Assembly (NCBI GenBank): GCA_027449605.1
Contig: DAIDLH010000030.1
Location: 62,001-126,000, forward strand
Source: Candidatus Muproteobacteria bacterium
GTDB taxonomy: Bacteria; Pseudomonadota; Gammaproteobacteria; Acidiferrobacterales; Sulfurifustaceae
DNA: 64,000 nt
Direction: 5' to 3'
In this document: one piece after another, positions 1 to 64,000 of the stretch
How the letters are laid out: each line of letters opens with the position of its first letter
Position numbering within the stretch: the stretch's first letter is position 1
Translations under genes and position numbers: made by a program
The notes under the pieces: generated by a model
Seen by the model: only the letters and a program-made list of their open reading frames with translations
Told to the model about the DNA's origin: nothing
Database searches by the model: none

Positions 1-2
1 CA

Positions 3-662
3 TTTATGTATGACTTTTTGAATCGCGCCATTGGTATGGCTGACTACCGTGAGCAGATTTCACAGATGCTGGGTAAGCTTGGAGAAAGGGACTATGAACA
101 ATTGGACCGTTTGTCCACGCAGGACAGGGCGGATTGGGTCGTTCGTAAGTACCGTGAACAACTGAAAGTCATGATGGGGCCCGATGGCAGGTATCCGGCG
201 CGAGCGTTCCATGCTGATGTGCTTCATAAGGCCAAGGAACGTGTGCATTACCATATGGTCTATCTGACACGACATCACAAAGGCATTGTGAAATTTGCCG
301 AGGCCTCAGAAAAGGTCGATTCGCTACAAAAGATTGTGAGGACTCAGACGAAGCTTGATTCGAGCAAGCAAAGAAACCTGTTTTCGGCCGAACAGTGGGT
401 TGAGCATGAGAACGGCGTTGCGACAAACTTGGACGATGTGAAGGCCTATTGGCTTAGGCAATTAACCGACCAACCGGTACGATATGACGAAACGCGGTTA
501 GCAAATATGCTTGAAGAAACTGGCTGGTTGACCCGCGACTTTCAGGATGCATTTCGGGAATTACAGGCTGCGAAGAAGGTCGAAAATCTCGATGGAAGTA
601 CACGACGAACTAAGCACCCGATACATTTCGATGATGGTGAACGACTCAGGAGGTGTGCATGA
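3..662 (+). CDS. TcmP-like three-Cys-motif partner protein, 3' part only
   Basis: The reading frame is open to the left edge, so this is the C-terminal ~220 residues of a longer protein. The first visible residues (F-MYDFLNR) resemble an internal segment of TcmP proteins rather than an N-terminus. The strongest support is context: the stop overlaps the start of the DUF5131 gene (ATGA), and TcmP families are defined as partners of that three-cysteine protein. Function is not established for the family; roles in phage or mobile-element biology have been suggested. Base composition is clearly lower in GC than the genes from ygiQ onward, which suggests horizontal acquisition. I cannot see catalytic residues in the visible part. 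Confidence 0.6.
   Translation, partial: FMYDFLNRAIGMADYREQISQMLGKLGERDYEQLDRLSTQDRADWVVRKYREQLKVMMGPDGRYPARAFHADVLHKAKERVHYHMVYLTRHHKGIVKFAEASEKVDSLQKIVRTQTKLDSSKQRNLFSAEQWVEHENGVATNLDDVKAYWLRQLTDQPVRYDETRLANMLEETGWLTRDFQDAFRELQAAKKVENLDGSTRRTKHPIHFDDGERLRRCA
648..653 (+). promoter_or_regulatory. Shine-Dalgarno deciding the DUF5131 start
   Basis: AGGAGG lies five bases before the ATG at 659. A GTG at 653 is in the same frame but overlaps this site, so 659 is the better start. The site sits inside the end of the upstream gene, consistent with translational coupling. Confidence 0.7.
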
Positions 663-1405
663 GCACAGTGTCTCGCATTGAATGGACCGAACAGACCTGG
701 AATCCCACTACGGGCTGCACGAAGATTTCCCCGGGTTGCAAGCACTGTTACGCTGAAACCATGGCACGACGCTTGAAAGCCATGGGTGTGAAGGGCTACG
801 AGAACGGCTTCAAACTGAACATCCTTGCAAAGCGATTGGCTGAGCCACTAAAGCGTCACAAGCCAACTACGTACTTTGTCAACTCTATGAGTGATCTGTT
901 TCACAACGAAATTCCATTCGAGTTTCTTGATCAAGTATTTGATGTTATTCGGAACACACCACAGCATACCTATCAAATACTAACCAAACGCGCGGCGCGA
1001 ATGCGGAAATACTTCGTTCCGGGAGAACGATTTGTTCCAGGAAACGTATGGCTGGGGGTGTCGGTCGAGAATAGGAAATACGGCCTACCTCGCATTGATG
1101 AACTGCGAGAGATTGAAGCCAGTATTAGATTTCTCTCCGTAGAGCCGCTGCTTGAGGATTTAGGTCGGATCGATCTCACCGGTATTCACTGGGTAATTGT
1201 TGGTGGTGAGTCAGGGCCGAAGGCGCGACCCATGAAACCCGAGTGGGTCGCGGATATAAAGGAGCAATGCGAAGAAATGGGTGTGGCGTTCTTCTTCAAG
1301 CAATGGGGTGGTTGGGGTGCAGATGGCATGAAGCGGCATAAGAAAGAGAATGGACGCCTTTTTGATGGGAAGACGTGGGATCAGATGCCAATTTTGATTG
1401 TATGA
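659..1405 (+). CDS. DUF5131 family (phage Gp37/Gp68-like) three-Cys-motif protein
   Basis: A 248-residue protein starting MSTVSRIEWTEQTWNP, with the family signature C-x6-C-x2-C near residues 21-31 (CTKISPGCKHCYAE), likely a metal or Fe-S site similar to radical-SAM enzymes. Other conserved-looking blocks are NSMSDLFHNEIP, WLGVSVEN, SVEPLLEDL and VGGESG. The family is common in phages and mobile elements; the biochemical activity is not known to me. It overlaps the TcmP-like gene by four bases and shares its low GC. No terminator was recognised after the stop. Confidence 0.85.
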   Translation: MSTVSRIEWTEQTWNPTTGCTKISPGCKHCYAETMARRLKAMGVKGYENGFKLNILAKRLAEPLKRHKPTTYFVNSMSDLFHNEIPFEFLDQVFDVIRNTPQHTYQILTKRAARMRKYFVPGERFVPGNVWLGVSVENRKYGLPRIDELREIEASIRFLSVEPLLEDLGRIDLTGIHWVIVGGESGPKARPMKPEWVADIKEQCEEMGVAFFFKQWGGWGADGMKRHKKENGRLFDGKTWDQMPILIV

Positions 1406-1485
1406 ATATTTAAAATTGGGCACAAATGTATGTCAGCTCAGGCCTCCGTGAGACTCTTTTTGATGGGTAACATTTAATTGAACAA

Positions 1486-1534
1486 TTGGTGTCGGGTCAT
1501 AGTTTTTGCCATACATCGTTTTAGTTGACACCAA
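1486..1534. repeat. Inverted repeat between the DUF5131 gene and ygiQ
   Basis: TTGGTGTC at 1486-1493 is repeated inverted as GACACCAA at 1527-1534. The intervening bases are AT-rich. It may be the scar of a mobile element at the right border of the acquired pair, but no transposase or target duplication is visible, so this is only a suggestion. The rest of 1406-1618 holds nothing else recognisable. Confidence 0.35.
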
Positions 1535-1618
1535 ATCCGACCGGTAGAAATTGCCTCACTTTCCCGGTAGACTGCGCCTACTGCTTTGATACGGCGCTCC
1601 GGCGCCACCTCAGTTCCC

Positions 1619-3895
<2,277 letters not shown>

Positions 3896-3930
3896 TCGAC
3901 ATAAATTGGTGCGTGGGACGCGCCCTACGA

Positions 3931-4014
3931 CTCCTTCCAGATATTTGCAGGGTAGCATCGCCCGCCGACGCGGCCTCGCTGGGCGATGCCCACACTACGT
4001 CTATTTTGATACAG
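3931..4014 (-). repeat. Decayed MITE copy (same family as 33791-33914)
   Basis: Read on the minus strand this matches the intact MITE at 33791-33914: shared pieces on the plus strand include CAGATATTTG, GGCATCGCCC-like, CGGCCTCGCTGG and CTACGTCTATTTTGA. The terminal inverted repeats have degraded, so it is probably old and immobile. Confidence 0.6.
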
Positions 4015-4116
4015 ACTCTGGTCGGATGAGGTTCCAACCGGCTATTACCGAAGAGCGGAGTAGCGCGCCAGCGCGGAGTAGCGCGCCAGCGCAGTAGACC
4101 CGTAACGCGACGGGAA

Positions 4117-4142
4117 CGATCGACGCACCAGTGCGTCGATCG
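4117..4142. repeat. 26-nt hairpin palindrome
   Basis: Perfect inverted repeat of 12 bp (CGATCGACGCAC and its complement) around a 2-nt loop. No T-run follows, so it is not a standard intrinsic terminator for ygiQ; it may be a REP-like element. Confidence 0.55.
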
Positions 4143-4645
4143 GTGCGTGACGCCCCGCGCTGTCACGCGCCTACGAACGGATTCACACCGGAGTAACTCC
4201 CGAAAGCAAGAACTTAAGCGGCGCGTCGTCGTTCGACGTTGGCTGCTTGTCGCCGCTGGGCAAAGGATAATGAAGTTCCTTCGCATGATTCAGACGGCAG
4301 GGGCGGACCTTGCCGATGTTTAGAATCATTTCAAGACGAACGCCTGGTTTGGAAGAACGGCGCTCCTGCTCATCGAAAATTATCGAAGACAGTCGTCACG
4401 CCGAGTTTTTTTGTGTTTTCTATTGATAAATATTTTTGCAAATAATTTTGCCGCCGATTAAGCCGCGATTTTTTCATGGTTAATCATTGATTGACAAAAG
4501 GAGGTAACGTTCCGTCGGACGGAGGCGAGAAAAATTGCATCAGGTCTAATTCTTATCGATAATCGAGTAAACACCCTAGCTATAGTCTAAGGTATTCACC
4601 CGATATTTAATCAAGGGTGATCACTCGATCCACGGATGGACCTGA

Positions 4646-6961
4646 ATGTTTATATACACGCGCGTTGTACGTCAATTTATTTCCTTTCGATTTTTATTTC
4701 AGATCATCGTCATCAATTTATCGGTTCTGGCTTCGGCATGCGGCGGCGACGCCACCGATGGTTCGCCGTCCACGACGCTCCAGTCAACCGCAACGGTACC
4801 GGCTCCCGCGCCCGGTCAGACGCAATTGTTCGCTTCTCCCGCCGGAGCAGGCGCCAACTGCAGTCAGGCGCAGCCCTGCTCGTTAACGGGAGCGCGCGAT
4901 CGCGCGCGCGGCATGAATGGCGGCATGAGTGGAGACATCACGATTTACCTGCGTGGCGGCGTGTATGCGTTGAACGCGAGTTTCACGCTCGACACACGCG
5001 ATTCCGGAATGAACGGTCATCGCGTGATCTACCAGGCCTACCCCGGAGAGACGCCGGTGTTCAGCGGCGGCATAGCTGTCTCCGGCTGGTCCTTGTACGA
5101 CGTCGGCAAAAATATTTACCGTGCGCCCGCCCCGGCCGGCCTGCACACGCGTCAGATGTATGTCAACGGCGTGCGCGCGCAGCGTGCGCGCAGCGTGTTG
5201 AATCCGCCGGGCTTCACAAAATCCGCCTACGGTTACGTCACAACGGATGCCGCCATGGCCAATTGGCGCAACCCGGAGGACATCGAGTTCGTTCAGCTTT
5301 ATCAATGGAAAAATTATCGTTGCGGCGTGGCCTCGTTCAGCGGGAACGCCATTACCATGGATCAGCCCTGCTGGACTCTGGTGCAGGCGCCGCAGCAATA
5401 TTTCACCATGGGATTACCCACGTGGATCGAAAACGCCTATGAACTGCTGAACTCACCGGGACAGTGGTATCACGACCGGTCCGCGGGTTATATCTATTAT
5501 ATTCCGCGCGCCAACGAGGACATGTCCCGCGCCGAGGCGATCGCGCCGGTATTGGAGACTTTATTGCGGGTGACCGGCACGCCGGATAATCCAGTGCATG
5601 ATATTACCTTCAAGGGAATCGTCTTCTCCTATGCCACCTGGCTTAAACCCAGCACCCCCGAGGGTTATCCCAGTCTGCAGGCCGGGCAGATGTTGACGGG
5701 GAATCCCGCCGATTACCGGCTGGTTAAAACACCGGGTAACGTCAGTTTATATCGGGTGCAAAACGTGGTGTTGGAACGGAACGTTTTCACGCATCTGGGA
5801 GCGGCGGGTCTGACGATCGAGGCCGGCAGCAAGTACAACCAGGTCATCGGCAATATCTTCAAGGATATTTCCGGCAGCGCCATCGTACTGGGAGACATCG
5901 ACCAGCCTCAAACCGCCGACGCGCGCGAGATCACCAAGGATAATTCGATTCGCAACAATTACATCGCCGAAGCCGGACAGGAATATTTCGACGGTGTCGG
6001 CATCTTTGCGGGGTATACCGACGACACCATCATCGACCATAACGAGTTGGAAAACCTGCCGTATACCGGCATCTCGGTCGGTTGGGGTTGGGGAGGCGGC
6101 GATCCATCGGTCGCGAAGAATAATCAGGTCATCCATAACCGGGTGCATCATGTGATGCAGCGTCTCGAAGACGGCGGGATGATTTACACGCTGGGCGCCC
6201 AGCCCAACTCGATCATCAGCGGGAACTATCTGTCCAATCAGACTTTAAACTACGGTGGAATCTATCTGGATCAAGGTTCGCAGTTTTTCACCATCGGCGA
6301 CAACGTCGTCGCCTCGTCGCCGTATTGGTTCGTGCACCAAGCCATTCAGCCGCCGGCACAAAATAACACAGTGCTCAATAACTACGCCGATGCGCCGTTC
6401 TTCTCCCAAAACCAGGGTTTTAGCTTTAACGTCGCCACCGTGGCGTCGAGCGCCTGGCCCGTGGCGGCGCAAAACATCATGAACGACGCCGGTCTGGAAG
6501 CGGCATTCCGGGATATTCGCGGCGGCGTCGCGCGTGTCGAGGCGGAGGCCTATAACCACGGCGGCCCGAATGTCGGCTATTTGGATCTCACGCCGGGGAA
6601 CGCCGGCGGTGTGTATCGCGAGGATGACGTTGACATCTATCCCTGTCCTACATGCTCGAACGACTATACCGTGGGTTACACCCAGACCGGGGAATGGCTT
6701 GCGTACTCGATTCACGTTCCTAAAACGGGCCTCTACGATTTCAATTTCACGGTCGCCACCCCGGACGCCGGCGGCGCTATTCAGCTGGTGGTGGACGGCG
6801 CCGCGGGCGCGAGCAGCGTCGCGACGCCCGTGACCGGCGACTGGCTCGTCTTCAAGCCGGCGACGCTCGGCGGCGTGTATCTGACCCAGGGGCCGCATAC
6901 TCTTTACCTCGTGTTCACCGGCGGTTTCAGTTTCGATTATTTCACTTACTCGGCGCGGTGA
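4646..6961 (+). CDS. Secreted right-handed beta-helix protein with C-terminal CBM6-like domain
   Basis: 771 residues. An N-terminal hydrophobic segment ends in LASACGGD, a weak lipobox, so it is exported and perhaps lipidated. Residues ~60-600 show the ASPAGAGANC..PCSLTGARDRAR opening and repeated N-x-I/V turns typical of parallel beta-helix polysaccharide-active enzymes. From ~residue 630 (VARVEAEAYNHGG) to the end lies a CBM6-like domain with the EAE..YN start, GEWLAYSIHVPKTGLYDF and the FSFDYFTYSA finish. The likely role is binding and cleaving or remodelling a polysaccharide, plausibly the one made by the downstream locus, but no substrate can be read from the sequence. It stands alone, followed by 278 bases before the stressosome genes. 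Confidence 0.75.
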   Translation: MFIYTRVVRQFISFRFLFQIIVINLSVLASACGGDATDGSPSTTLQSTATVPAPAPGQTQLFASPAGAGANCSQAQPCSLTGARDRARGMNGGMSGDITIYLRGGVYALNASFTLDTRDSGMNGHRVIYQAYPGETPVFSGGIAVSGWSLYDVGKNIYRAPAPAGLHTRQMYVNGVRAQRARSVLNPPGFTKSAYGYVTTDAAMANWRNPEDIEFVQLYQWKNYRCGVASFSGNAITMDQPCWTLVQAPQQYFTMGLPTWIENAYELLNSPGQWYHDRSAGYIYYIPRANEDMSRAEAIAPVLETLLRVTGTPDNPVHDITFKGIVFSYATWLKPSTPEGYPSLQAGQMLTGNPADYRLVKTPGNVSLYRVQNVVLERNVFTHLGAAGLTIEAGSKYNQVIGNIFKDISGSAIVLGDIDQPQTADAREITKDNSIRNNYIAEAGQEYFDGVGIFAGYTDDTIIDHNELENLPYTGISVGWGWGGGDPSVAKNNQVIHNRVHHVMQRLEDGGMIYTLGAQPNSIISGNYLSNQTLNYGGIYLDQGSQFFTIGDNVVASSPYWFVHQAIQPPAQNNTVLNNYADAPFFSQNQGFSFNVATVASSAWPVAAQNIMNDAGLEAAFRDIRGGVARVEAEAYNHGGPNVGYLDLTPGNAGGVYREDDVDIYPCPTCSNDYTVGYTQTGEWLAYSIHVPKTGLYDFNFTVATPDAGGAIQLVVDGAAGASSVATPVTGDWLVFKPATLGGVYLTQGPHTLYLVFTGGFSFDYFTYSAR

Positions 6962-7239
6962 CCCCCGTTCCGGCCGCGCGCGATCGTTTCGCTGCCCGGC
7001 TGTCTCTTGCCATCGTGCGGATCGTCTCGCACGAAAAATAACCGCGTGCCTCGTGTGAGATTTTCCTGTCCTGTTTAGAGGCCCCAAATCAAAAAATGAT
7101 CTGAATTGAGCAGCTCAGGTGTATTCTATGAGAGTTACAGGTATTTGCCTGGTTGACGCTCGTGAGTTATCCGGATATCTGTCATCGGCTGTGACGGGTG
7201 AGATGTCCCATTTCATCAGGAGAGCTTTCAGGAGAGTTT

Positions 7240-8145
7240 ATGAGAAAAAATACCGAACAATCCATGGCAAGGTCATCGTCGATGACACCGGGTTCCGGTC
7301 ATCTGTTAAGCGAGTTGGTGTCGCACCTGCGGGAAAACAGCGTCATGTTGCGCGAGGAGTGGGCGCGGCGCATCACCGAGGCGGAGCTGCTCATGGCCAT
7401 GAGCCAAGAGGAGATATTCGCCGAGGCCACCTCGGTGTACGACAATTACGTGGAAGCCCTGGAAACGGGGACTCTCGAAGCACTGCAGGCTTACGCGCGC
7501 AATCTCTCCGAGCGCATCATCCCGCGGGGGGTTGAAACCCACGAGGTGGTGGGGATAGTGCTGCTGCTGCGCGACGTACTGGCGCGTTCTCTGTTCGCCA
7601 AATATCAGGGCGACTTCGACAAGCTGAATCGCATCCTCGACGCCTACGAACCCGCCGCCAACCGCATCGCCATCACCGTCGCCGTGGGTTTCGTGGAGCA
7701 GCGCGAACGCACGATTCGGGAGCAGCAAGAGGCGATTCGGGAACTTTCCACGCCGGTGTTGCAGGTGCGCGAACGGCTGTTGATTCTTCCCATTATCGGG
7801 CTGATCGATCCGCACCGCGCGCGGCAATTGACGGAACAATTGCTGCGCGGTATCCGCACCAACCGCGCCAAGGTCGTGGTGATCGACATCACGGGCGTGG
7901 CCGCCATGGACTCCCACGTCGCCAATCACCTGGTGTTGACGGTGGAGGCTTCGCGCCTGCTCGGGGCGACGGTCATCGTGACCGGCCTGTCGCCGGAGAT
8001 TTCCCAAACCCTGGTCAATATCGGCGTGGACCTCAGCAAGATGAATACCGTGGGCGACCTCCAGGGCGGCATCGAAGAGGCCGAACGGTTGTTGGGATAC
8101 AGGGTGGTTTCCATCCGGGACGCGGTGGCGGCCCAACCGGGCTAG
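7240..8145 (+). CDS. rsbR: RsbR-type stressosome scaffold, sensor domain plus STAS domain
   Basis: 301 residues. The N-terminal ~150 residues are all-helical (LREEWARRITEAELL...) and resemble the RsbRD-type sensor domain; a linker helix (QRERTIREQQEAIRELSTPVLQV) leads to a C-terminal STAS domain (~190-290) with VVVIDITGVAAMDSHVANHL, where Thr and Ser are candidate RsbT phosphorylation sites by analogy with Bacillus. The ATG at 7240 follows a GGAGAG site and matches the domain start. First gene of rsbR-rsbS-rsbT-rsbX-kinase-regulator. Its sensor ligand is unknown; I see no obvious haem ligand assignment. Confidence 0.9.
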   Translation: MRKNTEQSMARSSSMTPGSGHLLSELVSHLRENSVMLREEWARRITEAELLMAMSQEEIFAEATSVYDNYVEALETGTLEALQAYARNLSERIIPRGVETHEVVGIVLLLRDVLARSLFAKYQGDFDKLNRILDAYEPAANRIAITVAVGFVEQRERTIREQQEAIRELSTPVLQVRERLLILPIIGLIDPHRARQLTEQLLRGIRTNRAKVVVIDITGVAAMDSHVANHLVLTVEASRLLGATVIVTGLSPEISQTLVNIGVDLSKMNTVGDLQGGIEEAERLLGYRVVSIRDAVAAQPG

Positions 8146-8153
8146 GAGACGCG

Positions 8154-8534
8154 GTGCAAGTTCCCATACTCAAGCAGGGCCCGTACCTGATCGCTTCGAT
8201 CCAGTCCGCGCTGTCGGACGCCGACTTGATGCAGCTGCGCGACGCCCTTGTCAGGAAGGTGAGCACCTTTCGTTCGCGCGGCGTGATCGTCGACGTTACC
8301 GTGCTGGACGTCATGGACTCGTTCGCGTCGCGCACCTTGAACGATCTCGTGCACATGATCCGATTGCGCGGCGCCGATACCGTGATCGTGGGCATCCAGC
8401 CGGAGGTGGCGTTCGCCATGGTCCAGTTGGGCTTGACGATGGAAGGCGTCGCCACGGCGCTGGATCTGGAAGAGGGCCTGGAGTTTCTGGATCAGAAACT
8501 GAAGCATAAAGGGACCGGCCCGCGCGATGGATGA
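8154..8534 (+). CDS. rsbS: RsbS-type stressosome STAS protein
   Basis: 126 residues, a single STAS domain. Ser56 in LDVMDSFASR matches the conserved phosphorylated serine of RsbS. RsbS and RsbR co-assemble into the stressosome that holds RsbT; phosphorylation of RsbS by RsbT releases the kinase. GTG start eight bases after rsbR, and the end overlaps rsbT by eight bases, indicating coupled translation and fixed stoichiometry. Confidence 0.92.
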   Translation: MQVPILKQGPYLIASIQSALSDADLMQLRDALVRKVSTFRSRGVIVDVTVLDVMDSFASRTLNDLVHMIRLRGADTVIVGIQPEVAFAMVQLGLTMEGVATALDLEEGLEFLDQKLKHKGTGPRDG

Positions 8535-8925
8535 AACTCGAGTACCGATCCTGGTCGACATCGATATCGTCGCGGCGCGTCAGAACGGCCGCGCGCTGGC
8601 GGCGCAGCTCGGCTTCAGCCAGACGGACTCGACCTTGATCGCCACCGCCATATCGGAACTGGCGCGCAATATCATCCTCTACGCCAAACAGGGGGAAATC
8701 ATCATGAAGCCGCTGAATCACAGCGAGCGCTGCGGCATTGTCGTCGTCGCGCACGACGACGGGCCGGGGATTCTGGATGTCGCGCGGGCGATGCAAATGG
8801 GTTATTCCACGTCCGGCAGCCTGGGGTTGGGCCTGCCCGGAGTGAACCGGTTGATGGATGAGTTCGCCATCGATTCGCGGCCGGGCAGCGGCACGACGGT
8901 AACCGTAAAAAAATGGAGACGTTAA
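8527..8925 (+). CDS. rsbT: RsbT serine/threonine kinase (anti-sigma-factor-like)
   Basis: 132 residues, the length of RsbT. It is a GHKL-fold kinase: the N-box is ISELARNIILYA, the G1 box is HDDGPGI, and the G2 region is SLGLGLPGVNRLMDEF. It phosphorylates RsbS and RsbR and, once released, normally activates the RsbU phosphatase. No RsbU phosphatase or sigma B regulon genes are present here; the likely target is the kinase encoded at 9512. It overlaps its neighbours on both sides. Confidence 0.93.
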   Translation: MDETRVPILVDIDIVAARQNGRALAAQLGFSQTDSTLIATAISELARNIILYAKQGEIIMKPLNHSERCGIVVVAHDDGPGILDVARAMQMGYSTSGSLGLGLPGVNRLMDEFAIDSRPGSGTTVTVKKWRR

Positions 8926-9515
8926 ACCGGCCCGCGTTGGACTTGGGCGTCGCCACCCTGACGCTGGCGGATCCCGACCAATGCGGCGACCTGAACCTGG
9001 TGGCGTACTTCGCCGGCGGCGTGTTGGTGGCGGTGATGGATGGCGCCGGTCACGGCGCCGAAGCGGCGCAAGCGGCCAGGACCGCGCAAGATATATTAAG
9101 TAATCGTCCGGACGCGCCGCTGCCGGCGCTGATCCGGCAGTGTCACGACGGTTTGCGAACGATGCGCGGCGTGGTGATGAGCCTGGCCTCGTTCGACACG
9201 CGGGAGCGGACCATGACGTGGGCGGGTGTCGGCAACGTGGAAGGGAGGTTGTTGCCGCGCGACGCGCACTGCGCGCCGAGAAGGTTATTGTTGAGCGCCG
9301 GCATGCTCGGCCATCGGTTGGCGACGGTTACCCCGAGCGCGGTCCAGGTGAATCCCGGCGACACGCTGATTCTGGCCACCGACGGCGTGCGCGAGAGTTT
9401 CGATCGGAGACTGTGCCTGAATCGGTCGCCGCAAAAGATCGCCGATGACATCCTGGCGCAGGATGCGCTCCAAACCGATGACGCGCTGGTGCTGGTTGCG
9501 CGCTTCCTGGGATGA
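8913..9515 (+). CDS. rsbX: RsbX-like PP2C phosphatase
   Basis: 200 residues of SpoIIE/PP2C type, with VMDGAGHG (metal-binding Asp) near residue 40 and ILATDGVRESF near residue 150. By analogy with RsbX it dephosphorylates RsbS and RsbR and resets the stressosome. It starts inside the end of rsbT (13-nt overlap) and ends in a four-base overlap with the histidine kinase gene, so all these products are co-translated. Confidence 0.88.
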   Translation: METLNRPALDLGVATLTLADPDQCGDLNLVAYFAGGVLVAVMDGAGHGAEAAQAARTAQDILSNRPDAPLPALIRQCHDGLRTMRGVVMSLASFDTRERTMTWAGVGNVEGRLLPRDAHCAPRRLLLSAGMLGHRLATVTPSAVQVNPGDTLILATDGVRESFDRRLCLNRSPQKIADDILAQDALQTDDALVLVARFLG

Positions 9516-10450
9516 GTTCGATGAGCGAGGCGGAACGGCAGTTGAGATTATTGTATGCCCAGGCCTTGCAGGAGCATCTGGCGGGGGGCGGGGAGGCGAC
9601 CTTGCGGCGGGCCTACGAATTGGGACGGAAAGCCGTCGCCGACGGCCTGGGTGTTCTGGACCTGGCGGCGGTTTACACCGGCGCGGCCGCGGCCAGCATG
9701 CGTAACGCCGATTCGGACGGGAATGCCGTGGAAAAAGCGGAAGCGATGCACGGTTTTCTCATCGAGAGCCTGTCGCCGTTCGAGATTACGCATCGCAGTT
9801 TCCGCGAGGCCAACGCGGCGCTGTATCGCCTTAACGAGATTCTCGAGGAGGAAACCAAGCGCATCGCTCATATGTTGCACGACGACGCCACGCAGTTGTT
9901 GGCCGCCGTGCATATCGCCCTGGCGGATCTGGCCAGCGAGTTACCGTCGGATCTGGGGAATCGCATCCAGGAGATCCGGGGTCATCTCGATCAGATCGAG
10001 GCGCAACTGCGGGACCTGTCGCACGATCTGCGTCCGACGCTGCTGGACGACCTGGGGCTTCTGCCGGCGCTCGAATTTCTGGCGGAGGGGATCACCAAAC
10101 GCACGGGAGTCGCGATCGTCGTGGAAGGATCGACCGACGGTCGGCTTCCCCCTTCCATTGAAACCGCGCTCTACCGTATCGTCCAGGAGGGCTTGGTCAA
10201 CGCGACGCGGCATGCCCGCGCCGGCCGCGCGATGGTGCAGGTGACCCGCGGTCCGCGTTCGATACGTTGCGCCGTTCGGGACAACGGGATCGGTTTCGAC
10301 GTCCAGGCGACGCAGACCGACAAGAATCGTCACAGTCTGGGGCTGGTCGCCATTCGCGAACGAGTCAACGCCCTGGGCGGCGCGTTGCAGATAAATTCCT
10401 CCGCGCAGCGTGGAACCGAATTGCTGGTCACTATACCTTTGGAGGACTGA
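9512..10450 (+). CDS. Histidine kinase with RsbU-like N-terminal domain
   Basis: 312 residues. Residues ~8-100 (YAQALQEHL..GGEATLRRAYELGRKAV..FLIESLSPFE) look like the helical N-terminal domain of RsbU that binds RsbT. A helix (residues 100-118) leads to a HisKA_3 dimerisation domain with phospho-acceptor His123 in RIAHMLHDDATQLL, then an ATPase domain with N-box EGLVNATRHA, G1 DNGIGFD and a GLVAIRERV motif. No membrane segment, so it is cytoplasmic and needs a protein signal. The inference is that RsbT released from the stressosome docks here. The cognate regulator follows three bases later. Kinase assignment is firm; the RsbU-like domain is by pattern comparison. Confidence 0.88.
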   Translation: MSSMSEAERQLRLLYAQALQEHLAGGGEATLRRAYELGRKAVADGLGVLDLAAVYTGAAAASMRNADSDGNAVEKAEAMHGFLIESLSPFEITHRSFREANAALYRLNEILEEETKRIAHMLHDDATQLLAAVHIALADLASELPSDLGNRIQEIRGHLDQIEAQLRDLSHDLRPTLLDDLGLLPALEFLAEGITKRTGVAIVVEGSTDGRLPPSIETALYRIVQEGLVNATRHARAGRAMVQVTRGPRSIRCAVRDNGIGFDVQATQTDKNRHSLGLVAIRERVNALGGALQINSSAQRGTELLVTIPLED

Positions 10451-10453
10451 AAA

Positions 10454-11086
10454 ATGCCAATTCGTGTTTTGCTTGCCGACGATCATGTGGTCGTCCGCCA
10501 GGGGCTCAAGGCGCTCCTGGAGAAAGAGGGTGTTAACGTGGTGGGCGAAGTGACCGACGGATATCAGGCGGTGCAATGGGTGCGCGACCACAACCCCGAC
10601 GTGGCGGTGCTCGATCTGGCGATGCCACGGTTAAACGGACTCGACGCGGCGCGCGAGATCCTCAAGATATCCTCGCACACCAAACCGATTTTGTTGACCA
10701 TGTATACCGAGGATCATTATATTCTGGAGGCGTTGCGCGCCGGAGTGCGCGGCTACGTCATGAAGAATCACTCGCGCGAGGATCTGGTGCGCGCGATCGC
10801 GCAAGTGGCGCGCGGCGACGTGTATCTGAGTCCGGGCATCTCCGAGGTCGTGGTCCAGGCGTATCTGAACAAATCCGATCTCGCTTCCAATCCCTTGAGC
10901 ACGCGCGAGCGACAGGTGTTGCAACTGGTCGCCGAGGGCAACACCACGAAAAAAATCGCCACCTTGCTCGGCCTGAGCGTCAAGACGGCCGAATCGCACC
11001 GCACCCGGCTCATGGAGAAGCTCGACATACACGAGACCGCCGGACTCGTGCGTTACGCCATTCGTCGGGGGCTGATCCAGCCGTAG
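10454..11086 (+). CDS. NarL/LuxR-family response regulator
   Basis: 210 residues. Receiver domain 1-120 with acidic pair Asp9-Asp10, phospho-acceptor Asp54 (VLDLAMP) and Lys104 (YVMKN); C-terminal LuxR HTH at ~145-205 (LSTRERQVLQLVAEGNTTKKIA, SVKTAESHRTRLMEKL). Cognate partner of the preceding HisKA_3 kinase by adjacency. Being the last gene before the exopolysaccharide operon, it is the natural candidate for its transcriptional control, an inference from position. Confidence 0.94.
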   Translation: MPIRVLLADDHVVVRQGLKALLEKEGVNVVGEVTDGYQAVQWVRDHNPDVAVLDLAMPRLNGLDAAREILKISSHTKPILLTMYTEDHYILEALRAGVRGYVMKNHSREDLVRAIAQVARGDVYLSPGISEVVVQAYLNKSDLASNPLSTRERQVLQLVAEGNTTKKIATLLGLSVKTAESHRTRLMEKLDIHETAGLVRYAIRRGLIQP

Positions 11087-11143
11087 CCTCGATCGAGTCC
11101 CGCCGCGTCCCGTGTTTTCTCCGGGGCGCCGGTCTTCTTTTTT

Positions 11144-11248
11144 GAATTCCGGAATCCGCCTTTTCGAAGCCCCGGAATTTTCCCGCTCGAAGCTCCGGTA
11201 TTCTCTGGATTGTTGGGCGTGTCGTTGTGGTCCATCCTGTCCGCCTCA
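11144..11248 (+). promoter_or_regulatory. Leader sequence A, related to 24071-24165
   Basis: Upstream of the initiating sugar transferase. The segment from CCCCGGAATTTTCCC (near 11170) through CTCTGGATTGTTG to GTCCATCCTGTCCG (near 11245) matches the region upstream of the PslG-like gene, with roughly three of four bases the same over the best part. It may hold a promoter, operator or RNA leader common to both transcription units. I cannot identify the binding factor. Confidence 0.45.
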
Positions 11249-11284
11249 AAAAAAATCAATCGGTCGGCAGGAGAAAAGCGGAGC

Positions 11285-12808
11285 ATGATGTCCATCAACG
11301 AGAACGTCGTCGCGTTGCGTGCGCCCGAACCGGATCGCACGGGACGCGAACCGGACGACCGGGCCGCCGCCGCCCGGATCGGCGCCAATCAGCGCATCCC
11401 GTTCCGCCGGCAGACGATCGCGGATGGCGACGGCGTTATTGCGCTTGCCGCCCTGTTCCAGCGGATCGCGGACCCTTTTCTGGCAGTCGCGGCGCTGTCC
11501 GTTGTCACCTGGGGTTATGGCGTCTCTTTCGACGCGTCGTACGTGGCGCTGTCGGTGATCGCCGCGCTCCTGACGTTCATGCTCTTCAAGCCGGTTGCCC
11601 TGACACAGCCTTGGCAGCGTCATGGCTTGATCGGGTTGTGCGCGGGAGTATCGGGTTCGTGGATGATGACGGTGGGCATGTTGCTCTGGCTCGGCGCCGC
11701 GACGGGTTATGCCGGCCTGTACCCGGCCCCTGTCGCCCTGACGTGGATCGCGGCTGTCCCGCCGCTCATCGTCCTGCTGCACGGATCGGTCGGAGCCGTG
11801 CTTTGGCGTTACGTCCATTCGCGGCGGTATCGGCGCACGGCGGTCGTCGTCGGCGTCAACGAATTGAGCCAACGCCTGGCGGAAAAACTGACCGTCCAAT
11901 CCCACCTGGGCATGTCTTTCCAGGGGTTTTTCGACGATCGCGGCGCGGAGCGCCTGAGCGGCTACGCGCACCTCCGGCTCCTGGGACCCCTGAGCGATCT
12001 GCCCGTTTTCGCCGCCAGGAACAAAGTCGACGTCATCTACATCGCGCTGCCGATGCTGCAGCAGGAACGCATTCTGAAATTGCTCGATCGTCTGCGCGAC
12101 ACCACGGCGTCGATTTACTTCGTTCCGGACGTTTTTATAACCGACCTGATCCAGGGCCGTCTCGACGATATCGACGGATTGCCGGTGGCGGCGTTGTGCG
12201 AGACGCCGTTCACCGGCATCCATCGCGTGGTAAAACGCCTGACGGACGTGGTTCTGGCTGGCGCATTTCTCCTGCTGTCATCCCCCCTGTTAGGGCTCAT
12301 TGCGCTCGGCGTCAAGCTGGGCTCACCTGGGCCCGTTCTTTTCAAACAACGCCGGTACGGGATCGACGGCCGGGAAATCGTGGTTTACAAATTTCGCACC
12401 ATGCTCGTGTGCGAAAACGGCAATGTGATCGTACAGGCCCGTCGCCAGGATCCGCGCGTCACGCGCCTCGGCGCGTTCTTGCGCCGGTTCTCCCTGGATG
12501 AGCTGCCGCAGTTCATCAACGTGCTGCAGGGAAACATGAGCGTCGTCGGTCCGCGACCGCACGCGGTGGCGCATAACGAGATGTATCGCAAGCTGATCAA
12601 GGGATACATGATGCGTCACAAGGTCAAACCCGGCATTACCGGATGGGCGCAGGTCAACGGCCTGCGCGGCGCGACTCAGGATCTGGCCAAGATGAGGGAT
12701 CGCGTCGAACACGACCTGGATTATCTCCGGAACTGGTCGCTCGCGTTGGACATGAAAATCATCCTGAGAACGGCGTTGCAATTTTTCCGGGATCGACACG
12801 CGTATTAG
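11285..12808 (+). CDS. Undecaprenyl-phosphate sugar phosphotransferase (WcaJ/EpsB type)
   Basis: 507 residues. Several N-terminal membrane segments (~60-185), a CoA-binding-like Rossmann region (~195-320, VVVGVNELSQRLAEKL) and a C-terminal bacterial sugar transferase domain (~325-507) with KRLTDVVLAGAFLLLSSP, GSPGPVLFKQRRYG, KFRTM, LDELPQF and VGPRPH..H. It transfers a sugar phosphate, commonly glucose-1-P, from the nucleotide sugar to undecaprenyl phosphate at the inner membrane and so starts the repeat unit. ATG at 11285 follows AGGAG; 11288 is also possible. First gene of the exopolysaccharide locus. Confidence 0.93.
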   Translation: MMSINENVVALRAPEPDRTGREPDDRAAAARIGANQRIPFRRQTIADGDGVIALAALFQRIADPFLAVAALSVVTWGYGVSFDASYVALSVIAALLTFMLFKPVALTQPWQRHGLIGLCAGVSGSWMMTVGMLLWLGAATGYAGLYPAPVALTWIAAVPPLIVLLHGSVGAVLWRYVHSRRYRRTAVVVGVNELSQRLAEKLTVQSHLGMSFQGFFDDRGAERLSGYAHLRLLGPLSDLPVFAARNKVDVIYIALPMLQQERILKLLDRLRDTTASIYFVPDVFITDLIQGRLDDIDGLPVAALCETPFTGIHRVVKRLTDVVLAGAFLLLSSPLLGLIALGVKLGSPGPVLFKQRRYGIDGREIVVYKFRTMLVCENGNVIVQARRQDPRVTRLGAFLRRFSLDELPQFINVLQGNMSVVGPRPHAVAHNEMYRKLIKGYMMRHKVKPGITGWAQVNGLRGATQDLAKMRDRVEHDLDYLRNWSLALDMKIILRTALQFFRDRHAY

Positions 12809-12984
12809 TTCCGATCGCGCGATGCTCATCCGCATGGGGTACGGGGAACATGAAACATCTCGAAGGGAAGCAAGCGAAATTCTCCGCGGTCAAGACTCAA
12901 GTTTCAGAACTTCCTTGAGCGCTGCCGGTCGTTATCACGAGCATGGAATCAGAGACTCATTTTGTCCACGCAACGGAGATCGCA

Positions 12985-13389
12985 ATGACGCGAAAAATCG
13001 TATTCAGGAGCTTGATAACCGCCGCCGCGATCGCCGTCACGGCCCCGCCGCACGGCGCGGAAGCAAAATCGGATTTTGCGATCGCGGTTCCCGATCTTTT
13101 GAGCCGGGGTTCCTTTTCCGAGCAGATTCAGCATAACGCCGTGGTGTCGTCGATCGCGCCGGGCCCGTATCGTCATGATGAGCGCCGGTCGGTCATGAGC
13201 GCTTCCACCGCCTTTCTCCCCACGGCGCACGGCGCAAACGGGAGCTGTCGCACGAGCAGCGGTTGGGTCTGTCGTCCGTTCCCGGCATCCAGCACCAAGG
13301 TCTGGACTCTATCGGGTTCGGCGTTGATGGTTCTGGGACTGCTGGCGAGACGCAGGATGACGAGCCGGCGCGGATATATCGACCGATGA
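12985..13389 (+). CDS. Small secreted protein with C-terminal TM and Arg cluster
   Basis: 134 residues, not recognised by family. It starts MTRKIVFRSLITAAAIAVTA with a plausible signal peptide, has a low-complexity middle with two cysteines (GSCRTSSGWVCRPF), and ends with a hydrophobic segment (VWTLSGSALMVLGLLA) followed by RRR. The tripartite end resembles PEP-CTERM sorting signals, but the PEP motif itself is missing (PFPASST occupies that place). GGAG before the ATG at 12985 supports the start. Its stop overlaps the start of epsL (ATGA), so the two are translationally coupled. No exosortase is in the window. It could be an exosortase substrate with a degenerate signal or simply a membrane-anchored EPS accessory protein. 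Confidence 0.65.
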   Translation: MTRKIVFRSLITAAAIAVTAPPHGAEAKSDFAIAVPDLLSRGSFSEQIQHNAVVSSIAPGPYRHDERRSVMSASTAFLPTAHGANGSCRTSSGWVCRPFPASSTKVWTLSGSALMVLGLLARRRMTSRRGYIDR

Positions 13390-14588
13390 CGACAAGAGCG
13401 CGTGCGCTGTGGCTTCTGGGCCTGAGCATGTTTTTGGAGGGTTATATGACATTGGCGCAAGCTGAAGTGAAGCCGTACGTGGCCGCCAGCTATATACATA
13501 CCGACAACCTGTTCCGCCTTTCCGACCGGGCGGACCCTAACGCCGTGATCGGGAGCGGAGACAGGTCCGACAATTACCGGCGTCTCGAAGCGGGGGTGGA
13601 CATGAACGCCCAGGCGTCGCGCCAGAAATTCAATCTGCAAGCGGGCGTCAATCAAACCCGATTCGAGCGTTTTAATTTTCTCGATAACGGCGGCGGTTCC
13701 GGACGCGCGGTTTGGGATGGCGAGATAGGAAGCGCCTGGCGAGGCCGGGCCGGTTATGAATACGCGCGCTCGCTCTCCGCTTTCGAGGTGTTGAGCGGGG
13801 GCAAGAATATCCGGACCGACCGACGCGGCTTCGGCGAACTCGATTACCGGATTTTTCCGAGCTGGCGGATTCGCGCCGGGGCCGATAACTACGACGTCAA
13901 AAACAGCCTGACAACGCGGCAAACGCTCGATAATCGAACGGTTTCCCGGGCCATCGGCCTGCATTACGTGAACGCCGCCGAAGATTATCTTGGCGTGCAG
14001 TCGAAGTCGACCGACGGCAGCTACCCCAATCCCGAGAATATCAACGGCGTCTCGGTCGACAACGGTTACGATGAAACCGAAAACGGATTGGTCATGGACT
14101 GGCGTCCGGCCGGACATTCGCGCCTGCGGGCGCGCGCCAGTTATACCGAGCGCCACTACGCCCAACTGCCGGCGAGGGACTACAAAGGTCCGACGGCTCG
14201 TTTGATTTACGACTGGAACCTGTCCGAAAAGACGCTCGCGAACGCCGTCGTCTGGCGGGAGCTCACCATCGCCGACGACCTGAGCGCCAGTTATGTGTTG
14301 TCCAAGGGAATCAACCTCGGACCGAAATGGTCGGCCACTCCCAAGGTGACGCTGCGGGCGGGGCTGGGTCATGAAATCCGCGAGTACCGGGGCGACCCGC
14401 GTTTGATCTTGACCGCGCTGAATCAGCGTTCCGACCGGCTCAATGCGGCGACTTTTTCCGCGGATTATCTGCCGTCACCCAAAATCCAGATGGGCCTGGG
14501 TTATGAGACGGGGCGCAGGACGTCCACGCAAGCCCTGTCCGATTACCGCTATCGCAACGTCAGCGGGAATCTGCGCGTGGAATTCTAG
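13386..14588 (+). CDS. epsL: EpsL-type outer membrane beta-barrel protein
   Basis: 400 residues. A signal peptide ends near TLAQA-EVKPYV. The mature protein shows alternating aromatic/hydrophobic strands, an early VAASYIHTDNLFRLSD block and a final RYRNVSGNLRVEF with C-terminal Phe, all as in outer-membrane barrels of the EpsL family found in methanolan-type and exosortase-linked EPS loci. It probably forms or supports the export pore. Overlaps the small secreted protein gene; epsD follows 13 bases later after an AGGAGG site. Confidence 0.85.
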   Translation: MTTRARALWLLGLSMFLEGYMTLAQAEVKPYVAASYIHTDNLFRLSDRADPNAVIGSGDRSDNYRRLEAGVDMNAQASRQKFNLQAGVNQTRFERFNFLDNGGGSGRAVWDGEIGSAWRGRAGYEYARSLSAFEVLSGGKNIRTDRRGFGELDYRIFPSWRIRAGADNYDVKNSLTTRQTLDNRTVSRAIGLHYVNAAEDYLGVQSKSTDGSYPNPENINGVSVDNGYDETENGLVMDWRPAGHSRLRARASYTERHYAQLPARDYKGPTARLIYDWNLSEKTLANAVVWRELTIADDLSASYVLSKGINLGPKWSATPKVTLRAGLGHEIREYRGDPRLILTALNQRSDRLNAATFSADYLPSPKIQMGLGYETGRRTSTQALSDYRYRNVSGNLRVEF

Positions 14589-14601
14589 GAGGCGAATAGC
14601 C

Positions 14602-15510
14602 ATGAACCGCTCGCGCCGTTTCCGGAATAAACCGTTTTTGATTCTCGTCGCGGCGTTCATCTCCTTGAGCGCCTGTAACGACGGCCCGGCGCTGGTCAGG
14701 GTGAACGACGAGGAGATCAGCGTGCGCCAGGTGAATTACGTGCTGGCGCATTTCCCACAAGATCGAAGCCAGGACGGGGTTTTGGCGCGCCGTGTCGTCG
14801 AGCGATTCGTCGATCAGCAGTTATTGCTTCAGATGGCGCTGAAAAATGGGCTGGATCGCGACCCGGACGTGATGCTGGCCATGGAGCAAGTGCGTCGCCA
14901 GATATTGGCCCAGGCGTATCTCGACAAAATCGGCGGCGAGGTCGCCGCGCCCGGCGAGGCGGAAATCAGGGCCTACTACGACCGGCATCCGGAGCTCTTC
15001 GCGCACCGGAAAATGTATCGGGTGCAACAAATCGTCGTCTCCAGGTCTTTGCCATACTCCGCTCTCAAGGCCAGGGTCAACGGCGACATGAGCGCCGCGG
15101 ATCTCATCCGCTGGTTGCAGGCCGGAAAGACGCTGGTGAGCGCGACGACCTCCGTAACGCCCGCGGAAAACATTTCCGCCGAGATTCTGCCCAGGCTGCA
15201 TGCGATGAAGAAAGGCGATCGGCTGGCTTGGGAAACGCCCGAGCATCACGTCGTCGTGGTCCTGCTCGGCGCCACGGAACAACCGCTCGCGCATGCCAGG
15301 GCCGCTCCGCTGATCGAGGAATTTCTGTTGGGCGAGAAACGCAAGGCGCGCGGTCAGGAAGAGTTGGCGCGTCTGCGGCGCTCCGCCACGATCCAGTGGA
15401 TGACGGATTTCGCCGCGCGGCCCGCCGCTATCGAGAATCGCCGGCGATCGCGACGCTCCCCGGATCGACGTGCGTCGGAGCCGGACAGCGCCGGAAGGGG
15501 TTTCGCGTGA
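14602..15510 (+). CDS. epsD: EpsD family peptidyl-prolyl isomerase, lipoprotein
   Basis: 302 residues. The N-terminus ends in a lipobox, SLSAC with Cys25, so it is probably a lipoprotein. Then comes a SurA-like N-terminal helical region (VNDEEISVRQVNYVLAHF..) and a parvulin-like part (AYYDRHPELFAHRKMYRVQQIV..). EpsD proteins accompany epsL/epsE in EPS clusters and are thought to help outer-membrane or periplasmic folding. AGGAGG at 14587-14592 supports the ATG. The stop overlaps the GTG of epsE. Confidence 0.85.
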   Translation: MNRSRRFRNKPFLILVAAFISLSACNDGPALVRVNDEEISVRQVNYVLAHFPQDRSQDGVLARRVVERFVDQQLLLQMALKNGLDRDPDVMLAMEQVRRQILAQAYLDKIGGEVAAPGEAEIRAYYDRHPELFAHRKMYRVQQIVVSRSLPYSALKARVNGDMSAADLIRWLQAGKTLVSATTSVTPAENISAEILPRLHAMKKGDRLAWETPEHHVVVVLLGATEQPLAHARAAPLIEEFLLGEKRKARGQEELARLRRSATIQWMTDFAARPAAIENRRRSRRSPDRRASEPDSAGRGFA

Positions 15511-16388
15511 AATGTCCTCGCGGTCTTGCGTTGAGTCCGCATTTGTCGGGCGGTCCGCGCCGTCGCCCCTGGGGGGCGCGCACGCCGGGCCGAGTCCGGG
15601 TCGCGGCGATATTTTTTTTATTGCTCTGTTCGCCATTCACGGCGATGGCGCAGGGATATCTCCTGGACGTGGGCGACGTCGTGAAGATCACCGTTTACGA
15701 CAATCCCGATCTGACGACCGTCGCGCGCATCAACGAGGCCGGCAAGATCAGTTTTCCGTTGTTGGGCGAGGTGTCCATCGTCCAACTGAGCGCGCTGGAT
15801 GCCGGGGCCAGAATATCCAGCCAGCTCAGGAAGGGCGGGTTTATCAAATATCCGCAGGTGAACGTATTCGTCGAGCGTTTCCACAGCGCGATGGTGTCGA
15901 TCCTGGGCGAGGTGCAGAAGCCCGGCAAATACCCGGCTCGCGACCCGGAAACGGAGGACGTAAAAAGCGTGGCGGATTTGCTGGTGCTGGCGGGCGGCTT
16001 GAAAGAGACCGCCGCCGATTATCTCACCGTGATCGGCAAGCAGAAGGGCGTCAAATCCAGTCAACGGGTCGATCTGACCGCCTTGCTGCGTCGCGGCGAC
16101 ATGAGTCAGAACCTTCCCATCGGCGAAGGCGACGTCGTGTTCGTGCCGCGCATGGACATGTTTTACATATACGGCGAAGTACAAAAGCCAGGCTCTTACC
16201 GCCTGGAACGCGATATGACGGTGATGCAGGCGCTGGCGGTGGGCGGCGGATTGACGCCCCGCGGCACGCAACGTGGCATCGTGATCAAGCGTCGCGATGA
16301 CGACGGAAAAATCCGCTCGCACCGGTCGAAGCTCCCGGACAAGTTGCGACCCGACGACGTCATTTACGTCAAGGAAAGCTGGTTTTGA
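15507..16388 (+). CDS. epsE: Polysaccharide export protein EpsE (Wza-like)
   Basis: 293 residues. A signal peptide around residues 30-50 (VAAIFFLLLCSPFTAMAQ) precedes a Poly_export domain (GYLLDVGDVVKITVYDNPDLT) and two SLBB regions (VSILGEVQKPGKYPAR, FYIYGEVQKPGSYRLERDMTV). Wza-type proteins build the periplasmic/outer-membrane export channel. GTG start at 15507 overlaps the epsD stop; an unusually long basic leader (~30 residues) comes before the signal core, so a later start is possible. Confidence 0.9.
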   Translation: MKCPRGLALSPHLSGGPRRRPWGARTPGRVRVAAIFFLLLCSPFTAMAQGYLLDVGDVVKITVYDNPDLTTVARINEAGKISFPLLGEVSIVQLSALDAGARISSQLRKGGFIKYPQVNVFVERFHSAMVSILGEVQKPGKYPARDPETEDVKSVADLLVLAGGLKETAADYLTVIGKQKGVKSSQRVDLTALLRRGDMSQNLPIGEGDVVFVPRMDMFYIYGEVQKPGSYRLERDMTVMQALAVGGGLTPRGTQRGIVIKRRDDDGKIRSHRSKLPDKLRPDDVIYVKESWF

Positions 16389-16404
16389 AGCGAGGACGGG
16401 AAAC

Positions 16405-17556
16405 ATGAACTTTCAACAATTGATGTCAATCCTGAGCGCGCGCTCCGGCTGGATCGTGTTGACGCTGTTCGTCGTCACCGGCGTCACGGCGGCGGCCACC
16501 TTTTTCGTCCTTCCCAAAACCTACTCGGCCACGACCTCGATGATGATCTCCTTCAAGAGCAACGACCCGTTTGGGCAGCCGGGTTTCGCGGTCCCGCAAT
16601 CTCCGGGTTACGTGGCGACGCAGGCGGATATCGTGTCCAGCCATCAAGTCGCCCTTGAGGTCGTCAAGAACCTGGCTTGGGCCGACGACCCCCGGGCCAT
16701 CGAATTATTCAACAAAGAAACGCGAGGACGCGGTTCCCTCGACGACTGGCTGGCCGACAAATTGTTGAAAAAGCTGGAGGTCAGACCGGCGCGCGAAAGT
16801 CGCGTGATCGAGATCCGATTTTCTTGGACCGACCCGCAATTTTCAGCCCGCGTGGCCGACGCCTTCGCCCAGGCCTATATCGACACCACTTCGGCCTTGA
16901 ATGCCGACCCCGCGCGCCGCAACACCGGCTGGTTCGAGCAGCAATTGAAAAAATTGCGCGGTGACGTAAAACGGGCTCAGGAAAAACTGACGGCGTATCA
17001 GCAGAAAAGCGGGATCGTCGGCGCCAGCGGCGAACGCATGGACACGGAGACACAGCGCCTGGCGGAACTCACGACGCAGCTGACGGCGGCGCAGGCCCAA
17101 GTCTACGAAGTGAAGTCGCGTCAACTGGGGGAAAATCACCCGCAATATCGGCGCGCACTGGCCAATGAAGCGGCGTTGCAGCGGCCGGTGGCCGAACAGA
17201 AAGCCAGAATACTGAGATTGCGCAAGCAATACGACGATATCGCCATGTTGACCCGCGAAGTGGAGAATGCACAGCGCATCTACGACGCCGCCATGCAACG
17301 CGCCGACCAGACCAGCCTGGAGAGCCAATCCCCTCAAGCCGGCGCCTCGATTCTGAGCAAGGCGTACGTCCCGACCGAACCTTCCAGCCCCAAGGTCGTT
17401 TTGAATCTGGCCCTGTCCGTGCTGCTCGGCCTGGCGCTCGGCGTGGGCGTCGCGCTGGGCCGCGAACTGGCGGATCGCCGGGTGCGGACGGTCCGGGACA
17501 TCAAGCTGGACCTGGGACTTCCGGTGTTGGGCGTGTTGCAGAAAGGGAGGGCCTAG
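16405..17556 (+). CDS. epsF: Chain length determinant protein EpsF (Wzc N-terminal-like)
   Basis: 383 residues. Wzz domain with an N-terminal membrane helix (~15-35), a long periplasmic coiled-coil region (~165-330) and a second helix (~345-365, LNLALSVLLGLALGVGVALG) preceded by the Pro-rich PTEPSSPK. It controls polymer length with the separate kinase EpsG; together they correspond to a split Wzc. ATG follows GAGGACGGG. Gene spacing to both neighbours is under 20 bases. Confidence 0.92.
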   Translation: MNFQQLMSILSARSGWIVLTLFVVTGVTAAATFFVLPKTYSATTSMMISFKSNDPFGQPGFAVPQSPGYVATQADIVSSHQVALEVVKNLAWADDPRAIELFNKETRGRGSLDDWLADKLLKKLEVRPARESRVIEIRFSWTDPQFSARVADAFAQAYIDTTSALNADPARRNTGWFEQQLKKLRGDVKRAQEKLTAYQQKSGIVGASGERMDTETQRLAELTTQLTAAQAQVYEVKSRQLGENHPQYRRALANEAALQRPVAEQKARILRLRKQYDDIAMLTREVENAQRIYDAAMQRADQTSLESQSPQAGASILSKAYVPTEPSSPKVVLNLALSVLLGLALGVGVALGRELADRRVRTVRDIKLDLGLPVLGVLQKGRA

Positions 17557-17560
17557 AGCC

Positions 17561-18478
17561 ATGCGACTGTTTCGAACCTTCGATATCACGCCCACCCTGG
17601 ATGATTTGCCGGGAGAAAACGACGCGGGTTCGGCGGCCACGACGCACGCGTCTCCCCTCGGAAAAATAGGACAGATACTGTTGGACGGCGGCAAACTCGA
17701 CCCGGAAGACATACAGAAGATACTCAAGCTGCAACACCGAAAAGGGTTGCGCTTCGGCGAGGCCGCTTTGAAGCTCCGGCTTCTCAAACCGCAGGATCTG
17801 ATGCAGGCCTTGTCGCGGCAGTTCGCCTACCCTTGCCTGCAACCGGGCGAGGGCGACTTTTCACGCGAGGTGGTGGCGGCCTACCAGTCTTCTCCGTCGC
17901 AGCTCGAGGCCCTGCGCCAGCAGCGCAGCCTGCTCACGCAGTACTGGTTCGCGCGCTCTCCGGCGCTGGCGATCGTCAGCCCCGACCATGGAGAGGGACG
18001 CAGTTACCTTGCGGCAAACCTGGCGGTGCTGTTCGCGCAATTGGGCCGGAGGACCCTGCTGATCGACGCGGATATGCGACGGCCGCGTCAGCACGAGATA
18101 TTTAACGTGGTCAATCGCCTGGGTCTTTCCTCCTTTCTGGCCGGACGCGCCGGCGCCGAGATCATCCAGCCACTGCCGGTTTTAAGATCGCTCGCGGTTC
18201 TGTCCGCGGGTCCGATCCCGCCGAACCCGCACGAGCTCCTGGATCGCGGCGGACTGTCCGGCCTGCTGGAGAGGGCATACCGCGATTACCAGGTGATCAT
18301 CGTCGATACGCCCGCGGGAAACCACCAGGGAGACGCGCACATCGTCGCGCGCCATTGCCAGGGCGCCCTCATGGTGGTGCGCCGGCACCGCACGCGTCTG
18401 AACGACGCGAGAAACATGATCGAACATCTGTCCAACGTCGATGTGCAACTGGTGGGTTCCGTGTTGAATCAATTCTAG
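17561..18478 (+). CDS. epsG: EpsG bacterial tyrosine kinase
   Basis: 305 residues. The N-terminal ~100 residues resemble the GspE/MshE N-domain ([22 protein letters not shown]). The C-terminal part is a BY-kinase ATPase with Walker [14 protein letters not shown], Walker A' [13 protein letters not shown] and Walker [10 protein letters not shown]. It lacks an evident C-terminal tyrosine cluster (ends VGSVLNQF), as is common for EpsG. It acts at the inner membrane with EpsF to regulate polymerisation and export. Confidence 0.9.
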
Positions 18479-18515
18479 GACGGCAAAACCGATGGACGAC
18501 TCGAAGGAGGTGTTT

Positions 18516-19628
18516 GTGAAAAAAGCCCTCATCACGGGAATAACGGGTCAGGACGGCGCCTATCTGGCGGAACTCCTGCTCGACAAAGGCTATGAGGTGC
18601 ACGGCATCAAACGTCGCTCCTCGCTGTTTAACACCGACCGCATCGATCATCTGTATCAGGGACCGCAACGCAAGGACCGCCGGTTTATCCTGCATCACGG
18701 CGACCTGACGGACTCGAGCAGTCTGTTGCGCGTGATGCAGTTGGTGCAGCCGGATGAGATATACAACCTGGCGGCCCAGAGCCATGTCGCGGTGTCGTTC
18801 GAGGAACCGGAATACACGGCCAATTCCGACGCCCTCGGCGCCTTGCGCCTGCTGGAGGGCATCCGCATTCTCGGTCTGAACGGGAAAACCCGCTTTTATC
18901 AGGCCTCGACCTCGGAGTTGTACGGCAAGGTCCAGGAAACCCCGCAGCGCGAAACCACGCCTTTTTATCCGCGCAGCCCGTACGCGGCGGCCAAATTGTA
19001 CGCCTATTGGATCACCGTGAATTACCGCGAAGCCTACGGGCTGTTCGCGTGCAACGGAATTCTGTTCAACCACGAGTCGCCGATACGCGGCGAGACCTTC
19101 GTGACGCGCAAAGTCACCCGCGGGCTGGCCCGCATCAGCCTCGGGCTGGAGGAATGCATTTATCTGGGAAACCTGAGCGCCAGGCGCGACTGGGGACACG
19201 CGCGCGATTATGTCGAGGCGCAATGGCTGATGCTGCAACAGAACGATCCGGAAGATTTGGTGATTGCCAGCGGCGAACAACACTCGGTCCGCGAGTTCGT
19301 CAACGCCGCCGCCCGGGAGCTGGGCGTGATCCTGAGATGGAGAGGTTTCGGCGCGCATGAAACGGCCGTGGTTTCGCGGGTGTTGCGTCCCGACACGGAA
19401 TTTCGACCGGGTCAGACGGTCGTGCGGGTCGATCCGCACTATTTCCGTCCCGCCGAAGTGGAGACCCTGCTGGGAGACGCCGGCAGGGCGCGGCAGAAAT
19501 TGAATTGGAAACCGAAAATTCCATTCGCCACGCTGGTGGCGGAAATGGTGCGCGCGGATCTTGCGCTGGCGTCGCGCGACGCCGTGTGCCAGCGCGAGGG
19601 TTTCGAGACCTACCGCTATTACGAATGA
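18516..19628 (+). CDS. gmd: GDP-mannose 4,6-dehydratase
   Basis: 370 residues of an extended SDR. NAD(P)-binding [19 protein letters not shown] at the N-terminus, [18 protein letters not shown], and the Tyr-x3-Lys motif in [12 protein letters not shown], with [15 protein letters not shown] typical of Gmd. It converts GDP-D-mannose to GDP-4-keto-6-deoxymannose. The GTG at 18516 is preferred: AAGGAGG at 18504-18510 lies five bases before it, whereas an in-frame ATG at 18492 would place that site inside the coding region. The product feeds the next gene. Confidence 0.95.
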
Positions 19629-19660
19629 AATCATGACGCGCTCGACATGACGGAGGGATT

Positions 19661-20617
19661 ATGTTTCCAACGGATGCGAAGATATATATCGCCGGTCACG
19701 GCGGCATGGTCGGTTCGGCGTTGGTACGCCGGTTGCAACGGGGAGGATATACCCGCCTGATCACCCGCACCCGCCACGAGCTGAATCTGCTCGATCAAAC
19801 CGCGGTGCTCGACTTCATGCTCGCCGTCCAGCCCGATTACGTTTTTCTGGCGGCGGCCAAGGTGGGTGGAATCCAGGCCAACAACCGTTATCGCGCCGAT
19901 TTTATCTATCAGAACCTGACGATCGAAACCAACATCGTTCACGCGGCGTTTGCCGCGGGTGTGCCGCGCCTGATGTTCCTGGGATCGAGCTGTATTTACC
20001 CCCGTAATTGTCCTCAACCCATCAAGGAACAGTACTTGTTGTCCGGGTCGTTGGAATCCACCAACGAGCCTTATGCCGTCGCCAAAATCGCCGGCATCAA
20101 GCTGTGCGAATCGTTCAACCGCCAGTACGGCACGCGTTACGTCTGTGTCATGCCGACCAACTTATACGGTCCTCATGACCGCTTCGATCTGGAAAACAGC
20201 CACGTCATTCCGGCGCTGTTGCGCAAGTTCCACGAGGCCAGAGAGAGGCGCGAAGATTGTGTCACCGTTTGGGGAACGGGTGCGGCGCGCCGTGAATTCC
20301 TGCACGTTGACGATCTGGCCGATGCCTGTGTGTTTTTGATGGAACGGAACGTCGGCGAGGGTCTATTCAACATCGGCACGGGCGTTGACATGACCATCCG
20401 CGAACTGGCCTTGACGATCAAGGACGTCGTCGGATTCCAGGGCGGAATCGTTTTCGATTCGCGCAAGCCCGACGGCACGCCGCGCAAGTTGCTCGACGTC
20501 GGTCGCATGCAAAACCTGGGCTGGCAGCCCCGCTATTCGGTGCGCGCCGGCCTGGAACAGGTCTATCAATGGTATCGGCAGCACGCGTGTGACCCATGTC
20601 AGGCGTTGGCGGGTTGA
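19661..20617 (+). CDS. fcl: GDP-L-fucose synthase
   Basis: 318 residues of an SDR epimerase/reductase. It shows IYIAGHGGMVGSALVRRL, FLAAAKVGGIQANNRY, GSSCIYPRNCPQPIKE and the catalytic Tyr-x3-Lys in EPYAVAKIAG. It makes GDP-L-fucose from the Gmd product, so the polymer probably contains fucose. GGAGG precedes the ATG. The end overlaps the flippase gene by 22 bases. Genes for GDP-mannose itself are not in the window. Confidence 0.96.
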   Translation: MFPTDAKIYIAGHGGMVGSALVRRLQRGGYTRLITRTRHELNLLDQTAVLDFMLAVQPDYVFLAAAKVGGIQANNRYRADFIYQNLTIETNIVHAAFAAGVPRLMFLGSSCIYPRNCPQPIKEQYLLSGSLESTNEPYAVAKIAGIKLCESFNRQYGTRYVCVMPTNLYGPHDRFDLENSHVIPALLRKFHEARERREDCVTVWGTGAARREFLHVDDLADACVFLMERNVGEGLFNIGTGVDMTIRELALTIKDVVGFQGGIVFDSRKPDGTPRKLLDVGRMQNLGWQPRYSVRAGLEQVYQWYRQHACDPCQALAG

Positions 20618-21873
20618 AACACCGGGCCTTTCGACCCCGTCTGTGGGTCTTGTACGACCAGGCGCTGGTCTCGGGCGCCAACTTTTTTACCATGGTTTAT
20701 CTGGGCCGGCTGCTGACGCCCGAGGCGTTCGGGTTTTTCACGCTCGCGTATATGAGCGTGTTTTTTCTGAGCACGCTGCAAACCGCCTTGTTGACCCAGC
20801 CCCTGAACCTGATCGGCGCGATCGAGAAGGAATCCGTCAACCTGGGCCATCTGGTGTCCCTGCAACGCCTGCACGTGTTTGTCTGGTTGCCCCTGAACGC
20901 GGTTGTGCTGGCGGGCATTTCGTTCCGGTTTTTTCCGCAACCGGGCCTATTTGTCGCCGCCGCCGTTTATCTTTGCGCGTTTCAGTTGCAGGAGCTCCTG
21001 CGTCGTTACTGGTATACCTGCAACCGCGTCACCGAGGCGTTTGGCAACGACGCGATCAGTTATGGCGCGCAGGTGACGGGCCTGATTCTCCTCGGGCAGC
21101 AGGGACTTCTGGACGGCCCGTGGGCGTTTTACGTGCTGGCGTCAACCTCGCTCGTCGCCGTGGCGGTGGGTTGGCGGCGTCTGCGTTACCAAACGCGAGG
21201 GTTCACGCCGCTGCGCGAGGTGGTCACGGAGCATTGGAGTCTGGGCAGATGGTTATTGCTGGGGACGCTTTCCTCCTACACGGCGATCCAGCTTTATCCT
21301 TACATGCTCGCCGGCCTGGGCGCCGGCCTGGTGGCGACGTTCGCCGCCTCGCGCAATATCCTCAATGGATTGAACGTCGTAATACAGGCGGCGAATAATT
21401 ATCTGCCTATCAAGGCCAAGCAGGTGTTGCAGCGCGAGGGCCTGGAAGGTCTGCGGCGCTTTCTGGCGCGCATGGGATCGACGATGTTCGCCGGCGCGGC
21501 GATTTTTTGCGCGGCGGTCACATTTTGGGCGGGCGATCTGCTGCGTTTAATCTACGGGGATAATTTCGCCGGCAGCGACAATATACTGAGAATCCTCGCT
21601 GTCGGCGCCCTGGGTTCGGTTCTGTTCCCGGTGCTCTACGCCGGGATTCTGGCCCTGGGACGCGCGCCCGTCGTGTTCGTTTCCAATACGGCGGCGACGA
21701 TTTTCGTCGTCACCGTCGGCTGGTGGCTGATCCGGCATTACGGGCTCGTGGGCGCGGCCGTGACGGCCAGTTCGAGCGTCATCCTGATATTGCTCGTCCA
21801 GGCGTGGAGTCTCAAATCGGCGGCGGTCAAATTCACGCCGGGCCCCGCGCCGGCGCGACAGGGGAGCGGGTAG
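20596..21873 (+). CDS. Polysaccharide flippase (Wzx/MATE-like)
   Basis: 425 residues with about 12 hydrophobic segments; the start LYDQALVSGANFFTMVYLGRLLTPEAFGFFTLAY is typical of lipopolysaccharide/O-unit flippases of the MOP superfamily. It should move the lipid-linked repeat unit across the inner membrane. The ATG lies inside the end of fcl with no clear ribosome-binding site, suggesting coupled translation. Confidence 0.85.
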   Translation: MSGVGGLKHRAFRPRLWVLYDQALVSGANFFTMVYLGRLLTPEAFGFFTLAYMSVFFLSTLQTALLTQPLNLIGAIEKESVNLGHLVSLQRLHVFVWLPLNAVVLAGISFRFFPQPGLFVAAAVYLCAFQLQELLRRYWYTCNRVTEAFGNDAISYGAQVTGLILLGQQGLLDGPWAFYVLASTSLVAVAVGWRRLRYQTRGFTPLREVVTEHWSLGRWLLLGTLSSYTAIQLYPYMLAGLGAGLVATFAASRNILNGLNVVIQAANNYLPIKAKQVLQREGLEGLRRFLARMGSTMFAGAAIFCAAVTFWAGDLLRLIYGDNFAGSDNILRILAVGALGSVLFPVLYAGILALGRAPVVFVSNTAATIFVVTVGWWLIRHYGLVGAAVTASSSVILILLVQAWSLKSAAVKFTPGPAPARQGSG

Positions 21874-21875
21874 TC

Positions 21876-23177
21876 ATGCGCGCCATGGCATGGGAGACAA
21901 CGACACGATCCGATCGGGAACAGCGCGGGCCGAGCGTCTCCATGGTCTTGTTCTGGATTTTTCTGGCGGCGGCCATCCTGTTGCTGCTGGACCCGCTCAA
22001 CCCAGGGGTGGCCACCGAAGCCGGTTATCTGCGATTGCCGCGCGATATCGGCCCGTTGAAATACGCGGCGCTCGTCTTCGGCGCGATGGGGATGGGCCTC
22101 AGTGTCGTGGGGCTTCCATTATTCGACCCGGCGCGCTGGAGACATTTCACGTCATCTCTGATGCTGTGCTGGCCCGTTCTGCTCTGCGGCTTGTTCATTC
22201 TGGCGGGATCGCTTTATGCCCGGTTTGTGCTGGGCATCAAGGAAACCTATCTGGCGTCCGGGCTCGCCATGACGGCCTTTCCGATCGGACTGGCCATGAT
22301 CGCCGAATCGCGCGATCCCTTGAAGACCGTGCACGCGTATTTTGTCGTCTTGCTGCTGGCTTCCGTGTACATGGCGGTGGAGATCGTGATTCAGCGGCGT
22401 CAAGGCGGCCAGGCGTTTCACGAGGAAATCTTTTTATTGATACCGCTGGCCGTCTATTGGTTTCTGGTCAACGAGAAAAACTGGAGCGCGTGGTTCTGGG
22501 TACTCGGCTTTGCCGTCGTCGGCCTGATCAGTCACAAAAACACGAGTTATCTCGTGCTTCTTCTGGTCCTGGGTTATCTGTGCGTGCTTTGGATCGGAAA
22601 AAAATTCCTGCGTCACCGCAACGATGGCTTGAGGCGTTTCGTCCTCGGCTATGGCCTCATGCTGGCGCTGTTCGCCGCCGCGGCGGCGCTGGCGTTCGTT
22701 CTCGTGCATTACCAGGATCGCCTGCCTTCCGGCAATACCGACGTGCGTGAGTACGTCTATCGGGCGGCGTGGGAAAAATTCCTGGCCAGCCCGGTCTACG
22801 GAACCGCGTTTGCCGACAACACGAACATCGATTTCCCGTTTTTCCCGATCATGGGTCAGTACCGGGTCATCAATCACAGCGATTGGCTGGACGTCCTGGC
22901 GCGCGGCGGGGCGCTGGGGTTTGCATTGTTTCTCGGGGCCCTGTTCACGCCGTTTTGGCTGTCCGCGTCACGGACCAAGCCGGCGGAGGCGCGCCTGCGC
23001 GCCTGTCTGCATGGCCTGAGGGCGATAGGCTTGAGCGGCATGGTGGTGATGCTGTTCAACCCGGTGATGTTGAACATGGCGGTCGGCACCCTGTTTTGGC
23101 TGAACGCCGGATTATTGGCCGGTCTCGGTTGGCGGCAACGCGCGCGCCGGCAGCCTCCGGGCGTTGACTATTCGTGA
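21876..23177 (+). CDS. O-antigen ligase/polymerase-like membrane protein (candidate Wzy)
   Basis: 433 residues and 10-12 hydrophobic segments with a large periplasmic loop (~280-340) bearing HYQDRLPSGNTDVREYVYRAAWEKF and NHSDWLDVLARGG, the layout of Wzy polymerases and O-antigen ligases. Start at ATG 21876, two bases after the flippase stop, preceded by AGGGGAGCGG. It is the only polymerase candidate in the locus, so a Wzx/Wzy-dependent pathway is inferred. Confidence 0.75.
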   Translation: MRAMAWETTTRSDREQRGPSVSMVLFWIFLAAAILLLLDPLNPGVATEAGYLRLPRDIGPLKYAALVFGAMGMGLSVVGLPLFDPARWRHFTSSLMLCWPVLLCGLFILAGSLYARFVLGIKETYLASGLAMTAFPIGLAMIAESRDPLKTVHAYFVVLLLASVYMAVEIVIQRRQGGQAFHEEIFLLIPLAVYWFLVNEKNWSAWFWVLGFAVVGLISHKNTSYLVLLLVLGYLCVLWIGKKFLRHRNDGLRRFVLGYGLMLALFAAAAALAFVLVHYQDRLPSGNTDVREYVYRAAWEKFLASPVYGTAFADNTNIDFPFFPIMGQYRVINHSDWLDVLARGGALGFALFLGALFTPFWLSASRTKPAEARLRACLHGLRAIGLSGMVVMLFNPVMLNMAVGTLFWLNAGLLAGLGWRQRARRQPPGVDYS

Positions 23178-23194
23178 CTGGCGGAGGCTGCACC

Positions 23195-24031
23195 ATGGAT
23201 TTGTATCCGAAAATCAGCGTCGTGATCCCCTCGTACAACCAGGGACGGTACATCGAACAGACACTGCGCAGCGTGATCGATCAGGGTTATCCGAATCTCG
23301 AACTGATTGTGATCGACGGCGGCTCCACCGACGACAGTGTCGACATCATCCGCCGCCACGACCGTCACGTGGCCTATTGGGTCAGCGAACCCGACGGCGG
23401 TCATACACAGGGTTTGATCAAGGGATTTCAGCGCGCGACCGGCGACATCCAGTGCTGGCTCAATGCCGACGATTTGTATGAACCGCGCGCCTTGCACGAA
23501 GTGGCGCAGCTTTTCGTCGCGCGACCGCAGGCACGGTTCCTTTACGGCAACTGGACCTGGATCGATCGCGACGGGAACCCGCTGTATTACCGCCGCGAAA
23601 TGGGGTTTCATCGCTGGTTGTGGCTGTACGCCTACAATTATATCCCGCAACCCGCGGCGTTCTGGCGCAAGGATCTGTATGAAGAAGTCGGCGGGCTCGA
23701 TTCACGGTACTCGCTGACCATGGACGCGGATTTGTTCGCGCGTTTCGCGCGCATCTGTCGTCCGCACCATCTCGACCGGCCGCTGGCGCGTTTCCGCGGA
23801 TATCCGGAGCAACGCAACCAGTCGCATCGCGCGGACAGCGACCGTGAGCAATACGACATTCTGTGCCGCGAACTCAACCGCCGCGTCGGTGCGGTGGAAA
23901 AAATATCGCTGGGTTTGTTGGCGCGCCTCGTGCGCTTTTCCTGCCGGGCGCTGCGCTGGGGCTCGCCCCGGATCGGCGGCAACCTGAGGCAGACCTGGGC
24001 GTCGCTTGTTTCAAGAGACAAGTCGACCTAG
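23195..24031 (+). CDS. Family 2 glycosyltransferase
   Basis: 278 residues. GT-A fold signatures: ISVVIPSYNQGRYIEQTLRS, LIVIDGGSTDDSVDII, CWLNADDLY (the DxD-like metal site) and a later FWRKDLYEEVGGLDSRYSLTMDADLF acceptor-region block. It adds a sugar to the lipid-linked repeat unit at the cytoplasmic face. GCGGAGG precedes the ATG at 23195. Confidence 0.92.
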   Translation: MDLYPKISVVIPSYNQGRYIEQTLRSVIDQGYPNLELIVIDGGSTDDSVDIIRRHDRHVAYWVSEPDGGHTQGLIKGFQRATGDIQCWLNADDLYEPRALHEVAQLFVARPQARFLYGNWTWIDRDGNPLYYRREMGFHRWLWLYAYNYIPQPAAFWRKDLYEEVGGLDSRYSLTMDADLFARFARICRPHHLDRPLARFRGYPEQRNQSHRADSDREQYDILCRELNRRVGAVEKISLGLLARLVRFSCRALRWGSPRIGGNLRQTWASLVSRDKST

Positions 24032-24070
24032 ACCCGTCCTGTCCGGCAATTCGGGGTTCGCTTGTTTGGG

Positions 24071-24165
24071 GAATTCTCCGTTCCTGAATTCCAGAATTTC
24101 CCCCTCGGGGTCCCGGTGTTCTCCGGATTGTTGCCCGGCGCGCGGCAGTCCATTCTGTTCGTCCG
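24071..24165 (+). promoter_or_regulatory. Leader sequence B, related to 11144-11248
   Basis: In the 265-base gap before the PslG-like gene. It shares CCAGAATTTCCCC, CCCGGTGTTCTC, CGGATTGTTG and GTCCATTCTGTTCGTCCG with leader A. A gap of this size in an otherwise tightly packed operon suggests an internal promoter or regulatory leader. Confidence 0.45.
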
Positions 24166-24296
24166 ATGCACAACCTGGGAAAGCAGACATGTTGTCCAGG
24201 AACGTGAAGGTCGGCGCGTTGTCCGCCGCCGCGGTTTGTTCGGAAAACGAGGCGAGTTCCGGAGCCGGGATGAACGCCCCGAAAAAGGAGGCAACG

Positions 24297-25643
24297 ATGT
24301 CAGCCGGTCCGCGCTTCGATGGCGTGCGTCGGAAGCGGGCTGTCATTTTTTTATCCGTCTGCATGGCGCTGACAGCAGGAGTTGTCTCGGTGTCCAAGTC
24401 CGGTTCTACTTCCGAGGACGTTTACCTGAACGCGGGCAGCGGGCCGATTCCGCCGGTTTACTTCGGCATGCATATCCATGGGGCGGCGGCGAACGGCGCA
24501 TGGCCGGAGATCCCCTTCGGCGCCTGGCGGCTTTCGGATGCGTACGTGGTGTGGCCCGATCTGGAACCGCAGAAGGGGCAGTGGCGTTTTGAGCGTTTGG
24601 ATAAATACGTGACCTCCGCCGAAGAGCACGGCGTGGAGGTCCTGCTGCCGCTGGCGCACAGTCCCGGGTGGGCCTCCGCCCGGCCCGAGGAACCGTCGGC
24701 TTATCGCCAGCCAGGCTGGGCGGCGGAGCCGCGGAACTTGGTGGACTGGCGTGCGTACGTGCGCCAGGTCGCGCGACGTTACAAGGGCAGGGTGCGCTAT
24801 TACGAAATCTGGAATGAACCGAACACCAAAACCCTGTATTCCGGTGGCATCCAGAATCTTGTCGATCTGACGCGCGTCGCGCGCGAGGAGATCAAGGCGG
24901 TCGATCCTTCCATCGTCGTGATATCGCCTTCGTTTGTCGAGAAGGACGGCCTGAAAAAACTGGATCAGTTCCTCGCCAAGGGCGGCGGCCGGTATGTCGA
25001 TGTCATCGGATATCACTTTTATGTGATTGCCGAAAAACCGGAGGGAATGCTTCCGGTCATCGCCCGCGTGCGCCAGATCATGGAAAAACACGGCGTCGGC
25101 GCCAAACCCCTGTGGAACACGGAAACCGGCTGGTTGATCGCCAACAACCACGGGACAATCGATCCCACGCAGGTCGGCTTCCCGCGAGACACACCGGTGC
25201 TGACACCGGAGCAGGCCACGGCGTACGTGGCGCGTGCGCTGATCTTGAGCTGGGCCGCGGGCGTGAACCGGCTTTATTGGTACGCCTGGGACAACAGAGC
25301 CATGGGTCTGGTCGAGGAAGGGGGAAAGACTCCCAAGCCCGCCGCCCTGGCGTATCGCCAGATTTACCGTTGGCTCCGCGGCGGCACGATAAATTCCTGC
25401 CGCGGAAGCCGCGCGGGAATATGGACGTGCCAGTTGACTCGCTACAGCGGCGATCGCGTCTGGTTGGTCTGGACGACCGCGAAGGCGGGCCGTTGGACGC
25501 CGCCGCCGGATTGGCGCGCCGTGGAGTGGCAGGGTCTCGATGGCCGGCCGATGAGAATCGACGCGGCGGAAGAGAGTGTTTCGATCGGTCCGAGTCCGGT
25601 GTTGATCCGCCCGACGACGTTGCGCCGGGTATCGTTGCCATGA
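24297..25643 (+). CDS. PslG-like glycoside hydrolase (GH39-like)
   Basis: 448 residues. N-terminal signal anchor (~14-32), then a TIM barrel with acid/base Glu174 in YYEIWNEPN and candidate nucleophile Glu276 in LWNTETGW, as in clan GH-A enzymes such as GH39 and PslG. Such hydrolases trim or release nascent exopolysaccharide in the periplasm. AAAGGAGG at 24284-24291 supports ATG 24297; an in-frame ATG at 24270 is an alternative. The stop overlaps the next gene (ATGA). Confidence 0.82.
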   Translation: MSAGPRFDGVRRKRAVIFLSVCMALTAGVVSVSKSGSTSEDVYLNAGSGPIPPVYFGMHIHGAAANGAWPEIPFGAWRLSDAYVVWPDLEPQKGQWRFERLDKYVTSAEEHGVEVLLPLAHSPGWASARPEEPSAYRQPGWAAEPRNLVDWRAYVRQVARRYKGRVRYYEIWNEPNTKTLYSGGIQNLVDLTRVAREEIKAVDPSIVVISPSFVEKDGLKKLDQFLAKGGGRYVDVIGYHFYVIAEKPEGMLPVIARVRQIMEKHGVGAKPLWNTETGWLIANNHGTIDPTQVGFPRDTPVLTPEQATAYVARALILSWAAGVNRLYWYAWDNRAMGLVEEGGKTPKPAALAYRQIYRWLRGGTINSCRGSRAGIWTCQLTRYSGDRVWLVWTTAKAGRWTPPPDWRAVEWQGLDGRPMRIDAAEESVSIGPSPVLIRPTTLRRVSLP

Positions 25644-26836
25644 GCGCGGCGATTCCCTTGCGCGTTATTGTTGCGCACTGCGCCTACCAAATGCGCGGCG
25701 GGGAAGATTCCGTCGTCGAGGCGGAAAGGGAACTGCTCCGCAGCCGGGGCCATGAGGTTCTTTTGTACCAGCGAAGAAACGACGACATCCAGGGACTCAA
25801 CAAGCTCGTCGCCGCCTCGCAGGCGCTGTGGTCGGGGCGAACCTACCGCCAGATCATCGACCTGGCGTTGCGATTCAAGGCGGATATCATTCACGCGCAC
25901 AACACCTTTCCCTTGATTTCACCTTCCTTGTACGGGGCGGCCTGGCGTTGCCGGATCCCGGTGGTGCAAACGCTGCACAATTTCCGTCTCTTGTGCCCCC
26001 AGGGCGTGTTCTTGCGCGCCGGCGCACTGTGCGAGGACTGCCTGGGCCACATTCCCTGGCGCGGCGTCGTCCATCGGTGTTATCGCGCGAGCGCAGCTCA
26101 GACCTCCGTGGCGGTGGGCATGCTCGCGGCCCACCGCTGGTTGGGGACCTATCAACGCAAGGTGACGCGTTACATCGCCTTGAACGAGTTCGCGCGCGGG
26201 AAATTCATCGAAGGCGGTTTCCCCGCGGACCGTATCTCGATCAAGCCGAATTTCGTGGACATACCGCCGCCGGCGGCGCAGTGCCGGCGCGGCGGTCTGT
26301 TCGTGGGGCGTCTGTCGCCGGAAAAAGGCGTCTCCGTAATGATGGAAGCCTTGCGTCGTCATCCGCAGATAAGCCTGGACGTCATGGGCGCCGGCCCGCT
26401 CCATTCCACGGTCGTTCAACATCCCCAGCTGAGGGTCAGTGGCTGGTGCGAACCGCGCGAGGTGTACGAACGGATGCGCGGCGCGTCGTACTTGTTGCTT
26501 CCCAGCGTGTGTTACGAGAATTTCCCGCGCACGCTGGTCGAGGCGTTCGCCTGCGGACTGCCGGTGATCGCCAGCCGTTCCGGGCCGATGATGGAGTTGA
26601 TCGAGGAGGGACACAGCGGATTGTTGTTCGAATCCGGTTCTGCGAGCGATCTGGCGGACAAGATCGCCTGGGCCGAGGCGCATCCCGAGGCGATGCGCCG
26701 GATGGGCGACAACGCCCGGCACGCGTACGAAGCGAAATTCACCCCGGAAGAGAATTACCGGCAATTGACGGAGATTTATCGAGGCGCGATGGAAGAATCG
26801 AGACAGGAGCAGGTGAGATGGGCGATGCAGGGATAA
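25640..26836 (+). CDS. Family 4 glycosyltransferase
   Basis: 398 residues, GT-B fold. N-terminal AHCAYQMRGGEDSVVEAE, HAHNTFPLISP and TLHNFRLLCPQGVFLRAG..CEDCL; C-terminal GRLSPEKGV and the Glu-x7-Glu region ENFPRTLVEAFACGLPVIAS. A retaining transferase adding a sugar to the repeat unit. It starts within the stop of the hydrolase and ends 19 bases inside the next gene, so all three are co-translated. Confidence 0.93.
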   Translation: MSAAIPLRVIVAHCAYQMRGGEDSVVEAERELLRSRGHEVLLYQRRNDDIQGLNKLVAASQALWSGRTYRQIIDLALRFKADIIHAHNTFPLISPSLYGAAWRCRIPVVQTLHNFRLLCPQGVFLRAGALCEDCLGHIPWRGVVHRCYRASAAQTSVAVGMLAAHRWLGTYQRKVTRYIALNEFARGKFIEGGFPADRISIKPNFVDIPPPAAQCRRGGLFVGRLSPEKGVSVMMEALRRHPQISLDVMGAGPLHSTVVQHPQLRVSGWCEPREVYERMRGASYLLLPSVCYENFPRTLVEAFACGLPVIASRSGPMMELIEEGHSGLLFESGSASDLADKIAWAEAHPEAMRRMGDNARHAYEAKFTPEENYRQLTEIYRGAMEESRQEQVRWAMQG

Positions 26837-28329
26837 CCAGCGAACGGCGGTCGAGTGAAGAGGTCATCGGTTGCAGCATCGACGCGATCGATTGGGACGC
26901 GGCGCTGGAGGCCGTCTCAGGCTGGGCCTCGCGGCGCGAGTCGCGTTACGTGTGTCATTGCAACGTTCATTCCGTCGTGACGGCCAGACGCGATTCGCGG
27001 TTCCAGCAGGTGCTGAACGGCGCCGACATGGCGACGCCGGACGGCATGCCGATCGCCTGGGTTCTGCGTTGCTTCGGTTTCAAGCAACAACCGCGCATCA
27101 GCGGGCCGGATATGATGTGGAAATATTGCGCACACGCCGCCGCGGCCGGCCACCATATCTATCTCTATGGCGGCACGCTCGAAACGCTCAGGCTTCTGAC
27201 GAAAAAACTTTTGGCGGCGTTTCCGGGACTGAAGATCGTCGGAGCCGAGGCGCCTCCCTTCAGGGAACTGACGCCGCCGGAAGAACGGGAGACGGTGGAC
27301 CGCATCAACCGTTCCGGCGCTCACGTGGTGTTTGTCAGTCTGGGCTGCCCCCGGCAGGAATACTGGATGGCGGCGAACCGCGGCTCGATCCACGCGGTGA
27401 TGCTGGGCGTCGGCGCCGCGTTCGATTACCATGCCGGCACGCTCAGGCGCGCGCCGCCGTGGATGCGCGAGCATGGCCTGGAATGGCTGCACCGGATGCT
27501 CGCCGAGCCCCACCGGTTGTTACGGCGTTATCTCGTCACGAACACCCTGTTCGCGATCTATATCGCCGCGTACTTCTTCAGGCACGTCCTTTTGCCCGCG
27601 GCGCTGAAAACGACTCGCCGGCTGTTCTTGATTTTGCTCGCGCTGCTCCCGTCTTTCGTCAAGGTGCGTCTCCTGCGGGCCTTGGGACACGATATCGGAA
27701 AGAACGTTCATATCGGCATGTCCTACCTCGATATTCGAAGAATGGATCTCAGGGACGGCGTCCGGATCGGCTCGTTCAATTATTTCAACGGTCTGACGGA
27801 GCTGACCGTCATGGAACACGCGCGCATCGGCGGTTGGGGGAACTGGTTTACGGCGTCCCGCCGCGACGACCAGGGCAATCCCGGGCATGGGCGGGTTTTC
27901 ATCGGCCGCGGCAGCGCCATCACCAACCGGCATTATGTCGACGTGCAGGAGTTATTCGTCGTCGGCGAACAGAGTTTTATCGGCGGGTTCGGCTCGGTGT
28001 TTTTCACCCACGGCGTATCGCCGCCGCTCGGTAATTTCAATCGTCCGGTGATTATCGGCGATCATTGCTATCTCGGCAGTCACTGTCTGTTGCTGCCGGG
28101 CGCCGGGATCGGATCCTACAGCTTTGTCGGCGCAGGCGCGGTGGTGACCAAGGATTTTTCCGACCGAAGCCACGTGTTGCTGGCCGGTAATCCCGCCGCG
28201 GCCAAGAAGAGGTACGACGCGGACGCCAGGTTCTTCACGGAAGATCACACGTCGTTTTTACCGCGCCCGCTGCGTCATCGATCCGCGACACGGCTCGTGG
28301 CGCTTGAAGGGCACGGGCCGTCGTCGTGA
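26818..28329 (+). CDS. Fusion of WecG/TagA/CpsF (GT26) glycosyltransferase and hexapeptide acyltransferase
   Basis: 503 residues. Residues ~15-240 are a GT26 domain: CHCNVHSVVTARRD, NGADMATPDGMPIAWVLR, ISGPDMMW, HIYLYGGT, VFVSLGCPRQEYWMA and GVGAAFDYHAGTLRRAPPWM. After a hydrophobic stretch (~240-285) residues ~300-470 form a left-handed beta-helix of the acetyltransferase type (GVRIGSFNYFNGL, VIIGDHCYLGSHCLLLPGAGIG, VGAGAVVTKDF, LAGNPAAAKK). The frame is continuous. The protein probably adds a sugar and O-acylates the repeat unit. ATG at 26818 lies inside the previous gene after an AGGAG site. Confidence 0.88.
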   Translation: MGDAGITSERRSSEEVIGCSIDAIDWDAALEAVSGWASRRESRYVCHCNVHSVVTARRDSRFQQVLNGADMATPDGMPIAWVLRCFGFKQQPRISGPDMMWKYCAHAAAAGHHIYLYGGTLETLRLLTKKLLAAFPGLKIVGAEAPPFRELTPPEERETVDRINRSGAHVVFVSLGCPRQEYWMAANRGSIHAVMLGVGAAFDYHAGTLRRAPPWMREHGLEWLHRMLAEPHRLLRRYLVTNTLFAIYIAAYFFRHVLLPAALKTTRRLFLILLALLPSFVKVRLLRALGHDIGKNVHIGMSYLDIRRMDLRDGVRIGSFNYFNGLTELTVMEHARIGGWGNWFTASRRDDQGNPGHGRVFIGRGSAITNRHYVDVQELFVVGEQSFIGGFGSVFFTHGVSPPLGNFNRPVIIGDHCYLGSHCLLLPGAGIGSYSFVGAGAVVTKDFSDRSHVLLAGNPAAAKKRYDADARFFTEDHTSFLPRPLRHRSATRLVALEGHGPSS

Positions 28330-29564
28330 CGATAGGGGCCGAGGCGGGAGGCGCGGCAAAACAAGACCTCTGGCCGGGCGAGCGGACACCGCCGGGCGCG
28401 ACGGAGGCGCGGACGCGGCGCGCTGCGAGGATATCGGTGTTCTATTCCTTCGATGAGGCGCAATCGGTGTGGAGGAGTTTCGAGAGGCACGCCGAAGGAT
28501 ACGTCTTCCAGCGTTACGACTGGCTCAGAAGCTGGCATGAATTCATCGGCGCAGGGCCGGACCTGTGCGTCTGTATAACCGTGGTCGAATGTCCCGAGGG
28601 CGCGCCGGCGATGCTGCTGCCGCTTGCCGTCGAGCGACGAGGGCCCGTCCGGTGTCTCGTCTGGCTCGGCGGCAAGATCACCGATTATTGCGCTCCGCTG
28701 CTGGCCAGGGATTGTCCCCGCGTCCTGGATCTGAAACGGTTCGCTCTCCTTTGGCGGGAGATCCGCGATCGGTTGCCCCGCCACGATGCCGTGATTCTGG
28801 AAAAGCAGCCGGAGTTCGTCGGTTCGCAAGAGAATCCGTTTTTTCATCTGGCGCATGCCCCGAGCGTGGGCGACGCCCATTTCACCCACCTCGGAGGCGA
28901 GTACGAATCGTTCTTGCGGGCCAAGCGCAGCAATCATTGGCTGAACCTGGAGCGCAAGAAAGAACGAGGCATGGCGAAGCGAGGCAAACTGCTCTACCGT
29001 GTCGCCGGCGATCCGGCGGAGGCGCTGCGGATTCTGCAGGAAACGATGCGGCAGAAGTCGCAAGGCTATCGGGCGCTTGGCGTCCCGGATTTGTTCGCGG
29101 ATCCGCGTTATCGACGATTCTTCGTCCACATGTCCGCGCGCCATCTGCGGGACGGTCTGGTGCATGCATCCGCCCTGATGCTGGACGATCGGGTCATCGC
29201 CACGCATTGGGGGCTCCTCCATCAGGGAAGGTTTTATTGTTATTTGCCGGCGCATGCGCGCGATGAATTGTCCCGCTATTCGCCGGGGAATGCCTTGTTA
29301 CGCCGGTTGTTCGAATGGTGCATCGCGCACGGCGTGCAGGTATTCGATTTCACGATCGGCGACGAGATCTATAAGTACGGCTGGTGCGACCGGGAACTCC
29401 GGATGTTCGACTGCATTCACGCGGTCACGCCGCGCGGATGGTTATACGCGACGACGCTGCAACGCGCGCGCCGCGTGAAGCGCTGGGTTCTGCGATCGCC
29501 GCTGTTACGACGCCCGGCACGATCCCTGCGTACGCGGTTAGGCAGAATCTGGAACCGCGGATGA
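28326..29564 (+). CDS. FemAB/GNAT-like acyltransferase (CelD type)
   Basis: 412 residues with a GNAT-6 type fold: YVFQRYDWLRSWHEF, AMLLPLAVERRGPVRCLVWLGG, RAKRSNHWLNLERKKER, GLLHQGRFYCYLPAHARDELSRYSPGNALLRRLFEWC and VQVFDFTIGDEIYKYGW. Relatives occur in cellulose and other polysaccharide loci, where they are thought to transfer acyl or aminoacyl groups. GTG at 28326 overlaps the stop of the fusion gene. Last same-strand gene of the locus. Confidence 0.8.
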   Translation: MTIGAEAGGAAKQDLWPGERTPPGATEARTRRAARISVFYSFDEAQSVWRSFERHAEGYVFQRYDWLRSWHEFIGAGPDLCVCITVVECPEGAPAMLLPLAVERRGPVRCLVWLGGKITDYCAPLLARDCPRVLDLKRFALLWREIRDRLPRHDAVILEKQPEFVGSQENPFFHLAHAPSVGDAHFTHLGGEYESFLRAKRSNHWLNLERKKERGMAKRGKLLYRVAGDPAEALRILQETMRQKSQGYRALGVPDLFADPRYRRFFVHMSARHLRDGLVHASALMLDDRVIATHWGLLHQGRFYCYLPAHARDELSRYSPGNALLRRLFEWCIAHGVQVFDFTIGDEIYKYGWCDRELRMFDCIHAVTPRGWLYATTLQRARRVKRWVLRSPLLRRPARSLRTRLGRIWNRG

Positions 29565-29629
29565 ACGCCGATCGACATTTCCTCCGCGCGCGTCCGCGGC
29601 TTCAAAAGTTTTTTCGAGACGGTTTCCCG

Positions 29630-30685
29630 TCACCCCACGTCGAGTCGCTGAAAGCCGCGCCACAGCGCGACAGGCGCTCCGCTCAGGTACAGCTCGATGT
29701 AGCGTAGATGCTGATACGACCCGTGAAGCGTGACGCGCGGCAGCGCTTCCAGATGGCGCGCGTGCTCGGAGAAAAGCACGCCCTTGCGCGTGGTCGTGGC
29801 GGTCGCGAAGCCGAGATCGCGAATGATTTTGAATTCGCGCCGGCTCGCCGAAGCGGAATCGCCGTAGGGATAGGCGAAATGTCGGACCGGCGCCCCGGTT
29901 CGCTCCGCGATGAGCGCGCGGCTCTGCGCCGCCTCGCGGCGGATCTCCTCGGGGCTGAGCCAGCTCAGGGCCGAATGCGAGATCGTATGCGCCCCGAGAG
30001 TCGCCAGACCGCCGCCGGCGAGTTCGGCGATCCTGTCCCAGGACATGGCCGTGCTCCGGCAGAACGCCGCGGGGTCGATAGGGTACCGGTCGAGCATCGC
30101 CTCGACGCTGGCGCGCTGAACGGCGGGCGGCATCGATCGTAGCGCCCAGTATATTCGGTTGTATGCCCGTGTCTTCCGATGCAGCGAATCGGTCGGGAAA
30201 AGGACTTCACGATCGCGGAGGCGGATCGCGATCGCGTCGTTGTCGCGCACGATCTCTTCCAGCAACCACCACCACAGCACGGCGGTTCCGTCCGGCAATC
30301 CCGTGTGGATGTAGACGGTAAACGGGGCGCGGTACTTCAGGAAGACGGGCAAGGCATGGAGATAGTTGTCGAGATAGCCGTCATCCAGGGTGAAGCAGAC
30401 GAAACGTCGCTGGAAATCCTTTTCGACAAGCCGCCGTTGCGCCTCGTCCAGGGTAACGATCTGGTAATTCTGCGCCAGGACCCATTGAATCGTTTCTTCC
30501 AGAAATTCAGGCGTTACTTCGAGGATGCGGTTGGGTGAAAACGGACCGCGCCGGTCCGCGGGGCGCACGTGGTGAAGCATGAAAATCGCGCCGACGCCGC
30601 CGAAGGCGGGCTTGAACAAGCGGTACGTGCCCGTGTAATAGAGAACGTCCATCGCCGGTCTCATCAGTTGCGTTTTCAGCGGCAT
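29630..30685 (-). CDS. Polysaccharide deacetylase family protein
   Basis: 351 residues from the preferred ATG at 30685 (an in-frame ATG lies at 30718). NodB-like motifs: CFTLDDGYLDNY (Asp-Asp metal/catalytic pair), GAHTISHSALS (metal-binding His-x4-His) and HFAYPYGD. It likely removes acetyl or other N-/O-acyl groups from a polysaccharide. It converges on the EPS operon end with only 65 bases between and no visible terminator, so it may act on the same polymer. Confidence 0.85.
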   Translation of the reverse strand: MPLKTQLMRPAMDVLYYTGTYRLFKPAFGGVGAIFMLHHVRPADRRGPFSPNRILEVTPEFLEETIQWVLAQNYQIVTLDEAQRRLVEKDFQRRFVCFTLDDGYLDNYLHALPVFLKYRAPFTVYIHTGLPDGTAVLWWWLLEEIVRDNDAIAIRLRDREVLFPTDSLHRKTRAYNRIYWALRSMPPAVQRASVEAMLDRYPIDPAAFCRSTAMSWDRIAELAGGGLATLGAHTISHSALSWLSPEEIRREAAQSRALIAERTGAPVRHFAYPYGDSASASRREFKIIRDLGFATATTTRKGVLFSEHARHLEALPRVTLHGSYQHLRYIELYLSGAPVALWRGFQRLDVG

Positions 30686-30718
30686 AGTCGATTCCCCGCG
30701 CCTGGCCGTATCGGCCAT

Positions 30719-31136
30719 GGCGTTCTTGGCGGATGAATTCGCCCAAGGTCCGCTGCAAGGATGGCTGACGCGTGCATGGCGTTGTAAAAATACTTCGTTC
30801 TTTGGAGATTTGGCTACAGGTAAACACCGGCGAATCCTCCGGGGAAAGTACTGCGCATGACGACCGGCGATCTTGAATTCCCGTCATCTCGCATCGTGCG
30901 TCGATGCGGCCGCGGTATGTCGACCGTTCGAGAGGAGGGATTTTCCGTGGACGCCGGGTGATGCGATGTTCCGTCAACCGATCAGGCAACGGGCGACTCG
31001 AACATCGAATAAACCGGGAACTTTTCCGGAATGAATGCCGGTATTTACCGGATTGATGCTTTCGTCGGCAATGTGCAATGTAGCTTATTCTTGTGCGTAT
31101 ACGACCGTAATCATCCAGGACACGGAGAAAATCGAT
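30719..31136. other. Divergent intergenic region
   Basis: About 420 bases between the deacetylase and the methyltransferase. It contains several short inverted pieces (for example CCGGTATTTACCGG near 31038) but no gene and no promoter I can assign with confidence. Confidence 0.5.
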
Positions 31137-31820
31137 ATGAGCGAGCATGAAAATTCGACCTCGGCCATGGAGAAACCCGCCGCTCTCAATATCCATGATG
31201 TCTACGCATTTTTCATGAAATTTTTCAGGAAACCGAGGATGCGGTTCTTCATGAAGACGTTTCGTCCGACGGCGAATACCGTCATCCTGGACGTAGGAGG
31301 AACGCCGTATAACTGGGATTTAGTACGCTGCGAATCCAGAATCGTCCTGTTCAATCTGGATGTCCCGGCGCAACTTCCTCCGGCGTCACCGTCGAATTAT
31401 CGTTACGTGGGGGGCAGCGGCACCAGGCTGCCTTATATGGACGCCTCGTACGATATCGCCTATTCCAATTCCGTGATCGAACATTTGCGGACCTTCGAGG
31501 AACAAATGAAATTTGCTTCCGAGATCCGCCGAGTCGGCCTGAAGGTGTGGGTCCAGACGCCCGCCCGCAGTTTCTTCATGGAGCCTCACTTCGTTACTCC
31601 ATTCATACATTTCCTGCCTCGCCGATGGCAGAAACGACTGGTACGAAATTTCACCGTTTGGGGCTGGTTCACCCGCCCCACGCCGCAGCAAGTGGATGAC
31701 TTCCTGCAGGAGATACGGCTTCTGAATTTTCAGGAAATGCGGGAGTTATTTCCCGATTGCCGAATATACAAGGAAAAGTTTCTTTTCATGACCAAGGCAT
31801 ATATCGCCGTTAGAATCTAG
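31137..31820 (+). CDS. SAM-dependent methyltransferase-like protein
   Basis: 227 residues. A class I methyltransferase pattern: TVILDVGGTPYNWDLV (motif I, with an atypical second half), LFNLDVP (acidic residue after beta 2), LPYMDASYDIAYSNSVIEHL (motif with S-N-S-V-I-E-H, as in Methyltransf_11) and VQTPARSFFMEPH. The C-terminal part is basic and aromatic. Substrate unknown; a glycan or lipid precursor is possible given the EPS neighbours. ATG at 31137 follows a CGGAG site. Confidence 0.75.
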   Translation: MSEHENSTSAMEKPAALNIHDVYAFFMKFFRKPRMRFFMKTFRPTANTVILDVGGTPYNWDLVRCESRIVLFNLDVPAQLPPASPSNYRYVGGSGTRLPYMDASYDIAYSNSVIEHLRTFEEQMKFASEIRRVGLKVWVQTPARSFFMEPHFVTPFIHFLPRRWQKRLVRNFTVWGWFTRPTPQQVDDFLQEIRLLNFQEMRELFPDCRIYKEKFLFMTKAYIAVRI

Positions 31821-31927
31821 CCTCGGCCGCGTCGACTTCTATTTTCAAACCGTACATTTCGTCTCGCGCTCGTGGTACCATGCGCGTCCAGCATGACTCG
31901 CTATTCACGCAGGCTGAACCGCGCTAG

Positions 31928-33094
31928 ATGATCCTGCACATCGACATGGATGCGTTTTACGCTTCCATCGAGGAGCGGGATCGCCCCGGCCTCCGCGGCA
32001 AGCCGATGGTCGTCGGCGGCAATCCGCACAAGCGCGGCGTCGTGGCCGCGGCCAACTACGCGGCGCGCTACTTCGGCATCCACAGCGCCATGCCGACGGC
32101 GCAGGCCAAGCGCCTCTGTCCGCATCTGATCGTTCTCCCGCCGCGCCACGCTTATTACGCGCAGGTCTCGCAGCACATCCGCGACATCTTTCTCCGCTAC
32201 ACGCCGCTCGTGGAACCGTTGTCGCTCGACGAGGCGTTCCTCGACGTGACCCACAGCCGGCAGCTGTTCGGCGAACCGGCGCGCATCGGCTGGCGCATCA
32301 AGCGCGAGATCCGCGACGAACTGACGCTCACCGCCTCGGTGGGTGTGGCGCACAACAAGTTCCTGGCCAAGGTGGCGAGCGATGCGGGCAAGCCCGACGG
32401 TTTCCTTGTGGTCAACGCCGCCAATGCCCAGTCCTTCCTCGATCCGCTGCCGGTCACGAAATTGTGGGGCGTGGGCAAGGTCGGCAACCGTCGTTTGCAG
32501 AAACTGGGGATCAACACGATCCGCGAACTGCGCGCCGCGCCGCGCGGGGCGCTGGACGATCTATTCGGCAGTTGGGGCGAGGTATTATGGGAACTGGCGC
32601 ACGGCATCGATGACCGGGCGGTGATCCCCGATCACAAGGCCAAGTCGTTGTCGCACGAGACGACCTTCGCCGAAGACATCGCCGACATCGTTGAACTACG
32701 CGGCTGGCTGCTCGACCTGACGCGCCAGGTGGCGGCGCGCCTGCGGCGCAACCGTTTGCGCGGCCGCACCGTGCATCTCAAGATCCGCTTTTCCAATTTC
32801 CGCACCATCACCCGCTCGCACACGCTGCCGCAGTCCACCGACATCACGCAGGAACTGTGGAACGCGGCGCTGGAACTGCTGACGCGGAATCTGCCGATCC
32901 CGCCGCGCGGCGTGCGCCTGCTGGGGTTCAGCGTCAGCGGTTTCGATGACGCCGAATCGCGTCAGGCGGATCTGTTTTGCGAACCGGAGAATGAAAAAAA
33001 CGTCCGGCTCGACACCGTCAGCGACTGGATCCAGACGCGTTTCGGCCGGGCGGCGCTGACGCGCGCCGCCGAGCTGGTGCATATGACGGATTAG
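31928..33094 (+). CDS. dinB: DNA polymerase IV
   Basis: 388 residues of the Y-family. HIDMDAFYASIEERD at the N-terminus and SLDEAFLDVT near residue 100 provide the catalytic acidic residues; GVGKVGNRRLQKLGINTI is the helix-hairpin-helix, and the little-finger domain follows. It performs error-prone translesion synthesis. No CTGT-N8-ACAG LexA box is visible upstream. No beta-clamp motif is obvious at the C-terminus (ends TRAAELVHMTD). Confidence 0.96.
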   Translation: MILHIDMDAFYASIEERDRPGLRGKPMVVGGNPHKRGVVAAANYAARYFGIHSAMPTAQAKRLCPHLIVLPPRHAYYAQVSQHIRDIFLRYTPLVEPLSLDEAFLDVTHSRQLFGEPARIGWRIKREIRDELTLTASVGVAHNKFLAKVASDAGKPDGFLVVNAANAQSFLDPLPVTKLWGVGKVGNRRLQKLGINTIRELRAAPRGALDDLFGSWGEVLWELAHGIDDRAVIPDHKAKSLSHETTFAEDIADIVELRGWLLDLTRQVAARLRRNRLRGRTVHLKIRFSNFRTITRSHTLPQSTDITQELWNAALELLTRNLPIPPRGVRLLGFSVSGFDDAESRQADLFCEPENEKNVRLDTVSDWIQTRFGRAALTRAAELVHMTD

Positions 33095-33105
33095 ACAAAA
33101 TGGCG

Positions 33106-33124
33106 CGTGGTACGCGCCCTACGT
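33106..33124. repeat. Short hairpin, half-site of the MITE-like repeat
   Basis: A 7-bp inverted repeat (GGCGCGT / ACGCGCC) directly after dinB, followed by CTACG. The same half-site occurs near 3908 and 40399. It may act as a weak bidirectional terminator between convergent genes. Confidence 0.45.
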
Positions 33125-33133
33125 CGCTACAAA

Positions 33134-33625
33134 CTATTTTCCGGCGGGCATGAAGGTTCGTGCGTCGATCTCGCCGCGGTTGAGCATTTCCACCATTCTT
33201 GCCACCACCCGTTCGCGCGCTTCGTCGGAGAGCTTGAACATCTCCTCGGATTGCATGATGCCGGGCAGGGTCATGGTCGGGTCATAAAGGCGCGACAATA
33301 CGATTTGCACCGTGGCTTCTTCTTCCGCCGGATCGGGCTTCTTCTTTTCCACCGTGCCGGGGGGCGCGGCGGGCGACGGCGGGGCGCCGGTGGCCGGTAG
33401 CGGCGGCGGATCGCGGCGCACCGCCATGGAAACTTGCGCCGTATCGGTGCTCACTGAAATGACGGGAATGTCCATTTTCTGGTCGCGCGGCGGCATTTGT
33501 GCTTGATTTGTGCTTGCCGGTGACACGACGGCGGGTGGATTGTTGCCGATTAAATGGTAAGTGATGGCAGCGCCGATAAGGACACCCGTCGTACCGGAAA
33601 TTATCCCGATATATACAGATCGCAT
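33134..33625 (-). CDS. Membrane-anchored hypothetical protein
   Basis: 163 residues. One N-terminal membrane helix (VYIGIISGTTGVLIGAAITY), a Pro/Ala-rich extended region (~30-95) and a charged helical C-terminus (EEATVQIVLSRLYDPTMTLPGIMQSEEMF..) that may be the functional domain. AGGAGG just upstream of the ATG supports the start. No family recognised. It is isolated, with the hairpin at 33702-33729 upstream. Confidence 0.7.
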   Translation of the reverse strand: MRSVYIGIISGTTGVLIGAAITYHLIGNNPPAVVSPASTNQAQMPPRDQKMDIPVISVSTDTAQVSMAVRRDPPPLPATGAPPSPAAPPGTVEKKKPDPAEEEATVQIVLSRLYDPTMTLPGIMQSEEMFKLSDEARERVVARMVEMLNRGEIDARTFMPAGK

Positions 33626-33701
33626 GGTTCCTCCTGTTCGACGAAATCACCAACGCGGAATGGCGTCGCGCAGGGTAGCGGCGTCCGATATCGAGAAAGC
33701 C

Positions 33702-33729
33702 GCCCCATGCCACGAGCGTGGCATGGGGC
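33702..33729. repeat. 12-bp perfect hairpin
   Basis: GCCCCATGCCAC and its exact complement around a 4-nt loop GAGC. It lies upstream of the hypothetical gene and far downstream of tusA. On the minus strand GGCTTTCTC follows, a poor T-run, so a terminator role is possible but weak. Confidence 0.6.
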
Positions 33730-33790
33730 CGCAAAATACGCATCCCCTCGACATGCGGGACACGGCAATTTTTTAGAAGTGGTGCTTAAT

Positions 33791-33914
33791 TAGAACCTAT
33801 CTCAAAATAGACGTAGGGTGGGCAATGCCCACCGTCGGATAGCCAGCGAAGCCGTATTGGTGGGCGATGCCCACCCTACAAATATCTGCCGGAGCGTTTT
33901 TGAGATAGGTTCTA
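33791..33914. mobile_element. MITE with 17-bp perfect terminal inverted repeats
   Basis: 124 bp bounded by TAGAACCTATCTCAAAA and its exact complement (33898-33914). Inside are a second inverted pair, GTAGGGTGGGCAATGCCCACC-like and GGTGGGCGATGCCCACCCTAC-like arms. No coding capacity. TA at both outer ends could be a 2-bp target duplication, as for IS630 or some IS5-family elements. A decayed copy sits at 3931-4014. Confidence 0.82.
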
Positions 33915-34015
33915 GACATAAGGCAATTCATTGTCAACGAGGGCGCGACCGGGTGTCGTTGCGATGCAGCGATCGTCGCTTCGATCCGCCGCCGCGCCGT
34001 TTTCCGCGGCATACG

Positions 34016-34243
34016 TTACGCGGCTTTCTCGACGATGAAGATGAATTTTTCGTTACATTGTCTGCTTTCCACGATGGTGTTCCCGGTCTGTTTGCTCCAG
34101 GCCTGCACGTCCTTCACGGAACCGGGATCGGTGGCGATCATTTCCAGCCGCTCGCTGGGTCTCAGGTTTTTCACGGCCTTGGACAGGCGCAGGATCGGGA
34201 TCGGGCAGTTCATTCCGCTGCAATCGATAGACATGGTGCTCAT
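34016..34243 (-). CDS. tusA: TusA-family sulfurtransferase
   Basis: 75 residues, the family length. The signature Cys-Pro-x-Pro appears as GMNCPIPILR with active Cys13, then KAVKNLRPSERLEMIATDPGSVKDVQAW. TusA proteins carry persulfide sulfur for tRNA thiolation, cofactor synthesis or dissimilatory sulfur oxidation; the exact paralogue cannot be told. AAAGGAG precedes the ATG. It follows tetR and the SnoaL-like gene on the same strand, so co-transcription is likely. Confidence 0.88.
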   Translation of the reverse strand: MSTMSIDCSGMNCPIPILRLSKAVKNLRPSERLEMIATDPGSVKDVQAWSKQTGNTIVESRQCNEKFIFIVEKAA

Positions 34244-34291
34244 GGTTGTCTCCTTTGAGAGTGGTGTCGAAATCGGGCCCGAGAGCCCGGC

Positions 34292-34765
34292 CTAAAACGG
34301 CTCCCCGCGCACGGCTTTCCGATAGCGTTCGAGCAGCGCCGGGTCTTCGATCGAGCCGTGGTGATGGACCTGCTGCCAGCGGCCGTCCCGTCTGCGGAAC
34401 ACGCGGCTGGTGCGAATCGCGAGGTCGAGACGTTTTCCGTCGCGCTCGAGGCAGCCGCGTTCGCGGCCGACGGCGTAAAAGAGATTCTCCGATTCGTGCA
34501 GGGTGTAGTCGTAAAATTCGACGTAGACCTTCGCCGGCCCGTTGAAGATCCGCTCATAGACTCCGCGGATTTCTTCCCAGCCGCGATGCAGGCCGCCGAG
34601 AGGGTTCGACATCGCGATATCGTCCGACGGCGACCAGTTGCGTCTCATGGCGCCGAGGTCGCGGGTGTTGAAGGCGCCGTAGAAACCCACGAGCGCGTAC
34701 AACGCCGACTGACTGCTGACGAGGCATTCTCTGCCGGTGATCGGAGCTTGAATGGGTGCGTTCAT
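34292..34765 (-). CDS. SnoaL-like (NTF2-fold) protein
   Basis: 157 residues with the NTF2-like pattern: FYGAFNTRDLGAMRRNWSPSDDIAMSNPLGG, GWEEIRGVYERIF, VYVEFYDYTLHESENLFYAVGRERG and SRVFRRRDGRWQQVHHHGSI. The family includes isomerases, hydrolases and proteins with no known activity. Its ATG overlaps the tetR stop by four bases, and tusA follows 48 bases later. Confidence 0.8.
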   Translation of the reverse strand: MNAPIQAPITGRECLVSSQSALYALVGFYGAFNTRDLGAMRRNWSPSDDIAMSNPLGGLHRGWEEIRGVYERIFNGPAKVYVEFYDYTLHESENLFYAVGRERGCLERDGKRLDLAIRTSRVFRRRDGRWQQVHHHGSIEDPALLERYRKAVRGEPF

Positions 34766-35400
34766 GGTCTGCCTCCCGAGGATTTTTCCAGTCCGCGCAG
34801 AAAAATCGCGACATGCGTCGCGGCCGCGCGGCGTGTTTCATCCCCAGCGAAGTCCGGGTGACGCACCACGCTGCGCATCACGCTCAGGCCGAGCAGGCCG
34901 GCGAAGAAACTGCGCGCATAAGCCTTGGCGTCGCCGGCGCAGAAGCGGCCGGTCGCCTGGCCTTCGGCGATTTCATAGGCGACGTACTCGATGATGCGTT
35001 CGAAATGTTCTTCGGTCAGTTCGTCCACCGCCTCGTCCCGCTCCAGCGCTGCGTACAGGATCAGCCGCAGCCACGCCGGATCGGCCTCGGTTTGTTCCAG
35101 CACCCAGGCGGACAGCTTCGTGAGCACGTCTTCCAGATCGTATTCCGGGGCGTAGTAGAGGAGCTGTTCCACTTCGGTGAAATGCTTGCGCGCGCACAAC
35201 TGTTCCAGTATCGCGTCGTAGAGTTCGCGCTTGGTCGGGAAGTGCTGGAACACCAGCGCGTCGCTCGTGCCCACGGCGTCGGCGATGTCCTTGATCCGGG
35301 TGGCGCGAAAACCCTGGCGCGCGAACAGGGCGATGGCCTTGCGCACGATCAGGTTGCGACGTTCTTCCGCCGTCAGGCGCTTGCGTTTTTTCTTAGTCAT
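34762..35400 (-). CDS. TetR-family transcriptional regulator
   Basis: 212 residues. N-terminal TetR HTH: IVRKAIALFARQGFRATRIKDIADAVGTSDALVFQHFPTKREL is visible in pieces across residues ~15-58. The C-terminal helices form the ligand/dimer domain. ATG at 35400 (MTKKKRKRL) is preferred because the upstream in-frame extension to 35436 would translate through the operator palindrome. First gene of the tetR-SnoaL-tusA operon and probably self-repressed. Confidence 0.92.
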   Translation of the reverse strand: MTKKKRKRLTAEERRNLIVRKAIALFARQGFRATRIKDIADAVGTSDALVFQHFPTKRELYDAILEQLCARKHFTEVEQLLYYAPEYDLEDVLTKLSAWVLEQTEADPAWLRLILYAALERDEAVDELTEEHFERIIEYVAYEIAEGQATGRFCAGDAKAYARSFFAGLLGLSVMRSVVRHPDFAGDETRRAAATHVAIFLRGLEKSSGGRP

Positions 35401-35401
35401 A

Positions 35402-35436
35402 ACTAACTTAGTATCAGCTAAGTTAGTGGCTGTCAA
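35402..35436 (-). promoter_or_regulatory. TetR operator and overlapping promoter
   Basis: A perfect 10-bp inverted repeat, ACTAACTTAG and CTAAGTTAGT with a 6-bp spacer, occupies 35402-35427, one base from the start codon. TTGACA at 35436-35431 is an ideal -35; the best -10 candidates (GATACT or TACTAA, minus strand) lie within the palindrome. Transcription would then begin at or next to the ATG, implying a leaderless mRNA and tight autorepression. Confidence 0.72.
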
Positions 35437-35600
35437 CCGGTATGACGTAGCTGCTGGATAAAATGCTTAAAATCATGAGTTTTAGCAGGCGCGCGACCAA
35501 GCCGCCGGCGGAGCAGAGAGATCGAGGAGAACGCCATGGTCATGCGCCGGCGGCGGTGCTGGCCGGCGCATGACCGGGCAAGAATAAGGATCGGACAGAT

Positions 35601-35798
35601 TCAGGCCGCGCGCCGACGTTCCTCGCGGAAGGCTTTTTGCAGTTGTACGCGCAGTTCTGGCGTGTCCTTGTGCCCGTGCACGGATATCGCGTGCTGCACG
35701 GCGGCCTCCAGCAACTCCGCGTCGCTGTCAGCGAAGATGGTGACCGTGCAATTCATCTGGTTGGGGTATTCACGACAATCAATGTATTTCCGGGACAT
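35601..35798 (-). CDS. DUF1059 family small protein (copy 1)
   Basis: 65 residues. The DUF1059 pattern is complete: MSRKYIDCREYP, MNCTVTIFADSDAELLEAAVQHA and HGHKDTPELRVQLQKAF. Two cysteines (Cys8 and Cys16) are conserved with the paralogue at 36012, which suggests a redox or metal role, but function is unknown. AAGGAGG precedes the ATG and a promoter is visible at 35899-35926. Confidence 0.88.
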   Translation of the reverse strand: MSRKYIDCREYPNQMNCTVTIFADSDAELLEAAVQHAISVHGHKDTPELRVQLQKAFREERRRAA

Positions 35799-35898
35799 GA
35801 GTTCCTCCTTGAATAAATGATCTGACGGGAATCGAACACAATGCGGGACATAAACGACCGATACCGGCCCGGAAGCAAGGTGACAGGCCTGACGTCAC

Positions 35899-35926
35899 GC
35901 TATACCCCGGCGGCGAGGCCTGTCAA
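35899..35926 (-). promoter_or_regulatory. Predicted sigma-70 promoter for DUF1059 copy 1
   Basis: On the minus strand TTGACA (35926-35921), 16 bp, then TATAGC (35904-35899). It points at the gene starting at 35798, leaving a leader of about 95 nt. Confidence 0.5.
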
Positions 35927-36011
35927 CCATGCGCCCTGAAACCGCAGGGTTCCCGCTGCCGATGCCGGCTGCAGCAATTGATGTCGTGTTTCAGGGTTCG
36001 CCGGGCGGCAG

Positions 36012-36215
36012 TCAACCGCAGATGATAGCGCGCCGTTTTTCGGTCTTGCACAGTTTTTTCAATTGTTCCCGCAGTTCGGGCGTGTCCTGGCATCCGTGGG
36101 CCTTTACCGCATGTTCGATCGCAGCCTCGATCAATTCTTCTTCGTTGTCCGCAAAGATAGCCACGGTGCAGTTTACGTGGGGAAAATCGCGACAATCTAT
36201 GAATTTTCTGATCAT
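36012..36215 (-). CDS. DUF1059 family small protein (copy 2)
   Basis: 67 residues, clearly a paralogue of the gene at 35601: MIRKFIDCRDFPHVNCTVAIFAD, EELIEAAIEHAVKAHG and DTPELREQLKKL align over the full length. It adds Cys residues near the end (KLCKTEKRRAIICG). GGAGG precedes the ATG. The pair is separated by ~210 bases with its own promoter between, so the two may respond to different signals. Confidence 0.87.
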   Translation of the reverse strand: MIRKFIDCRDFPHVNCTVAIFADNEEELIEAAIEHAVKAHGCQDTPELREQLKKLCKTEKRRAIICG

Positions 36216-36337
36216 GGTTCCTCCAGAAGCGCCGCCGGCATAAACGAATCGTCCGGGATCCGGGTTTTCCGCATCAGCATCAGAGACGCGGAACGGCGCA
36301 CGATCATTCCATTCCGGGCAAAGCTTCAGAGCGAACT

Positions 36338-37591
36338 TCAGGAAAAACGGGTAAGGTCGAGGCCTTTCAGATCAATATCCGTTTGACGCCCCGAGACGAT
36401 ATCTGCAACGACTTTCCCGGAACCGCAGGCCATGGTCCAGCCGAGCGTGCCGTGGCCGGTGTTGAGGAACAGATTCTTATAAGGAGTCGCTCCGATCACC
36501 GGCGGATTGTCCGGCGTCATCGGCCGCAGACCGCACCAGTACTGCGCCCGGGAAAGATCGCCCGCGTCCGGGAAAAGGTCGTTCACGACATGCTTGATGG
36601 TGTCGCAACGCGACGGCCGCAACGACAGATCGTAACCCGCCAGTTCCGCCGTGCCCGCGCCGCGCAGCCTGTTGCCGAGTCGCGTGACGACCACCTTGTA
36701 GCTAACGTCAGTGATCGTGCCAGTGGGCGCTGCGACGTCGTGGTCGATCTCGATCGTCGCCGAGTAACCCTTGACCGGATAAACTGGAAGCCTGATGCCG
36801 AGCGGACGGGCGAGCAGCGGCGAATAACTGCCGCAGGCGAGCACGCAGGCGTCGGCGTTCAGTTCGCCCTTGTCGGTCAGCACGCCCTGGACGCGGTCGC
36901 CATCGGCGATCAATTTTTTTATCTGCGTCGAATGCGCGAAGCGCACGCCCCGGGCCTCGGCGCGGCGCGCGAGCGCTTGCGTGAATTGCAGGCAATCGCC
37001 CGATTCGTCGCCGGGAAAAAATAATCCGCCGATAATTTTTTTCTGCGCGGGTTGCAGCGCCGGTTCATGCGCCACGCATGCGGCCGGATCGAGCAGGTGC
37101 GTGGGAACGCCCCAGCTTTTCAACAGCGCCGCCTGACCGGCGGCTTCGTCCAGTTCTTGTTGAGTGCGGAACAGTTCCAGCACGCCGCCGGAACGCTCGT
37201 CGTAATGAATGCCGGTTTCACCCCGCAACGCGACCAGGCAGTCGTGGCTGTAACGCGACAGCCGCAGCATGCGTTCGCGGTTGATGGCGTAGCGCGCGGC
37301 CGTACAATTTCCCAGCATTTTGAAAAGCCAGGACCACATCGCCGGATCGAGACGCGGGCGCAACACCAGCGGCGAATGCGGGCGGAACATCCATTGCAGC
37401 GCCTTGAACGGAATGCCGGGCGCGGCCCAGGGCGTGCTCGCGCCCCACGAGATCTGCCCGCCGTTGGCCTGACTCGTTTCCATGCCCGGCTCCGCTTGCC
37501 GGTCCACGACCGTGACTTCGTGGCCGGCGCGGCTGAGATACCAGGCGCTGGTGACGCCGATCACGCCGCTGCCGAGAACGAGCACTTTCAT
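36338..37591 (-). CDS. dadA: D-amino acid dehydrogenase small subunit
   Basis: 417 residues, family length. FAD-binding KVLVLGSGVIGVTSAWYLSRAGHEVTVVD at the N-terminus, TSQANGGQISWG, and the C-terminal YWCGLRPMTPDNPPVIG and NTGHGTLGWTMACGSGK. It oxidises D-amino acids to 2-oxo acids, passing electrons to the respiratory chain. The nitroreductase gene lies 33 bases upstream on the same strand. Confidence 0.94.
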   Translation of the reverse strand: MKVLVLGSGVIGVTSAWYLSRAGHEVTVVDRQAEPGMETSQANGGQISWGASTPWAAPGIPFKALQWMFRPHSPLVLRPRLDPAMWSWLFKMLGNCTAARYAINRERMLRLSRYSHDCLVALRGETGIHYDERSGGVLELFRTQQELDEAAGQAALLKSWGVPTHLLDPAACVAHEPALQPAQKKIIGGLFFPGDESGDCLQFTQALARRAEARGVRFAHSTQIKKLIADGDRVQGVLTDKGELNADACVLACGSYSPLLARPLGIRLPVYPVKGYSATIEIDHDVAAPTGTITDVSYKVVVTRLGNRLRGAGTAELAGYDLSLRPSRCDTIKHVVNDLFPDAGDLSRAQYWCGLRPMTPDNPPVIGATPYKNLFLNTGHGTLGWTMACGSGKVVADIVSGRQTDIDLKGLDLTRFS

Positions 37592-37624
37592 AAGCGGTCG
37601 GAATCCGTGAAAAAGCCGCGCTTT

Positions 37625-38290
37625 TTACTCATGCCAGGCGGTGAACTTCGCCACCGGCTCGCGCGCGGTGCGGTAGTTGTTCACCGGCGCGGCGGTGTCC
37701 GGGTAGCCGAGCGCCATGCCGCATAGCAGGGCGCGCGTATCGGGCACGTTGAGCAGCCGGCGCACGATGTCGGGATATTCGGCGAGCGCCGCTTGCGGGC
37801 AGGTGGCGAGGCCGAAGGAAAGCGCCGCGAGCATCACGTTCTCGACGAACATGCCCATGTCCACCCACGAGCCCTTTTCGAGCGAACGGTCGAGAAAGAA
37901 AAACAGGCCCACGGGGGCGCCGAAGAAATGATAATTGTTGTTCCATGACTTCATGCGCGCCTCGGGGTCGCTGCGGTTGATGCCGAGCGCGGAATACAGC
38001 GCCAGCCCGCAGGCCATGCGCCGCGATTTGTACGGCTCGTTCCACTGTTTCGGGTAATAGGCGTAGTCCGGTTGCTCGGTACGGCCCGCGGCGCGCTCCG
38101 CCAGCAGGGCCTCGCTCACGCGCCGCTTGGTTTCGCCCGTCACCACGACCACCTGCCACGGCTGGGCGTTGACGCCGGACGGCGCCCAGCGTGCGGCGTC
38201 GAGTATCGCCTCGACCGTGGCGCGGTCCACCGGTTTGTCGAGATAGGCGCGCGTGGACGCGCGGCGGCGCATGGCTTCGAGAACTTCCAT
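37625..38290 (-). CDS. Nitroreductase family protein
   Basis: 221 residues. FMN-binding nitroreductase fold: RRASTRAYLDKPVDRATVEAILDAARWAPSGVNAQPWQVVVVTG at the start (seen as separate blocks), WVDMGMFVENVMLAALSFGLATCPQ in the middle, and MALGYPDTAAPVNNYRTAREPV at the end. It reduces nitro or quinone-like substrates with NAD(P)H; the physiological substrate is unknown. Probably co-transcribed with dadA. Confidence 0.92.
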   Translation of the reverse strand: MEVLEAMRRRASTRAYLDKPVDRATVEAILDAARWAPSGVNAQPWQVVVVTGETKRRVSEALLAERAAGRTEQPDYAYYPKQWNEPYKSRRMACGLALYSALGINRSDPEARMKSWNNNYHFFGAPVGLFFFLDRSLEKGSWVDMGMFVENVMLAALSFGLATCPQAALAEYPDIVRRLLNVPDTRALLCGMALGYPDTAAPVNNYRTAREPVAKFTAWHE

Positions 38291-38370
38291 CGGCGATCTC
38301 CGAAATGACGAATCTGGATACGCTAATGTACCCCGGAGCCGCGGTCAGAAGAATGGCGTCAGACAAAATA

Positions 38371-38397
38371 AAACGGTCCCGAACGGAACGGGGCCGG
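38371..38397 (-). terminator. Intrinsic terminator for pbpG
   Basis: On the minus strand a GC hairpin (CGGCCCCG ... CGGGACCG with one mismatch) is followed by TTTTATTTT. It lies 25-50 bases past the pbpG stop. Confidence 0.65.
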
Positions 38398-38421
38398 GAA
38401 TCAATCGTTCGGTGAAGCGGA

Positions 38422-39375
38422 TCAGCCCGGCGCGGCGCGGGCGGTGACGATGTGCGGGACGCGACGCTCGGCTTTTTGCAGCCACTGCTGGATGCGCTTG
38501 GCGTCGCCGTAGCGGCTGTACTTGCCCCAGGAGTCGAGCAGAACGATGGTGAGCGGACGGTTGGCTACCGTGACCTGCATCAGCAGGCAGTTGCCGGCCG
38601 CCGCCGTGTAGCCGGTCTTGCTCAGCGCGATGTCCCAGCTGTCACGGCGCAGCAGCCGGTTGGTGTTGTGGTAAGCGATCTCGCGGCCCGAGGCGCGATC
38701 GGTGACGCGGAACGACGCGGTCGTCGTCAGGATGTGCAGCATCTGGCGCTTGCGCGCTTCGGCGACGAGACGCGTCAGGTCGCGCGCGGTCGAGACGTTG
38801 CCGGTGCCGAGGCCGGACGAATCGGCGTAACGCGTCTGCGTCATGCCGAGTTCCTGCGCCTTGGCGTTCATCGCCTGGACCATCGCTTCCTGTCCGCCGG
38901 GGAAGGTGCGCGCCAGCGCCGCCGCCGCGCGATTGTCGGAAGCGCCGAGCGCGGCGCGCAAGAGGTCGTAACGCGTGAATACGGCGTTGAAGTTCAGTCG
39001 CGAGCGCGTGCCGCGCAAACGGTCGCGATCGTCGCGCGTGACTTTGATCTGTTCGTCGAGCGACAGCCCGGAGTCGAGGATGACCAGCGCGGTCATGAGT
39101 TTGGTCAGCGATGCGATCGGGCGCGGACGATCCACGTTGCGTCCGTAGAGCATGACGCCTTCGCGGTCATCCATGACGAGGGCCACGCTCGATTGCAGCG
39201 AGAGGCGATTCGGTTGTCCGTACTGGATGATGTCTTCGGCCTTGATGTACGAGGCCGGTTCCTCGACCGCGGCCGGAGGCGGCGGAGTGACGTTGGCGTC
39301 CGAGGTGACATGGAGCGCGGCGGCGGCGAGCCCGGCGACGGTGGCCAGGGCGGCGATTATCCTTGCGGGCTTCAT
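38422..39375 (-). CDS. pbpG: D-alanyl-D-alanine endopeptidase (PBP7 family)
   Basis: 317 residues with a signal peptide (RIIAALATVAGLAAAALHV). All three penicillin-binding motifs are present: Ser-x-x-Lys in IASLTKLMTALV, Ser-x-Asn in LGASDNRAA, and Lys-Thr-Gly in LSKTGYT. It cleaves peptidoglycan cross-links in the periplasm. Length and motif spacing suit PBP7 rather than the larger DacA/DacC carboxypeptidases, which have an extra C-terminal domain. Confidence 0.93.
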   Translation of the reverse strand: MKPARIIAALATVAGLAAAALHVTSDANVTPPPPAAVEEPASYIKAEDIIQYGQPNRLSLQSSVALVMDDREGVMLYGRNVDRPRPIASLTKLMTALVILDSGLSLDEQIKVTRDDRDRLRGTRSRLNFNAVFTRYDLLRAALGASDNRAAAALARTFPGGQEAMVQAMNAKAQELGMTQTRYADSSGLGTGNVSTARDLTRLVAEARKRQMLHILTTTASFRVTDRASGREIAYHNTNRLLRRDSWDIALSKTGYTAAAGNCLLMQVTVANRPLTIVLLDSWGKYSRYGDAKRIQQWLQKAERRVPHIVTARAAPG

Positions 39376-39541
39376 TAGTGTGTGGAGATTCCTTTCCTAA
39401 GCTTTTGATTCTGACATCTTATAAGTTCTAGCACAGATATCGAACGCAACAATAACCCGCCGGGGCGGGCCTTGTGAAGGGCATCTGACGGGCGTATTTT
39501 CCAGACCGACCGGCGTTCCGTTCCCGAACAATTTACCCGAC

Positions 39542-39928
39542 ATGGATGACAAAACGTCTTTCCCCGGCCGGAAAACCGGCGTCTCGCCCACTTCCGCCGA
39601 TCCGGAGCCGGCTGCCTGTCCGCTCCCGTCCGTCCCGGATCTCTCGGGCGTCACAGTGGTGCCGCTGCATCCCGGGACGCCGGCGGCCGATTATCTCGAG
39701 GCGATGCGGCTGGCGAATGCCGCGGCCGCCGCGCATCTGAACGATCCCATGCTGTTGTCCTGGTACGACCGCGACCGCGATTTCGAGGCGCCGCAGCACG
39801 CGAGCGAATGCCATCAGGACAGCGCCGTGCCCGGTTACGTGGATTACGGCATCCACCACGGCGCCACCCTCATGGTAGACGTGGAGAACGGACGCTTCGT
39901 GTTCTTTTATCGGCCGGTCGATCTCTAG
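39542..39928 (+). CDS. Conserved hypothetical protein
   Basis: 128 residues, no signal peptide. The N-terminal third is Pro/Ser-rich; the C-terminal part is ordered and looks conserved: YLEAMRLANAAAAAHLNDPMLLSWYDRDRDFEAP, ECHQDSAVPGYVDYGIHHGA and MVDVENGRFVFFYRPVDL. I have seen this pattern in hypothetical proteins but cannot assign a function. No strong ribosome-binding site, so the exact start is uncertain. Divergent from pbpG. Confidence 0.72.
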   Translation: MDDKTSFPGRKTGVSPTSADPEPAACPLPSVPDLSGVTVVPLHPGTPAADYLEAMRLANAAAAAHLNDPMLLSWYDRDRDFEAPQHASECHQDSAVPGYVDYGIHHGATLMVDVENGRFVFFYRPVDL

Positions 39929-40021
39929 CGGACCGGCCCGGCTTGAAACCTCGGGCGGAGCTTTTTAAGCTTTCCACCGGCGGCAGTCTCACTCACCAGC
40001 GACAAGGAAAGGAGCATCAGC

Positions 40022-40345
40022 ATGGCCTACACCTATCACGAGCTGAAGGAAAAAACCGTGGCCGATCTGCGCGAGATCGCCAAGGGCATCGAGCACGAGG
40101 CGGTCGAGGGCGCGACGCAGATGAACAAGGACCATCTGCTCAAGGCGATGTGCACCGCGCTCGGCATCGACATGCACGAACACCATCATGCCGAGGGCAT
40201 CGACAAGGCGGCGATCAAGGTGAAAATCCGGGGGCTCAAGAAAAAGCGCGACGAAATCCTGGCGTCGCAGGACCGCAGCCAGTTGCACGGCGTGCTGCGC
40301 CAGATCCACGCCCTCAAGCGCACCATCCGCCGCGCGATGGTTTGA
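40022..40345 (+). CDS. Small Rho_N/SAP-like helical protein
   Basis: 107 residues. The N-terminus (YHELKEKTVADLREIAKGI..MNKDHLLKAMCTALGI) resembles the Rho N-terminal/SAP-type helix-extended-helix fold, a nucleic-acid binding module. A His-rich stretch (DMHEHHHAEG) could bind metal, and a basic helical C-terminus (IRGLKKKRDEIL..ALKRTIRRAMV) follows. AAGGAG lies upstream of the ATG. Role unknown; binding to RNA or DNA is an inference. Confidence 0.75.
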   Translation: MAYTYHELKEKTVADLREIAKGIEHEAVEGATQMNKDHLLKAMCTALGIDMHEHHHAEGIDKAAIKVKIRGLKKKRDEILASQDRSQLHGVLRQIHALKRTIRRAMV

Positions 40346-40353
40346 ACCAATAA

Positions 40354-40420
40354 TGTAGGGTGCGCCCTGCGCACCGATCCATTTAAACCAGACCCTTGGT
40401 GCGCGGGACGCACCCTGCGT
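40354..40420. repeat. MITE-like inverted repeat
   Basis: TGTAGGGTGCGCCCTGCGCACC near 40354-40375 and GGTGCGCGGGACGCACCCTGCG near 40398-40419 form an imperfect palindrome around a short AT-rich loop. Its arms resemble the half-sites at 3908 and 33106 and the inner arms of the MITE at 33791. Confidence 0.6.
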
Positions 40421-40476
40421 GCTCCGCGGTTCACTATTTTTCGGGCGGGTTGATTTCGTTTCGTCAGGAATTCCCG

Positions 40477-40511
40477 GCAAAAAAGAACCCGGTACGCGGG
40501 GCCGGGTTCTT
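40477..40511 (-). terminator. Intrinsic terminator for hsp20
   Basis: AAGAACCCGG (40483-40492) pairs with CCGGGTTCTT (40502-40511). On the minus strand the second arm runs into TTTTTT. It lies about 25 bases past the hsp20 stop. Confidence 0.88.
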
Positions 40512-40535
40512 CAGTTGAGACGAACCGGGGACGGT

Positions 40536-41027
40536 TCAGGCTTGTTCGATCTTGATCGTGTGCCGCTTGGCGGCTTCCGCCTTGGGGAGCGTCAGTTCCA
40601 GCATGCCATCCTTGAACGTCGCCTTGGCCTTGCTGTCATCCACCAGGCAGGGCAACGGAACGGTGCGGAGAAAATCCTCGCACCGGATTTCATGCCGGTA
40701 ATACTCTCCCTCTTCCTCGCCTTCCTTTTCTTCCTCTTCCGCGCACCCGCGCAGGGTCACGGTGTCCGCTGTACAGGAGATTTCAATGTCGTCCTTGCCG
40801 AAACCCGGCACGGCCGCCCGTACGATGAGCTCCGTTTCCCGATCGATGATATCCACTTGCGGCATTGCCCCGCGCCAGAACGACCCTTCGCCATATAACG
40901 GCCGCATCCAGGACAGCGGGAGCATCCTTTCCGCCAGTTGCTCCATTTCCTCGAATACACCACGCGGGCGCATCGCTTCCCCGGCCCGTGTTTCATGTGC
41001 TCTCTTCACGGGAACTGTGGTTGCCAT
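40536..41027 (-). CDS. Hsp20/alpha-crystallin small heat shock protein
   Basis: 163 residues. The alpha-crystallin domain runs from ~55 to 160: MPQVDIIDRETELIVRAAVPGFGKDDIEIS, then an acidic insertion (EEEEKEGEEEGEYYRHE) and LPCLVDDSKAKATFKDGMLELTLPKAE, ending in IKIEQA, an I-x-I motif. It holds unfolded proteins. An AAAGGAGG site precedes the ATG; the AT-rich upstream region shows no clear sigma-32 promoter. Confidence 0.92.
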   Translation of the reverse strand: MATTVPVKRAHETRAGEAMRPRGVFEEMEQLAERMLPLSWMRPLYGEGSFWRGAMPQVDIIDRETELIVRAAVPGFGKDDIEISCTADTVTLRGCAEEEEKEGEEEGEYYRHEIRCEDFLRTVPLPCLVDDSKAKATFKDGMLELTLPKAEAAKRHTIKIEQA

Positions 41028-41199
41028 GATGCACCTCCTTTCCGATGAGGTAACGTCGTCAGATGTGTTGCTCGACCTCGCTGACGTTCATAATCATCGG
41101 ACACTAGTAAACATACAGACAAATAAAATAATTTCATTGATGCCCATCAAACCGGCATGCCTGAAGACGATTTTATTTCAGATAAGAAAAATCTATGGT

Positions 41200-43350
41200 T
41201 CAGGCGCGCCTGATGCGGAAACACTGGTGAATCTTCGGGTCGCGCTCGAAGTCCTTCGGCATCGTCTTGCGCGTGATGTCCTCGACCGCGAGCCCCGTCA
41301 GCGCCTCGCGGTCGATCTTGAAACGGCGCAGGTTGGTCGAAAAGATCAGCAGGCCGTCGGGTTCGAGGAGGGTGGCGGCATCCTTAATAAGTGTTGCATG
41401 ATCGCGCTGAATATCGAGCGTGTCCTCCATGCGCTTGGAGCGCGAGAACGTCGGCGGGTCGAGAAAGATAAGCCCATAACGCTGCCGGTTTTCCTTGAGC
41501 CATACCAGCACGTCCGCCTGGATGAGTTCGTGGTGCTTGCCTCGCAGGCCGTTCAATTCCAGATTTCGCTGCGCCCAGTCGAGATAGGTGTATGACATGT
41601 CCACGGTGGCGGTGGACGCCGCACCGCCCAGCCCCGCGTGCACCGTGGCGGTGCCGGTGTAGCCGAAGAGATTGAGAAAACGCTTCCCCTTGGCGAGCTC
41701 GCCGAGCATCGCGCGCGTATCGCGGTGGTCGAGGAATAATCCGGTGTCGAGGTAATCGGTGAAATTGACGAGCAAACGGCACGGACCTTCGCGCACTTCG
41801 TGGAATACGCCGGTCTCGCTCAACTTTTCGTACTGGCCGCCGCCTTTCTGCCGTCGCCGCAGCTTGAAGAACATCTGCTCGCGCGGGATTTCGAGCACCA
41901 GCGGTATCACGCCGAGCGCGTGTTGCAGCCGCTGGCGTGCCTTGTCGGGATCGATGGTGTCCGGCGCTTCGTATTCCTGTACGTGCACGTATCGTTTGTC
42001 TGACTCGTAAACGTCAATCGCCAGGTTGTATTCATGCAGGTCGGCGTCGTACAGACGGTAGGCGAATATTTCCTGGCGCCGTGCCCAGCGCCCAAAGTGC
42101 TGCAAGTCTTTGCGCAAGCGGTTGGCGAACATCTCGGCACTGGAACCGGGGCGAATTTCGAACGGTTTCGGCGCGCGCTCTTCGACCACGGACTCCTCGG
42201 TGATCTCGAAATGCAGCAACCGGCATTCGATCGCGCCGTTGAACAGCGTGTGGTAACGGTTCGCGCGCAGGCCCATGTGTTTGCCGAGCTCCGGGTTGCC
42301 GGTGAACACCGCCGCGCGCCAGCCGGGGAAGTTTTTTTTCAGTTGCGCGCCCAGCTCGGCATACAGCGCGGGCAGTTCCGATGCCTCGCCGATGCGCTCG
42401 CCGTAAGGCGGGTTGACCACGATCAGTCCGCGCGGCGCTTCTTCGGGTACACAGGCCGACAGCTCGCGACGCGCGATGACGATGTATTCGCTCAACCCGG
42501 CGCCGGCGACGTTCTCGCGCGCATAGCGCACCGCGCGCGCCTCGTGGTCGTAACCGCGGATTGGCGGAAGTTTGGCGAGTCCGGCCTCGCGCCGCGCCTG
42601 TGCCTCGGCGAGCAGTTCCGCCCAGAGCGCGGCATCATGCTGTTTCCAGCGCAGGAAGCCGTAATAATCGCGCGTCAGCCCCGGCGCGATGTCGCCCGCG
42701 ATCAGCGCGGCCTCGATCGGCAGCGTGCCGGATCCGCACATGAGGTCGATGAACGCGCCGCCCTGGTTGGCGATGGCGGGCCAGTTGGCGCGCAGCAGGA
42801 TCGCCGCGGCCAGATTTTCCTTGAGCGGCGCTTCCACGGCCTCGGAGCGATAGCCGCGCCGGTGCAGCGATTCGCCGGAAAGATCGAGACTCAGCACGGC
42901 CTCGTCGCGGTAGAGATAGACGTTGATGCGCACGTCGGGCCGCTCGGTGTCCACCGACGGACGCGCGCCGGCTTCGTCGCGCAGCTGATCCACGATCGCG
43001 TCCTTCACCTTGAGCGCGCCGAAACGCGAGTGGGTGATGCCCGAGCCGGTGCCGGAAAAGTCCACCGCGAGCGTGCCGTGCGCGTCGAGATGTTCGCCCC
43101 AACGGACCTGCTGTACGCCCGCGTACAAGGCTTCGGCCGAAGCGGCCGGAAAACGCGCGAGCGTCAGGAGCACGCGGCTCGCCAGCCGCGACCACAGGCA
43201 GGCGCGGTAGGCCGTCGCCAGCGTGCCTTCGAACGCCACCCCGGCGCGCGTTTCCTTGATTGCCTCGGCGCCGAGCGCGCGCAATTCATCGGCGAGCAAC
43301 GCTTCGATGCCTTTGGGGCAGGTGGCGAAGAAATGGAGGGGTGAAGTCAT
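41200..43350 (-). CDS. rlmL: Bifunctional 23S rRNA methyltransferase RlmKL
   Basis: 716 residues, close to the ~700 of E. coli RlmKL. Order: a THUMP domain (~1-155), the RlmL m2G2445 domain with GSGTLPIEAA and NPPYGERIG (~160-380), and the RlmK m7G2069 domain with LFGYTGTATVHAG and DPPTFSRS (~460-716). Both modifications are in 23S rRNA. The ATG at 43350 (MTSPLHFFATCPKGIEALL) fits the family; the in-frame ATG at 43365 adds five residues. Confidence 0.95.
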   Translation of the reverse strand: MTSPLHFFATCPKGIEALLADELRALGAEAIKETRAGVAFEGTLATAYRACLWSRLASRVLLTLARFPAASAEALYAGVQQVRWGEHLDAHGTLAVDFSGTGSGITHSRFGALKVKDAIVDQLRDEAGARPSVDTERPDVRINVYLYRDEAVLSLDLSGESLHRRGYRSEAVEAPLKENLAAAILLRANWPAIANQGGAFIDLMCGSGTLPIEAALIAGDIAPGLTRDYYGFLRWKQHDAALWAELLAEAQARREAGLAKLPPIRGYDHEARAVRYARENVAGAGLSEYIVIARRELSACVPEEAPRGLIVVNPPYGERIGEASELPALYAELGAQLKKNFPGWRAAVFTGNPELGKHMGLRANRYHTLFNGAIECRLLHFEITEESVVEERAPKPFEIRPGSSAEMFANRLRKDLQHFGRWARRQEIFAYRLYDADLHEYNLAIDVYESDKRYVHVQEYEAPDTIDPDKARQRLQHALGVIPLVLEIPREQMFFKLRRRQKGGGQYEKLSETGVFHEVREGPCRLLVNFTDYLDTGLFLDHRDTRAMLGELAKGKRFLNLFGYTGTATVHAGLGGAASTATVDMSYTYLDWAQRNLELNGLRGKHHELIQADVLVWLKENRQRYGLIFLDPPTFSRSKRMEDTLDIQRDHATLIKDAATLLEPDGLLIFSTNLRRFKIDREALTGLAVEDITRKTMPKDFERDPKIHQCFRIRRA

Positions 43351-43398
43351 GGAATGGGCCTGCATGTTACGTGCTTCACCGGGCGCGGTAAATCAAGC

Positions 43399-43489
43399 CC
43401 GTCATTCCGGACAAACGAGCCGCAAGGCTCGCGCGATCCGGAATCCAGATATTTAAATAACTGGATGCCGGCTTCCGCCGGCATGACGA
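43399..43489. repeat. Dispersed repeat with CGTCATTCCGG / CCGGCATGACG ends
   Basis: About 90 bp with inverted ends. The inside contains GATCCGGAATCCAG and CTGGATGCCGGCTTCCGCCGGC, a pattern familiar from intergenic repeats in many proteobacterial genomes. It contains no gene and lies in the divergent region before rlmKL. Confidence 0.75.
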
Positions 43490-43576
43490 CATCCTGTTTT
43501 TTCGGGTTTCCTTGAGCGATTGTGGTGAAGTCAGGCGAGTGTGATAATTGTTTCGTTACTCCTGACACATTTCCCC

Positions 43577-43825
43577 ATGACTCGCATCGGCCTCGACCCG
43601 GAAACGAAAGTTGTCAGCGAATGCTTCGCGCTGATCTACGCGCCGCGGCGCGCCCGCGACCGTTTTCCGGAGAACTGCGTGACCGTGGTGGATTCCGAAG
43701 CGGCGGCGCTCGAAGGCGCGGACCCCGGAAAAAATCTCTATCCTGCCCGGGTCATCGGTCCGTCGCGTTCCTCGGAAGGATTCCGGCTCTATTATCTGGT
43801 GTGCTGGCTGGATGAAGAAACCTGA
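43577..43825 (+). CDS. Conserved hypothetical small protein
   Basis: 82 residues starting MTRIGLDPETKVVSECFALIYAP, with ENCVTVVDSEAAALEGAD and SEGFRLYYLVCWLDEE. The alternating hydrophobic pattern suggests a small beta-rich domain. No family recognised. The gene ends at the bidirectional terminator at 43858, so it is transcribed alone. Confidence 0.65.
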   Translation: MTRIGLDPETKVVSECFALIYAPRRARDRFPENCVTVVDSEAAALEGADPGKNLYPARVIGPSRSSEGFRLYYLVCWLDEET

Positions 43826-43856
43826 TCCCGGTCTGTTTTCCGGTTTGGAGACAAAA

Positions 43857-43885
43857 TAAAAGGGCTTCCATCGGAAGCCCTTTTT
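43857..43885. terminator. Bidirectional intrinsic terminator
   Basis: AAAGGGCTTCC and GGAAGCCCTTT form an 11-bp stem with a 3-nt loop, flanked by A-runs on the left and T-runs on the right. It serves the small plus-strand gene and rpoH, which converge here. Confidence 0.93.
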
Positions 43886-43905
43886 GTTTGGTACGGAATG
43901 GTGGT

Positions 43906-44772
<867 letters not shown>

Positions 44773-44824
44773 GTCTGGGTACCTCCTGCTGCTCATCCTT
44801 CCGGCTTCTCTTGGGTAAAGAATC

Positions 44825-44851
44825 TTAGCACTCTGCGCATAAGAGTGCCAA
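44825..44851 (-). promoter_or_regulatory. CIRCE element (HrcA operator) upstream of rpoH
   Basis: Minus strand TTGGCACTC, nine bases, GAGTGCTAA: one mismatch from the consensus TTAGCACTC-N9-GAGTGCTAA, and exactly 27 bp. It is placed to block the rpoH promoter or early transcription. hrcA itself is outside the window. Confidence 0.9.
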
Positions 44852-44913
44852 ACGGAGGAAAAGTTCGTTCGTTTGTCCCTGTTATGGGGTGGAAACCGGG
44901 GATTGCAAGAGTT

Positions 44914-45827
44914 TCAGCGGGGTTCGATGGCCCGCAGATGTCGTCCTACCGCCAGCCGCGAGCCGAGCCAGCCGAGCAGCCCGCCGGACCCGATCAGGGT
45001 CAGGGTGGCCAGGAACCCCAGATTTTCCGCTTCGAACCGGCTCCCGTAGAGGCCGGCCAGGTTGTCGACAGGGCCGGAAAGGAGCAGCAGACCCAAGGCC
45101 AGCAGCAGCCATGCCAGCAGCGCTCCGAGCAGTCCCTGCAGGGTGCCGGCATAGAGGAACGGCCGGCGGATGAAGGCGTTGGTGCCGCCGATGAGTTTGG
45201 TGATCTCGATTTCGTCGCGCCGGTTGAGCACCGCGAGCCGGATCGTGTTGCCGACGATGAGCAGCACGGCGACGGCCAGCCCGGCGGCGAGGATCAGCAC
45301 TCCCTGCCGGGCGAGTTCGAGCATGGCATGCAGGCGGCGCACCCAGTCGAGATCGAGCTGCGCGAGGTCGACCTCGTTGTACCGGCGCAAATCCTTGAGC
45401 AGCGTTTGCAGCTTGTCGGGGTGCGAGTACGCCGCGGCCGGATGCACGACCAGCAGCGCCGGCAGCGGGTTGCGATCCAGCGCGTTCAGCGCCTCGCCGA
45501 AACCGGACAGGCGCTTGAACTCGGCCAGCGCCGCGTCGCGCGAGACGTAATCGACCCAGGAGACGGCCGGCAGGCGGCGGATTTTTTCCGCGAGCTTTTC
45601 GATGGAAGAGCCCGGCACGTCCTGTTTCAGGAACAGCGATATCTGGCCGTTGTCCTCCCAGCCGCGGGCCAGGCGCTGGACGTTCTCGATCGCGACGTAC
45701 AGGCCGGCCGGCAGCGCCAGCGTGATGCCGATGACCGCCACCGTCAGGAACGTGGCGACCGGCGTGCGCGTGAGCTGGCCTAGGGTGTAGAAAAAAACCT
45801 GCGCATGACGCAAAAAATAATTTTTGA

Positions 45828-45831
<4 letters not shown>
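44914..45831 (-). CDS. ftsX: Cell division protein FtsX
   Basis: 305 residues. One N-terminal membrane helix (~25-45), a periplasmic domain (~50-170) with SWVDYVSRDAALAEFKRL, then three more helices around GVLILAAGLAVAVLLIVGNTIRLAVLNRRDEIEITKLIGGT. With FtsE it forms an ABC-type complex that activates peptidoglycan hydrolases at the septum. Its ATG overlaps the ftsE stop by four bases. rpoH follows downstream, as in E. coli. Confidence 0.96.
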
Positions 45832-46499
<668 letters not shown>

Positions 46500-46507
46500 G
46501 CGGCGAC

Positions 46508-47467
46508 TCAGGGAGCGGGCAGCAGCGCGTCGACGTATTCTTCGGCGATGAACTCGCGCAGGTCGTCCATGCCTTCGCCGACGCCGATGTAGCGGATCGG
46601 CAATCCGGTCTTGCGCGCGAGCGCGATCAGGATGCCGCCCTTGGCGGTGCCGTCGAGCTTGGTCAGCGCGAGGCCGGTGACGCCCACGGCCTCGCCGAAG
46701 TGCGCGAGCTGCGACAGCGCGTTCTGCCCGGTGCCGGCGTCGAGCACCAGCAGCACTTCGTGCGGCGCGGCCGGATCGGCTTTGGCGATCACGCGCCGGA
46801 TCTTCTTCAGTTCGTCCATCAGGCCGGCCTGGGTATGCTGCCGTCCGGCGGTGTCCACGATGAGGATGTCGCTGGCGCGCGCCTTGGCGGCGTTCAAGGC
46901 GTCGTGCACCACGGCCGCGGCGTCGGCGCCGGTGTGCTGGGCGATCACTGGAATATCCAGTCGTCCGGCCCAGGTTTTCAGCTGCTCGATGGCGGCGGCG
47001 CGGAAGGTGTCGGCGGCGCCGACCATGACCGCATGGCCGTCGTTTTTGAGGCGGCGCGCGAGTTTGGCGATGGTGGTGGTCTTGCCGACGCCGTTGACCC
47101 CGACCACCATGATGACGAAGGGCCGGGCGGCGGCGATCTCCAGCCGCCGGCTGCACGGCGCGACGATCGAGAGGATGCTCTGGCGCAGGGCCTGGTACAC
47201 GGCGCGCGCGTCCCTGAGCTGCTTGCGCGAGACCTGTTCCGTGATACCTTTCAGCAGGTACTGGGTGGTTTCCACGCCGACGTCGGCGGACAGCAGCAAG
47301 GTTTCGAGTTCCTCGAACAGGCTGTCATCGAGCGCGCGGCCGCCGAGCAGCAGATCGCTCAGGCCGCGGGTGAAGCTGCGCTGCGTGGCGGCCAGCTTTT
47401 CGCGCAGGCGGCCGAACAGGCCCGCGGGCCGTTTTTCCGTTTGCTGCGGTGGATGAGACTGGGTCAA
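46508..47467 (-). CDS. ftsY: Signal recognition particle receptor FtsY
   Basis: 319 residues: the NG domain with GVNGVGKTTTIAKLA (G1), DTFRAAAIEQLKTWA, DTAGR (G3) and LTKLDGTAKGG (G4/closing loop). The acidic A domain of E. coli FtsY is absent, as in many bacteria; a short basic N-terminus (GLFGRLREKLAATQ) can bind membrane. It docks SRP-ribosome complexes at the inner membrane. First gene of ftsY-ftsE-ftsX-rpoH, divergent from the M16 peptidase pair. Confidence 0.96.
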   Translation of the reverse strand: MTQSHPPQQTEKRPAGLFGRLREKLAATQRSFTRGLSDLLLGGRALDDSLFEELETLLLSADVGVETTQYLLKGITEQVSRKQLRDARAVYQALRQSILSIVAPCSRRLEIAAARPFVIMVVGVNGVGKTTTIAKLARRLKNDGHAVMVGAADTFRAAAIEQLKTWAGRLDIPVIAQHTGADAAAVVHDALNAAKARASDILIVDTAGRQHTQAGLMDELKKIRRVIAKADPAAPHEVLLVLDAGTGQNALSQLAHFGEAVGVTGLALTKLDGTAKGGILIALARKTGLPIRYIGVGEGMDDLREFIAEEYVDALLPAP

Positions 47468-47550
47468 AATTCAATCCTGATGGAATTTTTTCCGGCGCTG
47501 CCGATCGAAGCTGTGGCACAATAGTATAAAAGAATCACCACGGAAACCCC

Positions 47551-48936
47551 ATGCTTCGTAAAATCCGCCGACTCCTGATTCCGCTGCTCGGCCTGTGGCT
47601 CGCGGCCTGCGGCCAGACGCAGGAAACCACGCTCGCCAACGGCCTGCGCGTCATCGTCAAGGAGGACCACCGCTCGCCGGTGGTGGTGTCGCAGATCTGG
47701 TACCGGGTCGGCAGCCAGGACGAACCCGAACGCAGCACCGGCATTTCACACGTGCTCGAGCACATGATGTTCAAGGGCACCGCCCAGCACGGTCCCAACG
47801 AGTTTTCGCGCATCATTGCCGAGAACGGCGGGCGCGAAAACGCCTTCACCAGCTACGACTACACCGCCTATTTCCAGCAGCTGGAAAAATCCCGTCTGCC
47901 GATCTCCTTCGAGCTCGAGGCCGACCGCATGCAGAACCTGACCCTGGCCGACGAGGAGTTTCGCCGCGAGATCAGGGTGGTGATGGAGGAACGCCGCTGG
48001 CGCACCGACGACCAGCCCGAGGCGGTCGTGCAGGAGAAATTCATGACCACCGCGTATCAGGCGCATCCGTACCGCCACCCGGTGATCGGCTGGATGACCG
48101 ACCTGGAAGCGATGACCTCGAAACAGCTGCGCGACTGGTACGGGCGCTGGTACACGCCGTCCAACGCGATACTCGTGGTGGTGGGCGACGTGGCGCCGAA
48201 GGAAGTCATCGAGCAGGCGAAGAAATATTTCGGGCCGGTTCCGGCGCGCCCGGTCGAAAGACCCAAGGAAGTCGTGGAACCGGAACAGAAGAGCGAGCGG
48301 CGCGTGCGTGTCGCGGTGCCGGCGGAGGTGCCGTACGTTCTCATGGGTTATCACGTGCCGGTGCATACCTCCGTGGGCCACGGTAGTAATGTCGCCGACT
48401 GGGAACCCTACGCGTTGAGCGTGCTGACCGGCATTCTCGACGGCGGGCAGGCGGCGCGTTTCGAGCGCGAACTGGTGCGCGATAAGAAACTCGCCGCCGC
48501 CGTCGACATCGACTACTCGGCCGTGGCGCGTTCGCCCGGGATGCTGATGATCGACGCCACGCCGGCCAACGGCCACAACGTCGCGGAACTGGAGCAGGCG
48601 ATCCGGGCGCAGATCGAACGCATCAAGCGGGAGCCGGTCACTGACGAAGAATTGAAGCGCGTCAAGGCGCAAGTGGTGGCGAGCAATGTCTTCAGCCGCG
48701 ATTCGGTGTTCTATCAGGCAATGCAGATCGGCCGGCTGGCCGCGGTCGGGCTCGACTGGCGCATGCTCGACGACTACGCCGACAAGCTCAAGGCCGTGAC
48801 CGCGGAGCAGGTGCAGACGGTGGCGCGCAAGTACCTCGTGGACACGAACCTGACGGTGGCGGTGCTCGATCCGCTGCCGATGGCCAAGGGGCAGCGGCGC
48901 ATGCCGCGGCCTCAGGGGGGCGGCGATGTTCGGTAA
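47551..48936 (+). CDS. M16 family zinc peptidase, active subunit (lipoprotein)
   Basis: 461 residues. A lipoprotein signal ends LGLWLAAC with Cys20. The inverted zinc motif His67-x-x-Glu70-His71 (ISHVLEHMMF) and a downstream glutamate region (EFRREIRVVMEERRW) mark an active M16 peptidase. It likely works as a pair with the next gene at the periplasmic side of a membrane. Divergent from ftsY over 83 bases; TAGTATAAA near 47523 is a possible -10. Overlaps the next gene by 11 bases. Confidence 0.93.
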   Translation: MLRKIRRLLIPLLGLWLAACGQTQETTLANGLRVIVKEDHRSPVVVSQIWYRVGSQDEPERSTGISHVLEHMMFKGTAQHGPNEFSRIIAENGGRENAFTSYDYTAYFQQLEKSRLPISFELEADRMQNLTLADEEFRREIRVVMEERRWRTDDQPEAVVQEKFMTTAYQAHPYRHPVIGWMTDLEAMTSKQLRDWYGRWYTPSNAILVVVGDVAPKEVIEQAKKYFGPVPARPVERPKEVVEPEQKSERRVRVAVPAEVPYVLMGYHVPVHTSVGHGSNVADWEPYALSVLTGILDGGQAARFERELVRDKKLAAAVDIDYSAVARSPGMLMIDATPANGHNVAELEQAIRAQIERIKREPVTDEELKRVKAQVVASNVFSRDSVFYQAMQIGRLAAVGLDWRMLDDYADKLKAVTAEQVQTVARKYLVDTNLTVAVLDPLPMAKGQRRMPRPQGGGDVR

Positions 48937-50230
48937 ATCCCTGGCATTCCTCGGCCTGCTTTTCATGTCGGTTGCCGCGTCTGCGGGCCCGAAAATCCAT
49001 CACTGGACGCTGGAGAACGGCGCGCGTGTCTATTTCGTCGAAACCCACGAGCTGCCGATGCTGCAGATCCGGGCGGTGTTTGATGCCGGTTCCAGCCGCG
49101 ACCCCGTGGGAAAATCTGGACTCGCGCGCCTCACGAGTTCCATGCTCGACGAAGGCGCGGGCAACCTGAGCGCGGACGACATCGCCGGCCAGTTCGAGGG
49201 CCTCGGCGCCGAGTTCGGCGCCGGCGCCGATCGCGACATGGCGACGGTGGACCTGCGCAGTCTTTCGGATGCCGCGCTGCTCGATCCGGCGCTCGACCTG
49301 TACGCGAAGATACTGACGGCGCCGTCTTTCCCGGCGGCGAGTCTTGAGCGCCAGCGCCAGCAGGTGCTGGTGGCGCTGCAAAAGGACATGCAGTCGCCCG
49401 GCGCGGTCGCCGACAAGACGTTTTACCGCGAGCTTTATGGAGATCATCCCTATGCCCACGATCCGCTGGGCGACGTGGCGGGCGTCAAGGCGATCACGCG
49501 CGAGGACCTGCTGACGCATTACCGCAGTTACTACGTCGGCGCCAACGCCTGGCTGGTGATCGTCGGCGACGCGAGCAAGCGTCAGGCGCGCAAAATCGCC
49601 GAGCGCACCGTGGGTCAGCTGCCGGCAGGCCGTGCCGCGCTCCCGATTCCCCTGGTGCGCATGCTTTATTCCCCGCTTCAGAAACAGGTGGCATTCCCCG
49701 CCACGCAGACGCATATCATGCTGGGGCAGACGGGGATGCGGCGCGGCGATCCGGATTATTTCCCGCTCTATGTCGGCAACTACATTCTCGGCGGCGGCGG
49801 GCTGGTGTCGCGGCTGTCGACGGAAGTGAGGGAGAAGCAGGGTCTGTCCTACAGCGTTTACAGTTACTTCCTGCCGTTGCGCAAGGCCGGGCCGATGATC
49901 GTCGGATTGCAGACCAAAAACGCGCAGCGCGATCAGGCACTCAAGCTGGTGCGCAAGGTGATTTCGGATTTCGTCGCCACGGGTCCGACGGAAGACGAAC
50001 TCAATGCCGCGAAGAAACACATCACCGGTGGTTTTCCGCTGCGCCTCGACAGCAACGCCAAGATCGCCGAGAATCTGGCGGTGATCGCTTTCTACGACCT
50101 GCCGTTGACTTATCTCGATGATTTCATTCCGAGTGTCGAAGCCGTGACCGTCGAGCAGATCCGCAAGGCGTTCCGGCAGCGCGTGCATCCGAACCAGATG
50201 GTGACGGTCGTCGTCGGTGCCGGCCGCTGA
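48926..50230 (+). CDS. M16 family peptidase-like protein, inactive subunit
   Basis: 434 residues with a signal peptide (LAFLGLLFMSVAASA-GPKI). Its fold follows M16, but the zinc motif is lost: GLARLTSSMLDEGAG replaces His-x-x-Glu-His. It keeps the C-terminal GGGGLVSRLSTEVREKQGLSYSVYSYF block with Arg and Tyr that contribute to substrate binding. Such active/inactive pairs form heterodimers, as in mitochondrial processing peptidase. It overlaps rsmD by 14 bases. Confidence 0.92.
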   Translation: MFGKSLAFLGLLFMSVAASAGPKIHHWTLENGARVYFVETHELPMLQIRAVFDAGSSRDPVGKSGLARLTSSMLDEGAGNLSADDIAGQFEGLGAEFGAGADRDMATVDLRSLSDAALLDPALDLYAKILTAPSFPAASLERQRQQVLVALQKDMQSPGAVADKTFYRELYGDHPYAHDPLGDVAGVKAITREDLLTHYRSYYVGANAWLVIVGDASKRQARKIAERTVGQLPAGRAALPIPLVRMLYSPLQKQVAFPATQTHIMLGQTGMRRGDPDYFPLYVGNYILGGGGLVSRLSTEVREKQGLSYSVYSYFLPLRKAGPMIVGLQTKNAQRDQALKLVRKVISDFVATGPTEDELNAAKKHITGGFPLRLDSNAKIAENLAVIAFYDLPLTYLDDFIPSVEAVTVEQIRKAFRQRVHPNQMVTVVVGAGR

Positions 50231-50831
50231 CCGCCGTTCCGCGCGTCGTCGCGCGACCGTAAAAGCGGTTTCGTCCTACCCGGGCAAGCTGCGCATCATC
50301 GGCGGACGCTGGCGCGGCCGGCGCCTGAGCGTTCCCGAGGCGGAAGGCCTGCGGCCCACGCCCGATCGCGTGCGCGAGACGCTGTTCAACTGGCTGCAAC
50401 CCCATATCGCCGGCGCACGCTGTCTCGATCTCTTCGCCGGCACCGGCGCTTTGTGTCTGGAAGCGTTGTCGCGCGGCGCCGGGCACGTGGTCATGGTGGA
50501 AAAAGCGGCGCACGTGGTGCAGCGCCTGCGTCAGCACGTGGCGACGCTGGAGGCGCAGAACGCGGACGTGGTGCAGGCGGATGCCGTCGATTTTTTGCGC
50601 CAGACGCCGCAGTCGTTCGACATCATTTTTCTCGATCCGCCCTTCAAAAGCGATCTCATCGCGCGTTGCGCCGAGCTGGTGGAAGCGAACGGCTGGCTCA
50701 AGCGCGGCGGGCTGGTCTACGTCGAGGCGCCGAGCCAGCTCGAAGCCTTGCCCTTGCCGGGTACGTGGGAACTGGTCCGCAGCAAGAAAGCCGGGCAGGT
50801 GGGGTATCATCTGGCGCGAAAAGCCGGATGA
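50217..50831 (+). CDS. rsmD: 16S rRNA (guanine966-N2)-methyltransferase
   Basis: 204 residues. RsmD signatures: KLRIIGGRWRGRRL, RPTPDRVRETLFNWL, CLDLFAGTGALCLEALSRGA (motif I) and FDIIFLDPPF (DPPF catalytic motif). It methylates G966 of 16S rRNA. The GTG at 50217 overlaps the peptidase stop; a basic N-terminal extension of ~20 residues precedes the conserved part, so a later start is possible. Confidence 0.95.
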   Translation: MPAADRRSARRRATVKAVSSYPGKLRIIGGRWRGRRLSVPEAEGLRPTPDRVRETLFNWLQPHIAGARCLDLFAGTGALCLEALSRGAGHVVMVEKAAHVVQRLRQHVATLEAQNADVVQADAVDFLRQTPQSFDIIFLDPPFKSDLIARCAELVEANGWLKRGGLVYVEAPSQLEALPLPGTWELVRSKKAGQVGYHLARKAG

Positions 50832-50888
50832 GTCGGAGGTGATCTTGATTTTGGTCAATGAGGCAGCTATGGGCAATGATATGCTTGA

Positions 50889-51386
<498 letters not shown>

Positions 51387-51419
51387 TATGCCAAGGCTTA
51401 AACCTGACTAATTAAGTAG

Positions 51420-51683
<264 letters not shown>

Positions 51684-51710
51684 CCTGGATTTTTCTTTTC
51701 TTGAATTAAA

Positions 51711-51739
51711 GAAAGGCGGCTTCGGCCGCCTTTCTGTTT
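51711..51739 (+). terminator. Intrinsic terminator after the ferredoxin gene
   Basis: GAAAGGCGGC and GCCGCCTTTC form a perfect 10-bp stem with a TTCG tetraloop, followed by TGTTT. Confidence 0.92.
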
Positions 51740-51747
51740 GATAAGGT

Positions 51748-52290
51748 ATCGCGCGCTTTGCGCGCGATCTCTCAAAGGCTACTTGTGGGTGGCTGACCCA
51801 CGGCAGGTTCCTTTTCTTTGCGCGTGCAAAGAAAAGGAACCAAAAGAAACACGCCCCGGATGGCGCAAATACTCCCTCGCCGCCGCGGCTTTGGGTTCCG
51901 CGCTGCCCCGACGCGACAATCCCTGTCGCGGCGGGGCAGGCGCAGACATCCCTGTCTGCGCCCCATTCGGGGCGCGCGCCCAAAGCCTTGCGGGGCTCGG
52001 GTGCGCCATACGGGGTCTTGAAAAACCAACATTCACTTGCCGCCACACGGAACAAGCAGGTAGCTTTTTTCAGATCCCCGTAGCCGCCGCCGAGCATCGC
52101 AGTAGGCCATCGGGGCATTCGCGTGCCTCGTGTTAGAGCCCGAGCCGTGTTGTTTACGGCCGGCGAGTTGGGGCACGCGCCGATGGCCTGCGAGAAGCGC
52201 AGGAAGCAGTCGGCGGCTCCGGGCGTGCTTTCTCTTGGTAACTTCTCTTTGCACGAGCAAAGAGAAGTTACCCTGGGTCGGGGGCGGAGC
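51748..52290. repeat. Hairpin-rich repeat element
   Basis: No gene in this ~540-base stretch. Perfect inverted repeats: 9 bp at 51748-51768 (TTT loop); 16 bp at 51806-51821/51826-51841 (loop GCGT); 7 bp at 51912-51918/51924-51930 nested inside CTGCCCC/GGGGCAG; 10 bp at 51939-51948/51953-51962 (loop TCCC); and 16 bp at 52237-52252/52257-52272 (loop ACGA). The two 16-bp hairpins share the form ..CTTTGC-loop-GCAAAG.. and bracket the element. Similar sequences are often mis-annotated as hypothetical proteins in proteobacteria. Confidence 0.78.
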
Positions 52291-52362
52291 ATCCCGGATT
52301 TAAACACGCGGCCGCAGGCCGCTCGATGTTATTTTGAACATTTAGTTTAAAATTCGCATGAC

Positions 52363-54033
52363 ATGTCTCATCTGCTGCGTCTTCTGTTATTCCTGATCGC
52401 GGTTTCACCGCTCACGATTCGGGCGGCTGAACCGCAACCACGCCCGGCGGCCGCCGGCATCGCCAGCGCGCATCCACTGGCTACGCAGGCCGGTCATGAA
52501 ATCCTCGCGCGCGGCGGTAACGCCTTCGATGCCGCGGTCGCGGTCGCGGCCGCGCTGGCGGTGGTCGAGCCTTATAATTCCGGTCTCGGTGGCGGCGGTT
52601 TTTTTCTGCTGCATCGCGCGCGCGACGGTTTTGAAATCATGATCGATGCGCGCGAACGCGCGCCGCTGGCCGCGACGCGTGACATGTACCTGGACCGCGA
52701 CGGCCGCCCGGTTCCGGGACGTTCCATCGATGGCGCGCTGGCGGCGGGCATTCCCGGCATACCCGCGGGTCTCGTGCATCTCGCCGAAAAATACGGTCGC
52801 CTGCCGTTGAAACAGAGTCTCGCGCCGGCGATCCGACTCGCGCGCGACGGATTTCCCGTGACCGTGCAGTACGGCAAGATGTGCCTGCGCCAGCATGACC
52901 GGCTGGAACACTTTCCGGAAACCGCGCGCGTGTTTTTCCATGACGGTTTCATTTACGGCGTCGGAGAAAAACTGCGCCAGCCGGAACTGGCGCGCGCCCT
53001 CGAACGTCTTGCCGCCGCCGGCCGCAAGGGATTTTACGATGGCGATGTCGCCAGGCGGCTGGTGGACGGCGTGCGCGCCGCCGGCGGCATATGGAGCCTG
53101 AAGGACCTGGCCGATTATCGCGTGATCGAGCGTGAGCCGGTGCGCGGGGTTTATCGCAACGTGCGCGTGACTTCCGCGGCGCTGCCGTCATCCGGCGGCG
53201 TGGTGCTGATGCAGATGCTGAACCTGTTGCAGGGATTCGATCTGGATGCGATGGACAAGCCGCGGCGCGATCAAATCGTCATCGAGGCGATGCGTCTCGC
53301 CTATCGCGACCGCGCGCGTTATCTCGGCGATGCGGATTTCGTGAACGTGGACGTTGCGCGACTGATCGATCCGGCCTATGCGGCAAAACTGCGCGAGGAA
53401 ATGCCGGCGCTGAAGCCGGTCTCCACTGCGCCCGCGAAGACGGGGGAAGGCAGCAACACCACGCATTTTTCGGTGGTCGACCGCGACGGCAATCGCGTCG
53501 CGGCCACGCTGAGTCTGAACACTCCTTTTGGCTCGGGGTTCATGCCTCCCGGGACCGGTATCGTGCTCAACAACGAGATGGACGATTTCTCCGTCAAGCC
53601 GGACGCCCCCAATACCTACGGTCTCACAGGCTCCGACGCCAACGCCATCGCGCCGGGCAAGCGGCCGCTGTCGAGCATGACCCCGACGTTTCTGGAAAAC
53701 GGCGAGACGGTGGCGGTGCTCGGCACGCCCGGCGGCAGCCGCATCATCAGCATGGTGTTGCTGGCGACGCTCGAATTTTCCCATGGGCGCGGCGGACCGA
53801 AAGACTGGGTCAGCCTGCCGCGGTTTCATCACCAGTATTCGCCCGACGTGGTGGCGTATGAAGCAAGCGCCTTCGATGAATCGGAACGCCATGCGCTCGT
53901 GCGTCGCGGATACCGGCTGGAGGCGCTGCGCGGCGGCTACGGCAATATGCAGCTGGTCGTCTGGAACAAGAAGACCGGGCGGGTGGAGGCCGTTTCCGAT
54001 CCGCGCGGCGAGGGGCTGGGCCAGGTGAAGTAA
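52363..54033 (+). CDS. ggt: Gamma-glutamyltransferase
   Basis: 556 residues with a signal peptide (LLRLLLFLIAVSPLTIRA-AE). Conserved NSGLGGGGFFLLH, IDARERAP and the autoprocessing site TTHFSVVD with the catalytic Thr near residue 366; GTPGGSRIISMVLL lies near the C-terminus. The periplasmic proenzyme cleaves itself and then transfers or hydrolyses the gamma-glutamyl group of glutathione. Confidence 0.96.
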   Translation: MSHLLRLLLFLIAVSPLTIRAAEPQPRPAAAGIASAHPLATQAGHEILARGGNAFDAAVAVAAALAVVEPYNSGLGGGGFFLLHRARDGFEIMIDARERAPLAATRDMYLDRDGRPVPGRSIDGALAAGIPGIPAGLVHLAEKYGRLPLKQSLAPAIRLARDGFPVTVQYGKMCLRQHDRLEHFPETARVFFHDGFIYGVGEKLRQPELARALERLAAAGRKGFYDGDVARRLVDGVRAAGGIWSLKDLADYRVIEREPVRGVYRNVRVTSAALPSSGGVVLMQMLNLLQGFDLDAMDKPRRDQIVIEAMRLAYRDRARYLGDADFVNVDVARLIDPAYAAKLREEMPALKPVSTAPAKTGEGSNTTHFSVVDRDGNRVAATLSLNTPFGSGFMPPGTGIVLNNEMDDFSVKPDAPNTYGLTGSDANAIAPGKRPLSSMTPTFLENGETVAVLGTPGGSRIISMVLLATLEFSHGRGGPKDWVSLPRFHHQYSPDVVAYEASAFDESERHALVRRGYRLEALRGGYGNMQLVVWNKKTGRVEAVSDPRGEGLGQVK

Positions 54034-54042
54034 CGCGAGGCG

Positions 54043-56958
54043 TTACGCGTCGAACTTGAACGCCTTTTCGTTGAACAATCGCAAACAGGCATCCACCGCG
54101 GTTGGATCATAGAGCGTTCCGCGGTTTTTCCGGATCTCATCGAGAGCCTTGTCGAGGCCGAGCCCGGGCCGGTAAGGACGGTGCGAGGCCATGGCCTCGA
54201 CCACGTCCGCCACGGCGAGAATCTTGGCCTCCAGGGCGATGTCGCCGTCTTTGAGGCCTTGCGGATAGCCGGAGCCGTCGAGCCGTTCATGGTGTTGCAG
54301 GATCATCTGCGTAACCGGCCAGGGAAATTCTATGCCCTTGACGATATCGTACCCGACTTGCGGGTGGGCTTTGATCAGGTTGAACTCGGCCTCGGACAGT
54401 CGCCCGGGGCGGCTCAGGATTTCGGCGGGCACGTAAATCTTGCCGATGTCATGGATCAGGCCGCCCATATAAATGCCTTCGACGATCTGCCGCGGCAGAT
54501 TCATTTCCCGGGCGATGGCGCGCGCCAGTTTGGCGACCTGGTGCTGGTGTCCCGCGGTGTAAGGATCGCGTTTTTCCAGGGCCGAGCCGATACTTTCGAT
54601 GGTCTTGATCAACACCTGCTCCAGCCTGGCGGCGTTCTGCCGGTTCTCATCCATGACGCGCTCACGCTCGGCGCGGGTGCGCAGCGCGACGATGCCGTAG
54701 GTGAGATCGTCGGCCAGCTCCATCAACAGCTTGACCTCTTCCGTGTCGAAGGCCTCGGGCTCGCCGGCATAGATGTTGAGCGTGCCGAGCGCTCCACCGC
54801 TCGCGCGCAGCGGCAGGGCGATGCAGGAGACATAACCTCGAACCCGCGCTTCCTCGCGCCAGGGCAGGAAGCGCGTGTCTTCGTCGATGTTGTGGGCCAC
54901 GACGGGCGTGCCGGTGCGGATCGCCGTGCCGATGGGACCCCGCCCGCGCTCGTTGTCGGCCCAGCTGACGGCGACATTTTTCAGGTAACCTTCTTCATGA
55001 CCGGCGTGGGCCATGGGACGGACGGATTTGATTTCGTCGTGTTGGGCGTATCCCACCCAGGCGAAGCGGTAGCCGTCGGTATGCACGATCACCTCGCAAA
55101 TGGCGGCGAGCAGTTCCTGCTCGTCCACCGCGTGAACCAGCGATTCGTTGCACGCGCTCAGGGTTCTCAGGGCGCGGTTGAGCCGGCGCAGCGATTCATC
55201 GGCCCGTTTGCGCCCGGTGATGTCGCGATCGATGCCACGATAGCCGCGGAAGACTCCATCCTTGTCGAAATACGGCGCCCCGTTGGTTTCCAGCACCACC
55301 GCGTGACCGTCCTTGTGCAGGTTGGTGTTTTCCAGCCCGGCGAAAGGCTGATGCGTGGCGGCGATGGATTGGAACGCCTCCGCCACGCGACGCGCTTCGT
55401 CGGGCGACATCAGATCGAAAGGCGATTTGCCGATCAATTCCTCGGGCGCGTAGCCGAGGAGATCGCGCACGCGCGGACTGACATAGGTATATCTCGCGTT
55501 TTCGTCGACCTCCCATACCCAATCGCTGGTGGTTTCGATCAGGCCGCGGAACCGCATCTCGCTATCGCGTAATTTTTCTTCGGCCTGTTTGCGCGCGGTG
55601 ATGTCACGCGAGTTGACGACGATGCCCGCTATTGGGGAATCGTCGGGCTGATATTTGCCGATACTGTCCAGGTGGCGCCAGACGCCGGTTTTGTCCTTGA
55701 AGCGGTATTCGACGCGTTCCGCCAGGCCGGGATTTTCCAGAACGCGCGCCAGCGCACGCTGTACCCGGAGCAGATCGTCGGGATGGACCAGCGCCAGGAC
55801 ATTCTGGCCGGTCAGTTCGTCATCGCCATATCCGAGCAGATGCTTGATCGAAGGACTGGCATAACGCGCGATCCCGTTGCGATCCAGAAGCGTTGTGATG
55901 TCCGAGGAATTCTCGATGAGCAAACGGAATCGCGCCTCGCTGGTGCGCAGCGCATCCTCCGCGGCTTTGCGTTCGGTGACGTCACGCAGGATGGCGACCG
56001 CGTTCCATTTGTCGTCGATCCGGATCGCCGAGACCGACAGATCGACGGGGAATTCGCTGCCGTCCCGTCTCCGGGCGGTCAGCTCCACTGTTTTGCCGAC
56101 CACGGGCCCCTCGCCGGTATTCCTGAAATGGTCGAATCCTTTCCGGATGGTCTCGTGATAGCGCGACGGGGTGACGAGGGAATGCAGCGACCGGCCCATG
56201 GCCTCCTCGGCCGTATAGCCGAATATCCGTGTCGCCGCCGGGTTCCAGAAGCTGACAAGCCCGTCGTTGTCCAGCATGAGAATGGCGTCCTGGGCGGAGA
56301 CGCTTATCCGGCGGAATTTATCCTCGCTGTCCCGCAGCGCGGCTTCGATCCGTTTGTGCTCGGTGACATCCTGCATGAGATGCACGGAAGCGGAATACCC
56401 GCGGACCGGATCCGCGATCGCGAAATGGCGGCACCGATAAGCCTGTCCTCCCTCGAGCACGAGATCCTCGTCGCCGGATTCGAGTTCCCCGGAAACCACC
56501 GCCACGCAACTGGGGAGCGGGCCTTCGCGGCGGGGAAAAACCTGCCAATAGAGCCTTCCGATCACGTCCTTGATGTCCATGCCCGCCAGTTCCGCGTAGG
56601 CGCGGTTGGCGCGCACGATGCGTCCATCGCGGTCATGCATGAAAATCGGATCGAGGATGGCGTCGATGACCGCCACCCAGCTTTGATGGATATGCTCGAT
56701 CCGTCCTTCCTTCGATTCCAGATCGCGCAACAGCGCGGCCAGGACTCCGCGGCTTTCCTCGAGCTCGTGAATTTTCGCCCGCAGGTCGGCGATGCGGCCC
56801 TCGTAATCGAGCGCGCGGGTCGTCAGTGGCGCGCCGCTGTCGGCCGGTCTGATCGAGGCGCGTACCGGTTTGGCGGGCACGGCGGTTGAGCGACGGCCTT
56901 GCTGGGTCGTTGTCGGTTCGCGGCGGATGCTGTGCCCTGAATTCCTTGATTTGCCCAT
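54043..56958 (-). CDS. Multi-PAS, GAF and HD-GYP cyclic-di-GMP phosphodiesterase
   Basis: 971 residues from the ATG at 56958 (AGGGGA upstream; an ATG at 57003 is in frame). A coiled-coil N-terminus is followed by four PAS domains (starting near DAILDPIFMHDRDG, DAILMLDNDG, DITTLLDRNG and DWVWEVDENA), a GAF domain (LLAAICEVIVHTDGYRFAWVGY) and a C-terminal HD-GYP domain with YTAGHQHQVAKLA, GGLIHDIGKIYVP and HHERLDGSGYP, all key residues intact. It should hydrolyse c-di-GMP in response to cytoplasmic cues. No membrane segments. Its presence may matter for exopolysaccharide control, though no direct link is visible. Confidence 0.93.
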   Translation of the reverse strand: MGKSRNSGHSIRREPTTTQQGRRSTAVPAKPVRASIRPADSGAPLTTRALDYEGRIADLRAKIHELEESRGVLAALLRDLESKEGRIEHIHQSWVAVIDAILDPIFMHDRDGRIVRANRAYAELAGMDIKDVIGRLYWQVFPRREGPLPSCVAVVSGELESGDEDLVLEGGQAYRCRHFAIADPVRGYSASVHLMQDVTEHKRIEAALRDSEDKFRRISVSAQDAILMLDNDGLVSFWNPAATRIFGYTAEEAMGRSLHSLVTPSRYHETIRKGFDHFRNTGEGPVVGKTVELTARRRDGSEFPVDLSVSAIRIDDKWNAVAILRDVTERKAAEDALRTSEARFRLLIENSSDITTLLDRNGIARYASPSIKHLLGYGDDELTGQNVLALVHPDDLLRVQRALARVLENPGLAERVEYRFKDKTGVWRHLDSIGKYQPDDSPIAGIVVNSRDITARKQAEEKLRDSEMRFRGLIETTSDWVWEVDENARYTYVSPRVRDLLGYAPEELIGKSPFDLMSPDEARRVAEAFQSIAATHQPFAGLENTNLHKDGHAVVLETNGAPYFDKDGVFRGYRGIDRDITGRKRADESLRRLNRALRTLSACNESLVHAVDEQELLAAICEVIVHTDGYRFAWVGYAQHDEIKSVRPMAHAGHEEGYLKNVAVSWADNERGRGPIGTAIRTGTPVVAHNIDEDTRFLPWREEARVRGYVSCIALPLRASGGALGTLNIYAGEPEAFDTEEVKLLMELADDLTYGIVALRTRAERERVMDENRQNAARLEQVLIKTIESIGSALEKRDPYTAGHQHQVAKLARAIAREMNLPRQIVEGIYMGGLIHDIGKIYVPAEILSRPGRLSEAEFNLIKAHPQVGYDIVKGIEFPWPVTQMILQHHERLDGSGYPQGLKDGDIALEAKILAVADVVEAMASHRPYRPGLGLDKALDEIRKNRGTLYDPTAVDACLRLFNEKAFKFDA

Positions 56959-57133
56959 GTCTTCCCCTGATCTGCCCCTCATGGCGTGCAAGTTTCCTGC
57001 CATGCGGCCGGCGCAGCCCGACGGAACGTGCCCCGCGGAGGGGTGCGGGAAATGGCCTGTTTCCGGCCCCGCCTGAAAAAAAGCGGACGGCCGTCAGATG
57101 AATACTGATTGAATTATTGGGGAATTGCCGAAA

Positions 57134-59116
57134 TCAGGCAGATGCCGCGGCGGATTCGTCGCCGGTCTTGTCGAAGTTGAGCACTTTCATGACTGCATCG
57201 ACGCGGTTTTCCAGGTTGCGTTCCTGTTCGCGGATGCCGTCGCGGATCTGTTCCAGCTCGTTGACGCGATTTTCCAGGGTATCGCTCGCCTGGTGGATGC
57301 GTTTGATGGATTCCAGGCGCCGCCGCAGCTGCACCTGGTGTTCGCGCACCTGGGACTCCATCGGCGACATGATGGTCTTGAGCCAGTTGTCCGCGTCACG
57401 GTTGGCCATCTTGTAGATGGCGCGGATCTTGGCCACCGAGGACTCGAAGAACTTTTTGGTCAGCGCGCGCTGCTCGGTGAAGACCAGCGACACGCCCTTC
57501 ATGTACTGGTCGTGCTTTTCCTGGAGCCGCTTTATCTCGCGCAGGTAACGCGTGACCGAAAAGCCGCTCGGTTTGATGTCCGAGAGACCGTGTTCTTCCT
57601 GAAATTTCTTGTACACGCCCTCCATCATCGCCTTGATTTCCTGGGCCTGCTTGGCCGCTTCTTCCATCGTGGCGTGCGAGTGCTTGAAGAAATTCTCCAT
57701 GCACGTCTTGAGCCCGGCCGTGGTCATGCTGGTTTCCATGTCCTTCTTGGTGTGGGCGGTCAGAGCGTCCAGGTTTTTCAGGTTCAGGTGCGTGTACAGC
57801 ACGTTGGTCTGCTGCGAGAAAATGCTGCGCGTGGCCTGGAAGCGTTGCAGGCTTTTCTCGAAGACCTCCTTGTCGGCCTTGACCTTCTTCATCATGTGTT
57901 CGATGACGTCCATGTTCTTGCCCGACAGGCCGCCGAGTTCGTCCATGTGCTCGTAGACGTTCTTGAGTCGCTGCTGGATGATCAGGCGCATCGCCTTGAT
58001 GACGTCTTCCATGTCGCCGCTGATGTTGTCGCGCACGATCTCGCGCTTGGCCGGGACGATTTCGCTGCCCAGCGCCTGTTCCAGCGCCAGGATGCGCGAG
58101 CGTTCCAGCACCTTGCCGTCCTTCTTCACCTTGCCGAGCAGCGCCTTCTGCGCCGACACCGGAAAAATATTATGCTCGGGAATGGCGAGATGTCTGGCCG
58201 TGTCGTGGATCTGGCGGTCGATCTCGCGGTTGACCTCATCCGCGTTGCGCAGCTCGTCCCACAGGCCGTCGATCTTGTTGAGCACCACCAGCCGGCCCTT
58301 GTTGGCGCCGTCCTTGCGCACGCCGATGTGGTCGTGCCACACGTCGATGTCCGATTTGGTCACGCCGGCGTCCGCGGCGAGGATGAACAGCACCGCGTGC
58401 GCCGAAGGCAGCATGTTGAGCGTCAGCTCCGGTTCGGCGCCGAGCGCGTTGAGGCCGGGCGTGTCGAGGATGACCAGGCCCTGCTCCAGCAGCGGATGCG
58501 GAATGTTGATGATCGCGTGGCGCCACATCGGAATTTCCACCAGTCCGTCCTCGGCGAGGCGCATGCCGTTCTGGGATTCCTCTTCGGCGACGTGGAAACC
58601 CATGGACTGGGCTTCCTCGCGCGCCACGTGCTTGACCTCGGTGATGTGTTGCAGCGTCTGGATCATCGCTTCCGGCGACTGGGTGTCCAGCGGCAGCGTC
58701 TGCCACTCCTCGGGAAAACCGCGGAATTCGGCGATGGTGGTTCCGCTCTTGCGCGTCTCGATGGGGAGCAGTCGCAGGCTCGGCCGGCTGCCCGGCTCGT
58801 ACTGGACTTCGGTCGGGCACATGGTGGTGCGACCGGCGCTCGACGGCAGGATGCGGCTCCCGAAGTTGGCGAAGAAAATGGCGTTGATCAGTTCCGATTT
58901 GCCGCGCGAGAATTCGGCGACAAAGGCGACGTAGAGCTTGTCATCGCGCAGCGTCGAGAGCACGTGATCGAGCCGCTGGTCGACCTGGGTGTCGCTCAGT
59001 TCCTGGCCGTGCAGCCAGGTCTTCAGCTCGGTGACGCCCGCAGCGAGCGCGGTGCGCCACTCGCTGTAGGCCTCGAAATGCTGCTCCAGGTTCTGATTTT
59101 TGACAGCGGCTTGCAT
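57134..59116 (-). CDS. Dynamin-like GTPase
   Basis: 660 residues. G1 motif VAEFSRGKSELINAIF (~66-80), G2-like Thr in SSAGRTTMCPTEV, G3 DTPGLNAL (~218) and G4 NKID (~280), followed by a long helical stalk with coiled coils (~360-650). This is the architecture of bacterial dynamin-like proteins, which remodel or repair membranes. It stands alone, not as the usual tandem pair, between the phosphodiesterase and mutM. Two membrane-insertion hydrophobic segments are not evident, so membrane contact would be through the paddle region or a partner. Confidence 0.9.
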   Translation of the reverse strand: MQAAVKNQNLEQHFEAYSEWRTALAAGVTELKTWLHGQELSDTQVDQRLDHVLSTLRDDKLYVAFVAEFSRGKSELINAIFFANFGSRILPSSAGRTTMCPTEVQYEPGSRPSLRLLPIETRKSGTTIAEFRGFPEEWQTLPLDTQSPEAMIQTLQHITEVKHVAREEAQSMGFHVAEEESQNGMRLAEDGLVEIPMWRHAIINIPHPLLEQGLVILDTPGLNALGAEPELTLNMLPSAHAVLFILAADAGVTKSDIDVWHDHIGVRKDGANKGRLVVLNKIDGLWDELRNADEVNREIDRQIHDTARHLAIPEHNIFPVSAQKALLGKVKKDGKVLERSRILALEQALGSEIVPAKREIVRDNISGDMEDVIKAMRLIIQQRLKNVYEHMDELGGLSGKNMDVIEHMMKKVKADKEVFEKSLQRFQATRSIFSQQTNVLYTHLNLKNLDALTAHTKKDMETSMTTAGLKTCMENFFKHSHATMEEAAKQAQEIKAMMEGVYKKFQEEHGLSDIKPSGFSVTRYLREIKRLQEKHDQYMKGVSLVFTEQRALTKKFFESSVAKIRAIYKMANRDADNWLKTIMSPMESQVREHQVQLRRRLESIKRIHQASDTLENRVNELEQIRDGIREQERNLENRVDAVMKVLNFDKTGDESAAASA

Positions 59117-59267
59117 CTTAAGAAATATAGTTTCCCTTCAGGAAAACTCCTCCCCGTGAGTCGGTTTTTTTTTGCACAAATTCGCAGCCCGTCCCGGGTT
59201 CCCGAAGCAAAACCCATGTACGATCAACGGCTTCGATAAGTTACATCCGCCGGCACCTTAAGTCCAG

Positions 59268-60083
59268 TTATAGCTGGCATTTCGGGCAGTAAAACGCGCT
59301 GCGCTGCCCCAGGCGTTTGAGCCGGACGGGGCTGCGGCAGCGCCGGCAGGGTTCGCCCTCACGGCCGTAGACCTTGAGCGACTGCTGAAAATACCCCGGC
59401 TCGCCATGGCCGTTGCGGAAGTCGCGCAGGGTGGTGCCGCCGGCGCGCAACGCACGTTGCAGCGTTGCGCGGATCGCCGTGGCCAGCTGCTCGCACTGAA
59501 CCCGGGAGATTTTTCCGGCCGGACGCGTAGGGCGGATGCCGGCCGCGAACAGGGCTTCGTTCGCGTAAATGTTGCCGATGCCGGCGACGAGACGGCTGTC
59601 GAGCAGCGTGTCGCGGATGTTGCGGCGGCGGCCGCGCAGTGTTTCATGCAGATAACCGCCGCTGAAATCCGGCGACAGCGGTTCCGGGCCGAGGTCCTTG
59701 AGCAGATGGTGGCGCAGCGGTTCGTCGCGGGTCCAGAGCAGCGAACCGAAGCGGCGCGGATCGCGCAGGCGCAGGCAGTCGCCGCTGTCGAGCACGATGT
59801 CCACGTGATCATATTTGTCCGGCGCCTGTGAACACGCCGCGACGCGCAGGCTGCCGGACATGCCGAGATGCAGGATCGCGGTGCCCGCGGCGGTGGCGAA
59901 CAGCAGGTATTTCCCGCGCCGCGTGACGGACGCGATGGTTTGTCCGGCCAGTTCCTTTTCGAGTTTCGCCGGCACGCGCCAGCGCAGGCGCGGATTGCGC
60001 ACGATGAGGTGCGTGACGGTTCGACCGACGACGTACGGTTCGATGCCGCGGCGCGTGGTTTCGACTTCGGGGAGTTCGGGCAT
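59268..60083 (-). CDS. mutM: Formamidopyrimidine-DNA glycosylase
   Basis: 271 residues, family length. N-terminal PELPEVE with catalytic Pro2 and Glu3, the conserved Lys in TRRGKYLL, GNIYANEALF and a C-terminal zinc finger with two C-x2-C pairs (CRRC and CPKC). It removes 8-oxoguanine and formamidopyrimidines and nicks the strand. Confidence 0.97.
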   Translation of the reverse strand: MPELPEVETTRRGIEPYVVGRTVTHLIVRNPRLRWRVPAKLEKELAGQTIASVTRRGKYLLFATAAGTAILHLGMSGSLRVAACSQAPDKYDHVDIVLDSGDCLRLRDPRRFGSLLWTRDEPLRHHLLKDLGPEPLSPDFSGGYLHETLRGRRRNIRDTLLDSRLVAGIGNIYANEALFAAGIRPTRPAGKISRVQCEQLATAIRATLQRALRAGGTTLRDFRNGHGEPGYFQQSLKVYGREGEPCRRCRSPVRLKRLGQRSAFYCPKCQL

Positions 60084-60141
60084 GAACGAGTCGCGGAATA
60101 TGTTTGCGCCGCGAGGCGGCTACGGGGATTTAACCGGGGAT

Positions 60142-61050
60142 TTACTGAGCGCTTAGATTGAGCAGACGCTTGCCGATCTCTTCCGTGAAATGGTACTCCA
60201 GGTTTTCATCCGGCCGATACAGAACGAAATCCGGTTTGTAGGCCAGGATGCCGAGGCGGATTTTTTCGCTCTTGTCGTCGCGCGTGCTGGCGATCTCGAC
60301 ATGATCGACCGCCTCCTTGCCGGAATACTTTTCCACGCCGAGCGCGCTGGCGTTCTGCCACTCTGATGCGAAATCGTTGATCTGGTCCGAGGTCAGTTTC
60401 TTGTCCGCCGGCTGGCGCCGCCAGACGCCGTCCTTCAGATTGACGCTGAAGCCGGGGAGCCGCAGCGAGTCGAGCTTGCGATTGTCCTCGAACAGGCGGC
60501 TGTCGATGAACCGCGTGTAGGGAGCGGCGGCGTCCGAGAGCAGATAACCGGGGATCAGCGCCACCTCGTTGTTGTGCAGAACGTAGATCTGGTTCTTGAG
60601 CGGGTGCAGCGCGCCGAAGGCGATTTCCTCGTTTTCGAGGCGCACGCGCGCCAGCGGTTTTTCGAGACCGTACTGGGCGAGTTCCGCGGGCACGGCCGGA
60701 AAACGCGTCTCGGCCGGCGCCGCCAGCACGCGCAGCAGGTTTTCGACGTTCAGTTTGTTGGCGCGCGCCGGCAGCGGCGCAGCGAGTCGCCATGTCGCGC
60801 CGGATTTTTCCAGCACGATTTCAGGCTGCTCCGGCCGTTCGATGCGCACGTGCGTCACCGCCGTGGCCGGCAGGCTGGTCAACGGCGGGCCCGGCATCTC
60901 TTGCTGCAGGCTCATCCGCTGCGTCACGATCCAGCCGAGCGCGACGATCAACGCCAGCATACCGGCGTTGAGCAGCCAGCGTTGACGGAGGCCGGAGGCG
61001 ACCCGGCCGGCGGCGGATTCGGGTCTTTCGTGTTTTTCAGCTTCGCGCAT
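60142..61050 (-). CDS. DUF4340 protein of a Gld-like ABC system
   Basis: 302 residues. One N-terminal membrane helix (WLLNAGMLALIVALGWIV), then a periplasmic DUF4340-like beta-rich region with THVRIERPEQPEIVLEKSGATWRLAAPLPARANKLNVENLL in blocks and YGLEKPLARVRLEN. DUF4340 proteins commonly sit after gldG-like genes; molecular role unknown. It lies 12 bases downstream of gldG. Confidence 0.85.
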   Translation of the reverse strand: MREAEKHERPESAAGRVASGLRQRWLLNAGMLALIVALGWIVTQRMSLQQEMPGPPLTSLPATAVTHVRIERPEQPEIVLEKSGATWRLAAPLPARANKLNVENLLRVLAAPAETRFPAVPAELAQYGLEKPLARVRLENEEIAFGALHPLKNQIYVLHNNEVALIPGYLLSDAAAPYTRFIDSRLFEDNRKLDSLRLPGFSVNLKDGVWRRQPADKKLTSDQINDFASEWQNASALGVEKYSGKEAVDHVEIASTRDDKSEKIRLGILAYKPDFVLYRPDENLEYHFTEEIGKRLLNLSAQ

Positions 61051-61062
61051 CCCTGTCTCCGT

Positions 61063-62409
61063 TCAACGCTTGCGCCGGCGCAGCCAGATGAATATGCCGC
61101 TGCTGACCATTAGCAGCGGCAGCACCACGAGGAATCCGGCGGCGACGGCGATCTGGACGCCGCGCGACAGGTTCAGCGCGCGGTCGCGCGCGGTTCTGAC
61201 CGGAATGTTGACGTAGGCATCGTCCTGCGACAGCCAGTTGACGAGGCTCATGCCGAGATCGAGATTGCCGGCGTTGGCGATGTAGCTGTTCGCCAGGAAG
61301 TCGCCGTTGCCGAAGACGATGACGCGCTGCTCGCGCTTGTCCAGCGGATGCGTCAGCGCCACCGCGAGATTGAGCGGCCCGCGGATGTCCTTGCCCTTGT
61401 CGAACCGGATCGGTCCGTTGAGCGGCCCGGTTTCCGACCAGCTCGAGGCGCGCGTGTCCATCAGCACCGATCCCTGCCAGCCGTCGGGTGCGTTCAGGCT
61501 GATGCCGCCGGCCTGCGGGAACACCGTGTTGTCGCCGAAATTGCGCACCACCGGGTGCGCGCCGTATTTGGCGATCACGATCGCCGCGGCGTTGCCGGTG
61601 ATCGCTTCCGACAGCGGGTCGACGATCACGCCCGGCTGGAATTCGACGCCGAGCGACTCCGCGAGCGGTTCCAGTCCCAACAACGGGCCCGGATCGTGCA
61701 GCCACAACAGGTTGCCGCCGCGATTGAGATAGTTCTGGATTTCCCTGACTTCACCCGGCAGCAGGCGCGTGCGCGGACCGGCGATCACCAGCACCGTGGT
61801 GTTGGCCGGAATTTGCGGATGATCGCCGAGCGAAAGCGTGCGGGTCTTGAAGCCGCGCTTGTGCAGCTGCGACGCCCAGGTCGAAAAATCGAAGTTCGCC
61901 TGGCGGTCAGGGCTGCGCTCGCCGTGACCGCTCAGGAACACCATCCAGCGTTCGCCGCGATGCCCGAGGCGCGTGAGTGCGTTGGTGAAATTCTCCTCGT
62001 TGAATTGCGCCGGCGGGAGATTTTCCCTGGCCTCGCCGTACTCCAGCACCAGTTCGCCGTCGGACTGGACGCCGGCGGCGCGCACCCGTTCCGGCGCGGT
62101 GTCCGGATTGACGAACTCGATGCGGATGTCCGGTTTGTATTTCTGGTAACGCGTCACCATGTCCTGGATCACGCGCCGGGTTTCGCCGCGCGGGCTGGCG
62201 AAGGCGGTGATCTTGAGCGGTTCCTTGAGACGTTCGACGACCGCGATGCTGGCCGGCGCGAGCGTGTGGCGACGCGCCTGGGTCCAGTCGAACTGGAGGT
62301 GATATTCGTGCGCCAGCCATTGCAGCAGCCCGACGGCGACCAGAAACAGCACCACGAAGCTCAGGTTCATGAGTCGGAGCTGCCATTTGGCCCGTGGGTT
62401 ATGACGCAT
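61063..62409 (-). CDS. GldG-like ABC transporter auxiliary protein
   Basis: 448 residues. Membrane helices at both ends (LSFVVLFLVAVGLLQWLA and VAAGFLVVLPLLMVSSGIFIWL followed by RRRKR) and a periplasmic region with LKEPLKITAFASPRGETRRVIQDMVTRY, VFLSGHGERSP and a GNLLWLHDPGPLLGLEPLAESLGV block typical of the GldG/ABC_transp_aux family. It works with the permease and ATPase encoded upstream. Confidence 0.88.
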   Translation of the reverse strand: MRHNPRAKWQLRLMNLSFVVLFLVAVGLLQWLAHEYHLQFDWTQARRHTLAPASIAVVERLKEPLKITAFASPRGETRRVIQDMVTRYQKYKPDIRIEFVNPDTAPERVRAAGVQSDGELVLEYGEARENLPPAQFNEENFTNALTRLGHRGERWMVFLSGHGERSPDRQANFDFSTWASQLHKRGFKTRTLSLGDHPQIPANTTVLVIAGPRTRLLPGEVREIQNYLNRGGNLLWLHDPGPLLGLEPLAESLGVEFQPGVIVDPLSEAITGNAAAIVIAKYGAHPVVRNFGDNTVFPQAGGISLNAPDGWQGSVLMDTRASSWSETGPLNGPIRFDKGKDIRGPLNLAVALTHPLDKREQRVIVFGNGDFLANSYIANAGNLDLGMSLVNWLSQDDAYVNIPVRTARDRALNLSRGVQIAVAAGFLVVLPLLMVSSGIFIWLRRRKR

Positions 62410-62415
62410 ATCTGT

Positions 62416-62530
62416 AGCCCTACTTCGCTTCGCTCGTTCGTCTTGACATAAGATGGGTATCCCTACTTCGTTCGTCCTGGCATATGACTGGTGTCCCTAA
62501 CTTCGCTTCGCTCGTTCGTCCTGCCCATTT
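62416..62530. repeat. Imperfect tandem repeat between permease and gldG
   Basis: Three copies of a 30-45 base unit of the type CCCTACTTCGCTTCGCTCG-TTCGTC-(C/T)TG begin near 62418, 62461 and 62495. It fills the 123-base gap inside what is otherwise one operon. Confidence 0.7.
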
Positions 62531-62532
62531 GG

Positions 62533-63282
62533 TCACCCTCCGAGACGGTCGGCATCCAGGCGGTGGATGCTGAGCACGAGGAAGGTGACGATGAGCAGCG
62601 CGTGGTAAACCGCGTCGGCGCTGTCGAAGATGCCGTCGAGAAACGGCTTGTAATGATTGAACAGCGAGAGGTACGCGAGCCAGTTGCCGCCGGCGAATCC
62701 CTGTCCCGACCAGTCGAGAATCCAGAACAGCAGCAGCGCGCCGAAGGTGCTGATCGCCGCGACGGTGGTGTATTGCGTCAGCGTGGACATGAACAGCCCG
62801 ACGGCGGCGAAGCCCGCGAGCAGCAGCGCCAGCCCCAGAAAACCCGCGGCCAGCAGGCCGAAATCCAGCCGCGCCCCGGCGAGCAGCGACAGCGGCATGA
62901 GCGCGATCAGCACCAGCAGCACCAGCAGGAACAGCACGATGCCGAGATATTTTCCGAGCACGATCTCGGTCATCGACACCGGCGAGCTGAACAGCAGCGA
63001 CAGCGTGCGGTTGCGCCGCTCCTCGGCGACGAGACGCATGGTCAGCAGCGGCGCCACCAGCAGCAGGATGATCGCGGCGTTGCCGAGCAGGTCGGGCAGG
63101 ATGATTTCGGTCACGCCGGGCGCGCTGTCCATCGCCATGAGCTGCGCCTGATACATCTGGATGATTTCAATGCGGCCGAGGAAAAGATAAGCGAGTATCA
63201 GTTGCACCACGGCGAGGATGGACCAGGCAAGCGGCGAAAGAAACAGCGACTTCAGTTCGCGCAGGCCGATGGTGAATATCAC
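62533..63282 (-). CDS. ABC-2 type permease (GldF-like)
   Basis: 249 residues with six hydrophobic segments. RLVAEERRNRTLSLLFSSPVSMTEIVLGKYLG is the conserved cytoplasmic ABC-2 element. It forms the membrane part of the transporter with the ATPase, whose stop overlaps its start by four bases. The substrate is unknown. Confidence 0.9.
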   Translation of the reverse strand: MIFTIGLRELKSLFLSPLAWSILAVVQLILAYLFLGRIEIIQMYQAQLMAMDSAPGVTEIILPDLLGNAAIILLLVAPLLTMRLVAEERRNRTLSLLFSSPVSMTEIVLGKYLGIVLFLLVLLVLIALMPLSLLAGARLDFGLLAAGFLGLALLLAGFAAVGLFMSTLTQYTTVAAISTFGALLLFWILDWSGQGFAGGNWLAYLSLFNHYKPFLDGIFDSADAVYHALLIVTFLVLSIHRLDADRLGG

Positions 63283-64000
63283 GGCCGCGCCTCCGGCCTG
63301 TCCGTGATGGCCGGCTCTTCCGTCGTGATGCTGTCGGTCGCGGCCGAGGTCAATTCCAGAAACACCTGTTCGAGCGAAAGCCGTCCGGGACGGATTTCAT
63401 ACAGCCCCCAGTTTTTTTCGACCGCCAGGCGCAGGATGTCGTCGGTCGGGTTGTGCCCGGTTTCATGAAAGACGCGCACACGCCCGTCTTTTCCCGTTTG
63501 CACCGTCGTTACTCCCGGAAGGTTTTGCAATGTCTCGATCGCGGGCGGGTGACGGAACGCGACGGTGATCGAAGCGGACTTCATATGATGTTCCAGGCCT
63601 TCGATGCTTTCGTTCAATACCAGCTCGCCCTGGTTGATGATCTGCACGTGATCGCAGGTGCTCTGCACCTCGGGCAGGATGTGCGTGGACAGGATCACGC
63701 CGTGTTCGCGGCCCAGCTCGCGGATGAGCGCGCGGATTTCGCGGATCTGGATCGGATCGAGACCGACCGTAGGCTCGTCCAGGATCACCACCGGCGGCAG
63801 ATGGATGATCGCCTGCGCGATGCCTACGCGCTGCTGAAAACCCTTCGACAGGTTGCCGATGAGACGCCGGCCGGTGTCCTGCAGGCCGCAGCGCTCCTTG
63901 GCGGTGTCGCGCGCGCGGCGGCGTTGCGCGCGTGGAATGCGGTTCAGCGCCGCGCAGTAATCGAGGTATTCGTTCACCGTGAGTTCGCGGTAGAGCGGCG
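63279..64000 (-). CDS. ABC transporter ATP-binding protein (GldA-like), 5' end cut by the window
   Basis: At least 240 residues are visible; the frame continues past the right edge (upstream codons read PLYRELT-VNEYL, typical family sequence), so Walker A lies outside. Visible are the signature LSKGFQQRVGIAQA, Walker B VVILDEPTVGLDP and the H-loop LSTHI, then a C-terminal regulatory extension common in drug/lipid-type and gliding-type ABC ATPases. First known gene of the four-gene system. Confidence 0.9.
   Translation of the reverse strand, partial: PLYRELTVNEYLDYCAALNRIPRAQRRRARDTAKERCGLQDTGRRLIGNLSKGFQQRVGIAQAIIHLPPVVILDEPTVGLDPIQIREIRALIRELGREHGVILSTHILPEVQSTCDHVQIINQGELVLNESIEGLEHHMKSASITVAFRHPPAIETLQNLPGVTTVQTGKDGRVRVFHETGHNPTDDILRLAVEKNWGLYEIRPGRLSLEQVFLELTSAATDSITTEEPAITDRPEARP

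Follow-up and report, generated by a model that had tools for sequence, protein, structure and literature searches.

The gene for sigma-32, rpoH, in the stretch of Candidatus Muproteobacteria DNA analysed here (64,000 nucleotides; hereafter, the window) appears to be governed by a three-input promoter, in which a predicted HrcA-binding dyad, or CIRCE operator, coincides with predicted sigma-E and sigma-70 promoters, so placed that bound HrcA would occlude both forms of RNA polymerase. A probability of roughly 0.78 is assigned to this reading, in which HrcA binding and the transcription starts are deduced from the DNA sequence. One short stretch of DNA would probably let three signals set the level of rpoH, the master heat-shock regulator of proteobacteria, whose model organism E. 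coli has no hrcA.

The CIRCE operator ahead of rpoH

The rpoH gene occupies 43906..44772 on the (-) strand, and its 288-residue product was recognized by the sigma-32 families TIGR02392 (384 bits, cut-off 323) and NF005143 (398 bits). Translation probably begins at the ATG at 44772, behind a ribosome-binding site, AGGAGG, read directly from the sequence at 44782..44787 (-); the alternative start of a longer open reading frame at 44796 is unlikely. Upstream, on the same strand, lies an ftsY-ftsE-ftsX cluster, whose last gene, ftsX (44914..45831; TIGR00439, 357 bits), stops 62 bp short of the operator. The operator itself, at 44825..44851 (-), has the form TTGGCACTC-N9-GAGTGCTAA, reads TTGGCACTC-TTATGCGCA-GAGTGCTAA on the rpoH strand, and departs from the CIRCE dyad TTAGCACTC-N9-GAGTGCTAA at one of 18 positions. 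With up to three mismatches allowed, it was the only CIRCE-like match in the window, and none was found in 100 dinucleotide-preserving shuffles of the window, which ruled out a chance match. These results bear out the original prediction of a CIRCE one base off consensus upstream of rpoH, and also its distance of about 50 bases from the start of this heat-shock gene, which is correct because the start following AGGAGG is the ATG at 44772, 52 bp from the operator.

Structure at the RNA level was also considered for the region. An E. coli-type mRNA thermosensor in the rpoH leader was rejected on a coarse test, in which the start region proved no more stably structured than its shuffles (z=+0.95). 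An Rfam search gave sub-threshold matches only, at about 43829-44107 (the 3' end of rpoH and beyond), with none at the operator; among these, a match to ctRNA_p42d just 3' of rpoH at 43851-43884 of the window (29.8 bits, cut-off 50), overlapped by a match on the opposite strand, is most likely a terminator hairpin.

Predicted promoters overlapping the operator

Not noticed in the original prediction was an overlap of the operator with two predicted promoters, one for sigma-E and one for sigma-70. Upstream regions of rpoH from relatives, aligned on the CIRCE, show conserved bases outside the operator, although most of the DNA around the conserved site varies. GGAACTT recurs at a fixed distance upstream of the dyad and, together with CTC of the left arm and an A at the third base of the N9 spacer, gives the pattern GGAACTT-N15/16-CTCTnA. 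The established sigma-E (RpoE) promoter consensus is GGAACTT and gTCtnA separated by 15-16 bp. The candidate in the window is CGAACTT-N15-CTCTTA, with a predicted -35 (CGAACTT, 44861..44867, (-)), off consensus at its first base only, lying 15 bp upstream of a predicted -10 (CTCTTA, 44840..44845, (-)), which has C for G at its first base and is completed by the operator, CTC coming from the left CIRCE arm and TTA from the N9 spacer. The source genome encodes RpoE (TIGR02939, 316 bits, cut-off 236). Shuffling this 300-bp region 2000 times yielded a motif of this kind on its own in 26 cases, so that the argument for sigma-E rests on conservation: GAACTT, with at most one mismatch, stands at the fixed offset from the rpoH CIRCE in 50 of 54 relatives, though in only 24 of 41 named beta- and gammaproteobacterial genomes, and at the same offset from other CIRCEs it was found at none of 21 groES and none of 15 hrcA sites.

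The predicted sigma-70 promoter, TTGGCA-N18-TAAGAT, is formed by the two operator arms. Its -35, TTGGCA (44846..44851, (-)), lies within the left arm, and its extended -10, TGC-TAAGAT (44822..44830, (-)), consists of the right arm and three downstream bases; independently, a promoter scan of 44700-45000 returned this pair as the only sigma-70-type promoter. TAAnAT is present at the rpoH CIRCE in 48 of 54 relatives and 32 of 41 named genomes, and at none of the groES (n=21) or hrcA (n=15) CIRCEs. The third base of the N9 spacer is A in 52 of the 54 relatives' rpoH CIRCEs, though outside the arms, and the downstream base d3 is T in all 54, versus A in 20 of 21 groES CIRCEs.

CIRCE arms intrinsically resemble -35 and -10 elements, TTRGCA and TGCTAA being inherent in them, and it might be supposed that HrcA represses rpoH through a plain operator, with both promoter motifs its by-products and transcription coming from another promoter upstream, where a weak TTGCAA/CATAAC pair is in fact found in the window. 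This explanation is unlikely, however, in that GGAACTT lies outside the CIRCE and A at the third spacer base, A at d2 and T at d3 lie outside its arms, yet all are fixed at rpoH CIRCEs and absent at groES CIRCEs; hrcA CIRCEs have no comparable pattern, and the weak upstream pair is not evident in relatives. Separately, a Methylophaga sp. with no detected hrcA carries a sigma-E-type GGAACTT-N15-CTCTTA about 92 bp before rpoH, with a -10 region (TTTACACTC) resembling a decayed CIRCE arm.

Distribution of the operator and of hrcA

Of 60 relatives, 57 had a locatable rpoH, and 54 of these carry a CIRCE just upstream when up to two mismatches are scored. The exceptions are two genomes without hrcA (G058 and G059) and G023, whose dyad has decayed to TTGGTACTC-N9-GGATGGTAG; in the latter, as in some Xanthomonadaceae, the promoter-like bases persist. 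A typical relative has three CIRCEs, consistent with sites at groES, hrcA and rpoH, and hrcA was detected by HrcA family search in 55 of the 60. The operator was further surveyed (at most three mismatches, within 300 bp of rpoH) in named genomes, 78 of which offered upstream DNA that could be used; there it tracks hrcA, being present in 38 of 46 genomes with the gene and 3 of 32 without (Fisher p=6e-11, a statistic that ignores relatedness). The three carriers lacking hrcA are metagenome assemblies, and of the eight hrcA-bearing genomes with no such CIRCE, four are delta- or alphaproteobacteria. Carriers include Methylocaldum, Dyella, Nitrosomonas, Herbaspirillum, Polynucleobacter and Pandoraea, and the sampled enterobacteria, vibrios and Shewanella have neither hrcA nor an rpoH CIRCE. 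By these sequence counts, the predicted rpoH CIRCE is common in beta- and gammaproteobacteria that retain hrcA. An exceptional arrangement can be ruled out, and there is a published precedent in Geobacter (PMC545781). In Pseudoalteromonas luteoviolacea, a perfect CIRCE lies 123 bp ahead of the rpoH match, and the only HrcA match is a very divergent one (E 1.2e-11, in a 316 aa frame).

These comparisons also speak to whether the dyad might act as RNA, as a terminator or hairpin blocking read-through from ftsYEX into rpoH. A scan does classify the dyad as a stem resembling a terminator, its tail containing T's, but a run of five T's follows it in only 1 of 54 relatives, on which ground a terminator or RNA hairpin at the dyad was ruled out; moreover, the exact CIRCE letters are conserved and not pairing alone, presence of the dyad follows hrcA, and the predicted transcripts begin inside or after it, all of which leaves the idea with next to no likelihood.

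The original prediction depended on hrcA being in the genome and named, as things to look for, this gene and CIRCE sites before groESL and dnaK. The one further CIRCE in the source draft genome is a perfect match ahead of groES, but HrcA family search found no hrcA in the draft assembly (91.8% complete). Nor were grpE (best E 0.55) or recN found there, and the DnaK-family proteins seen are only distant paralogues, 43-45% identical. In a complete genome of the same genus (G005), recN-nadK is followed by the divergently oriented hrcA-grpE-dnaK-dnaJ, with a CIRCE preceding hrcA, and hrcA was found in 8 of 8 genomes searched from the same genus and 11 of 11 others from the same family (19 of 19). 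An assembly gap is the likeliest reason for the absence, because a whole block (recN-nadK/hrcA-grpE-dnaK) with normally indispensable genes is missing, and since the neighbouring genes are gone as well it is not taken as a refutation, even though the assembly literally contains no hrcA. The organism itself presumably has the gene. A dispersed short repeat with a 26-bp motif (within GGATTAACAGGATTTTTCAGGATTCGCAG) occurs on at least eight contigs of the source genome and at L189:10293-10323; the motif sits between hrcA and nadK in G005 and was not found in the 64-kb window.

Were the lineage instead to have lost hrcA, the site would be a relic retained only for its double role as promoter, as might be argued from the draft genome and from the few genomes in which promoter-like bases outlast the operator. 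The absence from the same assembly of grpE, recN and all but distant DnaK paralogues, the presence of hrcA in all eight genomes of the genus and the perfect CIRCE kept at groES make a relic very improbable, and true loss was set aside in favor of the gap.

Evidence bearing on joint operator and promoter function comes from the Xanthomonadaceae, where the dyad is present in 52 of 58 rpoH upstream regions. At left-arm position 7 and the mirror position, 11 of the 52 dyads have C/G, 8 have C/C, 29 have G/C and 4 have G/T; none has G/G. In the G/C class, TTAGCAGTC-N9-GACTGCTAA, the left arm drifts to GTC and the other arm is changed to match, such that the sigma-E -10 becomes GTCnnA, nearer consensus, while the change in the other arm makes the dyad symmetric again. 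The pattern suggests that operator and predicted sigma-E -10 functions are both under selection, although shared ancestry could also produce the arm association. The operators of this family span canonical CIRCE, one-sided and two-sided (GCAGTC-N9-GACTGC) forms, and in a few members the dyad is lost and a TGGTAAAAT-like -10 retained. With slightly better than even confidence, the CIRCE found at rpoH in beta- and gammaproteobacteria may be regarded as a co-encoded operator and promoter, in which the same bases would serve HrcA, sigma-E and sigma-70. The operator could then be reshaped by selection acting on the sigma-E -10; the symmetric change to TTAGCAGTC-N9-GACTGCTAA in Xanthomonadaceae, where HrcA may read the altered rpoH operator, would be an example.

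Proposed regulation and comparison with known systems

That a functional HrcA operator appears to control rpoH, stacking the HrcA and sigma-32 circuits as first proposed, is supported by conservation of the site, its co-occurrence with hrcA and the presence of hrcA in all 19 near relatives. At normal temperature, GroE would keep HrcA active, and HrcA on the CIRCE dyad would hold rpoH low by covering the -35 and -10 of the sigma-70 promoter together with the -10 and start region of the sigma-E promoter. When unfolded proteins occupy GroE, HrcA would lose activity, releasing both promoters and allowing the sigma-70 promoter to fire, and under envelope stress sigma-E would add its own initiation at the same site. 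New sigma-32 would turn on the chaperones, restoring HrcA and closing the loop; GroE feedback on HrcA is established for HrcA elsewhere. Sigma-32 supply would then depend on the state of protein folding in the cytosol through HrcA, on envelope stress through sigma-E and on housekeeping transcription through sigma-70. If this is true, many beta- and gammaproteobacteria would repress sigma-32 transcription via HrcA, coupled to envelope stress on the same 45 bp, and the shift from repressor control to control by sigma-32 only could be tested in lineages with intact, drifting and decayed operators.

The closest likeness is in Geobacter sulfurreducens, where Rodionov et al. (2004; PMC545781, Table 8) placed a CIRCE dyad ahead of rpoH, at -51 relative to its start, and further CIRCEs before groESL and hrcA-grpE-dnaK-dnaJ; as here, this is a prediction. 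That organism differs in being a deltaproteobacterium, and the excerpted portion of the paper mentions no overlapping sigma-E/sigma-70 promoter (PMC545781). For the promoter, rpoH P3 of E. coli, an organism without HrcA, likewise pairs an RpoE-type sigma factor with a GGAACTT-type sequence. The same pairing is found at fam, the rpoH gene of Bordetella bronchiseptica, which SigE was shown to transcribe in vitro in a paper that mentions neither HrcA nor CIRCE (PMC3490749). In the open-access literature on HrcA with rpoH, no report of a sigma-E/CIRCE overlap at rpoH was found. An rpoH CIRCE (the Geobacter prediction) and SigE-driven rpoH (Bordetella) are known, and what appears to be new is the placement of the predicted operator on both predicted promoters. 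Within the relatives themselves, groESL and hrcA-grpE-dnaK-dnaJ share the same operator, groES and hrcA each being preceded by a single site, but whereas groES has a separate TTGACA/TATcAT promoter, with the CIRCE directly downstream of it, the rpoH CIRCE contains the predicted promoter.
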